Of a DNA stretch of 64,000 nt, positions 1 to 64,000 are shown one piece after another. The stretch's first letter is position 1. Each line of letters opens with the position of its first letter. Under the pieces are notes generated by a model. The model was not told the origin of the DNA. It saw only the letters and a program-made list of their open reading frames with translations, and made no database searches. A program made the position numbers and the translations under genes. Source of the stretch: an uncultured Porphyromonadaceae bacterium (lineage in GTDB: Bacteria; Bacteroidota; Bacteroidia; Bacteroidales; Muribaculaceae); contig CANRVB010000007.1 of NCBI GenBank assembly GCA_947643165.1, forward strand, positions 1 to 64,000. The letters are read 5' to 3'.

Positions 1-18
1 TTTCGTTGTCCGACGTTG

Positions 19-47
19 CAAAGTTACGGCCATTTTGATTCTTGCAA
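19..47 (-). promoter_or_regulatory. possible minus-strand promoter for a gene beyond the left edge
   Basis: Read on the minus strand, TAACTTTG (19-26) matches the Bacteroidetes -7 consensus TAnnTTTG. A CTTG lies 17-18 bases upstream (45-48), slightly close for the usual 19-21 base spacer. Its gene would start left of position 1. The rest of the stretch up to 178 shows no gene. Confidence 0.35.
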
Positions 48-178
48 GACCTTACCGCGTTAATGAACGTTAATTCCGTTACGGAGTTGTTACACTATAA
101 TACACACGCTTGATTATCAATCATTTACCCATATTCAACAAATCGCAAAAAACCGCCGGAATCAGGCAAAAAAATCTA

Positions 179-829
179 TCAGTCGCGCAGACGCATCATG
201 GTCAGCCCATCGCGCAGAGGCAGAATGACCGTCTCGAGGCGCGGATGATTGGCCACATAGTCGTTGAACTTCATTATCGCAACCGACTGGCGGTCGGTGG
301 GCGGCGGGACTTCGGCCACCTTGCCGCTCCACAGCGTATTGTCGGCAAGAATGAGCGCACCGGGGTTGAGCATAGGCAGCAGCATGTCGAGATATTCGAT
401 ATAGCAGCGCTTGTCAGCATCGATAAACACCATATCCCACTTCCCGCCTATAGCCGGTACCACACTGAGCGCATCGCCGATATGCAGGGTTATATCGCCG
501 CCACGGGGTGCGGTGGCAAACAGTTCCTCAAGCTCATCGGCCATCTCATCGTCGATCTCCACGGTATGGAGCCGGCTTCCGGCAGGCATACCCTCGGCTA
601 TCGACAGCGCCGAATAGCCGGTGAACGTACCCAGCTCAAGCACACGGCGCGGCGCGGCGAGCTGAGTGAGCATCTTGAGCAGACGCCCCTGGAGATGGCC
701 GCTGCACATACGCGGATACAGATGGCGTATGTATGTGGAGCGGTATAACCGCCGCAGATGTTCAGGCTCGGCCGATATATGGTCGAGAATGTAGTCCTCG
801 ACCGGCGAAGAATCGTTGGCTATATCCAT
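179..829 (-). CDS. class I SAM-dependent O-methyltransferase
   Basis: The 216-residue protein resembles the small cation-dependent COMT/caffeoyl-CoA methyltransferase family, which moves a methyl group from S-adenosylmethionine to a hydroxyl, often of a catechol-like substrate. The SAM-binding motif ELGTFTGYS lies near residue 65. The acidic loop VEIDDE, the metal-site segment FIDADK and the late LADNTLWSG follow in the family order. The cytosolic protein has no signal peptide. The ATG lies 7 bases after the pyruvate kinase stop, so this is the last gene of the operon that begins at the epimerase. The real substrate cannot be read from the sequence. The family is clear and the specificity unknown. 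Confidence 0.88.
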   Translation of the reverse strand: MDIANDSSPVEDYILDHISAEPEHLRRLYRSTYIRHLYPRMCSGHLQGRLLKMLTQLAAPRRVLELGTFTGYSALSIAEGMPAGSRLHTVEIDDEMADELEELFATAPRGGDITLHIGDALSVVPAIGGKWDMVFIDADKRCYIEYLDMLLPMLNPGALILADNTLWSGKVAEVPPPTDRQSVAIMKFNDYVANHPRLETVILPLRDGLTMMRLRD

Positions 830-836
830 ATATCCG

Positions 837-1883
837 TCAGCTTAACGACAACGATGCCGAATCGCGGTAGGCCGCCGTCGTGTCGATAATGAGTTTCATC
901 CATTCCACACACTCGCGCGGATACTTGCCGAGCGCCGTCTCGCCGCAGAGCAGCAGCGTGTCGGCACCCTGCATCACAGCCGCGGCTATATCGCCGGCCT
1001 CGGCGCGTGTGGGAGCAGGCGACGACATCATTGACTGCAGGAACTGAGTGGCCACAATGACCGGCTTTCCGGCCTTGCGGCAAGCCTTGACCGTCTCCAT
1101 CTGGACCACCGGCACCATAGCTATGCCTACCTCGGAACCAAGATCGCCCCTGGCGCAGAGCAGACCATCGCTGGCCTCAAGAATACCCCGGAAATTGTCG
1201 ACCGCGCGCACACACTCTATCTTGGAGAAAATCCTGACCGGAGCATCGCCCACAGCCCGGCGCACAGCCATAACGTCGTCGGCCGAACGCACGAACGAGT
1301 GCGCTATTATGTCGATACCGGCCTCTATACCGGCAGCGATGGCCTCGCGGTCGCGCTCGGTGAGCGCCGGCATAGCCTCGGGCGTCTCCACCCCACGGAA
1401 GGTGACGGTCTTGCGCGCGCCAAGCATACCGGCCTTGACCACCCGCGCCTCAAGAGCGCCTTCAACATGTCCGCACACCACGAGCTCTATCTCTCCGTCA
1501 TCGAGCAGCACGGGCGTGGCCGCCGGCACAAAGCCACAGATACCCGAAGCCGTGATGGCTATCCGGCCGGGCGACGTAGGGAGATCGGCGTGCTCGACCA
1601 GTGTGACCATCTCGCCCTCGTTCATCCGGATAAGGGCATCGTCGACAGTGGCGGTGGTACGGATCTCCGCGCCTTTGGTATCCATCAGGATAACGATAGA
1701 AGGATCGACCGAGCGGATCACACCTACCATCCTGGCTATGGAAGCGGGGGTGGCGTGGGCCGAATTGATACGCACGCCGGTCATTCCGGCACGATGGAGC
1801 GACGCTATGAACTGCGGAGTGCAGGCATTGTCGGCGACAGTAGCCATGACCGTCGCTACGGGAAGATTTGTTTTCATGCTCAT
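837..1883 (-). CDS. pyruvate kinase-like protein lacking the C-terminal regulatory domain
   Basis: Pyruvate kinase converts phosphoenolpyruvate and ADP to pyruvate and ATP. The A and B domains are present: the N-terminal VATV strand, the substrate segment VRINSAHA, DTKGAEIRT, the catalytic lysine in SKIEC, the metal-binding ARGDLG, KPVIVATQ, and the PTRAE...GETALGKYP end of the barrel. The protein stops after about 348 residues, where normal bacterial enzymes continue through a C domain to about 470-485. The start used here is the ATG whose ATGA overlaps the aroQ stop; a second ATG two codons later (1877) is equally possible. SKIEC replaces the usual SKIEN, and SAHA replaces FSHG. Activity is plausible, but allosteric control and tetramer contacts of the C domain would be absent. 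Alternatively this is a diverged paralogue with another role. Confidence 0.82.
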   Translation of the reverse strand: MSMKTNLPVATVMATVADNACTPQFIASLHRAGMTGVRINSAHATPASIARMVGVIRSVDPSIVILMDTKGAEIRTTATVDDALIRMNEGEMVTLVEHADLPTSPGRIAITASGICGFVPAATPVLLDDGEIELVVCGHVEGALEARVVKAGMLGARKTVTFRGVETPEAMPALTERDREAIAAGIEAGIDIIAHSFVRSADDVMAVRRAVGDAPVRIFSKIECVRAVDNFRGILEASDGLLCARGDLGSEVGIAMVPVVQMETVKACRKAGKPVIVATQFLQSMMSSPAPTRAEAGDIAAAVMQGADTLLLCGETALGKYPRECVEWMKLIIDTTAAYRDSASLSLS

Positions 1884-2305
1884 TTCAGCAGGGCAAGTAT
1901 GGCAAGACGGTAGCTGTCGAGCCCGAAGCCGGCTATGACACCACGGCACACGGGCGAGATAAGCGAACGGTGGCGTATCTCCTCGCGTGCATGCACATTG
2001 GAGATATGCACCTCTATCACGGGCACATCGATGGCGCTGATGGCATCGGCTATGGCCAGGGAGGTATGGGTGTAGGCTCCGGCATTGAGGACTATACCGG
2101 TGAGCGACGCATCAAACCCCTCGGCATGGAGCTTGTCGATGATTGCCCCCTCGGAGTTGCTCTGGAAGTAATCGAGCGACAGTTCCGGGAAAGCCGAGCG
2201 CAGCCCGGCGAGACAGGATTGCATGGTGGCCGATCCGTAGATATCCGGCTCACGACGTCCCAGCAGGTTGAGATTGGGACCATTGATTATGAGGATACGG
2301 TTCAT
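1880..2305 (-). CDS. aroQ: type II 3-dehydroquinate dehydratase
   Basis: This 141-residue protein dehydrates 3-dehydroquinate to 3-dehydroshikimate, step three of the shikimate pathway. It opens with the hallmark IINGPNLNLLGRREPDIYG, and carries the catalytic tyrosine in DIYG, NAGAYTHTS, VPVIEVHISN and the final H-R-S-LISP segment. Length and motif order match the dodecameric type II family. The start is the ATG that overlaps the upstream membrane-protein stop by ATGA. The downstream pyruvate kinase gene overlaps in the same way, so the three are translationally coupled. aroK of the same pathway lies far away at 57.3 kb. Confidence 0.97.
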   Translation of the reverse strand: MNRILIINGPNLNLLGRREPDIYGSATMQSCLAGLRSAFPELSLDYFQSNSEGAIIDKLHAEGFDASLTGIVLNAGAYTHTSLAIADAISAIDVPVIEVHISNVHAREEIRHRSLISPVCRGVIAGFGLDSYRLAILALLK

Positions 2306-2571
2306 GACACTACTATATAATTGATCGAGGCGGTCATAGCCCACCCGATGAACAGAAGGATCCAGGCGATGGCGCGGCGTTCGAGAGCATAGCACCGCCA
2401 TGAGCACCATGCCGCAAGGAGAAGCACAAACGGATACAGCCAGAGCAGCAGTTTCGACTCGCCGGTCGATTCGGAGAGCAGAGCGGGAAAACGGAACGCC
2501 GGAACAGCCGTGAGCAGCACCAGTATCATGAACCACACCGGTGGGCGGAGGTCGGGAGAGGGTTGACTCAT
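2302..2571 (-). CDS. small two-helix membrane protein, unknown function
   Basis: The 89-residue protein has two hydrophobic stretches, roughly residues 12-30 and 40-58, and a third weaker one near 67-86. No family is recognised. Its reality is supported by context: its ATG overlaps the epimerase stop and its TGA overlaps the aroQ ATG, each by four bases (ATGA), the same pattern as the rest of the operon. It is probably an inner membrane protein. Nothing in the sequence indicates what it does. Confidence 0.7.
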   Translation of the reverse strand: MSQPSPDLRPPVWFMILVLLTAVPAFRFPALLSESTGESKLLLWLYPFVLLLAAWCSWRCYALERRAIAWILLFIGWAMTASINYIVVS

Positions 2572-3596
2572 TGTTTATTGGATTTCGAAGCGCGATAGGA
2601 GGCGATGGTGTTGCGTATGCCGATGCGCAGGTCTACGATAGGGTTGAACCCGAAGTCGCTGACGGCATCCGATACATCGCAGCTCCAGTTGCGTTGCTTC
2701 ATTATTTTATACTTGTCGCGGTTGAGGGTAGAAGGCTTCAGAGTGGCCACGCCATACTTTTCCGACACCACCGACGCCACATAGGTAGCCCACAGAGGAA
2801 GCCTTACGGGAATCACGAACCTCACACCTAACTCCTCGGCCACTATATGCCGGAACTCCGACTGCGTATAGGCCCGCTTCTCCGATATTATATACTTGCG
2901 GCGGAGAGTGTTGCCCGATGTCATGGCATCGTAGACGGCCCGGGCCAGATCCTCCACATAGATAAATGTGAGGAGCTGCTTGCGGAATCCCACGCCGAAG
3001 TCGAAGTGACGCTCTATAGCCTTGATCATCATGAGATAGTCCTGCTCGTGGGGCCCGTACACGCCCGTGGGGCGCATTATGGTCCAGCGGAGCCACGTAT
3101 TCATGTCGAGAAGGGTCTCGGCCTTGATCTTCGACAGACCGTAGCGGGTGTCGGGATCGGGCACCATGTCACCCGACATGGGCGTATATCCCTTCTCATC
3201 CCCCTTTCCGAGAGCCGAGAGACTGCTCATGTAGACAAACCTTTCGGGCTGAAGCCCCGCTATCTCCATGGCGCGGATGAAATTGCGCAGATAGCTGAAG
3301 TTGATGCGGTTGAAGTCGGCGAAATTCGTACACTTGGTAGCGCCGAGATTGTAGATCACATAGTCAAACGTCTCGCCTTCGGGCAGAGCGCCCTTGAGTG
3401 ACGCGGCTATGGCTTCGGGCGACTCGAAATTGTCGAACTCAACAAATCCGAGCTCCGGATAGCCCAGATAACGGCGCGACGTGGACGGCCTGACACCGGC
3501 CCACACGCTCAATCCGCGCGAGAGACCCTCACGCACAAGAAAGCCGCCGATAAACCCGCCGGCACCAACTATCAAAACGCGTCTGCTATGTTCCAT
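2568..3596 (-). CDS. NAD-dependent epimerase/dehydratase (extended SDR)
   Basis: The 342-residue cytosolic oxidoreductase has the extended short-chain dehydrogenase fold. The nucleotide-binding GAGGFIGG is at residues 12-19, the active-site serine lies in YMSSLSALG, and the catalytic pair is in YGLSK. The C-terminal half resembles nucleoside-sugar epimerases and dehydratases, but substrate residues cannot be assigned. The ATG at 3596 was chosen because a longer reading would begin at a GTG inside the -7 promoter box. That box lies only five bases before the ATG, so the messenger may be leaderless. It is the first gene of the epimerase-membrane protein-aroQ-pyk-methyltransferase operon. Confidence 0.88.
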   Translation of the reverse strand: MEHSRRVLIVGAGGFIGGFLVREGLSRGLSVWAGVRPSTSRRYLGYPELGFVEFDNFESPEAIAASLKGALPEGETFDYVIYNLGATKCTNFADFNRINFSYLRNFIRAMEIAGLQPERFVYMSSLSALGKGDEKGYTPMSGDMVPDPDTRYGLSKIKAETLLDMNTWLRWTIMRPTGVYGPHEQDYLMMIKAIERHFDFGVGFRKQLLTFIYVEDLARAVYDAMTSGNTLRRKYIISEKRAYTQSEFRHIVAEELGVRFVIPVRLPLWATYVASVVSEKYGVATLKPSTLNRDKYKIMKQRNWSCDVSDAVSDFGFNPIVDLRIGIRNTIASYRASKSNKQ

Positions 3597-3600
3597 AATG

Positions 3601-3631
3601 CAAATATACACTCTTTTCGCGAAGTGGCAAA
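3601..3631 (-). promoter_or_regulatory. promoter of the epimerase-aroQ-pyk operon
   Basis: On the minus strand, TTTG (3628-3631), a 19-base spacer and TATATTTG (3601-3608) form a full match to the Bacteroidetes housekeeping promoter. The -7 box ends five bases before the epimerase ATG at 3596, which predicts a transcription start at or next to the initiation codon. Confidence 0.75.
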
Positions 3632-3765
3632 ACCGACGGGAATCTTACATTAAGAAACGACAACATATCGGACCGGCAGGGCCATAAACGGCCAAAAGCG
3701 CCCGAAAAAAAGCGATAAAAGAGCACATAAGGGTGAATTTCTCGGCAATTGACAAAAAATTATGC

Positions 3766-3773
3766 TATATTTG
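3766..3773 (+). promoter_or_regulatory. -7 element upstream of secDF
   Basis: TATATTTG matches TAnnTTTG. No TTTG or TTG lies at the standard distance. A TTTC lies 24 bases upstream (3738-3741). The predicted leader is about 150 bases long, and no riboswitch was recognised in it. Confidence 0.5.
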
Positions 3774-3929
3774 CAGGCTGAAAAACCATGATTTCCCGAG
3801 TGCCGGAGTTGGCGCCCGTGATTTGTGCGTGTTTGGCATCCGCCCGAACCCTCACGAACCAACGGCCCTCACCGGCGGTCAGAGCAGAAGAAAATTAATA
3901 TTAACCATAACAACCATACCAATCTTTTC

Positions 3930-6833
3930 ATGCAAAGCAAAGGAAAATTAGGAAGTGTTGTTGCCGGCATCATAGCCATCTTCCTGGTACTGATCTGCCT
4001 GTTCTACCTTTCGTTCACAGTGGTGACCAATCACCATGAGTCGAAGGCCGAGGCTTACGCAGCCCAGGTAGCAGGCGAAGGCAACACCAAATCCGACGCC
4101 TATCGAATGGCTTACAAGAGCTATATCGACTCCATCAGCCGCGAGCCGGTCTACATGGGCTATACATTCAACGAAGTACAGAAACTTGGGGTAGGCCTCG
4201 GTCTCGACCTCAAGGGCGGTATGAATGTAACCCTTCAGGTGAGTGTACCCGACATTCTGCGCTCTATGGCGAACGCAGAGGGCAATCCTTATTTCGAGAA
4301 AGCCATCAGCGCTACCGACTCGGTTGTACGCGCCACAAAGACCAACGACTACGTGTCGGTGTTCTGCCGCGAGTACAAGCGTCTTGATCCGAGCGGCGAC
4401 CTGACAGTTGTGTTCCGCGAGCAGACCAACCGCGGCGACAGCCCCGAGCAGATCGAGGCCGCGCTCAAGCAGGAGGTGAAGGACCGCGTGAGCAGCTCGA
4501 CCAACGTGCTCCGCAACCGTATCGACCAGTTCGGCGTCGTTGCCCCCAACATCCAGGAGCTTGAAAAGGACGGCCAGATACTTCTGGAACTCCCCGGCGT
4601 GAAGGAACACGACCGCGTGCGCGAGCTTCTGAAGTCGTCGGCCAATCTGGAATTCTATGAGACATATCCCCTCCAGGAGTATGTCAACGCCATAAGCGAG
4701 CTCGACCGCACTATCGCAGCCGACTCGGCCAACGCCGGCACAGGCCTGCTGTCGCACTTCCTCCAGGTAGGCGGCCAGAACAACCCGATAGTACTGGGCA
4801 TGGCGACCAACATGCAGCGTCAGGCAATCGACTCGCTGCTCGCTTCGCCCGCAGCCAAGCGCATACTCCCCAGCAACCTCGTGCTGGCCTGGGAAGTAAA
4901 GCCTGAGACAGTCGAGATGACCGACACCGCCACCGGCCGCACACGCAAGATTGACCTCTACACAATGGTAGGTCTGCGCACAAGCGGCGGCAAGGCTGCC
5001 CTGAGCGGCGACGTTGTGACCAACGCCACCAGCGAGTTCGACAACATGCAGGGCGGCAACTACGTGTCGATGACCATGAAGCCCGATGCTGCAAAGCAGT
5101 GGGCACGCGTCACCGCAGCCAACATCCAGAAGCAGGTGGCAATCGTGCTCGACGGCCAGGTATACAGCGCTCCCGTAGTGCAGAACGCCATCGAGGGCGG
5201 ACGCTCGTCAATCACCGGCAACTTCACCACCGACGAGGCGAAAGACCTTGCCAACGTGCTCAAGTCGGGTAAGATGGCCGCCAAGGTCGACATAATCAGC
5301 GACACCGTCATCGGCCCGTCGCTCGGTCAGCAGGCTATCGAAGACGGCATGTGGTCGTTTGTAGTGGCACTCGTGCTCCTGATGATCTTCATGTGCCTGT
5401 TCTACGGCCTCATCCCCGGTCTAATAGCTAACATGGCCCTCATCTTCAACATCTTCTTCACCTTCGGCATCCTGGCATCGTTCCAGGCAGTGCTCACCCT
5501 GTCGGGTATCGCCGGTATCGTGCTCGCGCTGGGTATGGCCGTCGACGCCAACGTGCTCATATACGAGCGTGCCAAGGAAGAACTGAGAGCCGGCAAGAAT
5601 GTACGCACCGCCATCGACGAAGGCTACAGCAACGCATTCTCGGCCATCTTCGACTCAAACCTCACCTCGATCATCACAGGCGTGATCCTGCTCATGTTCG
5701 GCACAGGCCCCATCAAGGGCTTCGCCACCACCCTGATCATCGGTATCATCTGCTCGTTCTTCACAGCAGTGTTCCTGACCCGTCTGGTATTTATCCTCTG
5801 TGCCAACACCAAGCCCTTCAAGAACCTCACCTTCACCACTCCCCTCTCGCGCAAGATGTTCACAAACGCTCATTTCGACTTCCTCGGAGCCCGGAAGAAA
5901 GCGTTTGCAGCAGTGGGCGTCTTCGTGGTAGTGATCGTGGCATCCTTCATAATCCGTGGCCTCAACCAGGGTATCGACTTCTCGGGTGGCCGCAACTATG
6001 TGGTTCAGTTCGACCACAGCGTCAAGACCCACGAACTTCAGCAGCAGCTCGCTCCGCTGTTCGAGGGTGCCCAGGTGAGCGTCATCACCATCGACGACGA
6101 CACCAAGGTGCGTATCTCGACCAACTACAAGATCGATTCCGACGATGAGAACGTCGACAACGAGATCACCGAGATACTCTATAACGGACTCAAGAACGAG
6201 ATAGGCGATATGTCGATGGCCGACTTCTCGACCACCAACGAGAACATAGGCATCATGTCGTCGCAGAAGGTAGGCCCCACCGTGGCCAACGATATGCGCA
6301 CAGACGCTATCATAGCAGTTGTGCTGGCTCTGGCAGCGATGTTCCTCTACATCCTCATCCGCTTCCACAACATTGCCTTCTCGGTAGGCGCGCTCGCCGC
6401 TGTGGCATTCACCGCCTTCACCATCATCGGCTTCTACAGCATATTCTGGGGCGTGTTCCCGTTTGCTATGGAAATCGACCAGTCGTTTATCGCCGCTATC
6501 CTGACCGTGATCGGTTACCAGATCAACGATACCGTGGTAGTGTTCGACCGTGTGCGTGAGAATGTGGGCCTGTATCCCAAACAGAACTTCTACACCACCA
6601 TCAACAACTCGATCAACTCGACCCTCGGCCGTACTATCATGACCTCGGCTTCGACCCTGCTGGTACTGCTGTGTATCTTCATACTCGGCGGCGATGCCAT
6701 CCGCTCGTTCACATTCGCCATGATCTTCGGCGTAGTGATCGGCACACTGGCAACCATCTATGTGGCAGCTCCCGTGGCCTATCTGACCGATTCGCGCCGC
6801 AATGCCAACAACCTGAAAAAAGCACGCGCCTGA
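3930..6833 (+). CDS. secDF: protein translocase SecDF fusion
   Basis: The 967-residue inner membrane protein uses the proton gradient to help pull secreted proteins through SecYEG. It fuses SecD (about residues 1-630) and SecF (about 640-967), the usual arrangement in Bacteroidales. A first membrane helix (GSVVAGIIAIFLVLICLFYL) is followed by the periplasmic domain with GLGLDLKGGMNV, then the five-helix SecD bundle with LALGMAVDANVLIYERAKEEL. SecF begins at the cytosolic segment before residue 650 and has DFSGGRNYVVQF and GYQINDTVVVFDRVRE. The ATG at 3930 gives a proper first helix; the upstream in-frame extension is an untranslated leader. A terminator follows directly. Isoleucine is mostly ATC, as expected of a well-expressed gene. 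Confidence 0.97.
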   Translation: MQSKGKLGSVVAGIIAIFLVLICLFYLSFTVVTNHHESKAEAYAAQVAGEGNTKSDAYRMAYKSYIDSISREPVYMGYTFNEVQKLGVGLGLDLKGGMNVTLQVSVPDILRSMANAEGNPYFEKAISATDSVVRATKTNDYVSVFCREYKRLDPSGDLTVVFREQTNRGDSPEQIEAALKQEVKDRVSSSTNVLRNRIDQFGVVAPNIQELEKDGQILLELPGVKEHDRVRELLKSSANLEFYETYPLQEYVNAISELDRTIAADSANAGTGLLSHFLQVGGQNNPIVLGMATNMQRQAIDSLLASPAAKRILPSNLVLAWEVKPETVEMTDTATGRTRKIDLYTMVGLRTSGGKAALSGDVVTNATSEFDNMQGGNYVSMTMKPDAAKQWARVTAANIQKQVAIVLDGQVYSAPVVQNAIEGGRSSITGNFTTDEAKDLANVLKSGKMAAKVDIISDTVIGPSLGQQAIEDGMWSFVVALVLLMIFMCLFYGLIPGLIANMALIFNIFFTFGILASFQAVLTLSGIAGIVLALGMAVDANVLIYERAKEELRAGKNVRTAIDEGYSNAFSAIFDSNLTSIITGVILLMFGTGPIKGFATTLIIGIICSFFTAVFLTRLVFILCANTKPFKNLTFTTPLSRKMFTNAHFDFLGARKKAFAAVGVFVVVIVASFIIRGLNQGIDFSGGRNYVVQFDHSVKTHELQQQLAPLFEGAQVSVITIDDDTKVRISTNYKIDSDDENVDNEITEILYNGLKNEIGDMSMADFSTTNENIGIMSSQKVGPTVANDMRTDAIIAVVLALAAMFLYILIRFHNIAFSVGALAAVAFTAFTIIGFYSIFWGVFPFAMEIDQSFIAAILTVIGYQINDTVVVFDRVRENVGLYPKQNFYTTINNSINSTLGRTIMTSASTLLVLLCIFILGGDAIRSFTFAMIFGVVIGTLATIYVAAPVAYLTDSRRNANNLKKARA

Positions 6834-6861
6834 TAACGCAGTCGCAAATCTGATATAACCG

Positions 6862-6905
6862 GCGACCCGGCCCGCTTCCTGCGGGTCGGGCCGCTGTTTT
6901 TTTTT
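6862..6905 (+). terminator. rho-independent terminator of secDF
   Basis: CGGCCCG (6868-6874) pairs with CGGGCCG (6887-6893) around a 12-base loop and is followed by nine T residues at 6897-6905. Confidence 0.85.
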
Positions 6906-6956
6906 GCACCAATGACAATAAACGCTACCACCCACGTTATCAGCGCATTACGTCAT

Positions 6957-6965
6957 GGGGGGGGG
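6957..6965. repeat. G9 homopolymer tract
   Basis: Nine consecutive G residues lie between the secDF terminator and the promoter of the outer membrane barrel gene, 38 bases before its -33 element. It is one of three G/C runs of nine or more in the window. Confidence 0.9.
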
Positions 6966-7003
6966 TATTATCGCCTGCCGGGATCAAATTCAAGCTAAAC
7001 ACT

Positions 7004-7033
7004 TGCTGGATAGACTAATAATGCGTATCTTTG
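7004..7033 (+). promoter_or_regulatory. promoter of the outer membrane barrel gene
   Basis: CTTG (TTG at 7004-7006), a 19-base spacer and TATCTTTG (7026-7033) match the Bacteroidetes promoter. The leader to the ATG at 7122 is about 80 bases. Confidence 0.75.
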
Positions 7034-7121
7034 TCCTTGTATCGGCGATATGACCGGCAATCACCTTGCAGCAAGCCACAGCCTATGGCCGACACATCAT
7101 TCACGTTTCAATATCCTATCC

Positions 7122-10076
7122 ATGTCGAAGATCACAAGAACAATAGCGTTGCTGACGTTTGCGGCAATCAGTGTACTTTCGGTGTCGGGCGCCGATCTCA
7201 AGCACTTCATTCTTCGCAGTGCCATATATGAGACAGGCTACCAACCGTTGGACAGCGTTGAAGTAAACCTGATGAAAAACGACACCACGGCTGTCGATTT
7301 CAAGCTGCTGACAGGCGACAACGAGAGCCGTATACTGACAGACAACAATCTGCGTATGATGGTGAACAGCGGCATCGGCGATTACTGTCTGACGCTCTAC
7401 AAGGAAGGATATGAGATACTGGTGAAGCGATTCACCATAGCCTCGGTGAGCGAAGATGTGAAATATCTGCCTGCCCTTGTGTTGGAAAAGGAACGCCACC
7501 AGCAGCTGGAGGAAGTCACTGTGCAGGCCACAAGGATCAAGATGGTGATGAAAGGCGACACGATCGTATATGATGCCGCAGCCTTCAAGCTGTCGGAAGG
7601 ATCGATGCTCGACGTGCTGGTGCGCCAGCTCCCCGGAGCCACACTCTCGCCCGACGGAGTGATAGAGGTGAACGGCCGCAAGATCAACGAGCTGCTGCTC
7701 AACGGCAAAGACTTTTTCAAAGGCGACCCGAAAGTAGCGCTGCAAAACCTTCCCGCCTATACCGTGAAAAACCTTAAGGTATATGACAAGGCGGGTAAAG
7801 ATGATTATCTGACCCACACCACCGCCCGGCTCGACCGCCGTGAGGAGGAGGAGAACCTGGTGATGGATGTTGTGCTCAAGAAGGAATACGACACAGGCTA
7901 TATGGCCAATGCCGAGGGTGGCTACGGAACAAGCGACCGCTACATGGGCCGCGCGTTCGGGCTGGGATATACCGACAGGTTCAGGCTGGCAGCCTTTGTC
8001 AATGCCAACAACACCGGCGACCGTACGCAGGGCGGCACCTCAGGCCAATGGCGAGGCGCCACAGCGCAGGAAAACGGCAAGCAGGACCTGCTGATGACCG
8101 GAGTCGACTACAGTTACAGCAACCCTGAGAAGATACTCGCCACCGGAAATGTGACATACACCGGCCTGACCGACCATAACAACGACCTGACCGCAACCAC
8201 CCGGTTCTTCCAGACCGGCGACATATACGGACGCAGCTCATCGAAACGCCGTGACCGCACCCGGACACTTAACACGACGCACTCTTTCGAACTGATGACC
8301 CCTAACATATATTATTCGATCAATCCGGAATTCGGCTGGAGCAGAATAGACCGTAAGGGCGACAACCGCTCGGCGACATTCACCGAGGCACCCTCGGAGA
8401 GCTTCCGGGGCGAAGCGCTCGACTCTATATTCAGCTCGCGGTCGTCGGCCGCCTTCACCCGCCACATGCTTACAAGACTGCGGGAAATGTCGGCCAGTGA
8501 TGAGGTCCGCACCAACGGATCGCTGAAAGGCTATATGACCATACGCCCGCGCACATGGAAAGGAATGCTCATAGTGAATGCCTCGGGACGCTTCACTCAT
8601 ACTGGAGCTGACAGCCGCAAATACTATGAACAAGCTTATGGACCGGCAAGCAGCTCGACGGACGCCCCGGTAAATGAGGACCGCTTCAACACTCTTCAGT
8701 CGAACACACGCAGTGCGGCCGCAAACGTGACCTACAGTCAATCGTTCAGGAAATTCTCCGACACAAGGAGCAAGAACCTGACCGTCCAGGCTCAGACAGG
8801 CTACAGCCACAATCATGAGGATAAAGACAACCGGCTGTTCAGCGCTGATCAGCTGCCCGACCCGCTCACTCCCCCTTCGGCTTCGATGGGAGCCGGCCTG
8901 ATGCCCGACCCGGCCAACTCGCCATACACATACCAGAACACCAACAGCCTGACAGGTTACGCATCACTCAACTTCATCAACGAGCCCACGGCGCCCAAAG
9001 ACTCGGCCATGAACCCGACAGTATATATGATGGCATCGCTGAGATATGGACACGATCACCAGAACTACCGTTACACGAAGATGGGATATGTGGATCAGTT
9101 CATGACCCGCAACACCGACTTCCTGTCGCCCGCCATAAGAATCGGATTCAATTCTTCTAACAAAGTCCGCAACATATATACTACCCTCTACTGGTCGCAG
9201 AGCAGATCGGCTCCCGACTTTGCTATGCTCGTCAACACATCCGACTCATCGGATCCGCTCAACATTTATACCGGCAATCCGGACGGGCTGAAGAACTCCA
9301 CCTCCAACAATTTCATTCTGTCGTGGACCAGGACAAGCCGGTCGGCATCTAACAGCAGGACCGGAGCAGATGTATCGTGGAACGTGCGGACCAACTCGGC
9401 GGCCTACGCGCAACGCTATAATCCGGCGACAGGTGTGACTACATATACTCCCGAGAACATATCGGGCAACTGGCAGACAACCGGCAACATCTGGTCATCG
9501 CGCAGTTTCGGACGGCAGCGCAACCTCACCGTCAATGTGAGCATGATGGCGACAATAAAAAACTCGGCCGACTATGTCGCGGCCGACGGCAAGCCGGTGC
9601 GCAGCTCCGTACTGACACAGAGCTATTGGCCAAATGTGTCGGTCGATTACACCACCCGCTCCGGGTCGACGCTGACCGTAGGTATGAGAACCACAATAGC
9701 GTCGCAGCATGCCGCACGCGAGGGTTTCAACAACATGACCTGGTATGAATACTGGCCATATCTGCGCGCTTTCATAAAGCTGCCGGAGTCGTTCGACCTC
9801 AACACCCAGCTCAATCCATACTTCAGACGTGGCTACACGGATCAGTCGATGAACACATCGGAAGTGGTGTGGAACGCTACTCTCACAAAAACGTTCACAC
9901 GTCCGGCAATCACTCTCAAGCTCACCGCCTACGACATACTCGGATCATCCAAGCATGTATATGGCGCTGTGAACGCGCAGGGCCGCACCGAAACCTGGCG
10001 CTATACACTGCCACGCTATGTCATGCTGTCGGCAGTCTACCGGCTCGACATGAAACCCCGGAGCAAGCGCAACTGA
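7122..10076 (+). CDS. TonB-receptor-like outer membrane beta-barrel protein
   Basis: The 984-residue protein begins with a signal peptide (hydrophobic core IALLTFAAISVLSVSGA). A carboxypeptidase-regulatory-like beta domain covers roughly residues 25-125. A plug-like segment follows, with EEVTVQATRIKMVMKGDTI and a NGRKINELLLNGKDFF stretch. The rest is a long series of alternating aromatic and polar strands typical of the large Bacteroidetes outer-membrane barrel family (OMP_b-brl_3 type). It has its own promoter and no SusD partner, so it is not a SusC glycan importer. Its ligand is unknown. Such orphan barrels are thought to move peptides, metals or lipids. The ATG at 7122 was chosen because it begins the signal peptide. 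Confidence 0.82.
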   Translation: MSKITRTIALLTFAAISVLSVSGADLKHFILRSAIYETGYQPLDSVEVNLMKNDTTAVDFKLLTGDNESRILTDNNLRMMVNSGIGDYCLTLYKEGYEILVKRFTIASVSEDVKYLPALVLEKERHQQLEEVTVQATRIKMVMKGDTIVYDAAAFKLSEGSMLDVLVRQLPGATLSPDGVIEVNGRKINELLLNGKDFFKGDPKVALQNLPAYTVKNLKVYDKAGKDDYLTHTTARLDRREEEENLVMDVVLKKEYDTGYMANAEGGYGTSDRYMGRAFGLGYTDRFRLAAFVNANNTGDRTQGGTSGQWRGATAQENGKQDLLMTGVDYSYSNPEKILATGNVTYTGLTDHNNDLTATTRFFQTGDIYGRSSSKRRDRTRTLNTTHSFELMTPNIYYSINPEFGWSRIDRKGDNRSATFTEAPSESFRGEALDSIFSSRSSAAFTRHMLTRLREMSASDEVRTNGSLKGYMTIRPRTWKGMLIVNASGRFTHTGADSRKYYEQAYGPASSSTDAPVNEDRFNTLQSNTRSAAANVTYSQSFRKFSDTRSKNLTVQAQTGYSHNHEDKDNRLFSADQLPDPLTPPSASMGAGLMPDPANSPYTYQNTNSLTGYASLNFINEPTAPKDSAMNPTVYMMASLRYGHDHQNYRYTKMGYVDQFMTRNTDFLSPAIRIGFNSSNKVRNIYTTLYWSQSRSAPDFAMLVNTSDSSDPLNIYTGNPDGLKNSTSNNFILSWTRTSRSASNSRTGADVSWNVRTNSAAYAQRYNPATGVTTYTPENISGNWQTTGNIWSSRSFGRQRNLTVNVSMMATIKNSADYVAADGKPVRSSVLTQSYWPNVSVDYTTRSGSTLTVGMRTTIASQHAAREGFNNMTWYEYWPYLRAFIKLPESFDLNTQLNPYFRRGYTDQSMNTSEVVWNATLTKTFTRPAITLKLTAYDILGSSKHVYGAVNAQGRTETWRYTLPRYVMLSAVYRLDMKPRSKRN

Positions 10077-10163
10077 CCGCAAAGCCCGGGCCAAACAGCG
10101 GGTTGAGGTGATTGATATGGCCGATTTTTATTGAATAAGGATGAGTTTGTCATATTAAATGCC

Positions 10164-10171
10164 TAATTTTG
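10164..10171 (+). promoter_or_regulatory. -7 element upstream of the S9 peptidase
   Basis: TAATTTTG matches TAnnTTTG. A TTTG at 10146-10149 is only 14 bases upstream, too close for the usual spacer, so the -33 part is uncertain. Confidence 0.45.
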
Positions 10172-10227
10172 TAAAGAATTATGCGTTTAGCAACCAAATC
10201 CATCATCAATCTATCATAACCTTGCAA

Positions 10228-12690
10228 ATGAAAAGACTCCTAACAGCTGCAGCCGGCCTGTGTATGCTCTCGGCGGTAGCCTTGGCAGTGGGTCAGGGCG
10301 AAAACACGGCCAACCGTTATGAACTGGCCGAGCGTTTTGCCGGAAGCAAACTGCCCAACATGCTCTTCTCTACCTCTGTAGACCCGCACTGGTTTAAATC
10401 GGGCGACAAGTTCTGGTATAACTACAAGACCAGCGCCGGTACGCGTTGGTATGTTGTCGATCCGGCCACACGCCGCAAGACCGAGCTGTTCGACCACGAC
10501 AAAATGGCCTCGCAGATCACCGAGATCACCAAAGATCCCTATATAGCAGCCAACCTCCCCATACGCAATCTGGATGTTGACGCCGACGGCCACACATTCA
10601 CATTTGAGGTTGTGTCGAGCCAGGATGCAAAACCCAAGAAAGTTGAAGGCACAGACTCGATCGACGCAAAGAAAAAGCCCAAACGTGGCGAGAAAGAAGT
10701 GTTCTACTTCAGCTACGACATGAACAACGGCAAGCTCACCCACCTCAAAGATAAGGAAAAGGAGACCAAACAGCTTCACTGGGCATCTGTATCGCCCGAC
10801 GGCAAGACTGTGGTATATGCCAAGGACCTGAACCTCTATCGCATGAGCCGTGAGGACTATGAGAAGCTGAAAAAAGATGAGAACGATACTACCGTCGTCG
10901 ACATACAGATAACCACCGACGGCGTGAAGGACTTCGGCTTCGGACAAGGCTACAGCTACCTCAACACCGACACCATCTGCAACGGCAAGCGCAAGGGCGT
11001 TTACGGCGTATGGTCGCCCGACTCACGCTATTTCGCCACCACCGTCACCGACAGCCGCGACGTGAAGGAGCTCTGGGTGATCAACTCTATAGCCGAACCC
11101 CGTCCCACCCTCGAGACATACAAGTATCAGATGCCGGGCGAGATGAATGCTCCCATAGAGCATCTCTATGTGTTCGACATGAACGACAACTCCCGCAAGG
11201 AGGTGAACACATCCAAGTTCAAGCACCAGACCATCGGCATAGCCTACCGTCCCCGCCAGCAGAAGCAGCGCCACATGTACGACCAGCCTGCCGTATGGCT
11301 CGGTGATGACAACCGCTTCTTTGTGACACGCTCAAGCCGCGACCTCCACAGAATAGACATCTGCTCATACACCATCGGCCAGGACACTCTCGTGCCGCTG
11401 ATCGAGGAGCGCATGAACACTTACCAGGAAGTACGTCCGCTCGCAGCCGTCAACAATGGCAAGGAACTCATACAGTGGAGCGAACGTGACGGCTGGGCAC
11501 ATCTCTATCTCTATGACGACAAGGGCAACCTGAAGCGCAAGCTCACCGACGGCCCGTGGCACGTCCATCAGATACTCAATGTTGACCAGACCGGCCGCAA
11601 GGTATATTTCACCGGCATGGGCCGCGAGAAGGGCGAGAACCCCTACTATCAGCACATGTATAGCGTGAGCCTTGACGGAGGACCCGTCAAGTTGCTCGAC
11701 AAGGGCGATTCGTTCCACAGCCCCATCATGGACGACAACGCCCACTACTTCGTTGACAACTTCTCGCGTGTGGATACCATCCCCGAGACCGTTGTGTATG
11801 ATGCCGCCGGCAACAAGATCATGAGCCTCGAGCGTTCAGACTTCAGCCAGCTCCTGGCCAACGGCTACAAATTCCCGGAAGTATTCACTGTCAAGGCCGC
11901 CGACGGCGTGACAGACCTTTACGGCGTCATGTACAAACCCTTCGACTTCGATCCGGAGAAGAGCTATCCCATCATCGACTACGTATATCCCGGCCCGCAG
12001 GTAGAAGCCACCAACTACCCCTTCACACGCATGAGCGTGCGCACCGACCGCCTCGCACAGGCTGGCTTCATAGTTGTGACCGTGGGCAACCGCGGTGGTC
12101 ATCCGAACCGCTCGAAATGGTATCACAACTACGGCTACGGCAACATGCGCGACTATGGTCTGGCCGACCAGAAGGCTGCCATCGAACAGCTCGCCGCCCG
12201 TCATAAGTATATCGACGTGAACCGTGTCGGCATCCACGGCCATTCAGGTGGCGGATTCATGTCGACAGCTGCCATACTCACTTACCCCGACTTCTTCAAG
12301 GTAGCTGTATCGTGCGCAGGCAACCACGACAACCGCATCTACAACCGCTGGTGGAGCGAGACTCACCACGGCGTGAAAGAAGTTGTAAGCGAGAAGGGCG
12401 ACACCACATTCATGTACCAGATCAAGACCAACCCCGAGATTGCATACAACCTGAAAGGTCATCTGATGCTTGTGCACGGCGACCTCGACAACAATGTGCA
12501 TCCCGGCAACTCGATCCGCGTGGCTAATGCACTGATCAACGCCAACAAACGCTTTGACTTCCTCCTGCTGCCGACACAGCGCCATAGCTTCGGCAACATG
12601 GACGAATATTTCTACTGGCGTATGGTCGACTATTTCACTGATTATCTGATAGATGGCCGTCAGACCCAGGTAGACATACCGAGACGCTGA
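10228..12690 (+). CDS. S9 family dipeptidyl peptidase (DPP IV type), exported
   Basis: The 820-residue serine exopeptidase should release dipeptides from peptide N-termini in the periplasm or at the cell surface. A signal peptide starts at MKRLLTAAAGLCMLS. An eight-bladed-propeller region of the DPP IV N-terminal type follows, then an alpha/beta hydrolase domain from about residue 560. The catalytic triad is visible: serine in GHSGGG (residue 673), aspartate in HGDLDNNVHP (about 754) and histidine in RHSFG (about 786). Length fits the bacterial DPP IV/prolyl tripeptidyl peptidase group. The ATG at 10228 was preferred because it begins the signal peptide. A strong terminator follows the gene, so it is transcribed alone. 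Whether it prefers proline or alanine at P1 cannot be read. Confidence 0.93.
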   Translation: MKRLLTAAAGLCMLSAVALAVGQGENTANRYELAERFAGSKLPNMLFSTSVDPHWFKSGDKFWYNYKTSAGTRWYVVDPATRRKTELFDHDKMASQITEITKDPYIAANLPIRNLDVDADGHTFTFEVVSSQDAKPKKVEGTDSIDAKKKPKRGEKEVFYFSYDMNNGKLTHLKDKEKETKQLHWASVSPDGKTVVYAKDLNLYRMSREDYEKLKKDENDTTVVDIQITTDGVKDFGFGQGYSYLNTDTICNGKRKGVYGVWSPDSRYFATTVTDSRDVKELWVINSIAEPRPTLETYKYQMPGEMNAPIEHLYVFDMNDNSRKEVNTSKFKHQTIGIAYRPRQQKQRHMYDQPAVWLGDDNRFFVTRSSRDLHRIDICSYTIGQDTLVPLIEERMNTYQEVRPLAAVNNGKELIQWSERDGWAHLYLYDDKGNLKRKLTDGPWHVHQILNVDQTGRKVYFTGMGREKGENPYYQHMYSVSLDGGPVKLLDKGDSFHSPIMDDNAHYFVDNFSRVDTIPETVVYDAAGNKIMSLERSDFSQLLANGYKFPEVFTVKAADGVTDLYGVMYKPFDFDPEKSYPIIDYVYPGPQVEATNYPFTRMSVRTDRLAQAGFIVVTVGNRGGHPNRSKWYHNYGYGNMRDYGLADQKAAIEQLAARHKYIDVNRVGIHGHSGGGFMSTAAILTYPDFFKVAVSCAGNHDNRIYNRWWSETHHGVKEVVSEKGDTTFMYQIKTNPEIAYNLKGHLMLVHGDLDNNVHPGNSIRVANALINANKRFDFLLLPTQRHSFGNMDEYFYWRMVDYFTDYLIDGRQTQVDIPRR

Positions 12691-12714
12691 TTCCGATCTC
12701 TGAGATAACTTATT

Positions 12715-12752
12715 GACCGGCTGTGGATTACGACCCCACAGCCGGTCTTTTG
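12715..12752 (+). terminator. rho-independent terminator of the S9 peptidase gene
   Basis: GACCGGCTGTGG (12715-12726) pairs with CCACAGCCGGTC (12736-12747) and is followed by TTTTGTT. Confidence 0.88.
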
Positions 12753-12809
12753 TTCATGAAAATTGCGCCCGGCCCACTGTTACTGTCATTTGGCAAACAT
12801 CAAATAAAA

Positions 12810-12841
12810 TTTGTGTGTGCGCTCACTTAATTGTATCTTTG
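12810..12841 (+). promoter_or_regulatory. purB promoter
   Basis: TTTG (12810-12813), a 20-base spacer and TATCTTTG (12834-12841) form a full match to the Bacteroidetes housekeeping promoter. The leader to the ATG is about 30 bases. Confidence 0.82.
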
Positions 12842-12873
12842 TCAGACAAATTAATCCAAGCAAAGAGAGATAA

Positions 12874-14217
12874 ATGGAGCTGACCCAACTTACAGCAATT
12901 TCACCGGTTGACGGCCGCTATCGCGGCAAGTGTGAACACCTTGACGCCTATTTTTCAGAGTGGGCATTGATAAGGTATAGGGTGAGAGTGGAGGTGGAAT
13001 ATTTTATCGCGCTGAGCGAGCTTCCTCTACCGGCCCTGACCTCAGTCAGCGCAGAAGCGAAGAGCAAGTTGCGCGAGATATATGAGAACTTCAGCATAGC
13101 TGATGCTCAGGAGGTTAAGGAGATTGAATCAGTAACAAACCATGACGTTAAAGCGGTAGAATACTTCATAAAGCGCAGAATGGACTCACTCGGCCTCGGA
13201 AAGGAGAAAGAGTACATCCATTTCGGTCTGACGTCGCAGGATATCAATAATACAGCCATGCCAATGGCTCTGAATGAGTCACTTACGCGCGAGATCGTTC
13301 CAGCGCTTGAAGAGCTGACCGCAACCCTCGAGGCCAGAGCCGACGAATGGCAGGATATTCCGATGCTTGCAAAGACCCACGGACAGCCAGCGAGTCCGAC
13401 CCGTCTTGGCAAGGAGATCAGAGTGTTCAGCTATCGCTTACGCACTCAGATAGAGAGCCTTAAGAAACTTCCGGTGAGCGGCAAGTTTGGCGGCGCCACC
13501 GGCAATTTCAACGCGCATCTGGCCGCATTCCCCGAGATAGACTGGCGGAAATTCGCCAACAAATTCCTTCCGGAACGTCTTGGCATAGATAGGGAGGAGT
13601 GGACTACCCAGATATCGAATTACGATAACTTTGCCGCTATCTTCCAGGCTCTGGAGCGTATCAACACAATCATGATCGATCTGGACCGTGACATATGGCA
13701 GTATATATCAATGGATTACTTCAAGCAGAAGATCAAGGCAGGCGAGGTAGGCTCGTCGGCTATGCCGCACAAGGTAAATCCGATCGACTTCGAGAATTCG
13801 GAGGGCAACCTCGGTATAGCTAACGCAATCCTGGCACATCTGGCAGGCAAGCTGCCGATAAGCCGTCTGCAGCGCGACCTGACGGACTCCACCGTACTGA
13901 GAAACGTAGGCGTGCCTCTGAGCCATATCCTGATAGCCGTGGCATCGACCATGAAGGGTCTCGGCAAGCTGATACTGCATGAGGAGAGCATCAAGGCTGA
14001 TCTTGACAGAATGTGGAGTGTAGTTGCCGAGGGTATACAGACCATACTCCGCAGAGAGGAGTATCCGAATCCGTATGAGGCGCTGAAGCAGCTGACACGC
14101 GTCAACACAGGAGTCACAGCAGAGAGCATCTCGACATTCATAGACGGACTGGAAGTGAGCGACAGCGTCAAGGCTGAGCTTCACGCACTGACCCCGTCAA
14201 CCTATACAGGATACTAA
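12874..14217 (+). CDS. purB: adenylosuccinate lyase
   Basis: The 447-residue cytosolic enzyme cleaves fumarate from SAICAR and from adenylosuccinate in purine synthesis. It belongs to the fumarase/aspartase superfamily. The signature GSSAMPHKVNP lies near residue 293, with the mobile catalytic serine in GSS. KTHGQPASPTRLGKE and FGLTSQDINNTAMP are also in place. Full length compared with the E. coli-type enzyme (about 456). It has its own promoter. An inverted repeat follows the stop. Confidence 0.97.
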   Translation: MELTQLTAISPVDGRYRGKCEHLDAYFSEWALIRYRVRVEVEYFIALSELPLPALTSVSAEAKSKLREIYENFSIADAQEVKEIESVTNHDVKAVEYFIKRRMDSLGLGKEKEYIHFGLTSQDINNTAMPMALNESLTREIVPALEELTATLEARADEWQDIPMLAKTHGQPASPTRLGKEIRVFSYRLRTQIESLKKLPVSGKFGGATGNFNAHLAAFPEIDWRKFANKFLPERLGIDREEWTTQISNYDNFAAIFQALERINTIMIDLDRDIWQYISMDYFKQKIKAGEVGSSAMPHKVNPIDFENSEGNLGIANAILAHLAGKLPISRLQRDLTDSTVLRNVGVPLSHILIAVASTMKGLGKLILHEESIKADLDRMWSVVAEGIQTILRREEYPNPYEALKQLTRVNTGVTAESISTFIDGLEVSDSVKAELHALTPSTYTGY

Positions 14218-14238
14218 AATCCGACGGACAAGGGACCG

Positions 14239-14270
14239 CATGGAGCCTTAATGACAGACAGGGCTCCATG
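14239..14270 (+). repeat. inverted repeat after purB
   Basis: CATGGAGCC (14239-14247) and GGCTCCATG (14262-14270) form a 9-bp stem with a 14-base loop. No T run follows, so it is a weak or non-standard terminator at best. Confidence 0.45.
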
Positions 14271-14333
14271 CACCGGCCCCTATCCCACAGACTTCCACAA
14301 ATATCTCATCCTTAAATCTCAGTGAAAACAAAA

Positions 14334-17078
14334 ATGGTGAAAAAAAGCGTACTGATAGCAGGAAGCCTTGCGGTAATGGCGAGCTACATGACAGCAGCCA
14401 CACCGGCTAATCCGGATCCGATCCCACAGCAACAGCGGGAAAGCAGCATAACCGATGTCAGTGAAACGACTGTGAAAGTGAAGCCGGCTGACGGCCGATA
14501 TGTTGCCGGCGAAGTGATTGCAGCCGATCAGGCCGCCTCATGGGTGAGCAAGACGGAACCCAAGGTGATAATAACATCGGCCGATGGCGGCAATAATCTG
14601 TATACGCCTGCCGAGACCGGCTTTGTGATGAACGGAGGAAAAGGTCAAGGCAACGAATTTGTGATAGAGAGCGGCGCCCCTGGCTGGAGAGTCAAGGGAT
14701 TCAGCTTCAAATTCAAGAGCTACGGCAACCAGAAGGTGACAGTGGCCGCAGGCAAGAGCAAGAAGAAGAGCAAGAGCCAGTCACAGACATTCGAGGGCAC
14801 AGGCAACCGCATGAGTGTGTCAGGAGCCAACGGACGAGCCGAGATAACCGACCTTCAGGTAGTGATGGAGCGCGACGGCCAGACAACAGCGTCGCTACCC
14901 AAAGGGAGCGTGCAGCTTCAGACAGCCACTATAGCCGACAGCGCATTCACGGCTACAACTCCGTGGTACACAATGCAGATAGGCAATAACCACTTCTACA
15001 TAAAGTATAACGGGTGGGAGTATATGACTCCGGACTCGAGGATAACGACACTTACGGACGCCGACCTATGGACGTTCACCGGGGACGCTGAGAACGGCTA
15101 TACGATATACAACCGAAGAACTGGAACCAAACGTATGCTCGCGGCACCGAAGGAAATGAAGGGCACCACGGGCTCGGAGAGCTATCCGGTGATGAAGAAA
15201 CCGGGCGACGAGGCCTACAACTACAAGTGGGACGTGACAGTATCGGAGGATCTGGACGTTCCGGCAGTCTACATATCGGAACACGGTGAGCCAAGCATGA
15301 AGATAAACAACCGTGACGGACGCCTGGCGTTCTGGACGGGCGGTGCTGACGCCAACTCATCGGTACAACTGCTTGTGAGCGAGGTCATGATGGAGATGAA
15401 CATGTCGACAGGCAAAATAACCGGCCGAAGCGGCAGCAGCGCCAAGGAATGGGTGAGCAACAGCACGGATCCGGAGCTGATCTTCGGAAGCGACACGGGC
15501 GAATTAGGCCGTTCGGACGATAACATAACGATATACGGCAATCCCGGCACGACATATACGTTCCGTCTGGAAGGGGTCCGCAAGGATATGGAAGTAAGGC
15601 GCGTAGAGTTTGACGTGACCTATGAGGGCGGCTACAATGATGTGAGGATAACCACGGGAGGCAACACGTATAAGTGCGGCCTGACGCGTCATGTGACAGC
15701 CAACTTCAAGGACGGAGAGGCGAGCATAACGATAAGCGGGCATGTGGAGTCACGCCGTCCGATAATACTGAGCAACGTGAAGGTATACTCGTGGTATGTG
15801 GCACCTGATCTACTTGGCCATGAGGTCATGACCAGCGGGACGGAGGACATACCGTACAGAATACCTGCAATAGCCACAGTCGGCGCAGGCCCACACAAGG
15901 GTCGCCTGATAGCTGTAGCCGACTACCGCTATACCCGCGGAGACATAGGCATAGGCAAGGGCGCGATAGACCTGAGGGTGTCGTACAGCGATGACAACGG
16001 CAAGACATGGAGCGAACCGAGGCCAATGATGGACAAGCGAGGCAGGACAGTGTCGCGCGGCAATGCCGAGGACGGGACATTTGACAACGCCTACGGCGAT
16101 CCGGCGATCATAGCTGACCGTGAGAGCGGGCGTGTCCTGATAATGAGCTGTGCCGGTTCGGCGGGCTTCTGGGGCGGCCGGCGCGACAAGCCACAGGAGG
16201 TGGCCCAATGGTGGAGCGAAGACGGAGGCGAGACATGGACCCGCGCCCACAATGCCACAGAGGATATCTACAAGCTGTTTGACGGCACAACTCCGTGGGG
16301 CTATATAGACAGCATGTTCTTCGGATCGGGCAGAATAATGCAGAGCCGCTACGTGAAGAAGGGAGACACATACAGGCTGTATGCCGTTTTGAGCGGCTAC
16401 ATAGCCGAGGTAGGGGCAGACCCGAAGAACTGGGTACTCTACAGCGATGATTTCGGCAAGACATGGTCGATACTGGGTGATCCGATGGATCCTCCTGTAG
16501 CAACAAAGGCCGATGAACCGAAGGCAGAAGAACTGCCCGACGGCAGCGTGCTTCTGGCCGGACGCGGATTCAGAGGCGGCCGCAACTACAACATCTACAC
16601 GTATGAGTCGCCCGAGGAGGCCACCGGCAAGTGGGGAACAGTGTTCAATACCCAACTGAACAACCCGAACCTGATAAACGCGTGCAACGGCGAGATACTG
16701 ATACTGCCAGTAAAGAACACTACAACAGGCCAGGAGGCGTATATGGCCATCCAGACGTATCCTTTCGGTCCGGGACGCAAGAATGTAGGCCTGAGCTGGA
16801 AGATACTCGACGAAAAGAAGGATTTCGCTGATCCGGAGTCGTTCGGATCGGACTGGGAGGGAAGATACCAGCTGTCGGAACTTGAGTCGTGCTACACGAC
16901 TCTAACGCTGCAGAAGGACAACACGATAGGTTTTCTGTATGAGGAAGACCGCTACGGATGTCCCGGCGGCTACTGCATAGTGTATCAAAATCTGTCGGTA
17001 GATGATCTGACAGATGGCAAATGGACCGCAACAACCGATAATGACAACAAAATAGCAAAGGCTGTATCGGGACGATAA
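14334..17078 (+). CDS. secreted exo-alpha-sialidase (GH33)
   Basis: The 914-residue protein should release terminal sialic acid from host glycans. A signal peptide (VKKSVLIAGSLAVMASYM) is followed by about 450 residues of accessory beta domains; around residues 200-345 a ricin-like or carbohydrate-binding region is suggested by WYTMQIGNNHFYIKY and NRRTGTKRML. The C-terminal six-bladed propeller begins with the arginine-triad motif YRIPAIA (R509). Three Asp boxes follow: SYSDDNGKTW (about 550), WSEDGGETWT (about 626) and YSDDFGKTW (about 702). The catalytic acid region DYRYTRGDIG and the late tyrosine in the CIVYQNLS segment are present. The ATG at 14334 was chosen; a GTG four codons earlier is possible. 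It is isolated from the 42-48 kb glycosidases, and a terminator ends the transcript. Confidence 0.9.
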   Translation: MVKKSVLIAGSLAVMASYMTAATPANPDPIPQQQRESSITDVSETTVKVKPADGRYVAGEVIAADQAASWVSKTEPKVIITSADGGNNLYTPAETGFVMNGGKGQGNEFVIESGAPGWRVKGFSFKFKSYGNQKVTVAAGKSKKKSKSQSQTFEGTGNRMSVSGANGRAEITDLQVVMERDGQTTASLPKGSVQLQTATIADSAFTATTPWYTMQIGNNHFYIKYNGWEYMTPDSRITTLTDADLWTFTGDAENGYTIYNRRTGTKRMLAAPKEMKGTTGSESYPVMKKPGDEAYNYKWDVTVSEDLDVPAVYISEHGEPSMKINNRDGRLAFWTGGADANSSVQLLVSEVMMEMNMSTGKITGRSGSSAKEWVSNSTDPELIFGSDTGELGRSDDNITIYGNPGTTYTFRLEGVRKDMEVRRVEFDVTYEGGYNDVRITTGGNTYKCGLTRHVTANFKDGEASITISGHVESRRPIILSNVKVYSWYVAPDLLGHEVMTSGTEDIPYRIPAIATVGAGPHKGRLIAVADYRYTRGDIGIGKGAIDLRVSYSDDNGKTWSEPRPMMDKRGRTVSRGNAEDGTFDNAYGDPAIIADRESGRVLIMSCAGSAGFWGGRRDKPQEVAQWWSEDGGETWTRAHNATEDIYKLFDGTTPWGYIDSMFFGSGRIMQSRYVKKGDTYRLYAVLSGYIAEVGADPKNWVLYSDDFGKTWSILGDPMDPPVATKADEPKAEELPDGSVLLAGRGFRGGRNYNIYTYESPEEATGKWGTVFNTQLNNPNLINACNGEILILPVKNTTTGQEAYMAIQTYPFGPGRKNVGLSWKILDEKKDFADPESFGSDWEGRYQLSELESCYTTLTLQKDNTIGFLYEEDRYGCPGGYCIVYQNLSVDDLTDGKWTATTDNDNKIAKAVSGR

Positions 17079-17099
17079 TAAGCTGAGACATAAAAGGAT

Positions 17100-17146
17100 A
17101 GAATCCGGAGAGTGTGACTATGGCCACATTCTCCGGATTCTTTTTT
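17100..17146 (+). terminator. rho-independent terminator of the sialidase gene
   Basis: AGAATCCGGAGA (17100-17111) pairs perfectly with TCTCCGGATTCT (17130-17141) and runs into six T residues (17141-17146). Confidence 0.88.
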
Positions 17147-17198
17147 GCAACAAAGGGGATATTTCGCAAAAAAGGGGATCCAGGGCGATGTAATTTTG
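17147..17198 (+). promoter_or_regulatory. regulatory region of the capsid cassette: direct repeats, shared element and -7 box
   Basis: Two 14-base direct repeats that differ at one base, GCAACAAAGGGGAT (17147-17160) and GCAAAAAAGGGGAT (17166-17179), lie 19 bases apart. Within them is GGGATATTTCGCAAAAAAG (17156-17174), which recurs exactly on the minus strand at 58711-58729. In both places exactly 16 bases separate it from a -7 box, here TAATTTTG (17191-17198). No canonical -33 TTTG is present, so the element may bind an activator or act as an alternative upstream promoter element. Confidence 0.6.
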
Positions 17199-17243
17199 CA
17201 ATGTAAACGGGAACAAACCCGTTGGCAAAAACACAACAAAACT

Positions 17244-17672
17244 ATGAAAAAGAAAGTGAAGAGAGTGGAGAACGCCGAGAACGGTATGACCGGAATGGAT
17301 ATGACGGGGACCAACGGAGTGCTGAACGTCGCAGCGCTTTACGGCGGATCGACCGAAGAGGAGGAGAGAGAAGAAAAAGAGGGGAGAGAGGAGAACGCCG
17401 AGATCGGGGAGAATGAGGTGAGCGAGGAGCGAAATATGATAGATGTGGCGGAGGAAACACGCGAAGATGCCAAACTGACCGTGGAGGAGATGATAGCTGC
17501 GGCCGAGGAGCGTGGATATCTGCGCGGGCTGAATGCGGCAGCCGAGTCGGAGATGGCGAAGCCCGGTCTATGGCAAACAGATATGGTGTGCATAAGTGAC
17601 CCTGACAAGGGTCAGGAAGATCCGGTAGGCCGGTTTCTGTCGGCAAGACGACGGAGCGCATGGGATGAGTAG
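17244..17672 (+). CDS. acidic protein of the capsid cassette, possible scaffold
   Basis: The 142-residue protein has a basic first ten residues, then a strongly acidic middle (glutamate-rich, residues 36-80) and a helical segment near 85-110. It ends in a basic tail, SARRRSAWDE. No signal peptide or recognised domain is present. It is the first gene after the regulatory region and precedes the capsid gene; small acidic helical proteins in that position are often capsid scaffolds, but that is inference from position and composition only. Isoleucine and arginine codons are mainly ATA and AGG/AGA/CGx, unlike the ATC-rich secDF. Confidence 0.6.
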   Translation: MKKKVKRVENAENGMTGMDMTGTNGVLNVAALYGGSTEEEEREEKEGREENAEIGENEVSEERNMIDVAEETREDAKLTVEEMIAAAEERGYLRGLNAAAESEMAKPGLWQTDMVCISDPDKGQEDPVGRFLSARRRSAWDE

Positions 17673-17717
17673 GTGCAGGGGAACAGTTGATACACACAAC
17701 AAGCAAATACAAGGAGT

Positions 17718-17798
17718 ATGGACAGTAAGAAAAAGGGATTCATAGACTTGATGAAGATGATCATCGAGATTATAGTGAAGCTGATAAAGAAGAACTAA
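17718..17798 (+). CDS. possible 26-residue amphipathic peptide
   Basis: A short reading frame, M-DSKKKGF-IDLMKMIIEIIVKLIKKN, lies between the acidic protein and the capsid gene. A helical wheel would place I/L/M on one face and K/E/D on the other, as in membrane-active or delta-haemolysin-like peptides. AAGGAG lies one base before the ATG, too close for normal Shine-Dalgarno spacing. It could be a lytic or holin-like peptide, a capsid-binding helix or a chance frame. No family is recognised. Confidence 0.4.
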   Translation: MDSKKKGFIDLMKMIIEIIVKLIKKN

Positions 17799-17830
17799 CA
17801 ACTAATAAGAACGAAAAAACACTTAAAACA

Positions 17831-19138
17831 ATGGGAAACACAACAGTAACAGAGAAGAAAGAGATGAGAGATGTAGTAAGAGCAACAGGCACACAGGGAG
17901 GCCTGCACATTGGCGACGGGCCGCTTACGTCGGCACTGACCCGCGAAGGGAGCGATGGGCTGCTGATGAGCGAGGTAGAGGAGCGCATAACACGAATACG
18001 CCCCATGTCGACTCCAATCGACCAAATAACCCGTATGACAGGGAGCCGCACGGCCCGCAGTATGGAGGTGAGCTACTACCGTGTAGACAGCAAGCCGGAG
18101 TCGGCAATGCTGGAGGAGTGTACTGAGATAGCCGGCAAGGAGTATGACGGGTGCGCGGTGTACAGAATAAAGACCACGGACGACACACTGTTCGCACCGA
18201 CCGAGACCATATTGATTCCGGATATGTCGGGAGAGCCGGAGGGAACGGACACGACACAAAATCCGCTGGTGCTGTATGTTACGGAGCGAGTGAACGGAAG
18301 TGACGGTGTAGAACTGCATGTGATAGCCGTGAACGGAGTGAAGCAGGACGGACTTCGCCGTATCGGTGAGACCGAAGGCGGGGAATCGCTTGTAAGAATG
18401 GGACGTGCAGCATCGGAGCTGGATGTGCAGACAGGCCAGTTTCAGGCACTACCTAAGAAAGCGAGCAATTACTGCCAGATCTTCAAGGCCCAGATAGAGC
18501 ACTCCACCGTCATGAACCTGACCAAGAAGGAGGTTGGCTGGTGCATGGAGGATCAGGAGGAATCGGCAGTGACCGATATGCGTCTGGGTATGGAGAAGAG
18601 CTTTCTTTTCGGCAGCAAGGCGCGCCTGAGCAATAAACGCACCGGCGACGAGACACTGCTGACTGGTGGCATCTGGACTCAGGCGGGGAAAACGGTCAAG
18701 CTTGAGAAGGATCTGAGCCACAGCGGTCTGATAAAGCTGATGCGTGCGGCATTTACAGGCGAATCGGCAGGCAGTACCCGAAAGATACTTCTGGCGGGCT
18801 CGGGTCTGATAGAGCGTCTGAGCAATCTGGAGAGCGTAAGGACTCTGTCGGCTCAGGATAAGGTGACCCGCTGGGGTATAGACTTCACGGAGATAGGATC
18901 GAAATTCGGCACTCTATACACGATACACAGCGAGGTGTTTGATATGTGCGGACACAGCGAGGACGGTATGATAGTGGATCCGGACTATATAACCAAGTAC
19001 AGTTTCATGCCTTTCGGTGTAGAGCATCTGGATCTGAAGAGCAGCGGCATACGCAACAGTGATGCGCTGGTTCTGACAGAGGCGAGCTGCGTGGTACTAC
19101 GCCATCCGCAGGCCCATATACGAGTAGTCTGTGTATAA
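17831..19138 (+). CDS. phage-type major capsid protein (SU10/DUF5309-like)
   Basis: The 435-residue protein matches the pattern of the SU10/DUF5309 capsid group (HK97 fold). An early GGL and a helix with EVEERITRIRPMSTPIDQITR are followed by NYCQIFKAQIEHSTVMN, a KKEVGWCMEDQEESAVTDMRLGMEKSFLFG helix, and a Leu/Ile-rich GLIKLMRAAF region. The IDFTEIGSKFGTLYTIHSEVFD strand pair comes next, and the family-like end is EASCVVLRHPQAHIRVV. The assignment rests on recognising these patterns by eye. It appears full length. It is flanked by a connector-like gene and a portal-like gene, which supports a virion role. There is no signal peptide or membrane segment. It could still be functional, a remnant, or a domesticated shell protein. 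Confidence 0.65.
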   Translation: MGNTTVTEKKEMRDVVRATGTQGGLHIGDGPLTSALTREGSDGLLMSEVEERITRIRPMSTPIDQITRMTGSRTARSMEVSYYRVDSKPESAMLEECTEIAGKEYDGCAVYRIKTTDDTLFAPTETILIPDMSGEPEGTDTTQNPLVLYVTERVNGSDGVELHVIAVNGVKQDGLRRIGETEGGESLVRMGRAASELDVQTGQFQALPKKASNYCQIFKAQIEHSTVMNLTKKEVGWCMEDQEESAVTDMRLGMEKSFLFGSKARLSNKRTGDETLLTGGIWTQAGKTVKLEKDLSHSGLIKLMRAAFTGESAGSTRKILLAGSGLIERLSNLESVRTLSAQDKVTRWGIDFTEIGSKFGTLYTIHSEVFDMCGHSEDGMIVDPDYITKYSFMPFGVEHLDLKSSGIRNSDALVLTEASCVVLRHPQAHIRVVCV

Positions 19139-19190
19139 AGCAGTGAAGAGAAGAAGATAGAGGAGAGAAAAAGAGAGAGGGAGAGAAGAT

Positions 19191-19733
19191 ATGATAGAGA
19201 TATTCACAACCGAACAGCTCGCGGCGGAATGGATGCGCCGCACCGGACTGCTACCTTTGAGAAGCGACTGTTCGGTCGACCTCTCTACAGGAGAGGATAC
19301 GGACGGAGGTACGGAACAGCGGATAAAGGACTGGTATGCAGGACTGCTGGAGAGTGCAGACAGCCGCTATCTGCCGACAGGCGACTTTGGGGCAACCACG
19401 ATCAAGACCGAAGAAGAGGATGCGGGAAGCGTAATACTAAAACCTCCCGGCGACTGCGCAAGAGCGCTCAGCGTGAAGCTGACAGGGTGGAAAAATGAGG
19501 CGACAGTGACCGCATACGACGAGGCTACGGCACGACGCCAGCGCAATCCGTATACCAGAGCGGGACGGCAAGTTCCGGTGGCAATGCTGACGGCCGACGG
19601 CAAAACCATAAGGGCATGGCCCGGAGGCTGCGGCGAAACAGAATCATTAACCGGGGTGATGAGACCGGATGAAAGCATGTATGCGCTTGACCGCGTGCTT
19701 CTCACCACCATAAAACCAGATCTATACGACTGA
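19191..19733 (+). CDS. probable head-tail connector/adaptor protein
   Basis: This 180-residue protein follows the capsid gene by 52 bases, and its TGA overlaps the portal ATG by one base (TGATG), so they are likely co-translated. No domain is recognised with confidence. Its start, MIEIFTTEQLAAEW, looks like the N-terminal helix of small connector proteins, and its place between capsid and portal genes suggests the same. The function is inferred from context only. Confidence 0.5.
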   Translation: MIEIFTTEQLAAEWMRRTGLLPLRSDCSVDLSTGEDTDGGTEQRIKDWYAGLLESADSRYLPTGDFGATTIKTEEEDAGSVILKPPGDCARALSVKLTGWKNEATVTAYDEATARRQRNPYTRAGRQVPVAMLTADGKTIRAWPGGCGETESLTGVMRPDESMYALDRVLLTTIKPDLYD

Positions 19734-21142
19734 TGATAACACTGAGAGAAATACACGATGCATGGCAGGAGGGACGTGAATTCAGGGCCAAACGGCACCG
19801 CCACTTAGACTACAGCTACGGGCGACAGTGGAACGACATTGTGGTATGCAACGGGAAGCAATACATAGAGCGCGACCTGGCCATAGCCACAGGCAAGCAT
19901 CCTCTGACCAACAACATGATACGTCCGCTGCTGAAGACAATAGTAGGCAGAATGAGACACAGGCTCGAGACGGGCGAGGCACCCCGGACGTCGGACATGA
20001 CGACGCATAGGCGGAATATGCTCGATGAACTTGACTGCAGGATGCTGGAGGAGTTTCTGATATCGGGCTGCGCAGTACAGCGGATAGTGAGCGAACGACG
20101 CAGCGGAGGCACGGGGATATGGGTAGACAATGTGGATCCGGACCGATTTGTTTGCAACAGGTATACTGACCCACGAGGAAACGACATAGAGCTGACCGGA
20201 ATGCTGCACGACATGAGCATAAGAGAGGTGTGCGGACGGTTTGGCGAAGGGGACGAGGGCAGGATGAGAGCAATAGCGCGGTTGTATGAGGGGCAAGAGA
20301 CGGGCAACCGGTTAAGTCTCGGGAACAGTGAGAGCGAACGGTTCGGGCGTGCAAGCCGCGGCCGATGCAGGGTGATAGAGGGCTGGGCGCTTGAAACAGT
20401 GAGCATGATAAAGTGTCACGACCGTTCGACGGGACGGGTGTTCAGCGTAAGAGCGGGCGAGAGTGACGCGCTTGACCGCATAGACGCCGAACTGAGCAAA
20501 GAGGGGAAGGAGAAACTGACCCGCCGAGCAGACACAGCACTGGAATGGCACTGCTACTGGTATGCACCAGGCGGAGAGCTACTGAGCGATTACCGGTCGC
20601 CCTACGGCCACGGGAGCCACCCGTTTTGCGTGAAGCACTATCCGCTGACCGACGGCGAGATACACTCGCTGGTAGAGGATGTGGTAGAGACACAGCGCTA
20701 TATCAACCGCCTGATAACACTGATAGATCAGGTGATGGGGACATCGGCAAAGGGCGTGCTACTGTTTCCGGAGAGCCAAAAGCCGCTTGACGTGACATGG
20801 GAGGAGATAGGCGAACGGTGGGCACGTCCGAACGGAGTGATACCTTACCGCCCAAACGGATTGGGAGAGGGCCCAAAGCAGATAATCACCTCAACCCAAC
20901 CGATGAATGCCTACAACCTACTGGAGATAGAGATGAGGCTGATGGAACAGATATCGGGAGTGAGCGGCGCGTTGTCGGGCCAGGCACCCACGGGGATGCA
21001 GTCGGCAGCACTGTATGACGCGCAGACCCAGAACGGAATGATAGCGATAATGGATATGCTTGCATGCTTCGATTCGTTCAGAGAACAACGCAACAGAAAG
21101 ATAGAGGAGTGCGTATGGCCAGGCGGAAAGGAGAGAGGATGA
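19733..21142 (+). CDS. phage portal protein, P22-like, apparently short
   Basis: Portal proteins form the dodecameric ring at one capsid vertex through which DNA passes. The 469-residue product has an N-terminal HRHLDYSYGRQW...LTNNMIRPLLKTIVGRM region, a central QRYINRLITLIDQVMG stem-like helix, and the tell-tale ISGVSGALSGQAPTGMQSAALYDAQTQ near residue 420. It ends about 40 residues later in WPGGKERG. P22-like portals typically run to 600-750 residues, so the C-terminal part seems to be missing, and the next 120 bases do not encode it in another frame. No terminase gene lies beside it. Gene order, capsid before portal, is the reverse of the usual order. Confidence 0.62.
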   Translation: MITLREIHDAWQEGREFRAKRHRHLDYSYGRQWNDIVVCNGKQYIERDLAIATGKHPLTNNMIRPLLKTIVGRMRHRLETGEAPRTSDMTTHRRNMLDELDCRMLEEFLISGCAVQRIVSERRSGGTGIWVDNVDPDRFVCNRYTDPRGNDIELTGMLHDMSIREVCGRFGEGDEGRMRAIARLYEGQETGNRLSLGNSESERFGRASRGRCRVIEGWALETVSMIKCHDRSTGRVFSVRAGESDALDRIDAELSKEGKEKLTRRADTALEWHCYWYAPGGELLSDYRSPYGHGSHPFCVKHYPLTDGEIHSLVEDVVETQRYINRLITLIDQVMGTSAKGVLLFPESQKPLDVTWEEIGERWARPNGVIPYRPNGLGEGPKQIITSTQPMNAYNLLEIEMRLMEQISGVSGALSGQAPTGMQSAALYDAQTQNGMIAIMDMLACFDSFREQRNRKIEECVWPGGKERG

Positions 21143-21213
21143 ACGGATGAAAGAACCGGCGATTATAACTATTATTAACTTAGATGTGCGCTTTTATCGC
21201 CCATGCAGTGTTG

Positions 21214-21221
21214 TAAATTTG
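21214..21221 (+). promoter_or_regulatory. -7 element inside the phage-like cassette
   Basis: TAAATTTG matches TAnnTTTG, about 40 bases before the 21264 gene. TTTT at 21192-21195 is 18 bases upstream in place of TTTG. The last two cassette genes may thus have separate expression. Confidence 0.45.
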
Positions 21222-21263
21222 CCAACAGCATAAGCACATAACCAATGAGCTATAACTGATACG

Positions 21264-21770
21264 ATGAAAAGACCCACACACCAACAGCAGGATCCGGGCA
21301 CACCTCGCCACGCAGGAAAGGCAGAAGAGGTGAGAGTGTGCCAGGACCGCTACACCGCCGAGAGGGACGCGGCTGTAGCAAAGACGTACAGACGGCTGAT
21401 ATTCAGCCGAACAAAACAGGACGGGCACAGAAGCTATGATGAACTGCTCGAAGAGGTAGCCCGCTCCCCTGCCCCCGGCTACTATGTGAGCTACAGCTAT
21501 GCACTGCGCAAAGTGAAGGAGGCGATAAACAAGCCTGAAACGGCCAACGGATGTCACGGCAAATGGGCCGAACTAAGCCAACGGTCGACAGAAGAGGCAG
21601 AACGGGCGGGGATAGGGATAGACAAAGCCCTGAGCCGGGTGCTCGCCTCGGGGAGGGCCGGGAGCTTCTTCCTGGGCAAATGGGGCGTGAAACGGGCGTT
21701 GCAGAATCACAGGAAGCGCATGAGACGTCCGCCGTCGGCCGACAGAACGGCAGCCTGGAATCAAGAGTGA
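21264..21770 (+). CDS. basic protein of unknown function in the capsid cassette
   Basis: The 168-residue protein is rich in arginine and lysine, with several predicted helices. SYDELLEEVARSPAPGYYVSYSYALRKV in the middle and WGVKRALQNHRKRMRR near the end stand out. No signal peptide, membrane helix or known domain is seen. The basic C-terminus would suit nucleic acid binding. It has a possible promoter of its own and is 45 bases upstream of the next cassette gene. Confidence 0.6.
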   Translation: MKRPTHQQQDPGTPRHAGKAEEVRVCQDRYTAERDAAVAKTYRRLIFSRTKQDGHRSYDELLEEVARSPAPGYYVSYSYALRKVKEAINKPETANGCHGKWAELSQRSTEEAERAGIGIDKALSRVLASGRAGSFFLGKWGVKRALQNHRKRMRRPPSADRTAAWNQE

Positions 21771-21815
21771 GCATAGCGGAGAGTAGCGAGAATTTAACCG
21801 AGGAATAATAGAAAT

Positions 21816-22265
21816 ATGTTTTTATCAATAAGCATAGACAGGGTGCTCGAAAAGGTGTATGCACTGAGCGCCCTCAACGCGATAGCACGCGGAGAAACAG
21901 ACGGAAGCGGAATAATAAGCGCCGACAACGGCAAGGCTCTCCGTGAGGTAATGAAGGGAGCGTTTATAGAAGTCGTGATGGCATTGCGACATCATGTGAC
22001 AGACACCAATCTCGGCGAAGCGGATGACGAGACAGAAGCTCTGACAATGAGCATAACAATGGCAGAGCAGACTGGAAGCGAAGCCGGACCAATAGTGCGC
22101 GGAGCCATAGAGGAGGCGATGGCGCTACGATGTATGGCGATGGCAGGAAAAGAGACGGCAGATGAGGCGAGGAGGCTGACAGCCGTGAGCGACGAGTATA
22201 TATCAGCGGCAAACAGGATCTGCGCAGGCGAGGGGACAAACGCGACCATAATGAGATGGGACTGA
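21816..22265 (+). CDS. helical protein of unknown function, last cassette gene
   Basis: The 149-residue protein is almost wholly helical by composition (ALSALNAIARGE, EVMKGAFIEVVMALRHH, RGAIEEAMALRCMAMAGK). Its opening MFLSISIDRVLEKVYALSA recalls the start of small head-completion-like proteins next to structural genes in Bacteroides prophages, but I cannot confirm that relationship. It has no signal peptide or membrane helix. Confidence 0.55.
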   Translation: MFLSISIDRVLEKVYALSALNAIARGETDGSGIISADNGKALREVMKGAFIEVVMALRHHVTDTNLGEADDETEALTMSITMAEQTGSEAGPIVRGAIEEAMALRCMAMAGKETADEARRLTAVSDEYISAANRICAGEGTNATIMRWD

Positions 22266-22398
22266 CGAGTGGACATAGCATATAGAGACAATGCAGACAA
22301 TAGGGCGGAGGGTGGGAACAATGGCGCGCGCAAGAACGTTGTAGAAGATGAAAGTGTAGCATTGCGAGACACAATAACCACCATTGATCACGGACATT

Positions 22399-23901
22399 AT
22401 GCGTGCAAAAAACACATACAGACTGAGATGGCTGCTGCTGACGGTATTGATGGCAGTGGCTATGGGTGTGTCGGCGCAGATGCCCATAAAGCTGTCGGTG
22501 ATAGCCCCGGTTCCGCCAGACAGCGCTGACCTGAAGCTATACAGCGAGAAGCATCCGTGGCGAGCCGCGGCAACCGTGGCGGGTCTGAACTTAGGGATAT
22601 GGAGCTATGACCGCTTCATAGAGAAGGGAGACTATGCGTATATATCGCTGCATTCGATAAAGGAGAATTTCAAGCACGGATTCATCTGGGACAACGACAA
22701 GATGGGTACGAATATGTTTCTGCACCCGTATCACGGAAATCTATACTACAACGCGGCCCGCTCGAACAACATGAACTACTGGCGATCGGGCCTGTATGCC
22801 CTGGGAGGAAGCGCCATGTGGGAACTGCTGATGGAACGAGAGTATCCGTCGACCAACGATGTGATAGCCACCCCTGTCGGAGGAATGGCGATAGGCGAAG
22901 TGTGCTACAGGGTGAGTGACGCGATGATAGATGACCGACTGACGGGCTGGGCCAGATTTGAGCGCGAGGCGGGAGTGTTTCTGGTATCGCCGATGAGAGG
23001 CCTGACGCGCATAATAAACGGTGACGCATGGAGAGTGAGACGCACGTCTGGCCAGCAATTCGGCACACCGAACGTAGGCATAGAGTTCGGTCTTGGCTCG
23101 CGTATAATAACTTTCAGCCACAAGAATGTGAACGACACGAAGCCATCGGCGGCGCTGGAGTTCAATATGGAGTATGGAGACCGGTTTGAGGTGAAGAGCG
23201 TCGCACCGTATGACTATTTCACGATAAAGGCGGCGCTGAACCTGATGAACAAGCAGCCGTTTCTGTCGCAGCTGAACATAAAGGGCCGACTGCTCGCGAG
23301 AGAACTACGTGATGACCCGGTGACTCACCTGAGCGTTGGTCTGTATCAGCATTTCGACTATTATGACAGCGACACGACGTCGACGACGATGGCCAAATGC
23401 CCGTATAAGTTAGGCGTACCGGCCTCGTTTGGCGCAGGAATATTGTACAGGCGTACCAAGATAGGAGAATGGGCGTTTGACGCGTTCGCGCATGCGAATG
23501 CGGTGCTGTTGGGAGCCATACTGTCGGATTACTACCAGGTTGATGAGCGGAACTATAATCTTGCCGCCGGATATTCGCTGAAGATCGGAGCGAACTGTGT
23601 GCTTGGCAGCGACAAGCTGTCGTTGAGCGTGAACCATGAGTTCTACCGGCTGTTCACGTGGAAAGGGTATCCCCAAGGCCTTCCGCTGGATAAGGTGGAC
23701 TACAGGACGCTGAACGTGATGGGCGACAAGTCGACGGCATCGTTCGGCGTAACGGAGGTAAGGATCAACATGAGAGTGTGGAAGAGGCTGTATTTCTCGA
23801 TGGGCCTGTCGCACTATTTCCGCACCACGCACTACCACTACTACCCCAACGTGAGATCGGGGTCGCTGTCGGAGAGCATGATGGTGATGTGGAAGCTTTA
23901 G
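22399..23901 (+). CDS. DUF3943 outer membrane protein
   Basis: The roughly 500-residue protein has a signal peptide (WLLLTVLMAVAMGVSAQ). Its first third resembles DUF3943: RAAATVAGLNLGIWSYDRF, ENFKHGFIWDNDKMGTNMFLHPYHGN, then a GG(S)AMWELLME segment. The rest is alternating beta-strand sequence ending in MMVMWKL, a C-terminal aromatic/hydrophobic strand typical of barrels. The biochemical role of the family is unknown. The ATG at 22399 begins the signal peptide; one at 22384 is possible. It lies 133 bases downstream of the phage-like cassette and may or may not belong to it. Its stop overlaps the convergent 23898 gene by four bases. Confidence 0.75.
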   Translation: MRAKNTYRLRWLLLTVLMAVAMGVSAQMPIKLSVIAPVPPDSADLKLYSEKHPWRAAATVAGLNLGIWSYDRFIEKGDYAYISLHSIKENFKHGFIWDNDKMGTNMFLHPYHGNLYYNAARSNNMNYWRSGLYALGGSAMWELLMEREYPSTNDVIATPVGGMAIGEVCYRVSDAMIDDRLTGWARFEREAGVFLVSPMRGLTRIINGDAWRVRRTSGQQFGTPNVGIEFGLGSRIITFSHKNVNDTKPSAALEFNMEYGDRFEVKSVAPYDYFTIKAALNLMNKQPFLSQLNIKGRLLARELRDDPVTHLSVGLYQHFDYYDSDTTSTTMAKCPYKLGVPASFGAGILYRRTKIGEWAFDAFAHANAVLLGAILSDYYQVDERNYNLAAGYSLKIGANCVLGSDKLSLSVNHEFYRLFTWKGYPQGLPLDKVDYRTLNVMGDKSTASFGVTEVRINMRVWKRLYFSMGLSHYFRTTHYHYYPNVRSGSLSESMMVMWKL

Positions 23902-24422
23902 AGCATTGACAGCGGGCGGAGGCACTCGAGCATCTCGATGCGCGAGAGCGAACGGCGGGATGTGAGGGTCGAGGCGATCTGACGCGCGACTTCCTGGACG
24001 CCGGAGTGGCTGAATACACGAGTGAGATAGTTGTAGTCTTTGTCGAAAAGGGCGGTAATCTCATCGTCGTCGAGGCAACAGCTCTCGCGGCCTTCGATGA
24101 GGGCAATATCGCGCAATGCAGTGCGCTGATCGGGGGAGGCCATACGTCGCTGGCCGACAATAGACCGGCAAAGGAGGTTGGCTATAGACATGACAACAGT
24201 GACATGGTAAGCGTTGACGATCTGGCGGCGCAGCTGCCGAGCGCCCTCACCATGGTGGCCTGCAAGCCAGAAAACATCGGCCATCAGCATCATTTCGGCG
24301 GGGTCGAGGTCGATGTTGATGCCGTCGGCCATTTCTTCGGCATCGGCAATGGCAATACCAATGGCCATGCCAGTTGCGCCGAACGCGCGGTCGCTGTCGT
24401 CGATATAGCTCAGGTTTGACAT
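23898..24422 (-). CDS. helical protein of unknown function
   Basis: The 174-residue protein has no signal peptide. It starts MSNLSYIDDSDRAFGATGMAIGIAIADAEEMADG and contains helices with VTVVMSIANLLCRSIVG and QEVARQIASTLTSRRSLSRIEMLECL. No family was recognised. It has a -7 box 74 bases upstream and converges on the DUF3943 gene with a four-base overlap and no terminator between them. Confidence 0.62.
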   Translation of the reverse strand: MSNLSYIDDSDRAFGATGMAIGIAIADAEEMADGINIDLDPAEMMLMADVFWLAGHHGEGARQLRRQIVNAYHVTVVMSIANLLCRSIVGQRRMASPDQRTALRDIALIEGRESCCLDDDEITALFDKDYNYLTRVFSHSGVQEVARQIASTLTSRRSLSRIEMLECLRPLSML

Positions 24423-24495
24423 ATATGTATGCGGAGGTGTGGGTTGTTTTTGCGTAAAAAAAAGCGGATTCGGGCGCACAGATGCGACCGCGATG

Positions 24496-24503
24496 CAAAT
24501 TTA
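24496..24503 (-). promoter_or_regulatory. -7 element for the 23898-24422 gene
   Basis: Minus-strand TAAATTTG matches TAnnTTTG. No clear -33 TTTG lies 19-21 bases upstream. Confidence 0.45.
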
Positions 24504-24555
24504 CGGCTTATTTGGGTATTATGAAAGAGTGAGCGGGTGGAATTGAAGATGAACG

Positions 24556-27000
24556 TCAGTTGATGACGGTGATCTTTGATACAGCGCCGGCGGTAGAGAT
24601 GTCGGCACCACTACGCGAGACAAGGATATAGTAAACGCCGGAACGTACGCGTCGGCCGGAAGATGTGGAGAGATCCCAACGTGCCATTCCGCCCTCTGAC
24701 CGGCCCTGCCAGAGAGTATGTCCAGAGACATCGGCAATCTTGACGAGCGAGCCATCGAGAAGGCCTGTGATGGTGACACTGCCGGAATATCCGGGTCGGA
24801 CGGGATTGGGGTAGACAAGGATATCGTCGTAGGTCTCGGCGGGGGGAGAGGCCTCGGCTCCGTAGGCAACGAGGCCGCGGTCGGTGGCGAAGTAGACGGT
24901 GTTGGACAGAGCGCAGGCGTAGACGGCGTTCACACGCGCCGACGGCAACGGGGAGTTGTCGGGGGTGAACCGGGCTATTATCTCGCTGCCGTCGGGACTG
25001 ACAAGGCAGACACCGGAGGCATCGGTCGCGATCCACTTGCGGTTGGCGTGGTCGACAGCAATGTCGTAGACGAGGTCGCTTTCGCAAATGTAGTCGGCGG
25101 TGTTAGTGCCGTCGTTGCGCGGGACTTTGATGCGCGAGACGGTCATATTGGGGTTGATAGCATCGCGTGGATCGGCAATCTCAGCGATACCCATGTCGGT
25201 GCCGAGCCACACGTGTCCGTTGCGGTCGAGGGCGAGGGAAGTGTGGCGTGAAGGGGCAAAGGTCTTGCCATCCTGATCGGTGAATGAGGTCCAGGAGCGG
25301 ACAATGTCGTCGGATGGGTCACTGTAGGTTCCTCGGGTGTCGATGGCCGTGAGGATAGTTCCTGGAGTGGCGTCGGTGAGGAGGATCATGTCGCTGTCGT
25401 GGCAGATGAGCATCCGCATGTCCTTGTTTGCCGTAAAGCCGGGTATCGACACCGATCGCCAGTCGGACTTGCGGATGGCCGATGTGGGCAGCAAGCGCTT
25501 GTCGGCGGGGAGTATGGCAATGCCGGTGTTGTCGGACGTGCCCTGTGCAGTGACCCACAGGTTGCCCTGCGGATCGAAGGCAACCTCGAAGGTGCGGACA
25601 CCCCAAGCGGCGGGAAGCGGCGAGTTGGCAAGATCGAAACGACAATCGAGGCGGCCGGAGGCAATGCGGTAGAGTCCGTCGTTGCCTGTACAGAGCCAGT
25701 AGATATCGGGGGTGTCGGGATCTTCTGCCAGACGGGCAGTAGCCATGGGGTATTGTCCGAGGCTGGCCTGCTGTCCGGCGGTGATGGAGAAAGCAGCGGG
25801 AGCGGGGTATGCGGTGACATCGGCGATCTCGCCTGACCGGGCATCGATGACGGATGTAGCCTGAAGCTGGTTGACAGCATCGTTTCCTGTGGGCTGGCCG
25901 AGACGGTAGTTGGTGGGGCCGAGATTGGTGACGTAAATGCGGGAACCGTCGGACGAGGGGATTAAGTAGGCCGGACGTGCTACGCTGAGAGCCTCGGGGC
26001 GATAACGGTCGGCAAGGACGGTCCATTGTCCGCCAACATAACCGTAGCAGGCGATACCGGCCGGAGAGGCGCACCATAGCGCATCGGCACCCGACAGGGT
26101 CGTAACGGCATCGGTGTGGAGCTCGGAAGGGAGGGTCGCCGCGATTGTGGAGGCGCCATCGGGAGCAATACTGTAAAGACGGCCGTCGGCAACCGCCAGG
26201 GTAGCGTCACGGCAGTGAATAAGCGGCTTGCAGGTGCGCAGTCCAGGCCCTATGCTCCTGATGTCGGAGAGGGCGTCGGCTTGCGGAGCGATACGGGCCG
26301 TTTTAAGGCAATCTGAGCCAACGGCGTTGCGCAACAGCAGGATTCCTCCGGATGTGACCGAAAGTTCGCTCAGCGGGCCCCAGGTTGCCATTTTGGTGAA
26401 TCCTGAAATGGAATTGATGCGGGACTCGCGCGGAATTGAATAGAGCGAGCCATCATGCTGCATGATGACGTGCGTGGGGGTGGCAGTGACTGCCGAAACG
26501 GGGGCTCCATAGCGTCCTGAGGCAATCGTCTCGCGTCGGGAGGCTGAGAGCGCTACAAGGCCGAAGTCGGTGGCCAGCCAGATGGTGTCGCCAGCAAAAG
26601 CGACATCGTTGATATGGCGCGAGCCTGTGAGTGACGCATGAGCTATGTCGGGGATATTGGCCACAGAAAGATGCCCGGTCTTGTCGCTGATAAGGTCGAT
26701 ATTTCCGTTTTCATAGGCCAGAAGGAGCATATCGGAGGCGCTGTCGCGGTATATGCCGGTAATATCGGTGTCGCTCAGTAGATTGGAGGTTGTATAGGAA
26801 GTATGGGTGCCGGCATCCTTGTCGTAGCCGGAGAGAGCTCCGGCCGCCAGGGTGAAAACATGGTTGCCGGTCTCGACAACCATAGTTACCGGCGCCGCAT
26901 ATACGCCGTAGCTGTGCCAACTTCCCGGCTCTACAGCACGGGCAGACGGATGAACGGCCGCACAGATGACGGCAGATGCTATGAAGAGCTTTAATTTCAA
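24556..27000 (-). CDS. PorZ-like two-propeller protein with T9SS-type C-terminal domain
   Basis: The 814-residue exported protein has a signal peptide (LKLFIASAVICAAVHPSARA). Many short propeller repeats follow (for example GDTIWLATDFGLVAL and GHVWLGTDMGIAEI, the two-component-regulator-propeller type). A C-terminal beta-sandwich begins at VYPNPVRPG and ends SKITVIN, like the type IX sorting domain. Architecture and length match PorZ, a surface component of the type IX secretion attachment complex. The start is TTG at 27000, overlapping the rdgB stop as TTGA; the next ATG would remove the signal peptide. Coupling to rdgB is therefore tight. If it is not PorZ, it is another propeller protein with a sorting signal. 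Confidence 0.65.
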   Translation of the reverse strand: MKLKLFIASAVICAAVHPSARAVEPGSWHSYGVYAAPVTMVVETGNHVFTLAAGALSGYDKDAGTHTSYTTSNLLSDTDITGIYRDSASDMLLLAYENGNIDLISDKTGHLSVANIPDIAHASLTGSRHINDVAFAGDTIWLATDFGLVALSASRRETIASGRYGAPVSAVTATPTHVIMQHDGSLYSIPRESRINSISGFTKMATWGPLSELSVTSGGILLLRNAVGSDCLKTARIAPQADALSDIRSIGPGLRTCKPLIHCRDATLAVADGRLYSIAPDGASTIAATLPSELHTDAVTTLSGADALWCASPAGIACYGYVGGQWTVLADRYRPEALSVARPAYLIPSSDGSRIYVTNLGPTNYRLGQPTGNDAVNQLQATSVIDARSGEIADVTAYPAPAAFSITAGQQASLGQYPMATARLAEDPDTPDIYWLCTGNDGLYRIASGRLDCRFDLANSPLPAAWGVRTFEVAFDPQGNLWVTAQGTSDNTGIAILPADKRLLPTSAIRKSDWRSVSIPGFTANKDMRMLICHDSDMILLTDATPGTILTAIDTRGTYSDPSDDIVRSWTSFTDQDGKTFAPSRHTSLALDRNGHVWLGTDMGIAEIADPRDAINPNMTVSRIKVPRNDGTNTADYICESDLVYDIAVDHANRKWIATDASGVCLVSPDGSEIIARFTPDNSPLPSARVNAVYACALSNTVYFATDRGLVAYGAEASPPAETYDDILVYPNPVRPGYSGSVTITGLLDGSLVKIADVSGHTLWQGRSEGGMARWDLSTSSGRRVRSGVYYILVSRSGADISTAGAVSKITVIN

Positions 27001-27590
27001 CGGTCTGAAGCGTTTGATAGATACTCCATAAGTGCGCGTGTAGCGCGTCCACGATGGCTTATCGCATTCTTGTCGGCAGCGTTCATCTCGGCAAAGGTGA
27101 GAGGAGCCGCCTCATCAGGCATGAACACGGGGTCGTAGCCGAAGCCATCTGTACCACGGGGAGCTGACGTGATCGTTCCATCAACGCGCCCTTCGAACAG
27201 ACGGACACCATCGCCCTCGGTGAGAGCTATTATCGTGGAGAAGTGGGCCCGGCGGTCTGTTTTGCCGGCCATACGCTCAAGCAGCAGTGCCATGTTGGCT
27301 GCAGAATCATGACCGGGACCGGCATAACGGGCAGAATACACACCAGGCTCACCGCCAAGTGCGTCAACCATCAGTCCGGTATCATCGGCCACGCAATCAT
27401 AACCAAAATGCTCCTTGACGTATGTAGCCTTCTGTATGGCGTTTCCGGCGAGAGTGTCGGAGGTCTCGGGTATATCGACAGTGCAGCCGATGTCGGCCAG
27501 TCCGAGTATATTGTAAGCGGTGCCGGCTATGGCACGTATCTCCTCAAGCTTGTGGGCGTTGTTGGTCGCCACTACTATAGTCTGTTTCAT
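26997..27590 (-). CDS. rdgB: non-canonical purine NTP pyrophosphatase (RdgB/HAM1)
   Basis: The 197-residue cytosolic enzyme hydrolyses ITP, dITP and XTP to monophosphates, keeping deaminated purines out of nucleic acids. Typical motifs are seen: ATNNAHKLEEIRAI at the start, ADDTGLMVDALGGEPGVYSARYAG in the middle and GTDGFGYDPVF plus FAEMNAADKNAISHRGRA near the end. Length is normal. The PorZ-like gene starts within its stop codon. Confidence 0.96.
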   Translation of the reverse strand: MKQTIVVATNNAHKLEEIRAIAGTAYNILGLADIGCTVDIPETSDTLAGNAIQKATYVKEHFGYDCVADDTGLMVDALGGEPGVYSARYAGPGHDSAANMALLLERMAGKTDRRAHFSTIIALTEGDGVRLFEGRVDGTITSAPRGTDGFGYDPVFMPDEAAPLTFAEMNAADKNAISHRGRATRALMEYLSNASDR

Positions 27591-27665
27591 ATAGATCGGT
27601 AAAACTGTGTATGTAGAACGTCAGGAAGTTCCCTTTATTGCCCGGTGGATATCAAAACAACTGAA

Positions 27666-27691
27666 CCCCCGGAACATCTCTGTCCCGAGGG
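27666..27691 (-). terminator. possible terminator after the SusC-SusD-DUF5018 operon
   Basis: On the minus strand CCCTCGG pairs with CCGGGGG (one G-T pair) over a 12-base loop. It is followed by TTCAGTTGTTTTGAT, a weak T-rich tail. Confidence 0.4.
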
Positions 27692-27733
27692 CTCATCGTA
27701 GTAACTACTCTCTTGTAATAACTGCTATTTCAG

Positions 27734-28207
27734 TTAGCGGGGGAGCAATTCAAGAGTGACTGTCCAAATCTTCTTGTCGCCGTTGGCAGCCTTTACCTGA
27801 TATACGTTTGGCTTGCTCCAGTCGCCGGGCGTACCCAGACGGGGTGCGCCATCGATAGGTTCGATGGTAGCGGCGGTAGAGATGTTGAGCACAACCACCA
27901 GGTTGGAAGCAGTCAGATTGGCAAGCTGGTTTGCCGGGAAGTTAGATGGGGCCTGACAACGCAGGCTCACGGTGTTGTTCTCATTGTCGATTGAGATAGC
28001 ACGTGCCAAAGTGATCTGTTTCACTTTTGGCTCACCGCTGCCGGGATTGATGTCGTTCTCATCGATATAACGGTAATAGATACCTTGCAGACCGGTGATA
28101 TCGGCGCCATCATAAGTGTCGAGGTCATCAATTCCGTGACTCAAACATCCGGAAAGGCCCACCATAGTCAGAATTGCTGTGAAAAGCGTGATTATATAAC
28201 GTGTCAT
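27734..28207 (-). CDS. DUF5018-like surface lipoprotein
   Basis: The 157-residue protein has a lipoprotein signal (ITLFTAILTMVGLSGC, lipidated Cys at about 21). The remaining beta-rich domain, with KQITLARAISIDNENNTVSLRCQAP and a final KKIWTVTLELLPR, resembles the DUF5018 domain found beside SusC/SusD genes. It starts 18 bases after the SusD stop and ends the operon. It is probably an outer-leaflet glycan-binding accessory, comparable in position to SusE. Binding itself is inferred. Confidence 0.65.
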   Translation of the reverse strand: MTRYIITLFTAILTMVGLSGCLSHGIDDLDTYDGADITGLQGIYYRYIDENDINPGSGEPKVKQITLARAISIDNENNTVSLRCQAPSNFPANQLANLTASNLVVVLNISTAATIEPIDGAPRLGTPGDWSKPNVYQVKAANGDKKIWTVTLELLPR

Positions 28208-28225
28208 ATCATTTCGTTTAAGGGA

Positions 28226-30178
28226 TTACCATTCAGGATTCTGTTCATGGTCAAGTCCGTATGCCTCACGAGTGTTGAGGAAGCTCACAGGTATTGGGAA
28301 GAGGTAACGACGTGTAGTGAAGTTACGATTTGCCGAACCAAGGAGAGTGAGCTGGTTGATTATGAATGCAGTACGGTCGCGATTGATCTCAATCTTGTAG
28401 ACGGGACGGTCCAGATCGTAGATGATGTCGCCCGGCTGACGGCCATAGTTGGCATAACCGCCATACTTGCCCCAGCGGAGGTAGCTGAAGTATATGTCGC
28501 CACCTTCATTAGCCATTTCAACGCGACGCTCACGCATATAGTCGGTCCAGGCCTGCTCAAGTGTGCTTGCCTTTGAGGCGGGGAGCTGACCGTGCTTTGT
28601 ACGTGTAGCGTTGAGTGCATTGACAGCATCGTTCACCTGACCTTTGCAGAGGTAGGCCTCGGCAAGGTTCATGTAAGCCTCACCGGTGCGGGCTATGTTG
28701 TAGTGGAGAGCTACAAGACAGCTGTAGAATGCACGAGGTTCGGGGTTCGCGATATTACACTTACGCCAGTAGTAACCGGTAGTTGTGTTATACCAACCGC
28801 CGTCTTCCTTGTCGCGGACACCCATAGAAAGGTTACCGGCCAAGTTCAGACCTATCTTCTCACCAACCCATGTCGACTTGTCGTAGACGATACATCCGTC
28901 GAGACGGGCATCACGGTTTCCATAGATGATATCGGAGATATCGCGGTCTGTCACATCAGAACGGAGAGTGCCGTAGCGTGTAGCAGCGGGATAACCGTCG
29001 TTGAGCTGGGCAAAGTCCTGCGGAGTAGGAATACGGCGGAGTTCGCCGCTTGTGCATTCATACTGGTCGATCTGACCGGCCTGAGTGACGCTCAGGGGAT
29101 CGCGCTCAACAACAGCAGCCTTATACTGTGAAGTCTCCCACCAGGGCAGAGCCTCGCCGGTAGCCTCGTCGATAGAGAGATACTGGTCGACAAGATCCTG
29201 AGTCGGGAAGTAGATGGCCCAACCTTCGAAAGTCTGCGCACCAGAAGGCATTTTCAGCGGATCGGGGCAGAGAGAGATCTTGTTGTTGTCGGCACTGATA
29301 TTGGGATATGTACGGATAAGCTCCTCATAGCCACCGATGGTGGTGTTGGTGCGCAGGCGGTAGTAACCCCATAGTATCTCAGAGTCCATGTCGTTGGTCT
29401 CGTTGAACATGCCGGCATAGTTGCTCGACAGACCGGGCCCGTGGTTCACTACGTCCTGAGCGTATGTGATAGCCTTGTTGAGATAAGAGTCGTCCTGAGT
29501 GTAGGCATAAGCCTGAAGGGCAGCACGGCTGAGGATAACCTCGGCGGCATACTTGTTGGCGATGCCTGCGGGAGCGGTCTCGGGCATATTTGCCACAGCA
29601 GCCTCCAGGTCTTCCATAACATACTTATAGCTCTCGGCCACGCTGGCAGTCATAGGTATGTTTGCCTTGAGCGAGTCGGATTCGGTGAGAACCTCGCGGA
29701 GCGGTACGAAGCGACCCATCTTACGAGCCTGATCGAAGAAGATGAGACCACGCAGGAAGCGGCCCTGCGATATGAGCTCAGCCTTTTCGGGCTCGGTGAG
29801 CGCGTCGCTCTGTTCAGCCTTGCTGATGATGAGGTTGCATCGACGGAGTATGGAGAAACGGCTTATACCGAAGTCAGAGCCGTTGCTCAGACCAAGCTCG
29901 GTGGCAACACCATCGATACCCTCGCCTACCTGCGAGCAGCGGGCAGAGTTGGGAGTACGGGCTTCCCAGCCCACGCATGATGAAGAACCTGCCAAGCCGA
30001 TGGCTGTGATGACGGCATCGTATGTACCGTAGACGAAAGCGTCGGCAGTCGCTTTGCTACCCCACACCTGAGTGTCATCGAAAGTGGTGGTGGGGTGTGT
30101 GTCGAGTGTATCCTGGCAGGAGGTGACTCCCATCAGGCCAAGCCCGATCATTGCAAATGTTATATGTCTTAATTTCAT
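28226..30178 (-). CDS. SusD/RagB family glycan-binding lipoprotein
   Basis: The 650-residue lipoprotein (MIGLGLMGVTSC lipobox) has the SusD layout: N-terminal DTLDTHPTTTFDDTQVWGS, TPR-type helices, and a C-terminal YMNLAEAYL...YMRERRVEMANEGGDIYFSYLRWGK segment. SusD proteins sit as a lid on the SusC channel and deliver oligosaccharides. It lies 19 bases after its SusC partner. The glycan cannot be predicted from the sequence alone. Confidence 0.95.
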   Translation of the reverse strand: MKLRHITFAMIGLGLMGVTSCQDTLDTHPTTTFDDTQVWGSKATADAFVYGTYDAVITAIGLAGSSSCVGWEARTPNSARCSQVGEGIDGVATELGLSNGSDFGISRFSILRRCNLIISKAEQSDALTEPEKAELISQGRFLRGLIFFDQARKMGRFVPLREVLTESDSLKANIPMTASVAESYKYVMEDLEAAVANMPETAPAGIANKYAAEVILSRAALQAYAYTQDDSYLNKAITYAQDVVNHGPGLSSNYAGMFNETNDMDSEILWGYYRLRTNTTIGGYEELIRTYPNISADNNKISLCPDPLKMPSGAQTFEGWAIYFPTQDLVDQYLSIDEATGEALPWWETSQYKAAVVERDPLSVTQAGQIDQYECTSGELRRIPTPQDFAQLNDGYPAATRYGTLRSDVTDRDISDIIYGNRDARLDGCIVYDKSTWVGEKIGLNLAGNLSMGVRDKEDGGWYNTTTGYYWRKCNIANPEPRAFYSCLVALHYNIARTGEAYMNLAEAYLCKGQVNDAVNALNATRTKHGQLPASKASTLEQAWTDYMRERRVEMANEGGDIYFSYLRWGKYGGYANYGRQPGDIIYDLDRPVYKIEINRDRTAFIINQLTLLGSANRNFTTRRYLFPIPVSFLNTREAYGLDHEQNPEW

Positions 30179-30197
30179 AATAGATGTCAGAAGTTGG

Positions 30198-33100
30198 TTA
30201 GAATCCTAAGTTGAGAGTGATAGCAAGGACGCGCTCTATGGGATAGCCATAGTTCTCGCCTGAAGCAGTCTCAGGATCGATGCCATATTTCTTGGCCTTC
30301 GAGCATGTGAACACATTTTGGCCGGAGAATCCGAGGCGAGCACGAGAGATCCATGTCATCTTCTTGAGGAGGCTGTACTTGAAGTCGTAGCCGAACTGAA
30401 TATCTTTCAGACGGATATACTGACCATTTACGAGCCAGTAGTCGCTGCTGAGATAGTTGTTGTTGCTGTTGTCGCCAGTGTTGCTCATGAGACGCGGATA
30501 CTGGGCGTTGCGGTTGTCGGGACGCCAGTAGTCTGTCTGGTGTTCGAACATTACCGGAAGTGTGCCTGCCTGACCGGTCTGCATACCGAGCGATGCGGGA
30601 ACATACATGTCGAACTTGGTAGAACCCTGGAACAGGGCAGCCAGATAGAAGCCCTTGTAGCCGAAGCTCAGGTTCAGACCGAACTGACCGTGAGGTTTGT
30701 TCTGAGATCCGCGGTAGCGGAGGTCCTCGCTGGTGATCTGACCGTCGCCGTTTGTATCCTCATAGCGGAGGTCACCGGCGGTCAGGTTGCCAGAATTGTA
30801 GGCGTTCACGTAACCAGCGCTATTGAAGATCTCCTGAGCGCTCTGATAGTAGCCGAGCGACTTGTAGATACGGCCATAGGTGGTCTCCTTGCGACCCTGC
30901 TGACGGGTATAGGGGTTCATATACGAGCTTTCAGCTTCGTCGGCTATGCGGGCCCACAGAGTGTTGTACCATGTGAAGTTGCCAGAGATGTCGTAGGTGA
31001 AATCGCCTACACGCGAGCGCCAGCCGAGCTGAATCTCGATACCTTCGCGACGGTATTCGCTGTCCGACTTAACGCGGGGCATGCTGATACCGATGAGCTG
31101 GTTGAGGTAGCTCTCGCCGGTAGGATTAACAAGGTAGCCCTTGGTTGTATAGTAGAAGTAGTCGAACGATCCGTACAGACGGCTGTTGAGCGACGAGAAG
31201 TCGAAGCCTATGTCGGTCTGACGTGTGGTATACCAAGTCAGGTCGGGCGAGGGAAGAGCACCTTCGCTGAATGTGGGGACATACTTTCCGTCGACAATGT
31301 AGCCCATGGTATTGAGGGTGTACGATGTGAGGTACTGGAAGCGTCCAGCCGACGAATCGAGACCTGTCTCACCATAAGAAGCACGAATCTTCAGGTTGTC
31401 GAGAATCTGGCGATCAACGATATCGCGCATAAATTCCTCCTGAGTCACACGCCAGCCTACAGAACCGCTGTAGAAGTTACCCCAACGCTTACCGGGAGCA
31501 AAGCGGTCGGAACCGTCGCGGCGGATGCTTCCTTCAACGAGGTAGCGGCCGTCATAGCTATACTTGAGCTGTCCGATCCAAGCGGCACGGCCGAGTTCGG
31601 CCTCACTGCCACCGTTGTTCATATCCTCAACCGGACCTACGCCCATCTGGTCGATATCGAAGTCGTAGTTTGTGCGGCTTGCCCAATAGCTTTCGCCCCA
31701 TTCGTAGTAGTTTTCGTAACCGGCCAGAGCAGATACGCTGTGCTTGCCGAAGCGATTGTTATATTCTACGAAGATCTGGTTTGTGTAGCCATATCCTGAA
31801 GAAGCAGTGTGCTGCAGCTGTGATGCATTATCGTAGATGGGCATCTGCGAATCCCAGCTATACTTAGCGGCATCCTTGCGCCACTGCTTATTGGTGTTCG
31901 AATAGTAGCGGTAGTTACCTGAATAGCGCAGCTTGAGGCCTTTGACCCAAAGGCAATCCCAGATAAGGTCGCCCTTACCGTTGATAACGGCATAGCGTGT
32001 ACGGTTGTAACCGGCATCGCTGGCAGTTTCGGCAACAGGGTTATCAGGTGTAGCATACGGAAGACCGAACTGGTTGACAGCCGGTGTGAGCGGACTCTTG
32101 TCGTTGATGTGAGAGAACACCTGATAGTAACCGCTGGCGGTAGATGTGTAAGGATGTGTCTCCTTCTGATAATATCCGTCGAGTGTGGCATTTACATGAA
32201 GACCAATCTGCTTCAGGTAAACGTTGTCGGTAATACGGAAGTTGGTACGCTTCATCCAGTGGTTGTTGGAACGATAGAGCGACTCCTGATCGGTATGACC
32301 CAGCGAGATATAGAACTGGTTCATCTCATTACCACCAGTCAGACGTACGGCGTGCTTGGTCTGGGGAGCCCAGTCGCGGAGTACCACCTTGCGCCAGTTT
32401 GTGTTGTTGTAGTTCATCGGATCAGAACCATCCTTCATAGCCTGGATGGCAGCATCGCTATATGTAGCCTCAAGACCATCGGCTATACGTGCCTGGTTGT
32501 ACCAGTAAGCGCGATCCCATGAGTTGAGTTTCTCGGGCCAGATGTTAGGCTGTGCCCACGACTGGTTGAAGTCGTACTCGATAGTAGCCTTGCCTTGAAC
32601 ACCGCTCTTGGTGGTCACCTGCATAATACCGTTGGCAGCACGTGAACCGTAGACAGCGGTAGCCGAAGCATCCTTAAGGATAGAGATATCCTTGATATCG
32701 TCGGGAGCGAGGTTGGCGAAGTCGTCTTCAGAACGGATGATACCATCGATCACATAAAGAGGTGTGCCGCCACCACGTATGCTCACTGCGGGACGAGAGT
32801 TCACACCGCCGCCGCTGGCCTGGATCAGGACACCGGGCGAACGACCGGCAAGACCCTGGATCACGTTGGTAACAGGCAGATTGGCAATCTGATCGGATTT
32901 GACAGTCGAAACTGAAGAAATAAGGTCGCGCTTGGTAGTGGTAGAATAGCCTACAACCACAACCTCATCAAGGTTGTTGGCAGTCTCAAGCATTTTGATC
33001 TCCATCTTGTCGGCAACCTTTACATCCTGTTGCTGCATGCCTATATAAGACACCACGAGCAGCTTGCATTTGTCGGGAACTTCAAGGGTGAAATTACCGT

Positions 33101-33269
33101 CGATATCGGTCGAAGTACCGATTTTCATGTCTTCTTTACATCTTACTGATGCGCCGATGATCGGCTCTCCTGTAGTCGCGTCTATAACCGTGCCTGACAC
33201 TGAGCGTGCCTGTGCCAGTCCTATTATGAGCGACAACATGGTGAAGAATAGCATTAGTCTTCGTTTCAT
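30198..33269 (-). CDS. SusC/RagA family TonB-dependent outer membrane transporter
   Basis: The 1023-residue protein has a signal peptide (MLFFTMLSLIIGLAQA). It continues with a carboxypeptidase-like domain (GTVIDATTGEPIIGASV), the TonB-box-like NNLDEVVVVGYS, and a plug with the family signature (VNSRPAVSIRGGGTPLYVIDGI, ISILKDASATAVYGSRAANGIM). A 22-strand barrel ends in ALTLNLGF-type sequence (AITLNLGF). It imports glycan fragments with the SusD encoded downstream. The upstream region holds a G10 tract next to the -7 box (see the promoter entry), so expression may be length-dependent. Confidence 0.97.
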   Translation of the reverse strand: MKRRLMLFFTMLSLIIGLAQARSVSGTVIDATTGEPIIGASVRCKEDMKIGTSTDIDGNFTLEVPDKCKLLVVSYIGMQQQDVKVADKMEIKMLETANNLDEVVVVGYSTTTKRDLISSVSTVKSDQIANLPVTNVIQGLAGRSPGVLIQASGGGVNSRPAVSIRGGGTPLYVIDGIIRSEDDFANLAPDDIKDISILKDASATAVYGSRAANGIMQVTTKSGVQGKATIEYDFNQSWAQPNIWPEKLNSWDRAYWYNQARIADGLEATYSDAAIQAMKDGSDPMNYNNTNWRKVVLRDWAPQTKHAVRLTGGNEMNQFYISLGHTDQESLYRSNNHWMKRTNFRITDNVYLKQIGLHVNATLDGYYQKETHPYTSTASGYYQVFSHINDKSPLTPAVNQFGLPYATPDNPVAETASDAGYNRTRYAVINGKGDLIWDCLWVKGLKLRYSGNYRYYSNTNKQWRKDAAKYSWDSQMPIYDNASQLQHTASSGYGYTNQIFVEYNNRFGKHSVSALAGYENYYEWGESYWASRTNYDFDIDQMGVGPVEDMNNGGSEAELGRAAWIGQLKYSYDGRYLVEGSIRRDGSDRFAPGKRWGNFYSGSVGWRVTQEEFMRDIVDRQILDNLKIRASYGETGLDSSAGRFQYLTSYTLNTMGYIVDGKYVPTFSEGALPSPDLTWYTTRQTDIGFDFSSLNSRLYGSFDYFYYTTKGYLVNPTGESYLNQLIGISMPRVKSDSEYRREGIEIQLGWRSRVGDFTYDISGNFTWYNTLWARIADEAESSYMNPYTRQQGRKETTYGRIYKSLGYYQSAQEIFNSAGYVNAYNSGNLTAGDLRYEDTNGDGQITSEDLRYRGSQNKPHGQFGLNLSFGYKGFYLAALFQGSTKFDMYVPASLGMQTGQAGTLPVMFEHQTDYWRPDNRNAQYPRLMSNTGDNSNNNYLSSDYWLVNGQYIRLKDIQFGYDFKYSLLKKMTWISRARLGFSGQNVFTCSKAKKYGIDPETASGENYGYPIERVLAITLNLGF

Positions 33270-33398
33270 GTTAATGCATTTTACTTGTAAATAATTGGGA
33301 TTGATTTAAGGGCCGGAGCTATGAGTTGCGTAACTCCGACAGTGATAGATTGGTCAGGTGATAATTTGAGAGTTTAAAAGTTTCGTAACATTTTTTCG

Positions 33399-33430
33399 CA
33401 AATATATGGATAAAAAATTACCCCCCCCCC
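33399..33430 (-). promoter_or_regulatory. promoter of SusC-SusD-DUF5018 operon with a G10 tract in the spacer
   Basis: Minus-strand TATATTTG (33399-33406) is a perfect -7 box. Upstream on the same strand a run of ten G residues (33421-33430) occupies the place where the -33 element or the end of the spacer should lie. No intact TTTG is present. The first non-G after the tract continues as the minus-strand TACT. The leader to the ATG is about 130 bases. Between the GH stop (33490) and this promoter no terminator hairpin was seen. Confidence 0.55.
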
Positions 33431-33489
33431 AGTATTTAACTATTTTTAATACCGGAGAGGGGCGTAATTCTACCTTCTGAATTGTTACA

Positions 33490-36400
33490 TCATTTCTCGG
33501 AGTCGAGATATATGAGATAGCCTTTTCGTGGTTCTACTGAAATTGTATCGCCGGGACTCCACTGCCGGGCATTCTGGAAATGATCGATAGCGGGAGCCGT
33601 GAGACGCGCCGTGCTGCCATCTATTCCCAGAGCATCCCAGTCGATATCAAGCCCAACGGCACGTACACTATCGGTATAATTGCCTATAGAGAGAAGAGCG
33701 TGGCCGGGACGGGAGTATACGGTAACCTTAACATCGTTATCGGTGGTTGTGACCGGCACATCCTTTTCCCAGAAACCGATCATTCGGGAATCGGCTATGT
33801 TGAAATCGTCCCATACGCGCCACACCGCCCTGGGATCGCACGACACACCCTCGGTGTACCAGGGATAGCGCACTGTCATACCATACTGCATACCGAGCCA
33901 CGGATTGCCTCCACGGTGAAGCATATCGCCCATAAGGCCGAATGGTATGCCCGATGATTCCACTATCCAGTTGGCCGGATCCATGCTGTCGTACAGGAAA
34001 CTTTCGCCAAACCACACTTTGTCGATGTAGGGGAAGAACTCAGCATACTGTATCGCCGGCCCACGGGAGAATCCGGTGTTTGAATGCAGATCGAGTATAC
34101 ATCCGGGCTTCACCGAGTCCATGGCACGACGCATGCGCTTGAGCATATCGCGTCCAAACGACACATCGTCGAGATACAGGCCGTCGATGTCAAGATTCCT
34201 GACCAACCAAGCGAGACCCTCCACATAGTAGTTGTACCAGCGGGAACCGCTCTCCGATGTCAGGACCGCAGCATCGGCCATGATGCCGTGATTGTTCTCG
34301 CCACCGAGATAGCTGTACCACTGCGGAGTGTAGTCATCGACCATATGCTCCTGAAGCCAACTGTAGCCTCCGCCTCGGCCACCGAGGAGTATCTCCTCAC
34401 CAAGACTTCGTATGGCCCACAGTTCGGGAAGCGCTGTGGTAAGCTCGCGCAGAGTGTAATAAAGCTTCACTTTGCAGCCACGGTCGTGCCAAGTGCGCGT
34501 GAAGTCTTTCATCTCATCTACCGAAAGGAAGGGGTAGTTGATGAACGGATTGAGTTCATTGGCATGATGGACATTGATGATCTTGACTCCGGCGGCCACA
34601 TCAGCCTCATCGGGCGTGGGCTTACTTCCATTATGATAGTAGCGGTCGGTGAACTGCGAGCGGTAGTTTATCGGCTTGACAGGAGTGGTCAGCATGGCAA
34701 AATCGAAGCTTATCACCGAATCGGCAGGAAGGACACGGCTTCCTGAGTAGGCTGTAACCAAAGTTGTAGAGTCATCACGCTCTATTCTGAAGCCACCGCG
34801 GCCGCCGTTGTTCCATGCGTCGGGATATGCAGGGCGATACAGGTTGAGCAGCGGGCCTGAATAGCCATCGCCAAGAAACTCGCAATGAATGCCGGCGTCG
34901 ACTCCTCCGATCCAGAAGCTGTCGAAGGGCCACAGCCAATTGGACTTTTTGGATGTTGGGACAGAGATGCCGTAATTGTTGACAGTGGTTTCGGGTGTAT
35001 CCCATTTCCCGGTATAATTGCGCGGTGTGAGCTGCCCCGGTAGTCCAAGCCCCATGAAATAGGGTGATGCGGCGGTGACTACAGGTATGTCGAGGCGCAC
35101 ATCGTCGAGCGATACGTCGACAGGCGACGACAGACGGCAACGATAGGTAATGCGCCCGTCAAACTCCATATTGGCCTCGACATCAAGATTTATTCCATCC
35201 TCCTTGCCTGTATAATTGAGCACTATATGGCCGGGAGTTTTCTCTACCACTCTGGGGCTCGACAACGGGAAAGAGAGTTCGCGGCCATCCTTGCTCACCA
35301 CAAGCCGGATACCATCGGCCAACAGTTCATGGCCGCCGGCTGTCACCGATACCGGCAGACCTCCGGCTTTTCCGGGGGTAAGCGTGCGACCGGTAGTCGT
35401 TATCACTCCACCGCTGTATTCAACCGGGCTGTAGGGCTTGATAGGCTCATCGGATATACCAAGGGTAGAGTTGAGCCAACGCAGACGGCTCAACAGCTCC
35501 GGCCGGCTGTCGCCACGGTCGGCTATAGGGGTTCCAGCTACCTGGATGCTTACAGGCACCGAAGCCGACACGCCGTCGGCCGTCGTAACGGTGATCTCTC
35601 CCTTATATATACCCGCTTTCTGATCGGGGGACACATCGACACCAAACCACAGCGGTTGCACACGCCCCGCAGCCACGTCAATGGTCTTGACAAACGAAGA
35701 GCCCTGGGAGTTGACACCTTCCAGATTGAAACAAGTCAGAGCTGAGGCGGGGATAGTATCGCGGCCGCTCGTGAGCGGAGTAGCCCGGTAGCTCAATCCT
35801 GCAAGATCCTTGGAAGGATGCCACGCGGCTATCTGGAAGGTATAGTATTCGTTGGGTGCACACTGGCCACTGAATGCCTCTGCCGGAGGGACAGAGAGCC
35901 ACTTGAGCGGCACACGCGACTTCATTCTGACAGGCTGAGTCCTGTCTTCGGCAAAAAGATATATGTCGCGGCGGTTTTTCCGGACATACGCATCTAACTC
36001 GTCGGCTGTGGCGGGCACCTCCATAGGATAGAAGCTGTCGAAGGCACTGCGGGCCTCCACTCCCCTCACCTTGGCCTTCTCGAACTTGCGTTTCTGACGC
36101 GTCAGGGCAAGCCATTGTGCCGACGGCTCATCCTCGGGCTTGAGATATTCACCGTCGCTACCTCCGTGACCGGAGTTGAGGCGGTGGGGTAGATAGTAGA
36201 AGTAGTAGTCGCCCGGAGCCGTTACAGGACCGAACAGGATATTGCACTTATCATTGTCAACTTCCAGCCGACTTATGTTGGGAACAGTATCGCCGGTAGC
36301 GGCGTTCACGATAATGAAGCGGTGACGATCCACATTGCGGTCGGGGCGGCGCCAATCGTAATCAAGTTCGACCACATCAGCGGCCTTCTTCACATTGATG

Positions 36401-36549
36401 ACAGCCCGGTGCGCTCCGAAGGTTTCAGGCCAGGGATCGACGGGAACGGAGTAGTCATACTTCTCCATCCCCGCAGCCGCGGCTTCAGACAGAGGCTGAA
36501 AAGCCAAAGCCACAGCTATCGCCGGGATAAAGAGTTGTTTAAATTTCAT
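33490..36549 (-). CDS. large secreted putative glycoside hydrolase (DUF6067-like)
   Basis: The 1019-residue protein has a signal peptide (LFIPAIAVALAFQPLSEAAAA). About 600 residues of beta-rich domains precede a TIM-barrel-like catalytic region. That region is suggested by VKIINVHHANELNPF, KLYYTLRE, LWAIRSLG, DIDGLYLDDVSFGRDMLKRMRRAMD, LDLHSNTGF and KVWFGESFLYD. The pattern resembles the DUF6067/glycoside hydrolase domain group of Bacteroidetes. The acidic residues of GLYLDDVSF and WFGES are candidates for catalysis by inference. It lies between two SusC/SusD operons with its own promoter (36635-36665). The substrate is unknown. Confidence 0.65.
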   Translation of the reverse strand: MKFKQLFIPAIAVALAFQPLSEAAAAGMEKYDYSVPVDPWPETFGAHRAVINVKKAADVVELDYDWRRPDRNVDRHRFIIVNAATGDTVPNISRLEVDNDKCNILFGPVTAPGDYYFYYLPHRLNSGHGGSDGEYLKPEDEPSAQWLALTRQKRKFEKAKVRGVEARSAFDSFYPMEVPATADELDAYVRKNRRDIYLFAEDRTQPVRMKSRVPLKWLSVPPAEAFSGQCAPNEYYTFQIAAWHPSKDLAGLSYRATPLTSGRDTIPASALTCFNLEGVNSQGSSFVKTIDVAAGRVQPLWFGVDVSPDQKAGIYKGEITVTTADGVSASVPVSIQVAGTPIADRGDSRPELLSRLRWLNSTLGISDEPIKPYSPVEYSGGVITTTGRTLTPGKAGGLPVSVTAGGHELLADGIRLVVSKDGRELSFPLSSPRVVEKTPGHIVLNYTGKEDGINLDVEANMEFDGRITYRCRLSSPVDVSLDDVRLDIPVVTAASPYFMGLGLPGQLTPRNYTGKWDTPETTVNNYGISVPTSKKSNWLWPFDSFWIGGVDAGIHCEFLGDGYSGPLLNLYRPAYPDAWNNGGRGGFRIERDDSTTLVTAYSGSRVLPADSVISFDFAMLTTPVKPINYRSQFTDRYYHNGSKPTPDEADVAAGVKIINVHHANELNPFINYPFLSVDEMKDFTRTWHDRGCKVKLYYTLRELTTALPELWAIRSLGEEILLGGRGGGYSWLQEHMVDDYTPQWYSYLGGENNHGIMADAAVLTSESGSRWYNYYVEGLAWLVRNLDIDGLYLDDVSFGRDMLKRMRRAMDSVKPGCILDLHSNTGFSRGPAIQYAEFFPYIDKVWFGESFLYDSMDPANWIVESSGIPFGLMGDMLHRGGNPWLGMQYGMTVRYPWYTEGVSCDPRAVWRVWDDFNIADSRMIGFWEKDVPVTTTDNDVKVTVYSRPGHALLSIGNYTDSVRAVGLDIDWDALGIDGSTARLTAPAIDHFQNARQWSPGDTISVEPRKGYLIYLDSEK

Positions 36550-36634
36550 GATAATAGTGGTTTATAGTCGGTAAAATTGATCTGGTTCACTCAAAACTCA
36601 TGTCACTCCGGGCTTGGAGCTTATCCGTTGCTTA

Positions 36635-36665
36635 CAAATGTACGCAAATTTAAACTTATGCCAAA
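36635..36665 (-). promoter_or_regulatory. promoter of the large glycosidase gene
   Basis: Minus-strand TTTG (36662-36665), a 19-base spacer and TACATTTG (36635-36642) fit the consensus. A second -7-like TAAATTTG (36645-36652) overlaps the spacer without a matching -33. Confidence 0.7.
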
Positions 36666-36687
36666 AGAATCACCCGACAACAGACAT

Positions 36688-36725
36688 AAAAACAGATCCG
36701 CACCGACGCTCAACGCCGGTGCGGA
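36688..36725 (-). terminator. rho-independent terminator of the second SusC-SusD operon
   Basis: TCCGCACCG (36697-36705) pairs with CGGTGCGGA (36717-36725). On the minus strand the hairpin is followed by TCTGTTTTT (T run 36688-36692). Confidence 0.82.
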
Positions 36726-36757
36726 CCACTATTATCACTTAAATATCTGCTCTACGA

Positions 36758-38662
36758 TCAATACTCCCAGCCCGGAGTGGGTGTGAGGTTGGGGTTGAGC
36801 TCGATCTCGCTCTTGGGCACGGGCCATGTGTACCACTGGTCGCCGATCCAGTCGTAGACTGTACCGCCGGTGCTCTCTGTACCGCCCCATGCGTGCTGAG
36901 CTACCTGTTCGCTGAACTTGGTCTCTTTGAGAGTGCGCCAACGCATTTCGTCGAAGAAGTTGATGCCCTCGTTTACGAATTCACGACGACGCTCATCGCG
37001 TACATAGTTGCGGGCCTTATCCTGGCTTGCAAAGCTGCTGGCCATAGTGGGTATGCCTGCACGGTCGCGCACCTGCTTAACCTTGTCCATAGCTCCGGCC
37101 AGATCACCCTTCTCAACGAGAGCCTCAGCCCACATCAGGAGCACGTCGGCATAACGGATGATGGGTTCGTCGACAGGGTTCTGCTCACGACGCTGGTATT
37201 CAAGACCTTCACCGATAAACTTGCGGTGGATATACTTGAACTCAGCCTGGGCATTAGTGAAGCCCGACGCATGATAGCTAGCGGGGAGGTTGGGGTTGGC
37301 ATTGGGTTCGGCAGAAGCCTGGTCGGCATAATACTTGCCGGCAACCGGCCAACGGAATGTGTACCAAGCCTCGGCACTCGAGTTGCTGGTCACGCCGAGA
37401 TAGTCGGCATAGGGAGTTACAACGTTGTATGCCAGACGCGGGTCGCGGTTTGCATAGGCTTTCTTCAGGCGGGCCTCATTGCCTTCGGGGAGATACATAG
37501 CCTGGATCTCGGCGGGCAGCTTGGCCAGCTCGGTGTCAACAGCCTTGGTCACAGTAGAATGGATCTCCATGCCGTTGACAAACTTGTCGCGGATAAAGAA
37601 TACCTTGCGATATTTGGTGTGACCCTCGGCAGCCTCCATGGCTGTCACCTTGTTCCAGTCCTCAAGAAAATCTTCCCAAGCGAAGTCCTTGACATTCTGG
37701 CCGTCGACCACCTCATAGAGGTTTACGAGAGCCGGTGTTACCTGAAGGTCGGTCCAACATCCGCGGGAGTCCTTGGAACCCTGTGTGAAGGCAGCACAAT
37801 ATTTCTGGATAGCTGTACCGTAACCGGTGGGATCCTCGATATACTGTACGCTCAGGATCATCTCCTCGCAGCGTTCGTTCTCCACCTTGAAGAGCTGCTT
37901 GTAGTTGGGATACAGACGGTAGCCACACTCTCCTACCTTGGCGAAATCGGCGGCAGCCTTGTCATATTCCTTGGTGATCAGATAAGCCTTGCCACGGAGA
38001 GCATAAGCGGCACCCTTGCCGACACGGCCTTCACCCTGGATCTGGTTGTCGGGAAGGTTGGGTTCATTGATAGCATCGGTGAGGTCCTGGATAACCTGGG
38101 CCCAGACTTCCGACTCAGGGCTCTGACCCTTGTTACAATCTGCGGGGTCGACTGCCTCGGTGTACAGAGGCACACCAACACCGTTGTTACCGAACAGTAT
38201 GTTCAGACGGTCGTAGAAGAAAGCGCGGAGGATCTTACATTCAGCCACCAGGCGTGCCTTCTTGCTCTCGGTGATGGGAGAATTGGCAATACCTTCGATA
38301 GCGGCGTTGGCGCGGTGAACACCATTGTAGCACCACTGCCATGTTGTCAGGAAGAAACCGTTGCTGGGGTTAACCGACTTGGTAAACATGTTCTGCATAC
38401 CATACTCACCCTGGCCGCACATGCCCATCGCATCATAACCGTAGTAGCCGATCATTGAACTGGCACCGATGAAACCTGAGCCGGGGAAGGGACGCTGCAG
38501 TGAATAGTACACGCCTATCACACCCTGGTCAACGCTCTCCTCTGTGGTCCACATGTTATTGCTCGAGAGCTGGTTGCTTGGGGCTGTGTCCAGGATATCC
38601 GTGCATGAGGTGGTCATGCCGAGCACAGCTGCGCAAGCAAATATCTTGAATATATTTTTCAT
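36758..38662 (-). CDS. SusD/RagB family glycan-binding lipoprotein
   Basis: The 634-residue lipoprotein (CAAVLGMTTSC lipobox) has the typical DILDTAPSNQLSSNNMWTTEESVDQGVIGVYYSL opening, TPR-type helices, and the C-terminal PIIRYADVLLMWAEAL...DERRREFVNEGINFFDEMRW motif set. It follows its SusC partner by 12 bases and ends the operon at a strong terminator. It likely binds the same glycan that the divergent GH95-like enzymes and esterase degrade. That link is inferred from gene position. Confidence 0.95.
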   Translation of the reverse strand: MKNIFKIFACAAVLGMTTSCTDILDTAPSNQLSSNNMWTTEESVDQGVIGVYYSLQRPFPGSGFIGASSMIGYYGYDAMGMCGQGEYGMQNMFTKSVNPSNGFFLTTWQWCYNGVHRANAAIEGIANSPITESKKARLVAECKILRAFFYDRLNILFGNNGVGVPLYTEAVDPADCNKGQSPESEVWAQVIQDLTDAINEPNLPDNQIQGEGRVGKGAAYALRGKAYLITKEYDKAAADFAKVGECGYRLYPNYKQLFKVENERCEEMILSVQYIEDPTGYGTAIQKYCAAFTQGSKDSRGCWTDLQVTPALVNLYEVVDGQNVKDFAWEDFLEDWNKVTAMEAAEGHTKYRKVFFIRDKFVNGMEIHSTVTKAVDTELAKLPAEIQAMYLPEGNEARLKKAYANRDPRLAYNVVTPYADYLGVTSNSSAEAWYTFRWPVAGKYYADQASAEPNANPNLPASYHASGFTNAQAEFKYIHRKFIGEGLEYQRREQNPVDEPIIRYADVLLMWAEALVEKGDLAGAMDKVKQVRDRAGIPTMASSFASQDKARNYVRDERRREFVNEGINFFDEMRWRTLKETKFSEQVAQHAWGGTESTGGTVYDWIGDQWYTWPVPKSEIELNPNLTPTPGWEY

Positions 38663-38674
38663 TTTCTCTAAATG

Positions 38675-41600
38675 TTAGAAAGTTAGTGTTATGCCACCCG
38701 AGAACATTCTGGCGATAGGATAAACAACCAGTGAGCTACCCAGCTCGGGATCCACACCCGGGAATCTGCTCGACTTGAATGTAAGCAGGTTCTCGAACGA
38801 TGCGAACACGCGGAGATTGCTGATCTTGGCGGGAGAGAGCCACTTCTTGGGCAGGGTATAGCCAACCTGAAGTGATTTCAGCTTTACGTATGATGTATTG
38901 TACAGGTAGAACGAGTTTGAGGGAAGTGTACCACCCGATGTGAGCAGACGTGGATACTCGCCATCGATACGTGCATTGGGATCGGCTGCCGGATCGTAGC
39001 TCGAACCTATTATTGTACCTGCATCGTTGCGGATTATACCGGCGTGCGAGGCCTCCGAGTCATAGAAATAGTACTTGTCCCAGGCATCACCGGGCAGTGC
39101 GTCACCTACATTGGTGATCATTGAACCGTTGGCACCCTTGGAGTTGAGATAGTGGTAGCCACCGAAACGTCCGGCCCATACCATCAGAAGGTCAATTCCG
39201 CGCCACTCGGCGTTGATGTTAAGACCCAGCGAAATCTTTGGAGTTGTGCTCTTGCCGGTGAAAACACGGTCATCATCATTACCATACTTACCGTCGCCGT
39301 TCACGTCATCAAGGATCATGTCACCATACCACAGGTTTGAACCATTGGAGTTGATCTGCTTGAGGTTGTTGTTGAATGTGTAGCCGGCGGCCATCATGGC
39401 TACTACCCAGTCGAGGTCGGCCTTTGTGCGGATCATACCGTCGCGGGGACCACCCTTGGGGTTTACACTGCCGTCGGCGAGGGTGTATGAGCCGTCACCC
39501 TTATACGGACGACGCAGGAACCATTCGTCGATCATGTGGCCTTCAACACGGCGTGTATCACCACCGGTCGAAACGTCAGCCAGGTTGGTGTAGCGCCAGG
39601 TCGGGTTGCCCCAGATATCCTTGGTCGATTCATCCAGCTCGTAGTTGAGGCTGCCCTTGAAGTCGGTCACCTTGTTCTTGTTGTAAGAGAAATTGAGGCT
39701 CACGCCATAGTGGAAGTCACCAGCACGGTCATTCCAGCCAAGGTCGAATTCAAAACCGGTGTTGCGGAGGCTTGCGGTGTTCGACATAGGTGCGCTGATC
39801 GTACCCATTGTCTTATAGATGATCGAGCTTGTGAGAATGTCAGAGGTCTTACGCATGTAGGCGTTGGCTTCGAGAGTGAGTCGCTGGTTGAGGAACGCTG
39901 CGTCGAAGCCGAGGTTGTAGGTAGTTACCTTTTCCCACGACAGAGCGAGGTTCTGGATCGAGGTCTGTACCAGACCGTTCTGCACGCTCTCGTTGAACAC
40001 GTTGTTCACCTTGCCGTAGAGAGCCTGCCAGTCATAGTTACCGCTTACTGTGTTACCGAGTGTACCGTAAGATGCGCGGATTTTCAGGCTGTTGACATAA
40101 TCTCTCGCAGGTTCGAAGAACGACTCCTCGCTTATGCGCCATGCGGCTGATCCCGAGGGGAAGAAGCCTCTGCGGTGACCGGGAGCGAACTTGGAAGAAG
40201 CATCCGAACGGAAGCTGGCCTCCAGGAGATACTTGCGGTCGTAAACGTAGTTGAGTCGGCCGAGCCAGGAGATCATGGCGTTGACAGACTTGGCGCTACC
40301 ACCGATAGAATACATCTCAGCACCCGAGGTGATGTCGATAACTTTCCAGTCTATCAGACCCTGCTTTGTGGCGCTGAAACCTGTGGTCTCGGCGCGACGC
40401 TGCTCATAACCGAAGAGTGCGCCTACGTCATGCTTGCCGAAGGTGTTGTTGTAACGCACCATGGCATTTGCAGTGTAGCTGGTCGACTGATACGAATAGC
40501 GGTAGGTTGTGGCCTGGGAGAGCACACCTACGCCTTCCTTCGGAGTCTCGAAGCTCTCGCGGAAGCTGTAACGGGGCAGATTCTGCGAGTAGTTCTCGTC
40601 CTGACGGTCATACTGGCTCCAGTTGAAACGTCCTTCTGCTACAAGACCCTTCAGAGGCAGATCAATGATGGTATACCATGTTGTGTTGAGACGGGTGTAT
40701 ACGTTCTGACCACCCTGGGCTGCTACCTGCTGGAGAATGTTGTCCTTCTGTGTCACCTCAGGATGCTCACTGGCACCATACAGGCCATTGTAGATCGGAG
40801 TCTGGCCTGGCCATGCCTGGAGCAGATAGGTCATTGATGTGCTGCCCGGATCCTTGAATTCCTTCGTTCCGTAGGTCTGTGTACCGAATGTGATTATATC
40901 GGCGATTTTGGTCTCGATATTGGCACGGATGTTGTAACGGTTCATGCTTGTGTTATCGAGAGTACCGGGGTTATCCTGATATCCCAGCGACAGAAGATAG
41001 GATGTAGACTTGCTGCCACCCGACACGTTCACACCATAGCGCTGGTAGAACGCGGGCTGGAACAGGATCTGCGCCCAGTCGGTGTTAGGATAAGCCAGCC
41101 AGTTGGGAATTGTCTGACCTGTCACCGGATTGGTGTACATACCATTCGGATTTGCATCAGCCGCACGCCACTCATCAATGCTCTCCCAGCTGTAGTCGGG
41201 AGTATTGGCGGTCGGGTTGGCGTTAAGCTTTGCTATATTGTGCAGCTCCATGAAGTCAGCTGTGCTTGACATCAGCTTGAAGTCGGTCACAGGTTTTTCG
41301 CGTGCCCACATTGCAGTTACGGTCACGCGGGGAGTCTCATTGTTCTTACCCTTCTTGGTAGTAACGAGGATGACACCGTTTGCAGCTCGCGAACCATAGA
41401 TAGCGGCAGCGCTGGCGTCCTTAAGGATAGATATGTTCTCGATATCATCGGTATTCAGAGGACCCATATCAGCCTCGACACCGTCGACAAGAATCAGCGG
41501 GCTGCTGCTGTTGAATGAGCCCTGGCCACGCACCTGGATGCTCATGCCCTCAGAACCCGGGTTACCGCTGCTCTGTGTGACGCGGACACCCGAAGCGGCA

Positions 41601-42115
41601 CCTACAAGAGCCTGGGTGGCATTCATCACCGGACGGTTGGCGATCTTCTCGGCGCCTACCGAAGCTACCGATCCGGTAAGGTTGATCTTCTTCTGCACAC
41701 CGTAGCCCACTACCACAACCTCATCCAGGTTGTTGGCATCCTCGGTCATGGTGATATTATAGGTGGTGACACCATCCTTCACCTTGACGGTCTGGGTTGT
41801 CATGCCTATATAGGTGATGCTCAGTGTCGACCCTGCGGGTGCTTCGATCTGGTACTCACCGCTGATGTTTGTTACTGCTACAGTAGATTTTCCCTCCACT
41901 CTTACAGTGGCTCCAATTACCGGATCGCCTGCCGAATCGACAACTGTACCCTTTACCACAGTTGCTTTCTCTGCTACACTTTGAGCGCTACTTGGCTGTG
42001 GGGGGGGGCAGTTACCGTCCGCCGCCCATGCCGAGCCGCCGGCAATCAGAGCTAACGATGCTCCCAACACCATCTTCGTGGAATCGAGAGCTGTGATTTT
42101 CAATGCTCTTTTCAT
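38675..42115 (-). CDS. SusC/RagA family TonB-dependent transporter with a C9 tract in the coding sequence
   Basis: The 1146-residue protein has a signal peptide (MVLGASLALIAGGSAWA), a carboxypeptidase-like domain (GTVVDSAGDPVIGATVRVEG), NNLDEVVVVGYG, a plug (GSFNSSSPLILVDGVE, ISILKDASAAAIYGSRAANGVI) and a barrel ending in FSGGITLTF. Directly after the signal cleavage region the codons for NCPPPQ contain nine C residues in a row (plus-strand G at 42000-42008). A one-base change would shift the frame and abolish the protein; the assembled sequence is in the ON frame. It shares a 312-base divergent region with the GH95-like genes. No clean -7/-33 pair was found for it there. Confidence 0.97.
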   Translation of the reverse strand: MKRALKITALDSTKMVLGASLALIAGGSAWAADGNCPPPQPSSAQSVAEKATVVKGTVVDSAGDPVIGATVRVEGKSTVAVTNISGEYQIEAPAGSTLSITYIGMTTQTVKVKDGVTTYNITMTEDANNLDEVVVVGYGVQKKINLTGSVASVGAEKIANRPVMNATQALVGAASGVRVTQSSGNPGSEGMSIQVRGQGSFNSSSPLILVDGVEADMGPLNTDDIENISILKDASAAAIYGSRAANGVILVTTKKGKNNETPRVTVTAMWAREKPVTDFKLMSSTADFMELHNIAKLNANPTANTPDYSWESIDEWRAADANPNGMYTNPVTGQTIPNWLAYPNTDWAQILFQPAFYQRYGVNVSGGSKSTSYLLSLGYQDNPGTLDNTSMNRYNIRANIETKIADIITFGTQTYGTKEFKDPGSTSMTYLLQAWPGQTPIYNGLYGASEHPEVTQKDNILQQVAAQGGQNVYTRLNTTWYTIIDLPLKGLVAEGRFNWSQYDRQDENYSQNLPRYSFRESFETPKEGVGVLSQATTYRYSYQSTSYTANAMVRYNNTFGKHDVGALFGYEQRRAETTGFSATKQGLIDWKVIDITSGAEMYSIGGSAKSVNAMISWLGRLNYVYDRKYLLEASFRSDASSKFAPGHRRGFFPSGSAAWRISEESFFEPARDYVNSLKIRASYGTLGNTVSGNYDWQALYGKVNNVFNESVQNGLVQTSIQNLALSWEKVTTYNLGFDAAFLNQRLTLEANAYMRKTSDILTSSIIYKTMGTISAPMSNTASLRNTGFEFDLGWNDRAGDFHYGVSLNFSYNKNKVTDFKGSLNYELDESTKDIWGNPTWRYTNLADVSTGGDTRRVEGHMIDEWFLRRPYKGDGSYTLADGSVNPKGGPRDGMIRTKADLDWVVAMMAAGYTFNNNLKQINSNGSNLWYGDMILDDVNGDGKYGNDDDRVFTGKSTTPKISLGLNINAEWRGIDLLMVWAGRFGGYHYLNSKGANGSMITNVGDALPGDAWDKYYFYDSEASHAGIIRNDAGTIIGSSYDPAADPNARIDGEYPRLLTSGGTLPSNSFYLYNTSYVKLKSLQVGYTLPKKWLSPAKISNLRVFASFENLLTFKSSRFPGVDPELGSSLVVYPIARMFSGGITLTF
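42000..42008 (-). repeat. C9 homopolymer in the susC-like coding sequence
   Basis: Nine C residues on the coding strand encode part of NCPPP near residue 37, just after the signal peptide. The length is not a codon requirement, because proline could use other CCN codons. Confidence 0.9.
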
Positions 42116-42427
42116 GATACGTTTATGATTGGTTTACTTTTTTGCAAAATTCTGTAAAATAATAATATCACTACCACCAAAATCATCCGAAATAGATATA
42201 TAAATCTTCCATCCCATTCTGAATCACCGATTTTACATCATCCATAGCCCGTGGCTAAATACGTCTATACCACCCATACAGGTCTATGCAGCCAGTTACG
42301 ATATGTGAAAATTTTCCAGTTGACATACACTTTACGTCCAAAAGTCCTGCCGCAACGCCGATTCGGTTGGCTTTGACCCGCAGGGATATTATTTTTGTAT
42401 ATCAAGCTAATCTATCAACTCATCACA
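42116..42427. promoter_or_regulatory. divergent intergenic region between SusC-SusD and the GH95-like genes
   Basis: The AT-rich 312-base region holds the regulatory signals for both directions. For the plus strand, TTG (42367-42369), a 20-base spacer and TATTTTTG (42390-42397) form a good Bacteroidetes promoter with a leader of about 25 bases. For the minus strand only a one-mismatch -7 box (42145-42152) was found. No clear operator palindrome was seen. Confidence 0.6.
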
Positions 42428-44686
42428 ATGCGAATACATCTTTTTGTTTTTATTGCAAGCATTCTATGTTCGGCTGGTGTGATCCAGGCAAAGTCGACAG
42501 CCCCCGGAATAACAGAGCAGATCGACTGGGAGGCATTCATGAAACGTCAGGATCCCACCTGGGACGTATGGCCTCAACACTGGTATGAGTCGGCCTTCAT
42601 GGGTAACGGCACCCTCGGTCTGATGATCTACAAGGAACCCGACGCCAACTTCATCCGGTTTGAGACCGGACACTGCGATGTTCACGACCACCGCCCAGGA
42701 GGCGGCCTTTTCGAAAATCCCCGCCTGCTCACTGGGCATTTCGCTCTATATCCGCAGGGCACTGTTACAGGCGGCTCGCTGAGAATAGATCTCTGGAACG
42801 CCGAAACTCATGCCGAAGTCATAACCACCGAAGGTACTATACGCATCGACGCGCTTGTGCATGCCGATGACATGGCTATGCGCGTACACACAACCGCATC
42901 CGACGGCGAAAAAGACTTCCGGTGGGAGTGGGTACCCGCCGACGCTCAGAGTCCCCGATATCTATACGCCAACACAAAGGCCGGAAGCTGGATAACTCCC
43001 CCTGCCGACTATCAGCTCAATCCACCGGCCCAGGTGACACCCGGACTGTCTGTGCAGAAACTGACTGCCGGTGGTACTACTGCAGTGGCCTGGTCAGAAA
43101 AGAAACCGAATGATCTCGAGCGCATATATACCGTATCGATTGCCCATTCTTATCCCGGTGACACTGCTGAAGCCGAGGCCAAAGGTGCTCTAAAATCAGC
43201 TGACAGCACTCCCGCAAACGATTGGATAAACACTCACCGAAAGTGGTGGCACGAATACTATCCCAAAAGTTTTCTTACAATAAACGATGGTCCTAAGGAA
43301 AACTTCTACTGGATGCAGATGTACAAACTGGCTTGCGCCACACGACCCGGGAGGGCTCTGATAGACAATACAGGACCTTGGCTGACATTCACGCCCTGGC
43401 CTAACGCCTGGTGGAACCTTAACGTCCAGCTAACATACTGGCCGCTAAATGCATCCAACCATCTCGACCTGGCGCAGTCGCTCGAGGATGCAATATACGG
43501 CAATATCGACAACCTGCGTGCAAACGTCCCGGAGCAATACCGCGAAGATGCGCTCGCTATTGGTCGATCTTCCGACTTAAACTGTGTCTCAGGCACTGTC
43601 GGAATTCCGGGAGTGACAAAAAACCCCGAAGTCGGACTCCTTCCTTGGACTTGCCACAACCTTTGGCTCATCTACCGCCACAAGATGGATGATTCACTCC
43701 TACGCGACAAGCTGTATCCCGTCCTACGGCAGTCAATCAACTACTATCTCCACTTCCTGCGCAAGGAGGAGGATGGCCGGTGGCATCTCCCGACTACCTA
43801 TTCACCAGAGTATGGCAGCGCAGAAGACTGCAACTTCGACCTCGCCTTGCTGACATGGGGGTGCCGCACGCTCCTCGACATAACCGATCGCCTCAATATT
43901 GACGACCCTCTCCGTGACAGATGGCAGGATGTGATCGAAAACCTCACTCCGTTCCCCCAATCCGAAACCGAGGGATTGCTGATCGGACGCAATGCTCCAT
44001 ACACTTTCTCCCACCGCCATTACTCGCACATGCTCGCAGCATACCCGCTCTATCTGCTTGACCCGGACTCAGCCGACAACCGCACCCTCATTGAACGGAC
44101 ACTCGCACACTGGCAGAGCATGCCCAAAGGTCTCCGAGGCTACTCATCTACCGGTGCATCATCAATATCAGCCATGCTCGGCAAGGGGGATGACGCTCTG
44201 AACTATCTGAACCAACTGTTCGACACATTCCTTGCGCCTAATACCCTCTACCGCGAATCCGGGCCCGTCATCGAGACACCGCTGTCGGGCGTACAGTCCA
44301 TGTTCGACATGATGCTCCAGAGCTGGGGAGGCAAGATACGCGTGTTCCCGGCATTGCCGTCAGCATGGCAGGACATTGCCTTCCGCGATCTCCGCACCGA
44401 AGGAGCATTCCTTGTCTCCGCATCCCGACGCAACGGACTCACGGAGTTCACTGCTATCAAGAGCCTCGCCGGAGAGCCTTGCGTCATAGTCACCGACATA
44501 CCGGAGCCAACTTTCACCGGCGACCGCAAATACCGTATCCGCAAGATAGCTCCATCCACCTACAGCATCGATCTGCGTGCAGGCGAGCAAGTGCTCATAC
44601 GCCGCAAAGGCGACAAATCGCCATGCATCATCGCTCCCCTGCCCGACTCCCCCGCCAACTGCTACGGAATGAAGAGTGCATCCTGA
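42428..44686 (+). CDS. GH95-like glycoside hydrolase, first tandem copy
   Basis: The 752-residue exported enzyme (signal MRIHLFVFIASILCSAGVIQA) resembles family GH95, which contains alpha-L-fucosidases and alpha-L-galactosidases. A beta-sandwich domain opens with YESAFMGNGTLGLMIY. The (alpha/alpha)6 barrel holds WWNLNVQLTYWPLNASNHLDLA, matching the activating asparagines of the NINxxMNYWP motif. TYSPEYGSAEDC likely carries the acid glutamate, and FSHRHYSHMLAAYPL follows. Where GH95 normally has IDGNFG with the base aspartate, this copy has IETPLSGVQSMFD, so the mechanism may differ or the protein forms a neighbouring subfamily. It starts a plus-strand operon 312 bases from the divergent SusC gene. 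Confidence 0.75.
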   Translation: MRIHLFVFIASILCSAGVIQAKSTAPGITEQIDWEAFMKRQDPTWDVWPQHWYESAFMGNGTLGLMIYKEPDANFIRFETGHCDVHDHRPGGGLFENPRLLTGHFALYPQGTVTGGSLRIDLWNAETHAEVITTEGTIRIDALVHADDMAMRVHTTASDGEKDFRWEWVPADAQSPRYLYANTKAGSWITPPADYQLNPPAQVTPGLSVQKLTAGGTTAVAWSEKKPNDLERIYTVSIAHSYPGDTAEAEAKGALKSADSTPANDWINTHRKWWHEYYPKSFLTINDGPKENFYWMQMYKLACATRPGRALIDNTGPWLTFTPWPNAWWNLNVQLTYWPLNASNHLDLAQSLEDAIYGNIDNLRANVPEQYREDALAIGRSSDLNCVSGTVGIPGVTKNPEVGLLPWTCHNLWLIYRHKMDDSLLRDKLYPVLRQSINYYLHFLRKEEDGRWHLPTTYSPEYGSAEDCNFDLALLTWGCRTLLDITDRLNIDDPLRDRWQDVIENLTPFPQSETEGLLIGRNAPYTFSHRHYSHMLAAYPLYLLDPDSADNRTLIERTLAHWQSMPKGLRGYSSTGASSISAMLGKGDDALNYLNQLFDTFLAPNTLYRESGPVIETPLSGVQSMFDMMLQSWGGKIRVFPALPSAWQDIAFRDLRTEGAFLVSASRRNGLTEFTAIKSLAGEPCVIVTDIPEPTFTGDRKYRIRKIAPSTYSIDLRAGEQVLIRRKGDKSPCIIAPLPDSPANCYGMKSAS
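43652..44043 (+). repeat. 392-base block identical to 45946-46337
   Basis: This segment inside the first GH95-like gene shows no difference, read by eye, from 45946-46337 in the second (offset 2294). Flanking sequence on the 5' side differs at many positions. A second near-identical block covers the last 400 or so bases of both genes. Confidence 0.88.
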
Positions 44687-44718
44687 TGCCACAATAAAAG
44701 TACAACTGACTACCCTTT

Positions 44719-46980
44719 ATGAAAACATCTTGTTTCTTATCCCTAATTATCAGCATTCTGTACTCGGGAGGTATCCTTCACGCAAAGTCAACAGCCCCCG
44801 GAATAACAGAGCAGATAGACTGGCCAACATTCATGGAGCGCCAGGATCCAACATGGGACGTACTGCCGCAGTATTGGCATGAGTCTGCATTCATGGGTAA
44901 CGGTATGATGGGACTGATGGTCTACAAGCAGCCCGGTGAAAACTACATCCGCTTCGAGACCGGCCACTGTGACGTCCATGACCACCGTCCAGGCAACAGT
45001 AATTTCGACATCCCTCGTCTGCTCACAGGTCACTTTGCCCTCTACCCGCAAGGCACAATCACCGGCGGCACCATGCGCATTGATCTCTGGAACGCCGAGA
45101 CACATGCCGATATTCAGACATCTCGTGGCACCATACACATCGACGCTATGGTTCATGCCGACGACATGGCCATACGCATCCATACCGATGCATCGCCGGG
45201 CGAGAAGGACTTCCATATGGTCTGGATTCCAGCCGAGGCTCAGAGTCCACGCTATCTATATGCAAATACACCCGAAGGTTCATGGGTGAAGCAGATGACA
45301 GACTACGAGTTTAATCCTCCTGCCGAAGTCGCGCCCTGGATCTCCATACAGCGCCTGTCGCATGGTGGGACAACTGCTGTGGCATGGGAAGAACAACGCA
45401 CAGGTCTTGACAAACGTACATATCTGGCCTCCATTGCACATTCCTATCCCGATGACTCAGCCATATCTGAGGCACGAAGCGTGATAGACCAGGTCAGAGC
45501 CATACCGGAAAACGACTGGCTCAAGGCTCATCGCGACTGGTGGCACACTTTCTATCCAAAGAGCTTTCTGACTCTCGATGACCCGCAAAAGGAAAACTTC
45601 TACTGGATGCAGATGTACAAGCTCGCATGCGCCACCCGCGCTGACCGCGCGCTCATGGACAACACAGGTCCTTGGATCACATACACTCCATGGCCCAACG
45701 CATGGTGGAACCTCAACGTTCAGCTCTCATACTGGCCGCTGAATGCATCAAACCATCTTGATCTGGCCCAATCGCTCGAAAATGCCATATACGGCAATAT
45801 CGACAACCTGCGCGACAATGTCCCTGAACCTTACCGTGCCGACGCCCTTGCTATTGACCGTGCTTCAAACCTCAAATGTCAGTCAACTGTAGTCGGAATT
45901 CCGGGAACCGGGAACAATGCCGAGATCGGCCTGCTCCCTTGGGTCTGCCACAACCTTTGGCTCATCTACCGCCACAAGATGGATGATTCACTCCTACGCG
46001 ACAAGCTGTATCCCGTCCTACGGCAGTCAATCAACTACTATCTCCACTTCCTGCGCAAGGAGGAGGATGGCCGGTGGCATCTCCCGACTACCTATTCACC
46101 AGAGTATGGCAGCGCAGAAGACTGCAACTTCGACCTCGCCTTGCTGACATGGGGGTGCCGCACGCTCCTCGACATAACCGATCGCCTCAATATTGACGAC
46201 CCTCTCCGTGACAGATGGCAGGATGTGATCGAAAACCTCACTCCGTTCCCCCAATCCGAAACCGAGGGATTGCTGATCGGACGCAATGCTCCATACACTT
46301 TCTCCCACCGCCATTACTCGCACATGCTCGCAGCATATCCGCTCTATCTGCTTGATCCGGACTCGGCCGACAACCGAACCCTCATTGAACGGTCACTCGC
46401 ACACTGGCAGAGCATGCCCAAAGACCTGCGTGGTTTTTCTGTAACTGGAGCTTCCTCAATCTCCGCCATGCTTGGCAAAGGCAATGATGCCCTGACCTAT
46501 CTTGATAAATTGTTTGAGCCACGACTATCCGCCAACACTCTCTTTATAGAAGCCGGGCCTGTCATCGAGACTCCGCTGTCGGGCGTACAGTCCATGTTCG
46601 ACATGATGCTCCAGAGCTGGGAAGGCAAGATACGCGTGTTCCCGGCATTGCCGTCAGCATGGCAGAACATTGCCTTCCGCGATCTCCGCACCGAAGGCGC
46701 ATTCCTTGTCTCCGCATCCCGACGCAACGGACTCACGGAGTTCACTGCGGTCAAGAGTCTCGCCGGAGAACCTTGTGTCATAGTCACCGACATACCGGAG
46801 CCAACTTTCACCGGCGACCGCAAATACCGTATCCGCAAGATAGCTCCATCCACCTACAGCATCGATCTGCGTGCAGGCGAGCAAGTGCTCATACGCCGCA
46901 AAGGCGACAAATCACCATGCGTCATCGCTCCACTGCCCAGCTCCCCCGCCAACTGCTACGGAATGAAAAGCGGGATCTAA
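44719..46980 (+). CDS. GH95-like glycoside hydrolase, second tandem copy
   Basis: The 753-residue paralogue of the preceding gene starts 32 bases after its stop, with a signal peptide (CFLSLIISILYSGGILHA). All motifs named for the first copy recur: MGNGMMGLMVY, WWNLNVQLSYWPLNASNH, TYSPEYGSAEDC, HRHYSHMLAAYPL, and again IETPLSGVQSMFD in place of the usual IDGNFG. The N-terminal half has diverged (for example EQRTGLDKRTYLA against EKKPNDLERIYTV), while a 392-base central block is identical. Divergence in the N-terminal half and substrate-side loops may give the two enzymes different linkage preferences. A strong terminator follows. Confidence 0.75.
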   Translation: MKTSCFLSLIISILYSGGILHAKSTAPGITEQIDWPTFMERQDPTWDVLPQYWHESAFMGNGMMGLMVYKQPGENYIRFETGHCDVHDHRPGNSNFDIPRLLTGHFALYPQGTITGGTMRIDLWNAETHADIQTSRGTIHIDAMVHADDMAIRIHTDASPGEKDFHMVWIPAEAQSPRYLYANTPEGSWVKQMTDYEFNPPAEVAPWISIQRLSHGGTTAVAWEEQRTGLDKRTYLASIAHSYPDDSAISEARSVIDQVRAIPENDWLKAHRDWWHTFYPKSFLTLDDPQKENFYWMQMYKLACATRADRALMDNTGPWITYTPWPNAWWNLNVQLSYWPLNASNHLDLAQSLENAIYGNIDNLRDNVPEPYRADALAIDRASNLKCQSTVVGIPGTGNNAEIGLLPWVCHNLWLIYRHKMDDSLLRDKLYPVLRQSINYYLHFLRKEEDGRWHLPTTYSPEYGSAEDCNFDLALLTWGCRTLLDITDRLNIDDPLRDRWQDVIENLTPFPQSETEGLLIGRNAPYTFSHRHYSHMLAAYPLYLLDPDSADNRTLIERSLAHWQSMPKDLRGFSVTGASSISAMLGKGNDALTYLDKLFEPRLSANTLFIEAGPVIETPLSGVQSMFDMMLQSWEGKIRVFPALPSAWQNIAFRDLRTEGAFLVSASRRNGLTEFTAVKSLAGEPCVIVTDIPEPTFTGDRKYRIRKIAPSTYSIDLRAGEQVLIRRKGDKSPCVIAPLPSSPANCYGMKSGI
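45946..46337 (+). repeat. 392-base block identical to 43652-44043
   Basis: Second copy of the homogenised block; identity breaks at the C/T difference 44044/46338. Confidence 0.88.
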
Positions 46981-47005
46981 AGACGATCCACTTTCCAAAC
47001 AATAA

Positions 47006-47056
47006 GAAAAAACGCCCTGCATTACGCATATTTTTATGCAATGCAGGGCATTTTAT
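47006..47056 (+). terminator. rho-independent terminator of the GH95-like pair
   Basis: GCCCTGCATT (47014-47023) pairs with AATGCAGGGC (47040-47049), with inner pairing of GCATA and TATGC. A-rich sequence precedes it and TTTTATATAACTTTT follows. Confidence 0.82.
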
Positions 47057-47069
47057 ATAACTTTTATTA

Positions 47070-47077
47070 TAATTTTG
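47070..47077 (+). promoter_or_regulatory. -7 element for the esterase gene
   Basis: TAATTTTG matches TAnnTTTG just after the GH95 terminator. It has no clear -33, and the leader to the ATG at 47144 is about 60 bases. The esterase therefore seems separately transcribed. Confidence 0.5.
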
Positions 47078-47143
47078 TCATATTCAAGCAAAATCATAAT
47101 CAATCACAATTATCAACTTACCACAAAAGAGAAAATACCAACA

Positions 47144-48550
47144 ATGAATTATCTCAAAATCGCGTTCGTTATGCTTGTCGGGTTTTCTGCCGTATGCAAA
47201 GCTCAAACCCGTACTCCGGTCTCCTTACCCTCTCTCTTTTCCGACCACATGGTCCTGCAACAGGAAGATTCAGTCCCGATATGGGGCTGGGGAGACGCCA
47301 GTGCTACAGTAAACATCGTCGGTAGCTGGGCCCCGGAAGATACAGTCACCGTAGTTGTCGACGATAACGTACGATGGAAGGGAAAAATCAAAACCACAAG
47401 TCATGGAGGCCCCTACACATTAAGCTTCCGCACTAAAAACTACAATGACGAAATTCTGCTGAGAGACGTCATGTTAGGTGAGGTTTGGGTATGCAGCGGG
47501 CAGTCCAATATGGAATGGTCCACAGCCAATGGTCTCACAGACCAACAGAAAGAGATCGGCGCCGCCAACTATCCTGAAATCCGGTTTTTCAGTTTGGCCA
47601 AACGAGCCAGCGAAACATTGCAGGACGATTGCCGTGCCACATGGGAGACATGCACGCCCGACGTCATGCAAAAGCGCAGCGCCGTAGCATATTTCTTCGG
47701 CCGACATCTCCACCGTAATCTGAATGTTCCTGTCGGACTTATCGTGTCAGCATGGGGTGGCACGGCGGCAGAAGTCTGGATGCCCGAACAGCTTGTTCCC
47801 GACACGCCTGAACAACAGGACATCACAGCCAAAAGAAAAAATCCCTGGTGGCCGGTCGAGGCTGGAAAACTGTACAACAGCATGGTCTACCCTCTGTTCC
47901 CCTACCGGATAGCCGGAATAATATGGTATCAGGGCGAATCAAACCGCGACGCAGCCCAACCATATGCTTCGCTGATGAAACATCTCATTCAGGCCTGGCG
48001 AAAAGGATTTGATAAGGAAGTTCCTTTCTATCAGGTTCAGATAGCACCCTACAATTATCACTCTCCCGATAATGGTCCGGCCCTTATACGTGAAGCGCAG
48101 GAACTGGTGGCACGGACAGTGCCACGCACTGAACTTGTCGTCACAAACGATGTCGGGGAATTCAACAACATCCATCCTATCCGAAAACAGGAAGTTGGAA
48201 TACGCCTTGGAGAGATTGCTCTGAGCGAAAACTACGGAATCGCAGATAGAGAAGTCCGCAGCCCGTTCCTGACTCATGCCCAGACAGAAAAGAATCGGGT
48301 GATACTCACTTTCAGCCATGCCGACGATGGCCTGGTTTGTGCTGACAAACAAATCAAAGGACTCCAGATTGCAGGCGAGGATGGCGTTTTTGTAGATGCC
48401 AAAGGTCTTGTAAAAGGAAACCAGCTTACTGTCTATGCTCCGGGCATCAAACAACCGGTTGCCATACGCTACTGTTTTGATGATTCTACTGTCGGCAACC
48501 TGTTCAGCCGACAAGGCTTACCGGTAGCACCATTTCAGAAAACCCTCTGA
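47144..48550 (+). CDS. secreted SGNH esterase, sialate O-acetylesterase family
   Basis: The 468-residue protein (signal IAFVMLVGFSAVCKA) removes O-acetyl groups from sugars. An N-terminal beta domain with LPSLFSDHMVLQQ and VPIWGWG precedes the SGNH core: VWVCSGQSNMEW (nucleophile serine), IVSAWGGTAAEVWMP, IIWYQGESNRD, and the late NIHPIRKQEVGIRLGEIA with the catalytic histidine. Family members act on sialic acid or on acetylated plant glycans such as xyloglucan (CE20-type enzymes linked to GH95). Next to GH95-like enzymes, an acetylated fucosylated or galactosylated polysaccharide is a fair guess. The sialidase at 14.3 kb is an alternative partner but is not linked. Confidence 0.85.
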   Translation: MNYLKIAFVMLVGFSAVCKAQTRTPVSLPSLFSDHMVLQQEDSVPIWGWGDASATVNIVGSWAPEDTVTVVVDDNVRWKGKIKTTSHGGPYTLSFRTKNYNDEILLRDVMLGEVWVCSGQSNMEWSTANGLTDQQKEIGAANYPEIRFFSLAKRASETLQDDCRATWETCTPDVMQKRSAVAYFFGRHLHRNLNVPVGLIVSAWGGTAAEVWMPEQLVPDTPEQQDITAKRKNPWWPVEAGKLYNSMVYPLFPYRIAGIIWYQGESNRDAAQPYASLMKHLIQAWRKGFDKEVPFYQVQIAPYNYHSPDNGPALIREAQELVARTVPRTELVVTNDVGEFNNIHPIRKQEVGIRLGEIALSENYGIADREVRSPFLTHAQTEKNRVILTFSHADDGLVCADKQIKGLQIAGEDGVFVDAKGLVKGNQLTVYAPGIKQPVAIRYCFDDSTVGNLFSRQGLPVAPFQKTL

Positions 48551-48582
48551 CCGGAAATAACTTCTGTCAACCACAAAACAAA

Positions 48583-48613
48583 CCGCCCTGCACGACCGTA
48601 GTCGGCAGGGCGG
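48583..48613 (-). terminator. terminator of gapA
   Basis: CCGCCCTGC (48583-48591) pairs with GCAGGGCGG (48605-48613). On the minus strand it is followed by TTTGTTTTGTGG. It also lies after the plus-strand esterase stop and may serve both, though the plus side lacks a T run. Confidence 0.7.
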
Positions 48614-48644
48614 TAGCTTATGGCTTAGAGTATGGCTGTTGGAA

Positions 48645-49709
<1,065 letters not shown>

Positions 49710-49745
49710 TTACCTTGAGGAATAAACGCTATTATTCACACCCGG

Positions 49746-49753
49746 CAAAGTTA
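49746..49753 (-). promoter_or_regulatory. -7 element of gapA
   Basis: Minus-strand TAACTTTG matches TAnnTTTG. The sequence 19-21 bases upstream has no TTTG. The 332-base interval 49656-49987 otherwise holds only the gapA leader and the mscL promoter. Confidence 0.5.
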
Positions 49754-49886
49754 GTAAATTTTTCTCACATTATTATCTATCATCCTGATTTTATTCTTTT
49801 TTTGTCTATTTTCGCTTTACCGCAGACTATTATTAATTTTAACCCTCTAACGATCATTCCATATCGCCGCGATAACTGTCTCTTTT

Positions 49887-49918
49887 TTTGGCAGTACCGA
49901 CTCTTATTTGTATTTTTG
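49887..49918 (+). promoter_or_regulatory. mscL promoter
   Basis: TTTG (49887-49890), a 20-base spacer and TATTTTTG (49911-49918) fit the consensus exactly. Confidence 0.8.
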
Positions 49919-49987
49919 TGAACAATCCGGCCATCTCCACCGTATTGTATGGCAGTAGCTTATTCAATCACTTTTTTATCGTTTCAT

Positions 49988-50434
49988 ATGGCTAAGTTTA
50001 TTACCGAATTCAAGGAATTCGCCATGAAGGGTAACGTCATCGACATGGCTGTCGGCGTAATCATCGGTGCCGCTTTCGGAAAGATCGTCTCTTCTCTGGT
50101 CGACGACATCATCATGCCGCTGATCGGAGTCGTGACCGGCGGCATGAACTTCACCGACTACAAGTTCGTTATCCAGAAGGCCGTCCTCGACGGACAGGAA
50201 GTCATAAAGCCCGAAGTTACCATGAATTGGGGTGCTTGGGTACAGACTATTGTCGACTTCCTCATCGTGGCCTTCTGTATCTTTGTGGCTATCAAGTTCA
50301 TCAACAATCTCCGCCGCAAGAAGGACACCGAGCCCGAACCCGCTCCGGCTCCCGCACCCGAACCAACCAAAGAGGAGCTGCTCCTCACCGAGATTCGCGA
50401 TCTCCTGCGCCAACAGCAGCAAAACAAAAACTAA
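49988..50434 (+). CDS. mscL: large-conductance mechanosensitive channel
   Basis: The 148-residue inner membrane channel opens under membrane tension to release solutes on hypo-osmotic shock. [41 protein letters not shown] is the N-terminal helix and gate helix TM1. The second helix includes [20 protein letters not shown]. The C-terminal bundle carries an unusual [12 protein letters not shown] linker before the final helix. The ATG at 49988 fits the family start ([10 protein letters not shown]); an upstream in-frame ATG is ignored. Confidence 0.96.
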
Positions 50435-50456
50435 TATATCATCTATCATAACAACG

Positions 50457-50498
50457 CCGGCCGCAACAGTCTTTTCACAGACTCTTGCGGCCGGTTTT
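50457..50498 (+). terminator. rho-independent terminator of mscL
   Basis: CCGGCCGCAA (50457-50466) pairs with TTGCGGCCGG (50485-50494). After a C-C mismatch the inner AGTCT and AGACT also pair, and TTTTA follows. Confidence 0.87.
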
Positions 50499-50522
50499 AT
50501 GTTGGTTGACGACAGCACCGGG

Positions 50523-51578
50523 CTATTTCACATATTTGTCCACAGCCTCCTTGATACTATTCCCCGACATATTGCGCTCCAGAATTGTTCCGTCCGGACC
50601 GAACAGCATTATCATCGGTATGCCGTTGAATCCATACAGACTCATCACAGTCATCCCGCCGCTCATCATCTGCGGCCACTTGTAGCCATGCTCCTCTATG
50701 GCCTTTATGGTATTTTCCGGCTTATCCCATGTGGCCACACCGAGTAGCATGAACTTATCATTGTCCTTTATCTCCTCATAGAGCGGCTTGAGCGTCTCTT
50801 CAGCCACCCTCTTGCACGGACCGCACCAGCTTGCCCAGAAATCCACCAGGACATACTTTCCTTTACCCACATAGTCCGATAGCTTGACCTCGGCGCCTTC
50901 CGGTGTCTTTCCCTCAAAGTCTACGTACATCCGGCCGGGCGACGTCTGGAGCTCTACCTCTTTCTGCTCGCTTATCGATTTGGTAAATTCCAGATTCTTC
51001 AGTCTGTCCGGCAGATTCTCTACCACGGCAAACCACTCCTCGGGTGTCGACATAAACGAGTATTCTCTCAGCAGGTACTCTCCATATCCGTTGGCATTTC
51101 CGCCTATCTGGCTACGGAATGCCTCCTTGTATGGCCTGTAGATCTCCTCGCTGAATTTATCAAGGGCCGCGTTCAGCTCCGCTTTGTCTGTCTTCGTGTC
51201 CTTTATCTCCTGGGAGATACGCATCAGCTCCTCACTCTTTGCGTTCATCCCGTTGAGCTTGCGGTTCAGCTCGCCTATCGATCTGTCGGCCGCGCAGTGT
51301 CTGTCAAAATCCACATAGACAGTATCCTCAAGCACAACGTTGGCATACATCCTGTCCAGGTCAATTCTCACAAACGCATCGCGGTCATAAGTTCCGGTTA
51401 TCTGAAACTTGCCGTCCTTCACCTCTACGGCCTCCAGACACTTGTCGTTGTCATAATCCCTCACATAGACAGGCGTCCCGTCCTTGCCCTCGGCCGTACC
51501 GATTATCACAAAATCGGTAGCCGAAGCAGTCAGCCCGCACATCATGCTCAGGGTTGCAGCCTGCAGTATCTTGTTCAT
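50523..51578 (-). CDS. TlpA-like periplasmic thioredoxin with N-terminal DUF4369-type domain
   Basis: The 351-residue exported protein (signal NKILQAATLSMMCGLTASA) has an N-terminal beta domain of DUF4369 type (residues about 20-120). A helical middle follows, then a thioredoxin fold with WASWCGPCKR, redox pair C252 and C255. It probably reduces or isomerises disulphides in the periplasm. It starts 19 bases after the GH29 stop, so it is probably in the same operon. No transmembrane anchor is seen beyond the signal peptide. Confidence 0.87.
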   Translation of the reverse strand: MNKILQAATLSMMCGLTASATDFVIIGTAEGKDGTPVYVRDYDNDKCLEAVEVKDGKFQITGTYDRDAFVRIDLDRMYANVVLEDTVYVDFDRHCAADRSIGELNRKLNGMNAKSEELMRISQEIKDTKTDKAELNAALDKFSEEIYRPYKEAFRSQIGGNANGYGEYLLREYSFMSTPEEWFAVVENLPDRLKNLEFTKSISEQKEVELQTSPGRMYVDFEGKTPEGAEVKLSDYVGKGKYVLVDFWASWCGPCKRVAEETLKPLYEEIKDNDKFMLLGVATWDKPENTIKAIEEHGYKWPQMMSGGMTVMSLYGFNGIPMIMLFGPDGTILERNMSGNSIKEAVDKYVK

Positions 51579-51597
51579 GTTTGTCAATTTATTTGTT

Positions 51598-53814
51598 CTA
51601 CAATATGTCAAGCTCGGCTATGGCTGTACCCTCACCCTTGCCGGCGGTCTCCAGCGTCACTATCCTCACATAGCGGCTCTTCACCGGCTTGCTCAGGTAG
51701 TGGTAACGGCGCGTAGGATCATTCACCAGATTGCCGAATTCAAACTTCCCGACACTCTTCCATTTCTTGCCGTCATTGCTCGTCTGTATTTCGCCGGCGG
51801 CAAGCATTCCGCCTCCGGTCTCGGTCTGCGGTGTATATGCAATACCCTTTATCAGCTCTTTGCGGCCCATATCTATCGTTATTCGCGCATCCTTTCCATC
51901 GCCCGAATACCAATAGCTTCCCGTATCACCGTCTATGGCCTTGTCAGCCTCATGCTTCTCGGTGCCCGACGGCTCAGCTGTAACCTTCCAGCCCGTTTTG
52001 GCATAGCCGATGATATTCTCGGCCACTGCCCCGCTCTCATTGCCCACTACGGCTATAGCCTTCACCACTCCGGGAACTGCCGTAAACGGACCTTCATACT
52101 TCGTCGACTCTGCCGTCGGAGTGCTGCCATCCGTGGTATAATGTATCGTATAGCCCATGCTCAGGGTCTCGGCCGGATTGGCCTCTCCCCTCTTCCAAGC
52201 GAAGTCATGCATCTTGGCACTGACAGTCACTGTGTTGGCGGCATCATTGCTTATGGTCAGCTGCGGCGGACGCGATTTGTAGTGATGGGCCGACACACTG
52301 CTGAGATAAGGCGTGGCTCTCGATTCAAGCACTCTTATACGTATCCCGTCGGCCTCGACATCCGGGAAGCGTATTATCCTCTTGTAGCCCACATTCGTGA
52401 CAGTGTCTATCGCGCTCCACACCCCGTCTGTCAGAGCGTCTACAGCAACCTTCTCTATCCGCTCGCTGCTTGTGGCTATCGGCTCCTGCAGCACTATGCG
52501 GTTTATCGGCGCCCGGTTCTTCAGCTTTATCTCTATCGCACTGCTGGCATCAACCCACGTACCGTTGTCACCGTCCGTCAACGCCTTGTCGGCATCCGAA
52601 CCTTGCAAAAGATCAGTCCCTTCGCCATAAGTCTCGCGTATACGCTTCCCTACATCGCTCAACACCGCCAGCTCTCGCTCCGAGAAGCGGCCCTCGCGGT
52701 TAGGCGGTATATTGAGTATCAGAGTCGAGTTGCCGCCTACTGAGCGCTCGTATATGTCAAATACATCATCCGCCGAACGGACGCTCTGCTTGTCATCATC
52801 GCGGTAGAACCACCCCGCGCGTATCGACGTATCCACCTCAGGTTGCTGATAATGAAGATATTTCGACGAAGCCAGTTTGGCCCGGCTGCCAAGATCATAG
52901 TCAGTCATGTCGCGGAAAACGGTCATTGTGTCAGGATTTCCGTCATAACCTACCACGTTCCACTCCGTGTCGCGTGTATCACCGGCTTCGTTGCCGCACC
53001 ATCTCACATCCTCTCGGCCGAATATCACAGCCTCGGGTGCCAGTGTGCGTATCAGTTCGCGCCACGCCGGATAGTTGTACGTCTGGCCACCCTTGCTCTT
53101 GGGATGTGCGCCGTCAAACCACACCTCATGTATCGGGCCGTATTCAGTCAGCAGCTCGAACAGCTGGTTCATGAAATACTCGTTATAGTCATCCAGCTCA
53201 AATTCAAACGTGGTCTTGTTCTCAAACGGCCGGCCCTCTACATCGCGCGGTATCTTGCGCATAGTCTTCTTGCTCAGGTTGCCGTAAAGGCCTTCGGGAT
53301 TCTCTATCTGATACAGATCGGCCGGCGACAGATACACACCCATCTTCATGCCATACTTCGCACACGATTTCGACAGATCCCTTATCACGTCGCCCTTGCC
53401 GCCCATATATGGCGACGACATTATGCCGTGGTCCGTGTAGCGGCTCTGCCATATCACGAAACCGTCATGATGCTTGGCCGTCACCACAACCATCTTCATA
53501 CCTGCGTCCTTCATGGCCTTTACCCACTGGTCGGTGTCTATCGACTCCGGAGCAAATACCGCCGGATCCTCGAAGCCCGTGCCCCACTCGCGGCGGGTGA
53601 ACGTATTCGGGCCAAAATGTATGAACGCTATGAACTCGTTTTCAAGCGCGTTCATCTGTTGCCTTGTCGGTACAACCCTTATCGCTTTCTCCACTATGGT
53701 TGCCTCCGTATCGGTCGGATCAACCTTTATGGTATTGACTGTCGGAAGTGATTCCTGTGCGTTAGCCGCAGCGGCGGCACATACTATGGCCGCGGTAGTT
53801 ATGATCTTCAGCAT
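51598..53814 (-). CDS. GH29 alpha-L-fucosidase with CBM32-like C-terminal region
   Basis: The 738-residue exported glycosidase (signal LKIITTAAIVCAAAAANA) should release L-fucose from host or plant glycans. The GH29 barrel is recognised by FIAFIHFGPNTFTRREWG, VVVTAKHHDGFVIW and EVWFDGAHP, where D234 is the likely nucleophile. LNIPPNREGRFSERE closes the barrel. The C-terminal half carries F5/8-type C (CBM32-like) modules with a chitobiase-like linker (IHYTTDGSTPTAES). A 34-bp palindrome lies just upstream of its ATG. The TlpA-like gene follows. Confidence 0.9.
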   Translation of the reverse strand: MLKIITTAAIVCAAAAANAQESLPTVNTIKVDPTDTEATIVEKAIRVVPTRQQMNALENEFIAFIHFGPNTFTRREWGTGFEDPAVFAPESIDTDQWVKAMKDAGMKMVVVTAKHHDGFVIWQSRYTDHGIMSSPYMGGKGDVIRDLSKSCAKYGMKMGVYLSPADLYQIENPEGLYGNLSKKTMRKIPRDVEGRPFENKTTFEFELDDYNEYFMNQLFELLTEYGPIHEVWFDGAHPKSKGGQTYNYPAWRELIRTLAPEAVIFGREDVRWCGNEAGDTRDTEWNVVGYDGNPDTMTVFRDMTDYDLGSRAKLASSKYLHYQQPEVDTSIRAGWFYRDDDKQSVRSADDVFDIYERSVGGNSTLILNIPPNREGRFSERELAVLSDVGKRIRETYGEGTDLLQGSDADKALTDGDNGTWVDASSAIEIKLKNRAPINRIVLQEPIATSSERIEKVAVDALTDGVWSAIDTVTNVGYKRIIRFPDVEADGIRIRVLESRATPYLSSVSAHHYKSRPPQLTISNDAANTVTVSAKMHDFAWKRGEANPAETLSMGYTIHYTTDGSTPTAESTKYEGPFTAVPGVVKAIAVVGNESGAVAENIIGYAKTGWKVTAEPSGTEKHEADKAIDGDTGSYWYSGDGKDARITIDMGRKELIKGIAYTPQTETGGGMLAAGEIQTSNDGKKWKSVGKFEFGNLVNDPTRRYHYLSKPVKSRYVRIVTLETAGKGEGTAIAELDIL

Positions 53815-53835
53815 AAGTCGCCGTCGTTGTTGTTT

Positions 53836-53869
53836 AGAGTGTGCATAATAGGCCTATTATGCACACTCT
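53836..53869. repeat. 34-bp perfect palindrome
   Basis: AGAGTGTGCATAATAGG (53836-53852) is followed without a spacer by its exact reverse complement. It lies between the DUF3472 stop (53877) and the GH29 ATG (53814). Six T residues follow on the plus strand only, where there is no plus-strand gene upstream. On the minus strand, where the genes lie, no T run follows, so it is not a standard terminator for them. Confidence 0.9.
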
Positions 53870-53876
53870 TGGTTTT

Positions 53877-55277
53877 TTATTTCACAAGTTTGTCCAGAGC
53901 TTCGAAGTCTATCACAGGAGCTGTCCCGTGAGCCTCACGCTTGAATTTGGAGCCATACGGAGTGGTCTCGTTCACAAATCCGCAGTTCTGCAGATAGAAG
54001 CAATTATCCTTCACGCCGCCGTTGAAGTCTGTACGTATTCCCTTGGCTCCGGTATTGTCACAGGTAAAGGTACTCTCCGTCACCTCATACCAGTTTCCGT
54101 TGTTGTCTCTCACCCATTGGTTGCCGAATACCACGCTTCTTGGCTTGAAGCTCTGGGCCGGATTGAAACATTCCAGGAATGAATGGGGACGTGTATACCA
54201 CGTGTCGGTCTGCGGACGCTGAAGCTGCGACAGCAGGTGCCACTCCCCTTTCTCATCACCGAAATATCCGGTGTATACTGTGTTGCCCTTGCCATCCGGA
54301 CGCACTCTCACCAGTGTGCGGTAGGTCTTGCCGGCCTCCCATGGATAGCTCATGAAGCTTTGTTTGCCCGAGCCCTCGTTACCGAAGTTCTGCGCTGTCA
54401 CACCATCACCTTTGGCAAGGATCTTGACATCCATATTTTCCGGTATATCGCCGGGATTATCTGTCTCATACGGACTCCAAACCGAGAACAGCACTCTGTA
54501 GGTAGAGTTGCCGCCGTTGCCATCAGCTATCGACTGGATTCCCATATATCCCTCGCCGAAGCCCGTCAGCATGAAGTAGGTTCCATTCACATCATTTCCT
54601 TCCGGTACAGTCACTTCATTGTAGAAGTACTCCACATTCTTGGCCGGAAGAGTATAGTTCATGTGAACCGACGGTCCGCGTCTCGACCAGTAGGCATCGG
54701 CTGTCTGATCATACGTCGAATAGTGCATCTCGCCCTGTGTGGCCGCACCTGCTACTGCTATCCCGTCTATATCGCCGAAATTTGCTCCGCTTTTCGTCAG
54801 ACCTTGTATGTCTACACGTGTATAGCCTGGAGCCGAGATATTGAAGTTTCCGGCCTCGTAATACGTCGTATTACCACCCTTCAACTCTACTTCATGGCTT
54901 GTACCGTTTACCGTTACCTTGATTTTCGAGCTCGATCCTGCGCTGCCGGCCGTACCGTTCACCCACAGTGTCAATTCTCCGGCCGATGAGGTCTTGAAGT
55001 AGAACGATAGTACCGTTTCCGGATTGTTCCAGTTCATTATATCACCGTTGCTGGTCATTATAGCCGACTCGCGCTCTTCATAGTTTGGTTTGGATGACTC
55101 TTCCGATGTCACATACACATTACCAATGGCGGGTATCTTCACCGCATTCGCCGGTACAACTACCGGATGTGTCGGCGTTACTTCCGGATCCTCTTCCTTG
55201 TTCGAGTCTGAGCAACACAGCAATGCTGTCGATAACAACAGGGCCGTTGTTGCCATTATGGTTATATTTTGTCTCAT
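53877..55277 (-). CDS. DUF3472 lipoprotein with N-terminal DUF5077-like domain
   Basis: The 466-residue lipoprotein (TTALLLSTALLCC lipobox) has an N-terminal beta-sandwich resembling DUF5077, with FYFKTSSAGELTLWVNG and TRVDIQGLTKSG. It is followed by a DUF3472-like domain with SVHMNYTLPAKNVEYFYNEVTVP, YFMLTGFGEGYMGIQ, WEAGKTYRTLVRV, and GEWHLLSQLQRP. Such proteins often accompany glycosidases and probably bind or process glycans, but no activity is established from the sequence. It lies upstream of the GH29 gene in the same direction. Confidence 0.75.
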   Translation of the reverse strand: MRQNITIMATTALLLSTALLCCSDSNKEEDPEVTPTHPVVVPANAVKIPAIGNVYVTSEESSKPNYEERESAIMTSNGDIMNWNNPETVLSFYFKTSSAGELTLWVNGTAGSAGSSSKIKVTVNGTSHEVELKGGNTTYYEAGNFNISAPGYTRVDIQGLTKSGANFGDIDGIAVAGAATQGEMHYSTYDQTADAYWSRRGPSVHMNYTLPAKNVEYFYNEVTVPEGNDVNGTYFMLTGFGEGYMGIQSIADGNGGNSTYRVLFSVWSPYETDNPGDIPENMDVKILAKGDGVTAQNFGNEGSGKQSFMSYPWEAGKTYRTLVRVRPDGKGNTVYTGYFGDEKGEWHLLSQLQRPQTDTWYTRPHSFLECFNPAQSFKPRSVVFGNQWVRDNNGNWYEVTESTFTCDNTGAKGIRTDFNGGVKDNCFYLQNCGFVNETTPYGSKFKREAHGTAPVIDFEALDKLVK

Positions 55278-55329
55278 GATAATTGTTTATAAGCTGATTA
55301 TTTATATTACTGACACTATCGTTCGATTC

Positions 55330-55974
55330 TCACTTACGCCCGAAGTCTGCCGGGATCTCGCCCCACTCCTCCGTCTGCCATTTCAGCAGCTTGTTCCGGT
55401 ATTGGTGAGTCTGTAGCCACTGTTCGGCCCGCGCAAGCAGTCCCATTATGCAGGCATTCTTGGCCGTTGCCGTTATTTGAGTGTTAGCCTTGCGTTTCCT
55501 CACCCACGACAGAGCCGTCTTGCTGTCCGAATATATCACCGTGTCATGCTTGCCTTCCTTCTGGAGAAGCGCCAGGGCATGGACTATTGCCAGAAACTCA
55601 CCTATGTTGTTCGAGCCTCCGGCCATCGGGCCTACATGAAATATCTGGGCCCCTGTACGCAGATCCACGCCCCTGTACTCTACAGGTCCTGGATTGCGCG
55701 AACACGCCGCATCCACAGCTATCGCATTGTTCTCAACCCCCTGTATCGCCGACGGATTCACTATGTCTGGTGTGTGGGCGGCTATGCTCTTTATCAGACC
55801 GATATGATCCGATGGGTTCCCACGATACGCTTCTATAGCTGCCTCCTGCGAACTGAAGCTCTTGTATTTCGCATCCGGAAAACCCTCTATCTGCTCGCGG
55901 CACTCGTCCCACGAGTCAAATACACCCGTGTCGCGCCCCTCCCACACTACATAATATTTCTTTCTTGTATTCAT
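55330..55974 (-). CDS. rnhA: viroplasmin-domain ribonuclease H
   Basis: The 214-residue enzyme degrades the RNA strand of RNA-DNA hybrids. An N-terminal viroplasmin/caulimovirus-like domain (KKYYVVWEGRDTGVFDSWDECREQIEGFPDAKYKSF) is followed by an RNase H fold. IAVDAACSRNPGPVEYRGV carries the first aspartate; NNIGEFLAIVHAL carries the glutamate; IYSDSKTALSWV carries the second aspartate. The ATG at 55974 overlaps the stop of the upstream alanine dehydrogenase-family gene by ATGA. Confidence 0.92.
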   Translation of the reverse strand: MNTRKKYYVVWEGRDTGVFDSWDECREQIEGFPDAKYKSFSSQEAAIEAYRGNPSDHIGLIKSIAAHTPDIVNPSAIQGVENNAIAVDAACSRNPGPVEYRGVDLRTGAQIFHVGPMAGGSNNIGEFLAIVHALALLQKEGKHDTVIYSDSKTALSWVRKRKANTQITATAKNACIMGLLARAEQWLQTHQYRNKLLKWQTEEWGEIPADFGRK

Positions 55975-57161
55975 GACATGCTGATGAATATGCTTATGTC
56001 CACTGCCCTGCATCCGGCCGCCTCCGCTATCCTGCGGTTGACCGCCTTACCGAGAAATGTATAGGTCGCCCGTTGCAACCCCGGCAGAAGCTTTATGGCA
56101 TTGTTGGTCCCGTCACAGTCCGACAGATCAGTCAGTAGTGTTGTCAGACAATTGGTCATCGCCATTGCTGCCGTGCGCGGAACCACACTGCCCGCATTCA
56201 CATAGCAGACCCTCGGTGCCTCGCTCAGGTCTCTGAACCGTCGGTTCTCGGCTGAGTCGATCACTGGAAGACTCGGAAACATCTTGCCGGCATTGTCGGT
56301 CAGATCAAATATCACGACTCCCCTCTTCATCAGCTGCACTCGGTCTGAATCTATCCGTTCTATTGTCTTTCCACTTATGGTGTTGATCACCACATCTGCC
56401 GACCTCAGGGCCCTATCCAGAACATTCGGATGCATGGCCGAGGTGATGGCCCACGGGCCAAGCTCTCTGGCGGCTCGACGGAGCGAATAGACATCGCTGT
56501 CAAACATTCTCACCGTAGCGCCGGCTCCTGATGCGGCCCGGGCCGCCGCACATGCTGCTATCCCCGACCCTATTATGGTCACCTCACACGGCACTATACC
56601 GGCCACTCCTCCCAGCAGTATACCCTTGCCGCTATCCGCGTCAGCCAGCATCGACGAAGCTATCGCTATGGCCGTGCGGCCGTCTATCTCGCTCAGTATA
56701 TCAGCAAATGGCGTATTGCCGTCGCTGTCGCTCACAAGATCCAGGGCGATCGCTATGATATGGCGCTGAAGCAGCTGACGGATTGCCTCGGCGCTCTGCC
56801 GCTCAGGCTGTAGCAGAGTCAGCAGCATCGCTCCTCGCCTCAGCTTGCATATATCGGCCGCGCTGAGCGGTGCCAGCGATATCACTATATCGCTCGACAG
56901 AGCCTCAGTCCTCGTACCTATGATAGCACCGCCACGCTCATAGCGGGCATCATCATAATGTATGGTCTTGGCCGCACCCTGCTCCATCTTTACCCGGTAG
57001 CCGCGCTCGGTCAGTATTCTCACGCCCTCGGGCGTCAGCGGAAACCGGCGCTCTCCGGTGCCTTGACACCCCGGCAGTCCTATCGTGAGCGACTGATGGG
57101 CCTCAAGCACCGGCATTGGCTGCTCAAGCGGCGTATGTGAGTCAGAGCGGTCGTTATTCAT
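55971..57161 (-). CDS. alanine dehydrogenase/PNT-family NAD(P)-dependent protein
   Basis: The 396-residue protein has the two-domain alanine dehydrogenase/pyridine nucleotide transhydrogenase fold: GERRFPLTPEGVRILTERGYRVKMEQGAAKTIHYDDARYERGG in the substrate domain, and a Rossmann segment VTIIGSGIAACAAARAASGAGATVRMFD. Alanine dehydrogenase interconverts alanine and pyruvate with NAD. Some canonical features differ (GSGIAA instead of GGGVVG, RFPLTP), so a diverged paralogue is possible. Translation is coupled to rnhA through ATGA. Confidence 0.75.
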   Translation of the reverse strand: MNNDRSDSHTPLEQPMPVLEAHQSLTIGLPGCQGTGERRFPLTPEGVRILTERGYRVKMEQGAAKTIHYDDARYERGGAIIGTRTEALSSDIVISLAPLSAADICKLRRGAMLLTLLQPERQSAEAIRQLLQRHIIAIALDLVSDSDGNTPFADILSEIDGRTAIAIASSMLADADSGKGILLGGVAGIVPCEVTIIGSGIAACAAARAASGAGATVRMFDSDVYSLRRAARELGPWAITSAMHPNVLDRALRSADVVINTISGKTIERIDSDRVQLMKRGVVIFDLTDNAGKMFPSLPVIDSAENRRFRDLSEAPRVCYVNAGSVVPRTAAMAMTNCLTTLLTDLSDCDGTNNAIKLLPGLQRATYTFLGKAVNRRIAEAAGCRAVDISIFISMS

Positions 57162-57321
57162 GATCTTTTAAGGATGTTTATGTTAATGGATCTGAGCTGT
57201 ATTTTTGAGGGAATTTACCCGAAAGACAGCCAAAGACATTGACAATCAGAATATGTTGAGTGAGTTAAATTGGCAAATGGTTGGTGTCGACCTACTTTGC
57301 TGATTTTGCGGACGATTTATT

Positions 57322-57876
57322 TTAAGTTTTGTTATTCGGCACCCTCTTGGTCAGGTTGAATTCCTTTATGAAGCGTTCGGCCGATTCCGTCACTTCACTC
57401 TCTGCTTCCAGCAAATCCCCCGCAAACCGGCAGATCGCCTTCGAGTAGTATGGCATTCGGGCTGCCAGACCGGCTTTTATGAACTCAAGAAGCTCATCAT
57501 CCCCTTTGTCGGCTATCAACGGTCTCTTGTGACGGCCGCGCAACAGACGGGTATGTAGCTTGCCCAGTGTCGTTTCCAGAAGCACGGTGGTGCCCATCGA
57601 GTTCATATAGTCCATATTGTCGAAATGGCACGGCGTCCCGCCTCCGCAGGCCACCAGCACATTCTCAAACTCGGCTACTTCGTGGAGCATCGAACGTTCT
57701 ATCTTCCTGAAACCCTCCTCTCCCTTTTCGGCAAATATCTGGCGTACAGTCGAATGAAAGCGTTGCTCTATATAGTTGTCAAGATCTATGAACTCCACCT
57801 CTGCCATCTTGGCTACATTGCGGCCCAAGGTCGACTTGCCGCTACCCATGTAGCCTATTATGAAGATCGGCTTCAT
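57322..57876 (-). CDS. aroK: shikimate kinase
   Basis: The 184-residue cytosolic enzyme phosphorylates shikimate. The Walker A motif GYMGSGKST covers residues 8-16, the substrate aspartate lies in FIDLDNYIE, FRKIER and VACGGGTPC follow, and RPLI is the adenine-side lid motif. Its ATG overlaps the S1/P1 nuclease stop (ATGA), so they are co-translated. The 160 bases before the alanine dehydrogenase-family gene (57162-57321) hold no recognised signal. Confidence 0.96.
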   Translation of the reverse strand: MKPIFIIGYMGSGKSTLGRNVAKMAEVEFIDLDNYIEQRFHSTVRQIFAEKGEEGFRKIERSMLHEVAEFENVLVACGGGTPCHFDNMDYMNSMGTTVLLETTLGKLHTRLLRGRHKRPLIADKGDDELLEFIKAGLAARMPYYSKAICRFAGDLLEAESEVTESAERFIKEFNLTKRVPNNKT

Positions 57877-58664
57877 TTGCCCGATTTGTATGCCGGGTCA
57901 AATATCATGTTCAGAAGATGGGCCAGACGCAGACCGCCGTTCACAAGTTGCTGCTCCACTACCGGAGTCCATGTAGCCACTTCGTCATAGCTGATCTTCG
58001 TACCTTCGGGCATTGCTCGGTATATCTGGTCGGCTATCACCAGGTTCTGGCGCGCCCAGTCATCTATACTGCCACGTATCACGGCCTTCTGCTGTGCCGG
58101 TGTCAGCCTGTCTATCTGCTCCTGCCATTCCGTGTAGCTCCACTTGTGCGCCGATTCAGGTATGCTTGAATCCCAGATCGAATGAAGATTTGCCGTACGG
58201 CCGAAATACTCCACCTTCACTCGGTTACCACCTAAGTCCGACGCATGTCCCATGTGCATGGGCTGATGCAGATCACCCACTATGTGGATCAGTATCTTCA
58301 GTGCCAGTTGCTTGTCAGCCGCAGGCTTGTTCGGATCGCTCAATATCTCGCTCTGCGCACGGATCGCCGTCAGGACATCGCCGTTCGGATTCATGTAGGC
58401 TGTTTCAAACGTCTCGTCCGCATTGACGTTCTTATAGTGCCAGGTTTTGCTGTAGGCATATTCCGGCGTGTGGCTTGCATTGTCCAGCCAATTCGCCCAG
58501 TAAACCATCGACTTGCCTTCAAACAGACTGTCCACCTTGGCCTTTGTTGTTTTGGTAAGGTGCTTTTCTGCTATGTAACATGTCACATCGTGACCCTTCT
58601 GTCCCCATGCCAATGCGGCAAGTGCTACTGTGAGAAGCCATCCGGCTATTATGATTCTTTTCAT
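57873..58664 (-). CDS. S1/P1-type zinc nuclease, exported
   Basis: The 263-residue enzyme cleaves single-stranded nucleic acids outside the cytoplasm. After a signal peptide (IIIAGWLLTVALAALA) the mature protein starts WGQKGHDVTCYIAE, whose N-terminal tryptophan and histidine bind zinc. ILIHIVGDLHQPMH, LGGNRVKVEYFG and LHSIWDSS supply further zinc ligands. It is the first gene of the pair with aroK. Its promoter region contains the same 19-base element seen before the capsid cassette. Confidence 0.92.
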   Translation of the reverse strand: MKRIIIAGWLLTVALAALAWGQKGHDVTCYIAEKHLTKTTKAKVDSLFEGKSMVYWANWLDNASHTPEYAYSKTWHYKNVNADETFETAYMNPNGDVLTAIRAQSEILSDPNKPAADKQLALKILIHIVGDLHQPMHMGHASDLGGNRVKVEYFGRTANLHSIWDSSIPESAHKWSYTEWQEQIDRLTPAQQKAVIRGSIDDWARQNLVIADQIYRAMPEGTKISYDEVATWTPVVEQQLVNGGLRLAHLLNMIFDPAYKSGK

Positions 58665-58686
58665 TGTGGTTGATTGGTAATTTTTG

Positions 58687-58729
58687 CAAAGCTAATCAAA
58701 AACCGTGGAACTTTTTTGCGAAATATCCC
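58687..58729 (-). promoter_or_regulatory. promoter of S1/P1 nuclease-aroK with the shared 19-base element
   Basis: Minus-strand TAGCTTTG (58687-58694) is a -7 match. GGGATATTTCGCAAAAAAG (58711-58729 read on the minus strand) lies exactly 16 bases upstream, identical in sequence and spacing to 17156-17174 before the capsid cassette. No canonical -33 TTTG is present. Confidence 0.62.
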
Positions 58730-58778
58730 TTTTTATGGACTTTAACTGCGTTTTTTCTTCTACGGCTACACACAGAAA

Positions 58779-58809
58779 GCCGGGAGACATCTATGCGATA
58801 TCTCCCGGC
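58779..58809 (-). terminator. terminator of the myo-inositol-phosphate synthase gene
   Basis: GCCGGGAGA (58779-58787) and TCTCCCGGC (58801-58809) form a perfect 9-bp stem. On the minus strand the tail is TTTCTGTGTG. Confidence 0.7.
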
Positions 58810-58844
58810 AATATGTAGTTGTTTAGATGTCAGTCGGCTCTATA

Positions 58845-60152
58845 TCAATCGATTTCTTCGTCAGCCTCATAACCACCCATCTCACGGATAGCGTTCTTCA
58901 GCATAACATACTGCTGGAACAGGTGGTTCACAGGAACTTCACCCTTTGTGTAGTCATGCATCGGGCTCTTCAGGAAGAAGCTCAGGAAGCGCTGGATGCC
59001 ATGACGGCCGGCGCGGGCTGCGAGATCGCTCAGGAGTACCAGGTCAAGGCACAGGGGAGCGGCGAGGATTGAGTCGCGGCACAGGAAGTTGATCTTGATC
59101 TGCATCGGATAGCCCATCCAGCCGAAGATGTCGATATTATCCCAGCCCTCCTTGTTGTCGTTGCGCGGAGGATAGTAGTTGATACGTACCTTATGGTAGT
59201 AGTCGGTATACAGGTCGGGCTGCTCTTCCGGAACGAGGATCGACTCCAGGGTCGACAGCTTGCTCACCTCCTTGGTACGGAAGTTTGCGGGCTCGTCGAG
59301 AACCAGACCGTCGCGGTTACCGAGGATATTGGTTGAGAACCAGCCGCTCAGGCCAAGGCAACGGGTGCCGATGATGGGAGCGAAACCGCTCTTTACCAGT
59401 GTCTGACCGGTCTTGAAGTCCTTGCCGGCGATAGGCATGCCGGTCTTTTCGCTCAGCTCCCACATTGCGGGTATGTCAACTGTGGTGTTGGGGGCGCCCA
59501 TGATAAACGGACAGCCTTCCGACAGTGCTGCGTATGCGTAGCACATCGACGGTGCGATGTGTTCCTTGTCATCAGCCTTCATGGCAGCCTCGAGAGCCTC
59601 CAGTGTGCCGTGGATCTTCTCGTCAACCGGTACATAAACCTCGGTCGATGCTGCCCACAGTACTACTACGCGGTCTACTCCGGTCTCTTTCTTGAAGTTA
59701 CGGATATCCTCGCGGATCTGCTCGGTCATATCCCAGCGGTCCTTGACGTCCTTGACGTTGTCACCGTCGAGACGCTTTGCATAGTTGTGGTCGAAAGCAG
59801 CCTTCATAGGCTTGATAGCCTCGAGCTCATCCTTTACAGGATTGATATCCTTCTCCTTCAGCACCTCTGCGTTGATTGCGCTCTCGTATGCGTTGGCAGG
59901 ATATACGTCCCATGCGCCGAATACTATGTCATTCAGATCAGCGATAGGAGCTATTTCATTGTATTTGAGATACTTCTTGTCTGCGCCCTTGCCTACACGG
60001 ATCTTATCGTATTGGGTCATCGAACCTACGGGCTTGGCCAGACCCTTGCGGGCCATCAGAACTCCGGTCATAAACGTCGACGTTACGGCGCCGAGGCCTA
60101 CAACGAGCACGCCGAGCTTGCCGTTGGCGGGCTTAACATTAGTCTCTTTCAT
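58845..60152 (-). CDS. myo-inositol-1-phosphate synthase
   Basis: The 435-residue cytosolic enzyme converts glucose 6-phosphate to 1L-myo-inositol 1-phosphate with bound NAD. The NAD-binding VLVVGLGAVTSTFMTG lies near residue 14. VLWAASTEVY, GAPNTTVDIPAM, the GKDFKTGQTLVKSGFAPII active-site block with catalytic lysines, and MGYPMQIKINFLCRDSILAAPLCLDLV follow in order. The ATG at 60152 begins a family-like N-terminus; an in-frame extension upstream crosses the promoter. It supplies inositol for the lipid genes at 60.4-63.7 kb but has a separate promoter and terminator. Confidence 0.96.
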   Translation of the reverse strand: MKETNVKPANGKLGVLVVGLGAVTSTFMTGVLMARKGLAKPVGSMTQYDKIRVGKGADKKYLKYNEIAPIADLNDIVFGAWDVYPANAYESAINAEVLKEKDINPVKDELEAIKPMKAAFDHNYAKRLDGDNVKDVKDRWDMTEQIREDIRNFKKETGVDRVVVLWAASTEVYVPVDEKIHGTLEALEAAMKADDKEHIAPSMCYAYAALSEGCPFIMGAPNTTVDIPAMWELSEKTGMPIAGKDFKTGQTLVKSGFAPIIGTRCLGLSGWFSTNILGNRDGLVLDEPANFRTKEVSKLSTLESILVPEEQPDLYTDYYHKVRINYYPPRNDNKEGWDNIDIFGWMGYPMQIKINFLCRDSILAAPLCLDLVLLSDLAARAGRHGIQRFLSFFLKSPMHDYTKGEVPVNHLFQQYVMLKNAIREMGGYEADEEID

Positions 60153-60240
60153 GATTGGTCTTATTGATTTATAGTTGTTTATTCGTGCTTTTTTTACCAT
60201 TTGGCTATGACATTTTGATAGTCTCCGACCAAATGCGTGC

Positions 60241-60248
60241 CAAAAGTA
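60241..60248 (-). promoter_or_regulatory. -7 element for the inositol-phosphate synthase gene
   Basis: Minus-strand TACTTTTG matches TAnnTTTG. A TTTC (60267-60270) is 18 bases upstream in place of TTTG. The leader is about 85 bases. Confidence 0.5.
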
Positions 60249-60381
60249 CAAGGAATTTTTCGACCTGAAAAATTTTTTGACATATAATTTCAACCCCAAT
60301 TGTTAATATTAGCTAAAATAAGCCCACATTACACAATTTGGGTTAATTTCTCAGATTGTTAGCTGTTGAAATGTTAACCGA

Positions 60382-61095
60382 TTATAATGCTACGTCAAGC
60401 ACATCCGACAGCTTGCCGATCATCGAAGGATCTGTAGCGGCATCTTCATCCGCAGTCCAGCCTTTTCCCTTGATCCAGGCAGTGCGGCAGCCTATGCTGC
60501 GTGCCGGCAGTATATCCTTCTTGAGCGAGTCGCCTATCACAAGCACCTCAGACGGTCTCAGCCCCAGAGCCTCGACCCCCAGCTCAAAAATACGAGGATC
60601 AGGCTTCCTGACGCCGACAACAGCGCTCTCTACGATGCTCTGGAAATACTTGCGCAGGTCGAAGTCCGACAGCACAGCCTCCACATTGCCGTAGAAATTG
60701 CTTACCAGCACCATCGGATACCTTGCATACAGCGCATCGAGCGTAGGACGCGCTTCCTCCACACATTCTCTGGCCGCGCGGTAGCAGTAACGGGCTACCG
60801 GCTCAGTATAGAGATCCGCGGCTCCTGGAGCAAGATGTCCGGTCTCCACAAGCTGGTCAAGCTCTATACGCACCTTTATCCGCATCAAGTCCAGGAAGTT
60901 ATGGTGGGGGAGTATGTGGCGGGTCTTCGCAAGTTCGCGCTCTGCATATACATACGCATCGCGGAAGGCTGTCTTATCCACCGGCACTCCGGCATTTCTG
61001 TACCCCTCCCATATCACCTCGCTCCAATGTGTGCCACGGCTGTCTATAGTTCCGCCGTAGTCAAATATAATACCCTTGAGTTCAGTATTTTCCAT
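60382..61095 (-). CDS. HAD-superfamily phosphatase-like hydrolase
   Basis: The 237-residue protein has HAD motif I as FDYGGTID, motif II in LVSNFYGN, motif III lysine in GVRKPDPRIFELG, and motif IV GDSLKKDI. In motif I the second aspartate of DxDxT is glycine, as in some active HAD groups. Its start overlaps the CDP-alcohol phosphatidyltransferase end by 14 bases. In a phosphatidylinositol route a phosphatase must remove the phosphate from phosphatidylinositol phosphate, and this gene is a candidate by position. Confidence 0.8.
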   Translation of the reverse strand: MENTELKGIIFDYGGTIDSRGTHWSEVIWEGYRNAGVPVDKTAFRDAYVYAERELAKTRHILPHHNFLDLMRIKVRIELDQLVETGHLAPGAADLYTEPVARYCYRAARECVEEARPTLDALYARYPMVLVSNFYGNVEAVLSDFDLRKYFQSIVESAVVGVRKPDPRIFELGVEALGLRPSEVLVIGDSLKKDILPARSIGCRTAWIKGKGWTADEDAATDPSMIGKLSDVLDVAL

Positions 61096-62062
61096 CTTTC
61101 AACGCTTTTGTAAAGTTGCGGCAGATACGCTCATGACGCAACACCATCATAACCAGCAATCCGTTTAGCACCACAAGTTCGAACGCGAAATACAGCCACG
61201 GCATCTCAAGCAGCAGCGAGCAGAACAATGCTATCGTTCGCCAGTTGAAGCTCAGGATGTTAGTATACTTCATAAGCGGCAGGCTCTTCTTGCGGAATGC
61301 GTCGCGGAAGCTCTGCGGAGCCTTGTTGGCCGAGCCGAAACGTTCGGCGAGCGTGCGCCTAAGTTCCTGAAGGGCAGGGGTAGTAGCTTCCTGTTGAAGA
61401 GTGTAGTTTGTATAGAACGACAGCGAAAGCTTCTGCCAGAAGTTCTTGCTCCACGACAGCGATGCAAGCTTCTTCTTCAGCGCGAAAGAATTTTCAAGCT
61501 CGCTACCATCCTCACCCTTAAGGAAATACAGGTGTATCTGGCGGTAGCAGTCAGCCATGGCGGCCTGCTTCGCATGACAAAGTCCGGCAGTCACGGCCAT
61601 AACCCATATGACCCACGTGTGAGCCATAAAAAATTCCGATGTCATGTTCTCGCGCAGACATATAGCTACGTAAATGGTTGCAAACCAGACATCTCCGCTC
61701 AGTCCGTCGAGTATTCTGCCCAGACGCGAATAGTTCTGGGTCATACGCGCAAGCTGGCCGTCGGCGCTGTCAAACGAGTTTGCCCACACCAGCAATGCCA
61801 TACCTATCAGGTTGATAGCCAGATTGGGATAATAGAACGCCACGCCGGCTCCTATCCCTAAGAATATCGAGGCTATCGTTATGGCATTGGGTGTAGCACC
61901 TAACTTCTTGGCTATCACCGCCCATACGTATCCTATAGGTCGATAAAACGCCAGGTCGATGTGCTCTTCGGTGTCCATCGACTTGAGTGTGGCCTTGTAA
62001 TCGGCTCGCAGTCTTGCGAATGCCGATCCCTGCCTTTTGTTCGATAATTCGCTGGAGGTCAT
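61082..62062 (-). CDS. CDP-alcohol phosphatidyltransferase, probable phosphatidylinositol-phosphate synthase
   Basis: The 326-residue membrane enzyme carries the family signature in DSADGQLARMTQNYSRLGRILDGLSGD (DG-x2-AR-x8-G-x3-D). Several hydrophobic helices surround it, such as AITIASIFLGIGAGVAFYY, LIGMALLVWAN and a late LFCSLLLEMPWLYFAFELVVL. It should transfer a phosphoalcohol onto or from a CDP-activated lipid; with inositol-phosphate synthase nearby, inositol phosphate is the likely alcohol. Its ATG overlaps the ATP-grasp stop by ATGA. Confidence 0.87.
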   Translation of the reverse strand: MTSSELSNKRQGSAFARLRADYKATLKSMDTEEHIDLAFYRPIGYVWAVIAKKLGATPNAITIASIFLGIGAGVAFYYPNLAINLIGMALLVWANSFDSADGQLARMTQNYSRLGRILDGLSGDVWFATIYVAICLRENMTSEFFMAHTWVIWVMAVTAGLCHAKQAAMADCYRQIHLYFLKGEDGSELENSFALKKKLASLSWSKNFWQKLSLSFYTNYTLQQEATTPALQELRRTLAERFGSANKAPQSFRDAFRKKSLPLMKYTNILSFNWRTIALFCSLLLEMPWLYFAFELVVLNGLLVMMVLRHERICRNFTKALKDGKY

Positions 62063-62931
62063 AGGTCAAGATATTTCTTGATTTCGGCTACAATACATTT
62101 GGCTATGTGGGGGGCGGCTTCATTGCGGCACGGTGCGAAACTGGGCCAGTCGTTGAAGTCTATTATCCTGATCTGCCCGTCGTTGGACACTATGCAGTCG
62201 CCGCCGTAGATCTTCACGTCGAGAGCTTCGGAAGCCCTGTTGCATATATCGCGCAAATGCTTGAGGTCGAAGGGAATACCCTTGCTCTTTCCGTTTATCG
62301 CCTCATGGCCGTACTTGCTGTGGCCCTCATCATAGGGATAGAACCAGAAAAAGTACGAGGAACCGTGTACGCCATAGAATTTTATGAGGTCGCCGTCGAG
62401 GTGACGGTTGATGACGGCACGCTTGATTCCGCGGAGAAAATATTCCTGCAAAACCTCCTGAGCCTCCTCAGGATGACGCACATAGCTCACGTCTTCCTTG
62501 TGCATCGCATGGAAGTCGCCTCGCTTTATCCAGGCGCGGCTCATGTCGATATTTTTCATGGCGGCGACGACGCCTTCGTCGGTGTTAACCATCAGACTCT
62601 CAGGGTACGGGATGTTGCTGCCGATGAGTATCCTGGTCATGCGCTCACGGGTGCAATTTTCGATGCCATAGCCTGAGTTTATGACCAGACAACCCTGATC
62701 CTCAAGCTTTTGGAGCAGAGATATGGAACGCTGCTCGCGACACATGTCGACAAATATCCTGTAACCGTCGGCTTCGCCGGCACATAACTGCTCTTCACTG
62801 AACACGTTAACTTCGTATCCGCGCTTGCGGAGCTGATCGGCCACGAGATTGAAGATCGCGGCATCGTTTCCTATGTGGTTTGGCGAATACGCGCCGGCAC
62901 GCATTATGCCGGCAATTTTGATTTCGGCCAT
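62059..62931 (-). CDS. ATP-grasp enzyme of unknown substrate
   Basis: The 290-residue protein resembles RimK-type ATP-grasp ligases: a preATP-grasp N-terminal domain (KIAGIMRAGAYSPNH), the lid region AWIKRGDFHAMHKEDVSYV, and the Mg/ATP site in IRIIDFNDWPSFAPCRNEAA. Such enzymes join a carboxylate to an amine or thiol using ATP. Its place between the nucleotidyltransferase and the phosphatidyltransferase suggests a modification of the head group or a related step, but nothing shows the substrate. Confidence 0.7.
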   Translation of the reverse strand: MAEIKIAGIMRAGAYSPNHIGNDAAIFNLVADQLRKRGYEVNVFSEEQLCAGEADGYRIFVDMCREQRSISLLQKLEDQGCLVINSGYGIENCTRERMTRILIGSNIPYPESLMVNTDEGVVAAMKNIDMSRAWIKRGDFHAMHKEDVSYVRHPEEAQEVLQEYFLRGIKRAVINRHLDGDLIKFYGVHGSSYFFWFYPYDEGHSKYGHEAINGKSKGIPFDLKHLRDICNRASEALDVKIYGGDCIVSNDGQIRIIDFNDWPSFAPCRNEAAPHIAKCIVAEIKKYLDL

Positions 62932-62955
62932 TATGATTGGTATTAAAAAGATGGG

Positions 62956-63672
62956 TCAGTTGATGCAACCTAAGAAAGCTTCGGCACCTGCGATATCGCC
63001 GGCATGGTCGACATCGACGATCTTGTCGATGGGGAATGCGCGGAGCGAGAGTCCGGCATCGAGCAGGGCTCGCTGATAGTTTCTCATGCGGGAGATTCCG
63101 CGGGCCATGCAGTCGTCAAGGACCTGCAGGGCGGGGGAGGTGAGTCCGTACACACCTCCGGAGACAAAGCGCGTGTCATCGCGGCGGGTGTCGGTGAACG
63201 CGGTGATGCGCATGTCGGGTCCGGCGGATACATAGAGGGGCTTCTCGTCGTCGACAAAGGGGGTGACGGCCATGCATCCGTCGGCGGTGGTGTCGGCCTC
63301 AAAGGCGGCGATATAGCGTGCGAAGTCATCCTCGCGGAATATGGTGTCGACGGTGGTGAGGCAGAACTTACCGGACGATGCGGCCTCGGGGAATGCCTTG
63401 CTGACCTGATGGAAGCTGTGCATCGAACTCGGGGTGGATTTTACGACAAGCCGGAGCGGCACGGGGAGTTCCAACGACCCGAGGTATTCCCGGACCTGTG
63501 TCATCTGTTCGTTGACAATGACGCAGAGCGACTCGGGATTGTTGCGCATGAATATGTCGATGAGGCGCCCGATCATCGGTCGGCCGCACAGTTTAACCAG
63601 CGGTTTGGGCAGTTTTATGCCTTCCTGCACCAGGCGAGATCCTTCGCCGGCCGCTATGATGGCGTAGTTCAT
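62956..63672 (-). CDS. nucleotidyltransferase (sugar/inositol phosphate type)
   Basis: The 238-residue cytosolic enzyme has the NTP-transferase start NYAIIAAGEGSRL and the acceptor lysine region KLPKPLVKLCGRPM. A metal-binding aspartate lies in LTTVDTIF, and IDKIVDVDHAGDI closes the core. It activates a phosphorylated alcohol with NTP, giving a CDP- or other NDP-product. It starts 11 bases after pdxA and lies 24 bases before the ATP-grasp gene. CDP-inositol formation is one possibility. Confidence 0.82.
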   Translation of the reverse strand: MNYAIIAAGEGSRLVQEGIKLPKPLVKLCGRPMIGRLIDIFMRNNPESLCVIVNEQMTQVREYLGSLELPVPLRLVVKSTPSSMHSFHQVSKAFPEAASSGKFCLTTVDTIFREDDFARYIAAFEADTTADGCMAVTPFVDDEKPLYVSAGPDMRITAFTDTRRDDTRFVSGGVYGLTSPALQVLDDCMARGISRMRNYQRALLDAGLSLRAFPIDKIVDVDHAGDIAGAEAFLGCIN

Positions 63673-63683
63673 AAGGGTTTGTT

Positions 63684-64000
63684 TTATTCGTCAGTCTTGG
63701 TCAGATCGAGCACGACATTGTCGTGCTTGTTCTTCTCATGATAGAGTTTGCGTAATGGGTTTGCCGTGGCCTCGGTGTGGGATGAGCGGCGGCGGTATAT
63801 GTCGATGGCCTCGTAGATGGCCGACCGGAGCGAGTCGGGCGAGGCCAGACCTTTTCCGGCGATGTCGTAACCGGTTCCGTGGTCGGGAGATGTGCGCACG
63901 AATGGGAGTCCGGCGGTGAAGTTGACACCCTGATCCATTCCCAGAGCCTTGAACGGAGCCAGCCCCTGGTCGTGATACATGGCCAGAATACCGTCGAAAT
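63684..64000 (-). CDS. pdxA: 4-hydroxythreonine-4-phosphate dehydrogenase, 3' part only
   Basis: The last 105 or so residues of PdxA, a pyridoxal phosphate biosynthesis enzyme, are present; the 5' part lies beyond the window. Diagnostic segments are [13 protein letters not shown] with its metal-binding histidine, [27 protein letters not shown] and the C-terminal helix. The reading frame is open to the window edge. Confidence 0.95.

What the first reader, a model, noticed from the sequence alone, without database searches (positions are those of the whole stretch)
17147..22265. Orphan capsid-portal cassette without terminase, tail, lysis or integration genes
Seen in the sequence: seven co-directional intact reading frames in about 5 kb (acidic protein, 26-residue peptide, SU10/DUF5309-like capsid, connector-like protein, portal-like protein, basic protein, helical protein). 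They are bounded by a strong terminator and a DUF3943 outer membrane gene. No terminase, tail, holin/endolysin, integrase or repressor is present from 14 to 28 kb. Established: functional phages and capsid-forming satellites keep a terminase with the portal; gene-transfer agents also carry tail genes. Inference: this is either a phage remnant whose frames are still open, or a domesticated shell with a DNA- or protein-exit vertex. Open frames with a one-base stop/start overlap argue for recent or continuing selection. The gene order, capsid before connector before portal, is reversed from the usual.
Basis: partly seen in the sequence, partly recalled or inferred. Interest (0 to 1): 0.78.

Follow-up and report, generated by a model that had tools for sequence, protein, structure and literature searches.

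The report
Scattered gene-transfer-agent genes in gut bacteria
What looks like an orphan virus shell in one gut bacterium is one piece of a virus-particle kit that most relatives of this bacterium keep, scattered over several chromosomal places, probably to pack pieces of bacterial DNA into particles.

Summary
It is not a private relic: the capsid gene matches in 178 of 198 sampled genomes of the family, one match in 158 of them, and in six sister families. "No terminase" holds only locally. A large terminase with conserved motor and nuclease motifs matches in 181 of 198 genomes, usually far from the capsid gene and beside a virion protein (176 of 198). The "basic" protein is a small-terminase candidate: phage homologues share the large terminase's strand in 72 of 73 loci, upstream in 68. 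In 23 of 164 loci an M15 endolysin-family gene touches the capsid or portal gene. All eight families have homologues in temperate Bacteroidota phages. Capsid and portal are under purifying selection and cluster perfectly by genus. Best reading: a dispersed gene transfer agent that I found in no paper searched. Packaging and transfer are untested. In this genome (88.5% complete) terminase and virion protein were not found, so its kit may be incomplete.

The parts
17100..17141 (+). terminator-like stem-loop bounding the cassette upstream
   Evidence: 17 pairs plus T run
17244..17672 (+). acidic protein, 142 aa: short relative of the phage protein encoded just upstream of the capsid gene (scaffold-like by position)
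   Evidence: profile hits in 34 of 41 loci; C-terminal part aligns to the phage proteins, hhalign probability 87%, E 3.7e-6, both ending in a (K/R)Sx-W-D/E type tail
17718..17798 (+). 26-residue cationic peptide; not conserved, probably not part of the system
   Evidence: only in the window among 41 loci; none similar in 24 relatives
17831..19138 (+). major capsid protein, 435 aa
   Evidence: SU10_MCP E 1.3e-44; PDB 9in6 major capsid E 6.6e-12 with the family profile; 178 of 198 family genomes
19191..19733 (+). connector-like protein, 180 aa, homologue of the phage gene downstream of the capsid gene (phrog_22135 type)
   Evidence: profile hits in phage loci at that position; phage homologues are phrog_22135; no PDB relative by sequence
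19733..21142 (+). portal protein, 469 aa, lacking the C-terminal ~200 residues of the phage homologues
   Evidence: P22_portal E 5.9e-21; cassette portal frames median 477.5 aa (n 50) against phage 662.5 aa (n 108); 186 of 198 family genomes, prophages included
21264..21770 (+). basic protein, 168 aa: small-terminase candidate
   Evidence: phage homologues on the strand of the large terminase in 72 of 73 loci, upstream in 68; all-helical model, mean pLDDT 88; 168 of 198 family genomes
21816..22265 (+). helical protein, 149 aa, relative of a phage late-region protein (phrog_19255 type)
   Evidence: 80 of 109 family genomes; prophage homologue next to the nozzle-candidate homologue

Best explanation
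The cassette is the head module of a gene transfer agent (GTA) that arose by domestication of a temperate Bacteroidota phage in an ancestor of this family and its closest sister families. The kit has at least eight phage-derived genes: scaffold-like protein, capsid, connector, shortened portal, small-terminase candidate, helical protein, large terminase, and a virion protein (nozzle candidate). They sit in one to several chromosomal modules: acidic-capsid-connector-portal, small terminase-helical, and nozzle candidate-large terminase. SHOWN: homology, conservation, purifying selection on capsid and portal, genus-level vertical inheritance, dispersal, retention of the terminase motifs, an endolysin-family gene beside the modules in some genomes. 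INFERRED: in some cells the modules are switched on together; scaffold and capsid build a small head on the portal; the terminases load host DNA headful by headful with no preference for the kit's own scattered genes; connector and nozzle candidate close the vertex; the cell lyses and particles deliver DNA to kin. In the window's own genome the terminase-nozzle module was not found, so this copy is either incompletely assembled or has begun to decay.
For: Capsid gene in 178 of 198 family genomes, one match in 158, 130 of 140 among near-complete genomes. Large terminase 181, nozzle candidate 176, portal 186, small-terminase candidate 168 of the same 198, helical 80 of 109; these totals include some true prophages. 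Dispersal on single contigs: in G057 capsid at 182 kb, terminase-nozzle at 2.73 Mb, small terminase-helical at 2.83 Mb. Yet linkage in others shows they are one system: L156 holds nozzle candidate, terminase, acidic, capsid, connector, portal and basic in a row; G013 and G093 hold nozzle candidate, terminase, small terminase and helical together. Terminase ATPase and nuclease motifs invariant in 20 sequences, aligned to T4 gp17. dN/dS: capsid median 0.19 in 25 independent pairs, portal 0.16 in 14. Genus labels need the minimum number of changes on capsid (41 sequences, 18 changes, shuffles never below 28) and portal trees (27 sequences, 12 changes, shuffles never below 15). rpoB: shared splits 6 of 22, 7 of 20, 6 of 17, 5 of 13 for capsid, portal, terminase, nozzle candidate, above every shuffle. 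The 11 capsid-positive genomes on an rpoB tree (six families) form one clade. M15 endolysin-family gene within 234 bp of capsid or portal, same strand, in 23 of 164 loci. No other gene family was shared widely among the module loci.
Against: No packaging, particle or transfer data. G000 itself gave no terminase or nozzle match; the assembly is 88.5% complete, but G005 and G104 (99%) also lack both while keeping capsid genes, so decay happens. rpoB clade support is only 61, and G284 of the sixth sister family gave no rpoB; G199, the negative sister, joins at 100. Deep branches of kit trees and rpoB agree poorly (Mantel r 0.26 for capsid, 0.38 portal, 0.48 terminase, 0.73 nozzle candidate). Kit terminases are one group only after 41 low-scoring phages were dropped, and then with support 0.43; with all 136 phages they are not. 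One phage, L160, falls on the cassette side of the capsid tree. dN/dS for acidic, basic and helical proteins is near 1 over most pairs (saturated or misaligned), low only in the few closest acidic and basic pairs. No receptor-binding gene was found. Nozzle and small-terminase roles rest on position and homology; the fold search never ran.
Confidence: 0.66

Rival explanations
1. A DNA-packaging but non-transferring particle that kills relatives, as PBSX of Bacillus does.
For: Same gene content would serve; PBSX packages random 13-kb host fragments and acts like a bacteriocin (passage in PMC7667829).
Against: No hypervariable fibre gene or immunity gene was seen as a shared neighbour in the module loci; the tool set cannot test killing.
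Confidence: 0.12
2. Slowly decaying prophage remnants, independently inherited.
For: Flanks vary, some genomes have lost modules (G005, G052, G104), and the window's genome shows no terminase.
Confidence: 0.1
3. Interference with related phages: virion-like proteins kept to poison assembly of incoming phages of the same lineage.
For: Related full prophages occur in the same family (L501-L504).
Against: Selection for interference does not need the whole kit, small and large terminase with nuclease motifs, nor an adjacent endolysin-family gene.
Confidence: 0.08
4. An active phage, or a capsid-forming satellite, that moves as a unit.
For: IMG/VR lists some cassette contigs as viral (L156-L159).
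Against: Genes lie up to 2.6 Mb apart (G057), no integrase or replication gene among the eight window flanks scanned, inheritance follows genera.
Confidence: 0.04

Closest known systems
Gene transfer agents as defined by Kogay et al. 2022 (PMC9662315, passages read): RcGTA-like, BaGTA, Brachyspira GTA
   Same: phage-derived proteins, endogenised across several loci, mostly vertical inheritance
   Different: different phage ancestor and phylum; three short modules instead of one main cluster in most genomes sampled; no tail tube, sheath or tape-measure gene found; packaging and delivery unproven
FpGTA of Faecalibacterium (PMC12946183; abstract, passages and one section read)
   Same: gut GTA candidate with TerS, TerL, portal, scaffold, capsid
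   Different: a 10.5-kb operon in Bacillota with packaged-DNA evidence; that text does not mention Muribaculaceae
Temperate Bacteroides phages BS-TP4, BKO1-TP3, BF1-TP2 (PQ571277, PQ571269, PQ571263)
   Same: homologous portal (33-34%) and capsid (36-37%), terminase and small-terminase candidate
   Different: complete 64-68 kb phages with portals near 660 aa, very large proteins and regulators; genes contiguous
Phage prophages inside the same bacterial family (L501-L504)
   Same: carry homologues of portal, terminase, capsid, connector, helical and nozzle candidate
   Different: contiguous, with endolysin, reverse transcriptase and methyltransferase; clearly separate on the portal tree

Membership tests
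Gene transfer agent (Kogay 2022) | proteins derived from tailed phages | tested here: met
Gene transfer agent (Kogay 2022) | genome fully endogenised, often across several loci | tested here: met
   in G000 only one locus was found
Gene transfer agent (Kogay 2022) | mostly vertical inheritance, co-diversification with host | tested here: met
   perfect genus clustering and more shared splits with rpoB than any shuffle; deep branches agree poorly
Gene transfer agent (Kogay 2022) | mostly random host DNA packaged | not testable with these tools
   needs particles or VLP reads
Gene transfer agent (Kogay 2022) | kit cannot be packaged whole | tested here: inconclusive
   modules up to Mb apart cannot share one head (G057), but head size is unknown
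Gene transfer agent (Kogay 2022) | DNA delivered to other cells | not testable with these tools
   none
Intact prophage | contiguous head, packaging, tail, lysis, integration and replication genes | tested here: not met
Capsid-forming satellite (cf-PICI type, features recalled) | integrase or other mobility gene with its own head genes in one island | tested here: not met
   no integrase in eight scanned window flanks and none as a shared neighbour of the modules
Encapsulin (features recalled) | lone HK97-type shell without portal and terminase | tested here: not met
   portal and terminase kept in 186 and 181 of 198 genomes

The most novel reading that the evidence does not exclude
A Bacteroidota gene transfer agent, independently domesticated from an apparently short-tailed phage lineage before this family split from several sister families, kept as separately scattered modules in most of its species, with an endolysin-family gene recruited beside them in some genera: one of the most widespread GTAs in the mammalian gut.
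Probability: 0.6. Interest if true: 0.92.

Novelty: new variant of a known kind. Interest (0 to 1): 0.82.

Why it matters
If the particles package host DNA, a whole dominant family of gut commensals has a built-in DNA exchange route that annotation pipelines split into unrelated 'phage remnants'. It would add an independent origin of GTAs in a phylum for which I found none described, and a natural experiment on how a kit survives when its genes are unlinked, which bears on the open question of what selects for GTAs at all (raised in PMC6209664, passages read). Mouse faecal virus-like-particle data that could test it already exist (PMC7667829 section 11: 46 contigs with generalised-transduction or GTA patterns; 83 of 186 mobilisation-pattern contigs were Bacteroidetes, family not stated).

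Tried and rejected
Rejected: 26-residue peptide as part of the kit; 'c18' as a connector (hhalign probability 0; it is Peptidase_M15_3); split portals in genera g4 and g7, an impression from two matches per genome (in G032 the portal is one 438-aa frame). G052 does look broken. Faulty and replaced: searches took the longest frame as rpoB and picked a wrong frame for G000; one search repeats them with a similarity-chosen frame, and only those numbers are used. One search crashed after the capsid step and was replaced; one search crashed and was replaced. Terminase tree: with all phages gave no clean split; one search dropped 41 of 136 phage sequences scoring 300 bits or less; both are reported. 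Led nowhere: PDB searches with connector and nozzle candidate; relatives of the L156 nozzle candidate in IMG/VR (itself only); neighbours of the G036 terminase as a route to the missing G000 module (local polysaccharide-type genes, not pursued). A structure of the nozzle candidate and a fold search with the small-terminase model never ran because the queue was full.
Full report
WHAT IS THERE. Capsid and portal are firm by curated profiles and have solved relatives by sequence: capsid to 9in6 (E 6.6e-12), portal weakly to 8jov (E 1.1e-5 over 92 positions). The flanks are host genes and the 64 kb holds neither large terminase nor nozzle candidate.

HOW COMMON. With the window's capsid protein, 178 of 198 genomes drawn from the family match (130 of 140 near-complete ones), one match in 158 of the 178. 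Six positives are weak (E 1.6e-9 to 4.9e-6) and look like prophage capsids; without them it is 172. The family is called Muribaculaceae here because many fetched loci are identical to named records (Muribaculaceae, Paramuribaculum, Sodaliphilus, Avimuribaculum, some filed under other Bacteroidales names; match). In the order, 33 of 393 genomes match, strongly in this family and six others (f22, f28, f60, f68, f88, f109), plus two lone weaker ones (f20, f23). The family terminase profile gives nearly the same list (34 of 393). On an rpoB tree with 29 genomes the 11 positives, from this family and five of the six sister families, form one clade, UFBoot 61; the sixth gave no rpoB.

THE REST OF THE KIT. 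Real phages related to the cassette (IMG/VR loci L161-L169, L232 onward) have portal, then on the other strand small protein and large terminase, then scaffold-position protein, capsid and connector. Their terminase profile matches in 181 of 198 family genomes. Most are a distinct ~630-aa class at E about 1e-130 to 1e-186, usually far from the capsid gene; a minority are true prophage terminases (E below 1e-230). Motor and nuclease motifs are invariant in 20 kit terminases and align with T4 gp17; naming of the motifs is mine, by eye. In 14 of 20 fetched terminase loci an ~830-aa protein lies immediately upstream on the same strand (L313-L318, L320, L322, L325-L329, L331); it is adjacent on the other strand in L319, near in L321, absent from the stretch in L323, L324, L330, L332. 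It belongs with phage family phrog_32516 and matches in 176 of 198 genomes. In some phages it directly follows the connector gene (L162); tail nozzle is my guess.

THE 'BASIC' PROTEIN. Its phage homologues are on the terminase's strand in 72 of 73 loci and upstream in 68, the usual place of a small terminase. It matches in 168 of 198 genomes and its model is all-helical, mean pLDDT 88. Wherever both places are printed, the helical protein's gene is on the same contig within about 1.5 kb of it, except in G094. In G013 and G093 the pair is joined to nozzle candidate and terminase, which ties the modules together. Helical homologues occur in prophages of the family, next to the nozzle-candidate homologue.

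DISPERSAL. On the 3.3-Mb contig of G057, capsid and portal are at 180-183 kb, nozzle candidate and terminase at 2.729-2.733 Mb, small terminase and helical at 2.832 Mb. G130, G094, G010 and G007 show the same on one contig. In other genomes everything is close (G022, G097, L156). Unlinked genes kept singly in most species are hard to explain by a mobile phage.

LYSIS. In 23 of 164 loci a Peptidase_M15_3 gene lies 3-234 bp from the capsid gene (18 loci, downstream of it) or the portal gene (5 loci, upstream of it), on the same strand (L057 and L129 are one genome). The seven with known handles are from genera g17 and g18. That this is the release enzyme is inferred.

SELECTION AND INHERITANCE. 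Independent pairs with dS below 1: capsid 25, median dN/dS 0.19 (maximum 0.56); portal 14, median 0.16 (maximum 0.52); connector 6, terminase 3; acidic 13, basic 2 and helical 5 pairs are mostly near 1, which I read as saturation and misalignment because their closest pairs are lower (acidic 0.15 and 0.27, basic 0.23), but helical has no close pair and nozzle candidate no pair at all. Genus labels fall on the capsid and portal trees with the fewest possible changes. Against rpoB, kit trees share more splits than any of 500 shuffles, but distances correlate only moderately, least for the capsid (r 0.26, p 0.019). Cassette capsids (51) and portals (50) separate from phages with support 0.996 and 1.0, each with one IMG/VR sequence on the cassette side: L160, which has phage gene order, and L170, which looks like a cassette contig. 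For the terminase the separation is weak.

WHAT WAS LOST OR CHANGED FROM THE PHAGE. The portal is about 185 aa shorter than in phages; the acidic protein keeps a relative of the C-terminal part of a ~270-aa phage protein; the small gene between capsid and connector in phages is not seen in the cassette; no shared integrase, replication or giant-protein gene stands beside the modules.

THE WINDOW'S OWN GENOME. G000 gave no terminase or nozzle match. It is 88.5% complete. All 16 other sampled genomes of the genus match the terminase profile (two of them, G118 and G131, look like prophage terminases), and in three near relatives that module lies at a contig end (G036, G185, G192), so an assembly gap is plausible; true loss is as well, since G005 and G104, 99% complete, lack both.

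LITERATURE. Full-text searches for GTA with Muribacul* found 0 papers, for Muribaculaceae with prophage, capsid, domesticated 0; GTA with Bacteroidales gave 13, with Bacteroidota 15, other combinations 5, 23, 48 and 6, judged from listings. Opened: PMC12946183 (abstract, passages, one section), PMC9662315 (passages), PMC7667829 (passages, section 11), PMC6209664 (passages). None describes this system in what I saw. Subscription papers and preprints are not in that library.

VERDICT. A gene-transfer-agent candidate: three of six defining features met, one inconclusive, two needing experiments. The claim 'works like a GTA' is stronger than 'is a GTA'.

Noticed in passing
L156-L159, L170 (IMG/VR): Fragments of bacterial chromosomes carrying this kit are filed as viral contigs in IMG/VR; L159 even holds the cassette twice in inverted orientation, probably an assembly artefact.
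   Followed up: partly
L499 20340-22436 (BS-TP4 gp7), L500 11797-13824 (BF1-TP2 gp60): GenBank calls these 'tail spike protein', but they match the large terminase profile strongly; the record's own note mentions a terminase model.
   Followed up: yes
L499 1511-17686 and L232, L240, L234 upstream of the portal: The related phages encode very large proteins (3,260 aa or more; 5,391 aa in BS-TP4) just before the portal; function unknown.
   Followed up: no
window 17718-17798: 26-residue cationic, amphipathic-looking peptide between two kit genes, not found in relatives.
   Followed up: partly
L160 (IMG/VR 2681813420_000001): Phage-type locus whose capsid is 47% identical to the window's and falls with the cassettes: the nearest free phage relative, or a cassette gene taken back by a phage.
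   Followed up: partly
G005, G052, G104: Near-complete genomes that keep the capsid gene but lack terminase (and intact nozzle candidate): possible cases of kit decay.
   Followed up: partly
L502 7850-9400: Family prophages related to the kit carry a reverse transcriptase (phrog_1423) in the late region, suggesting a diversity-generating element (inference).
   Followed up: no
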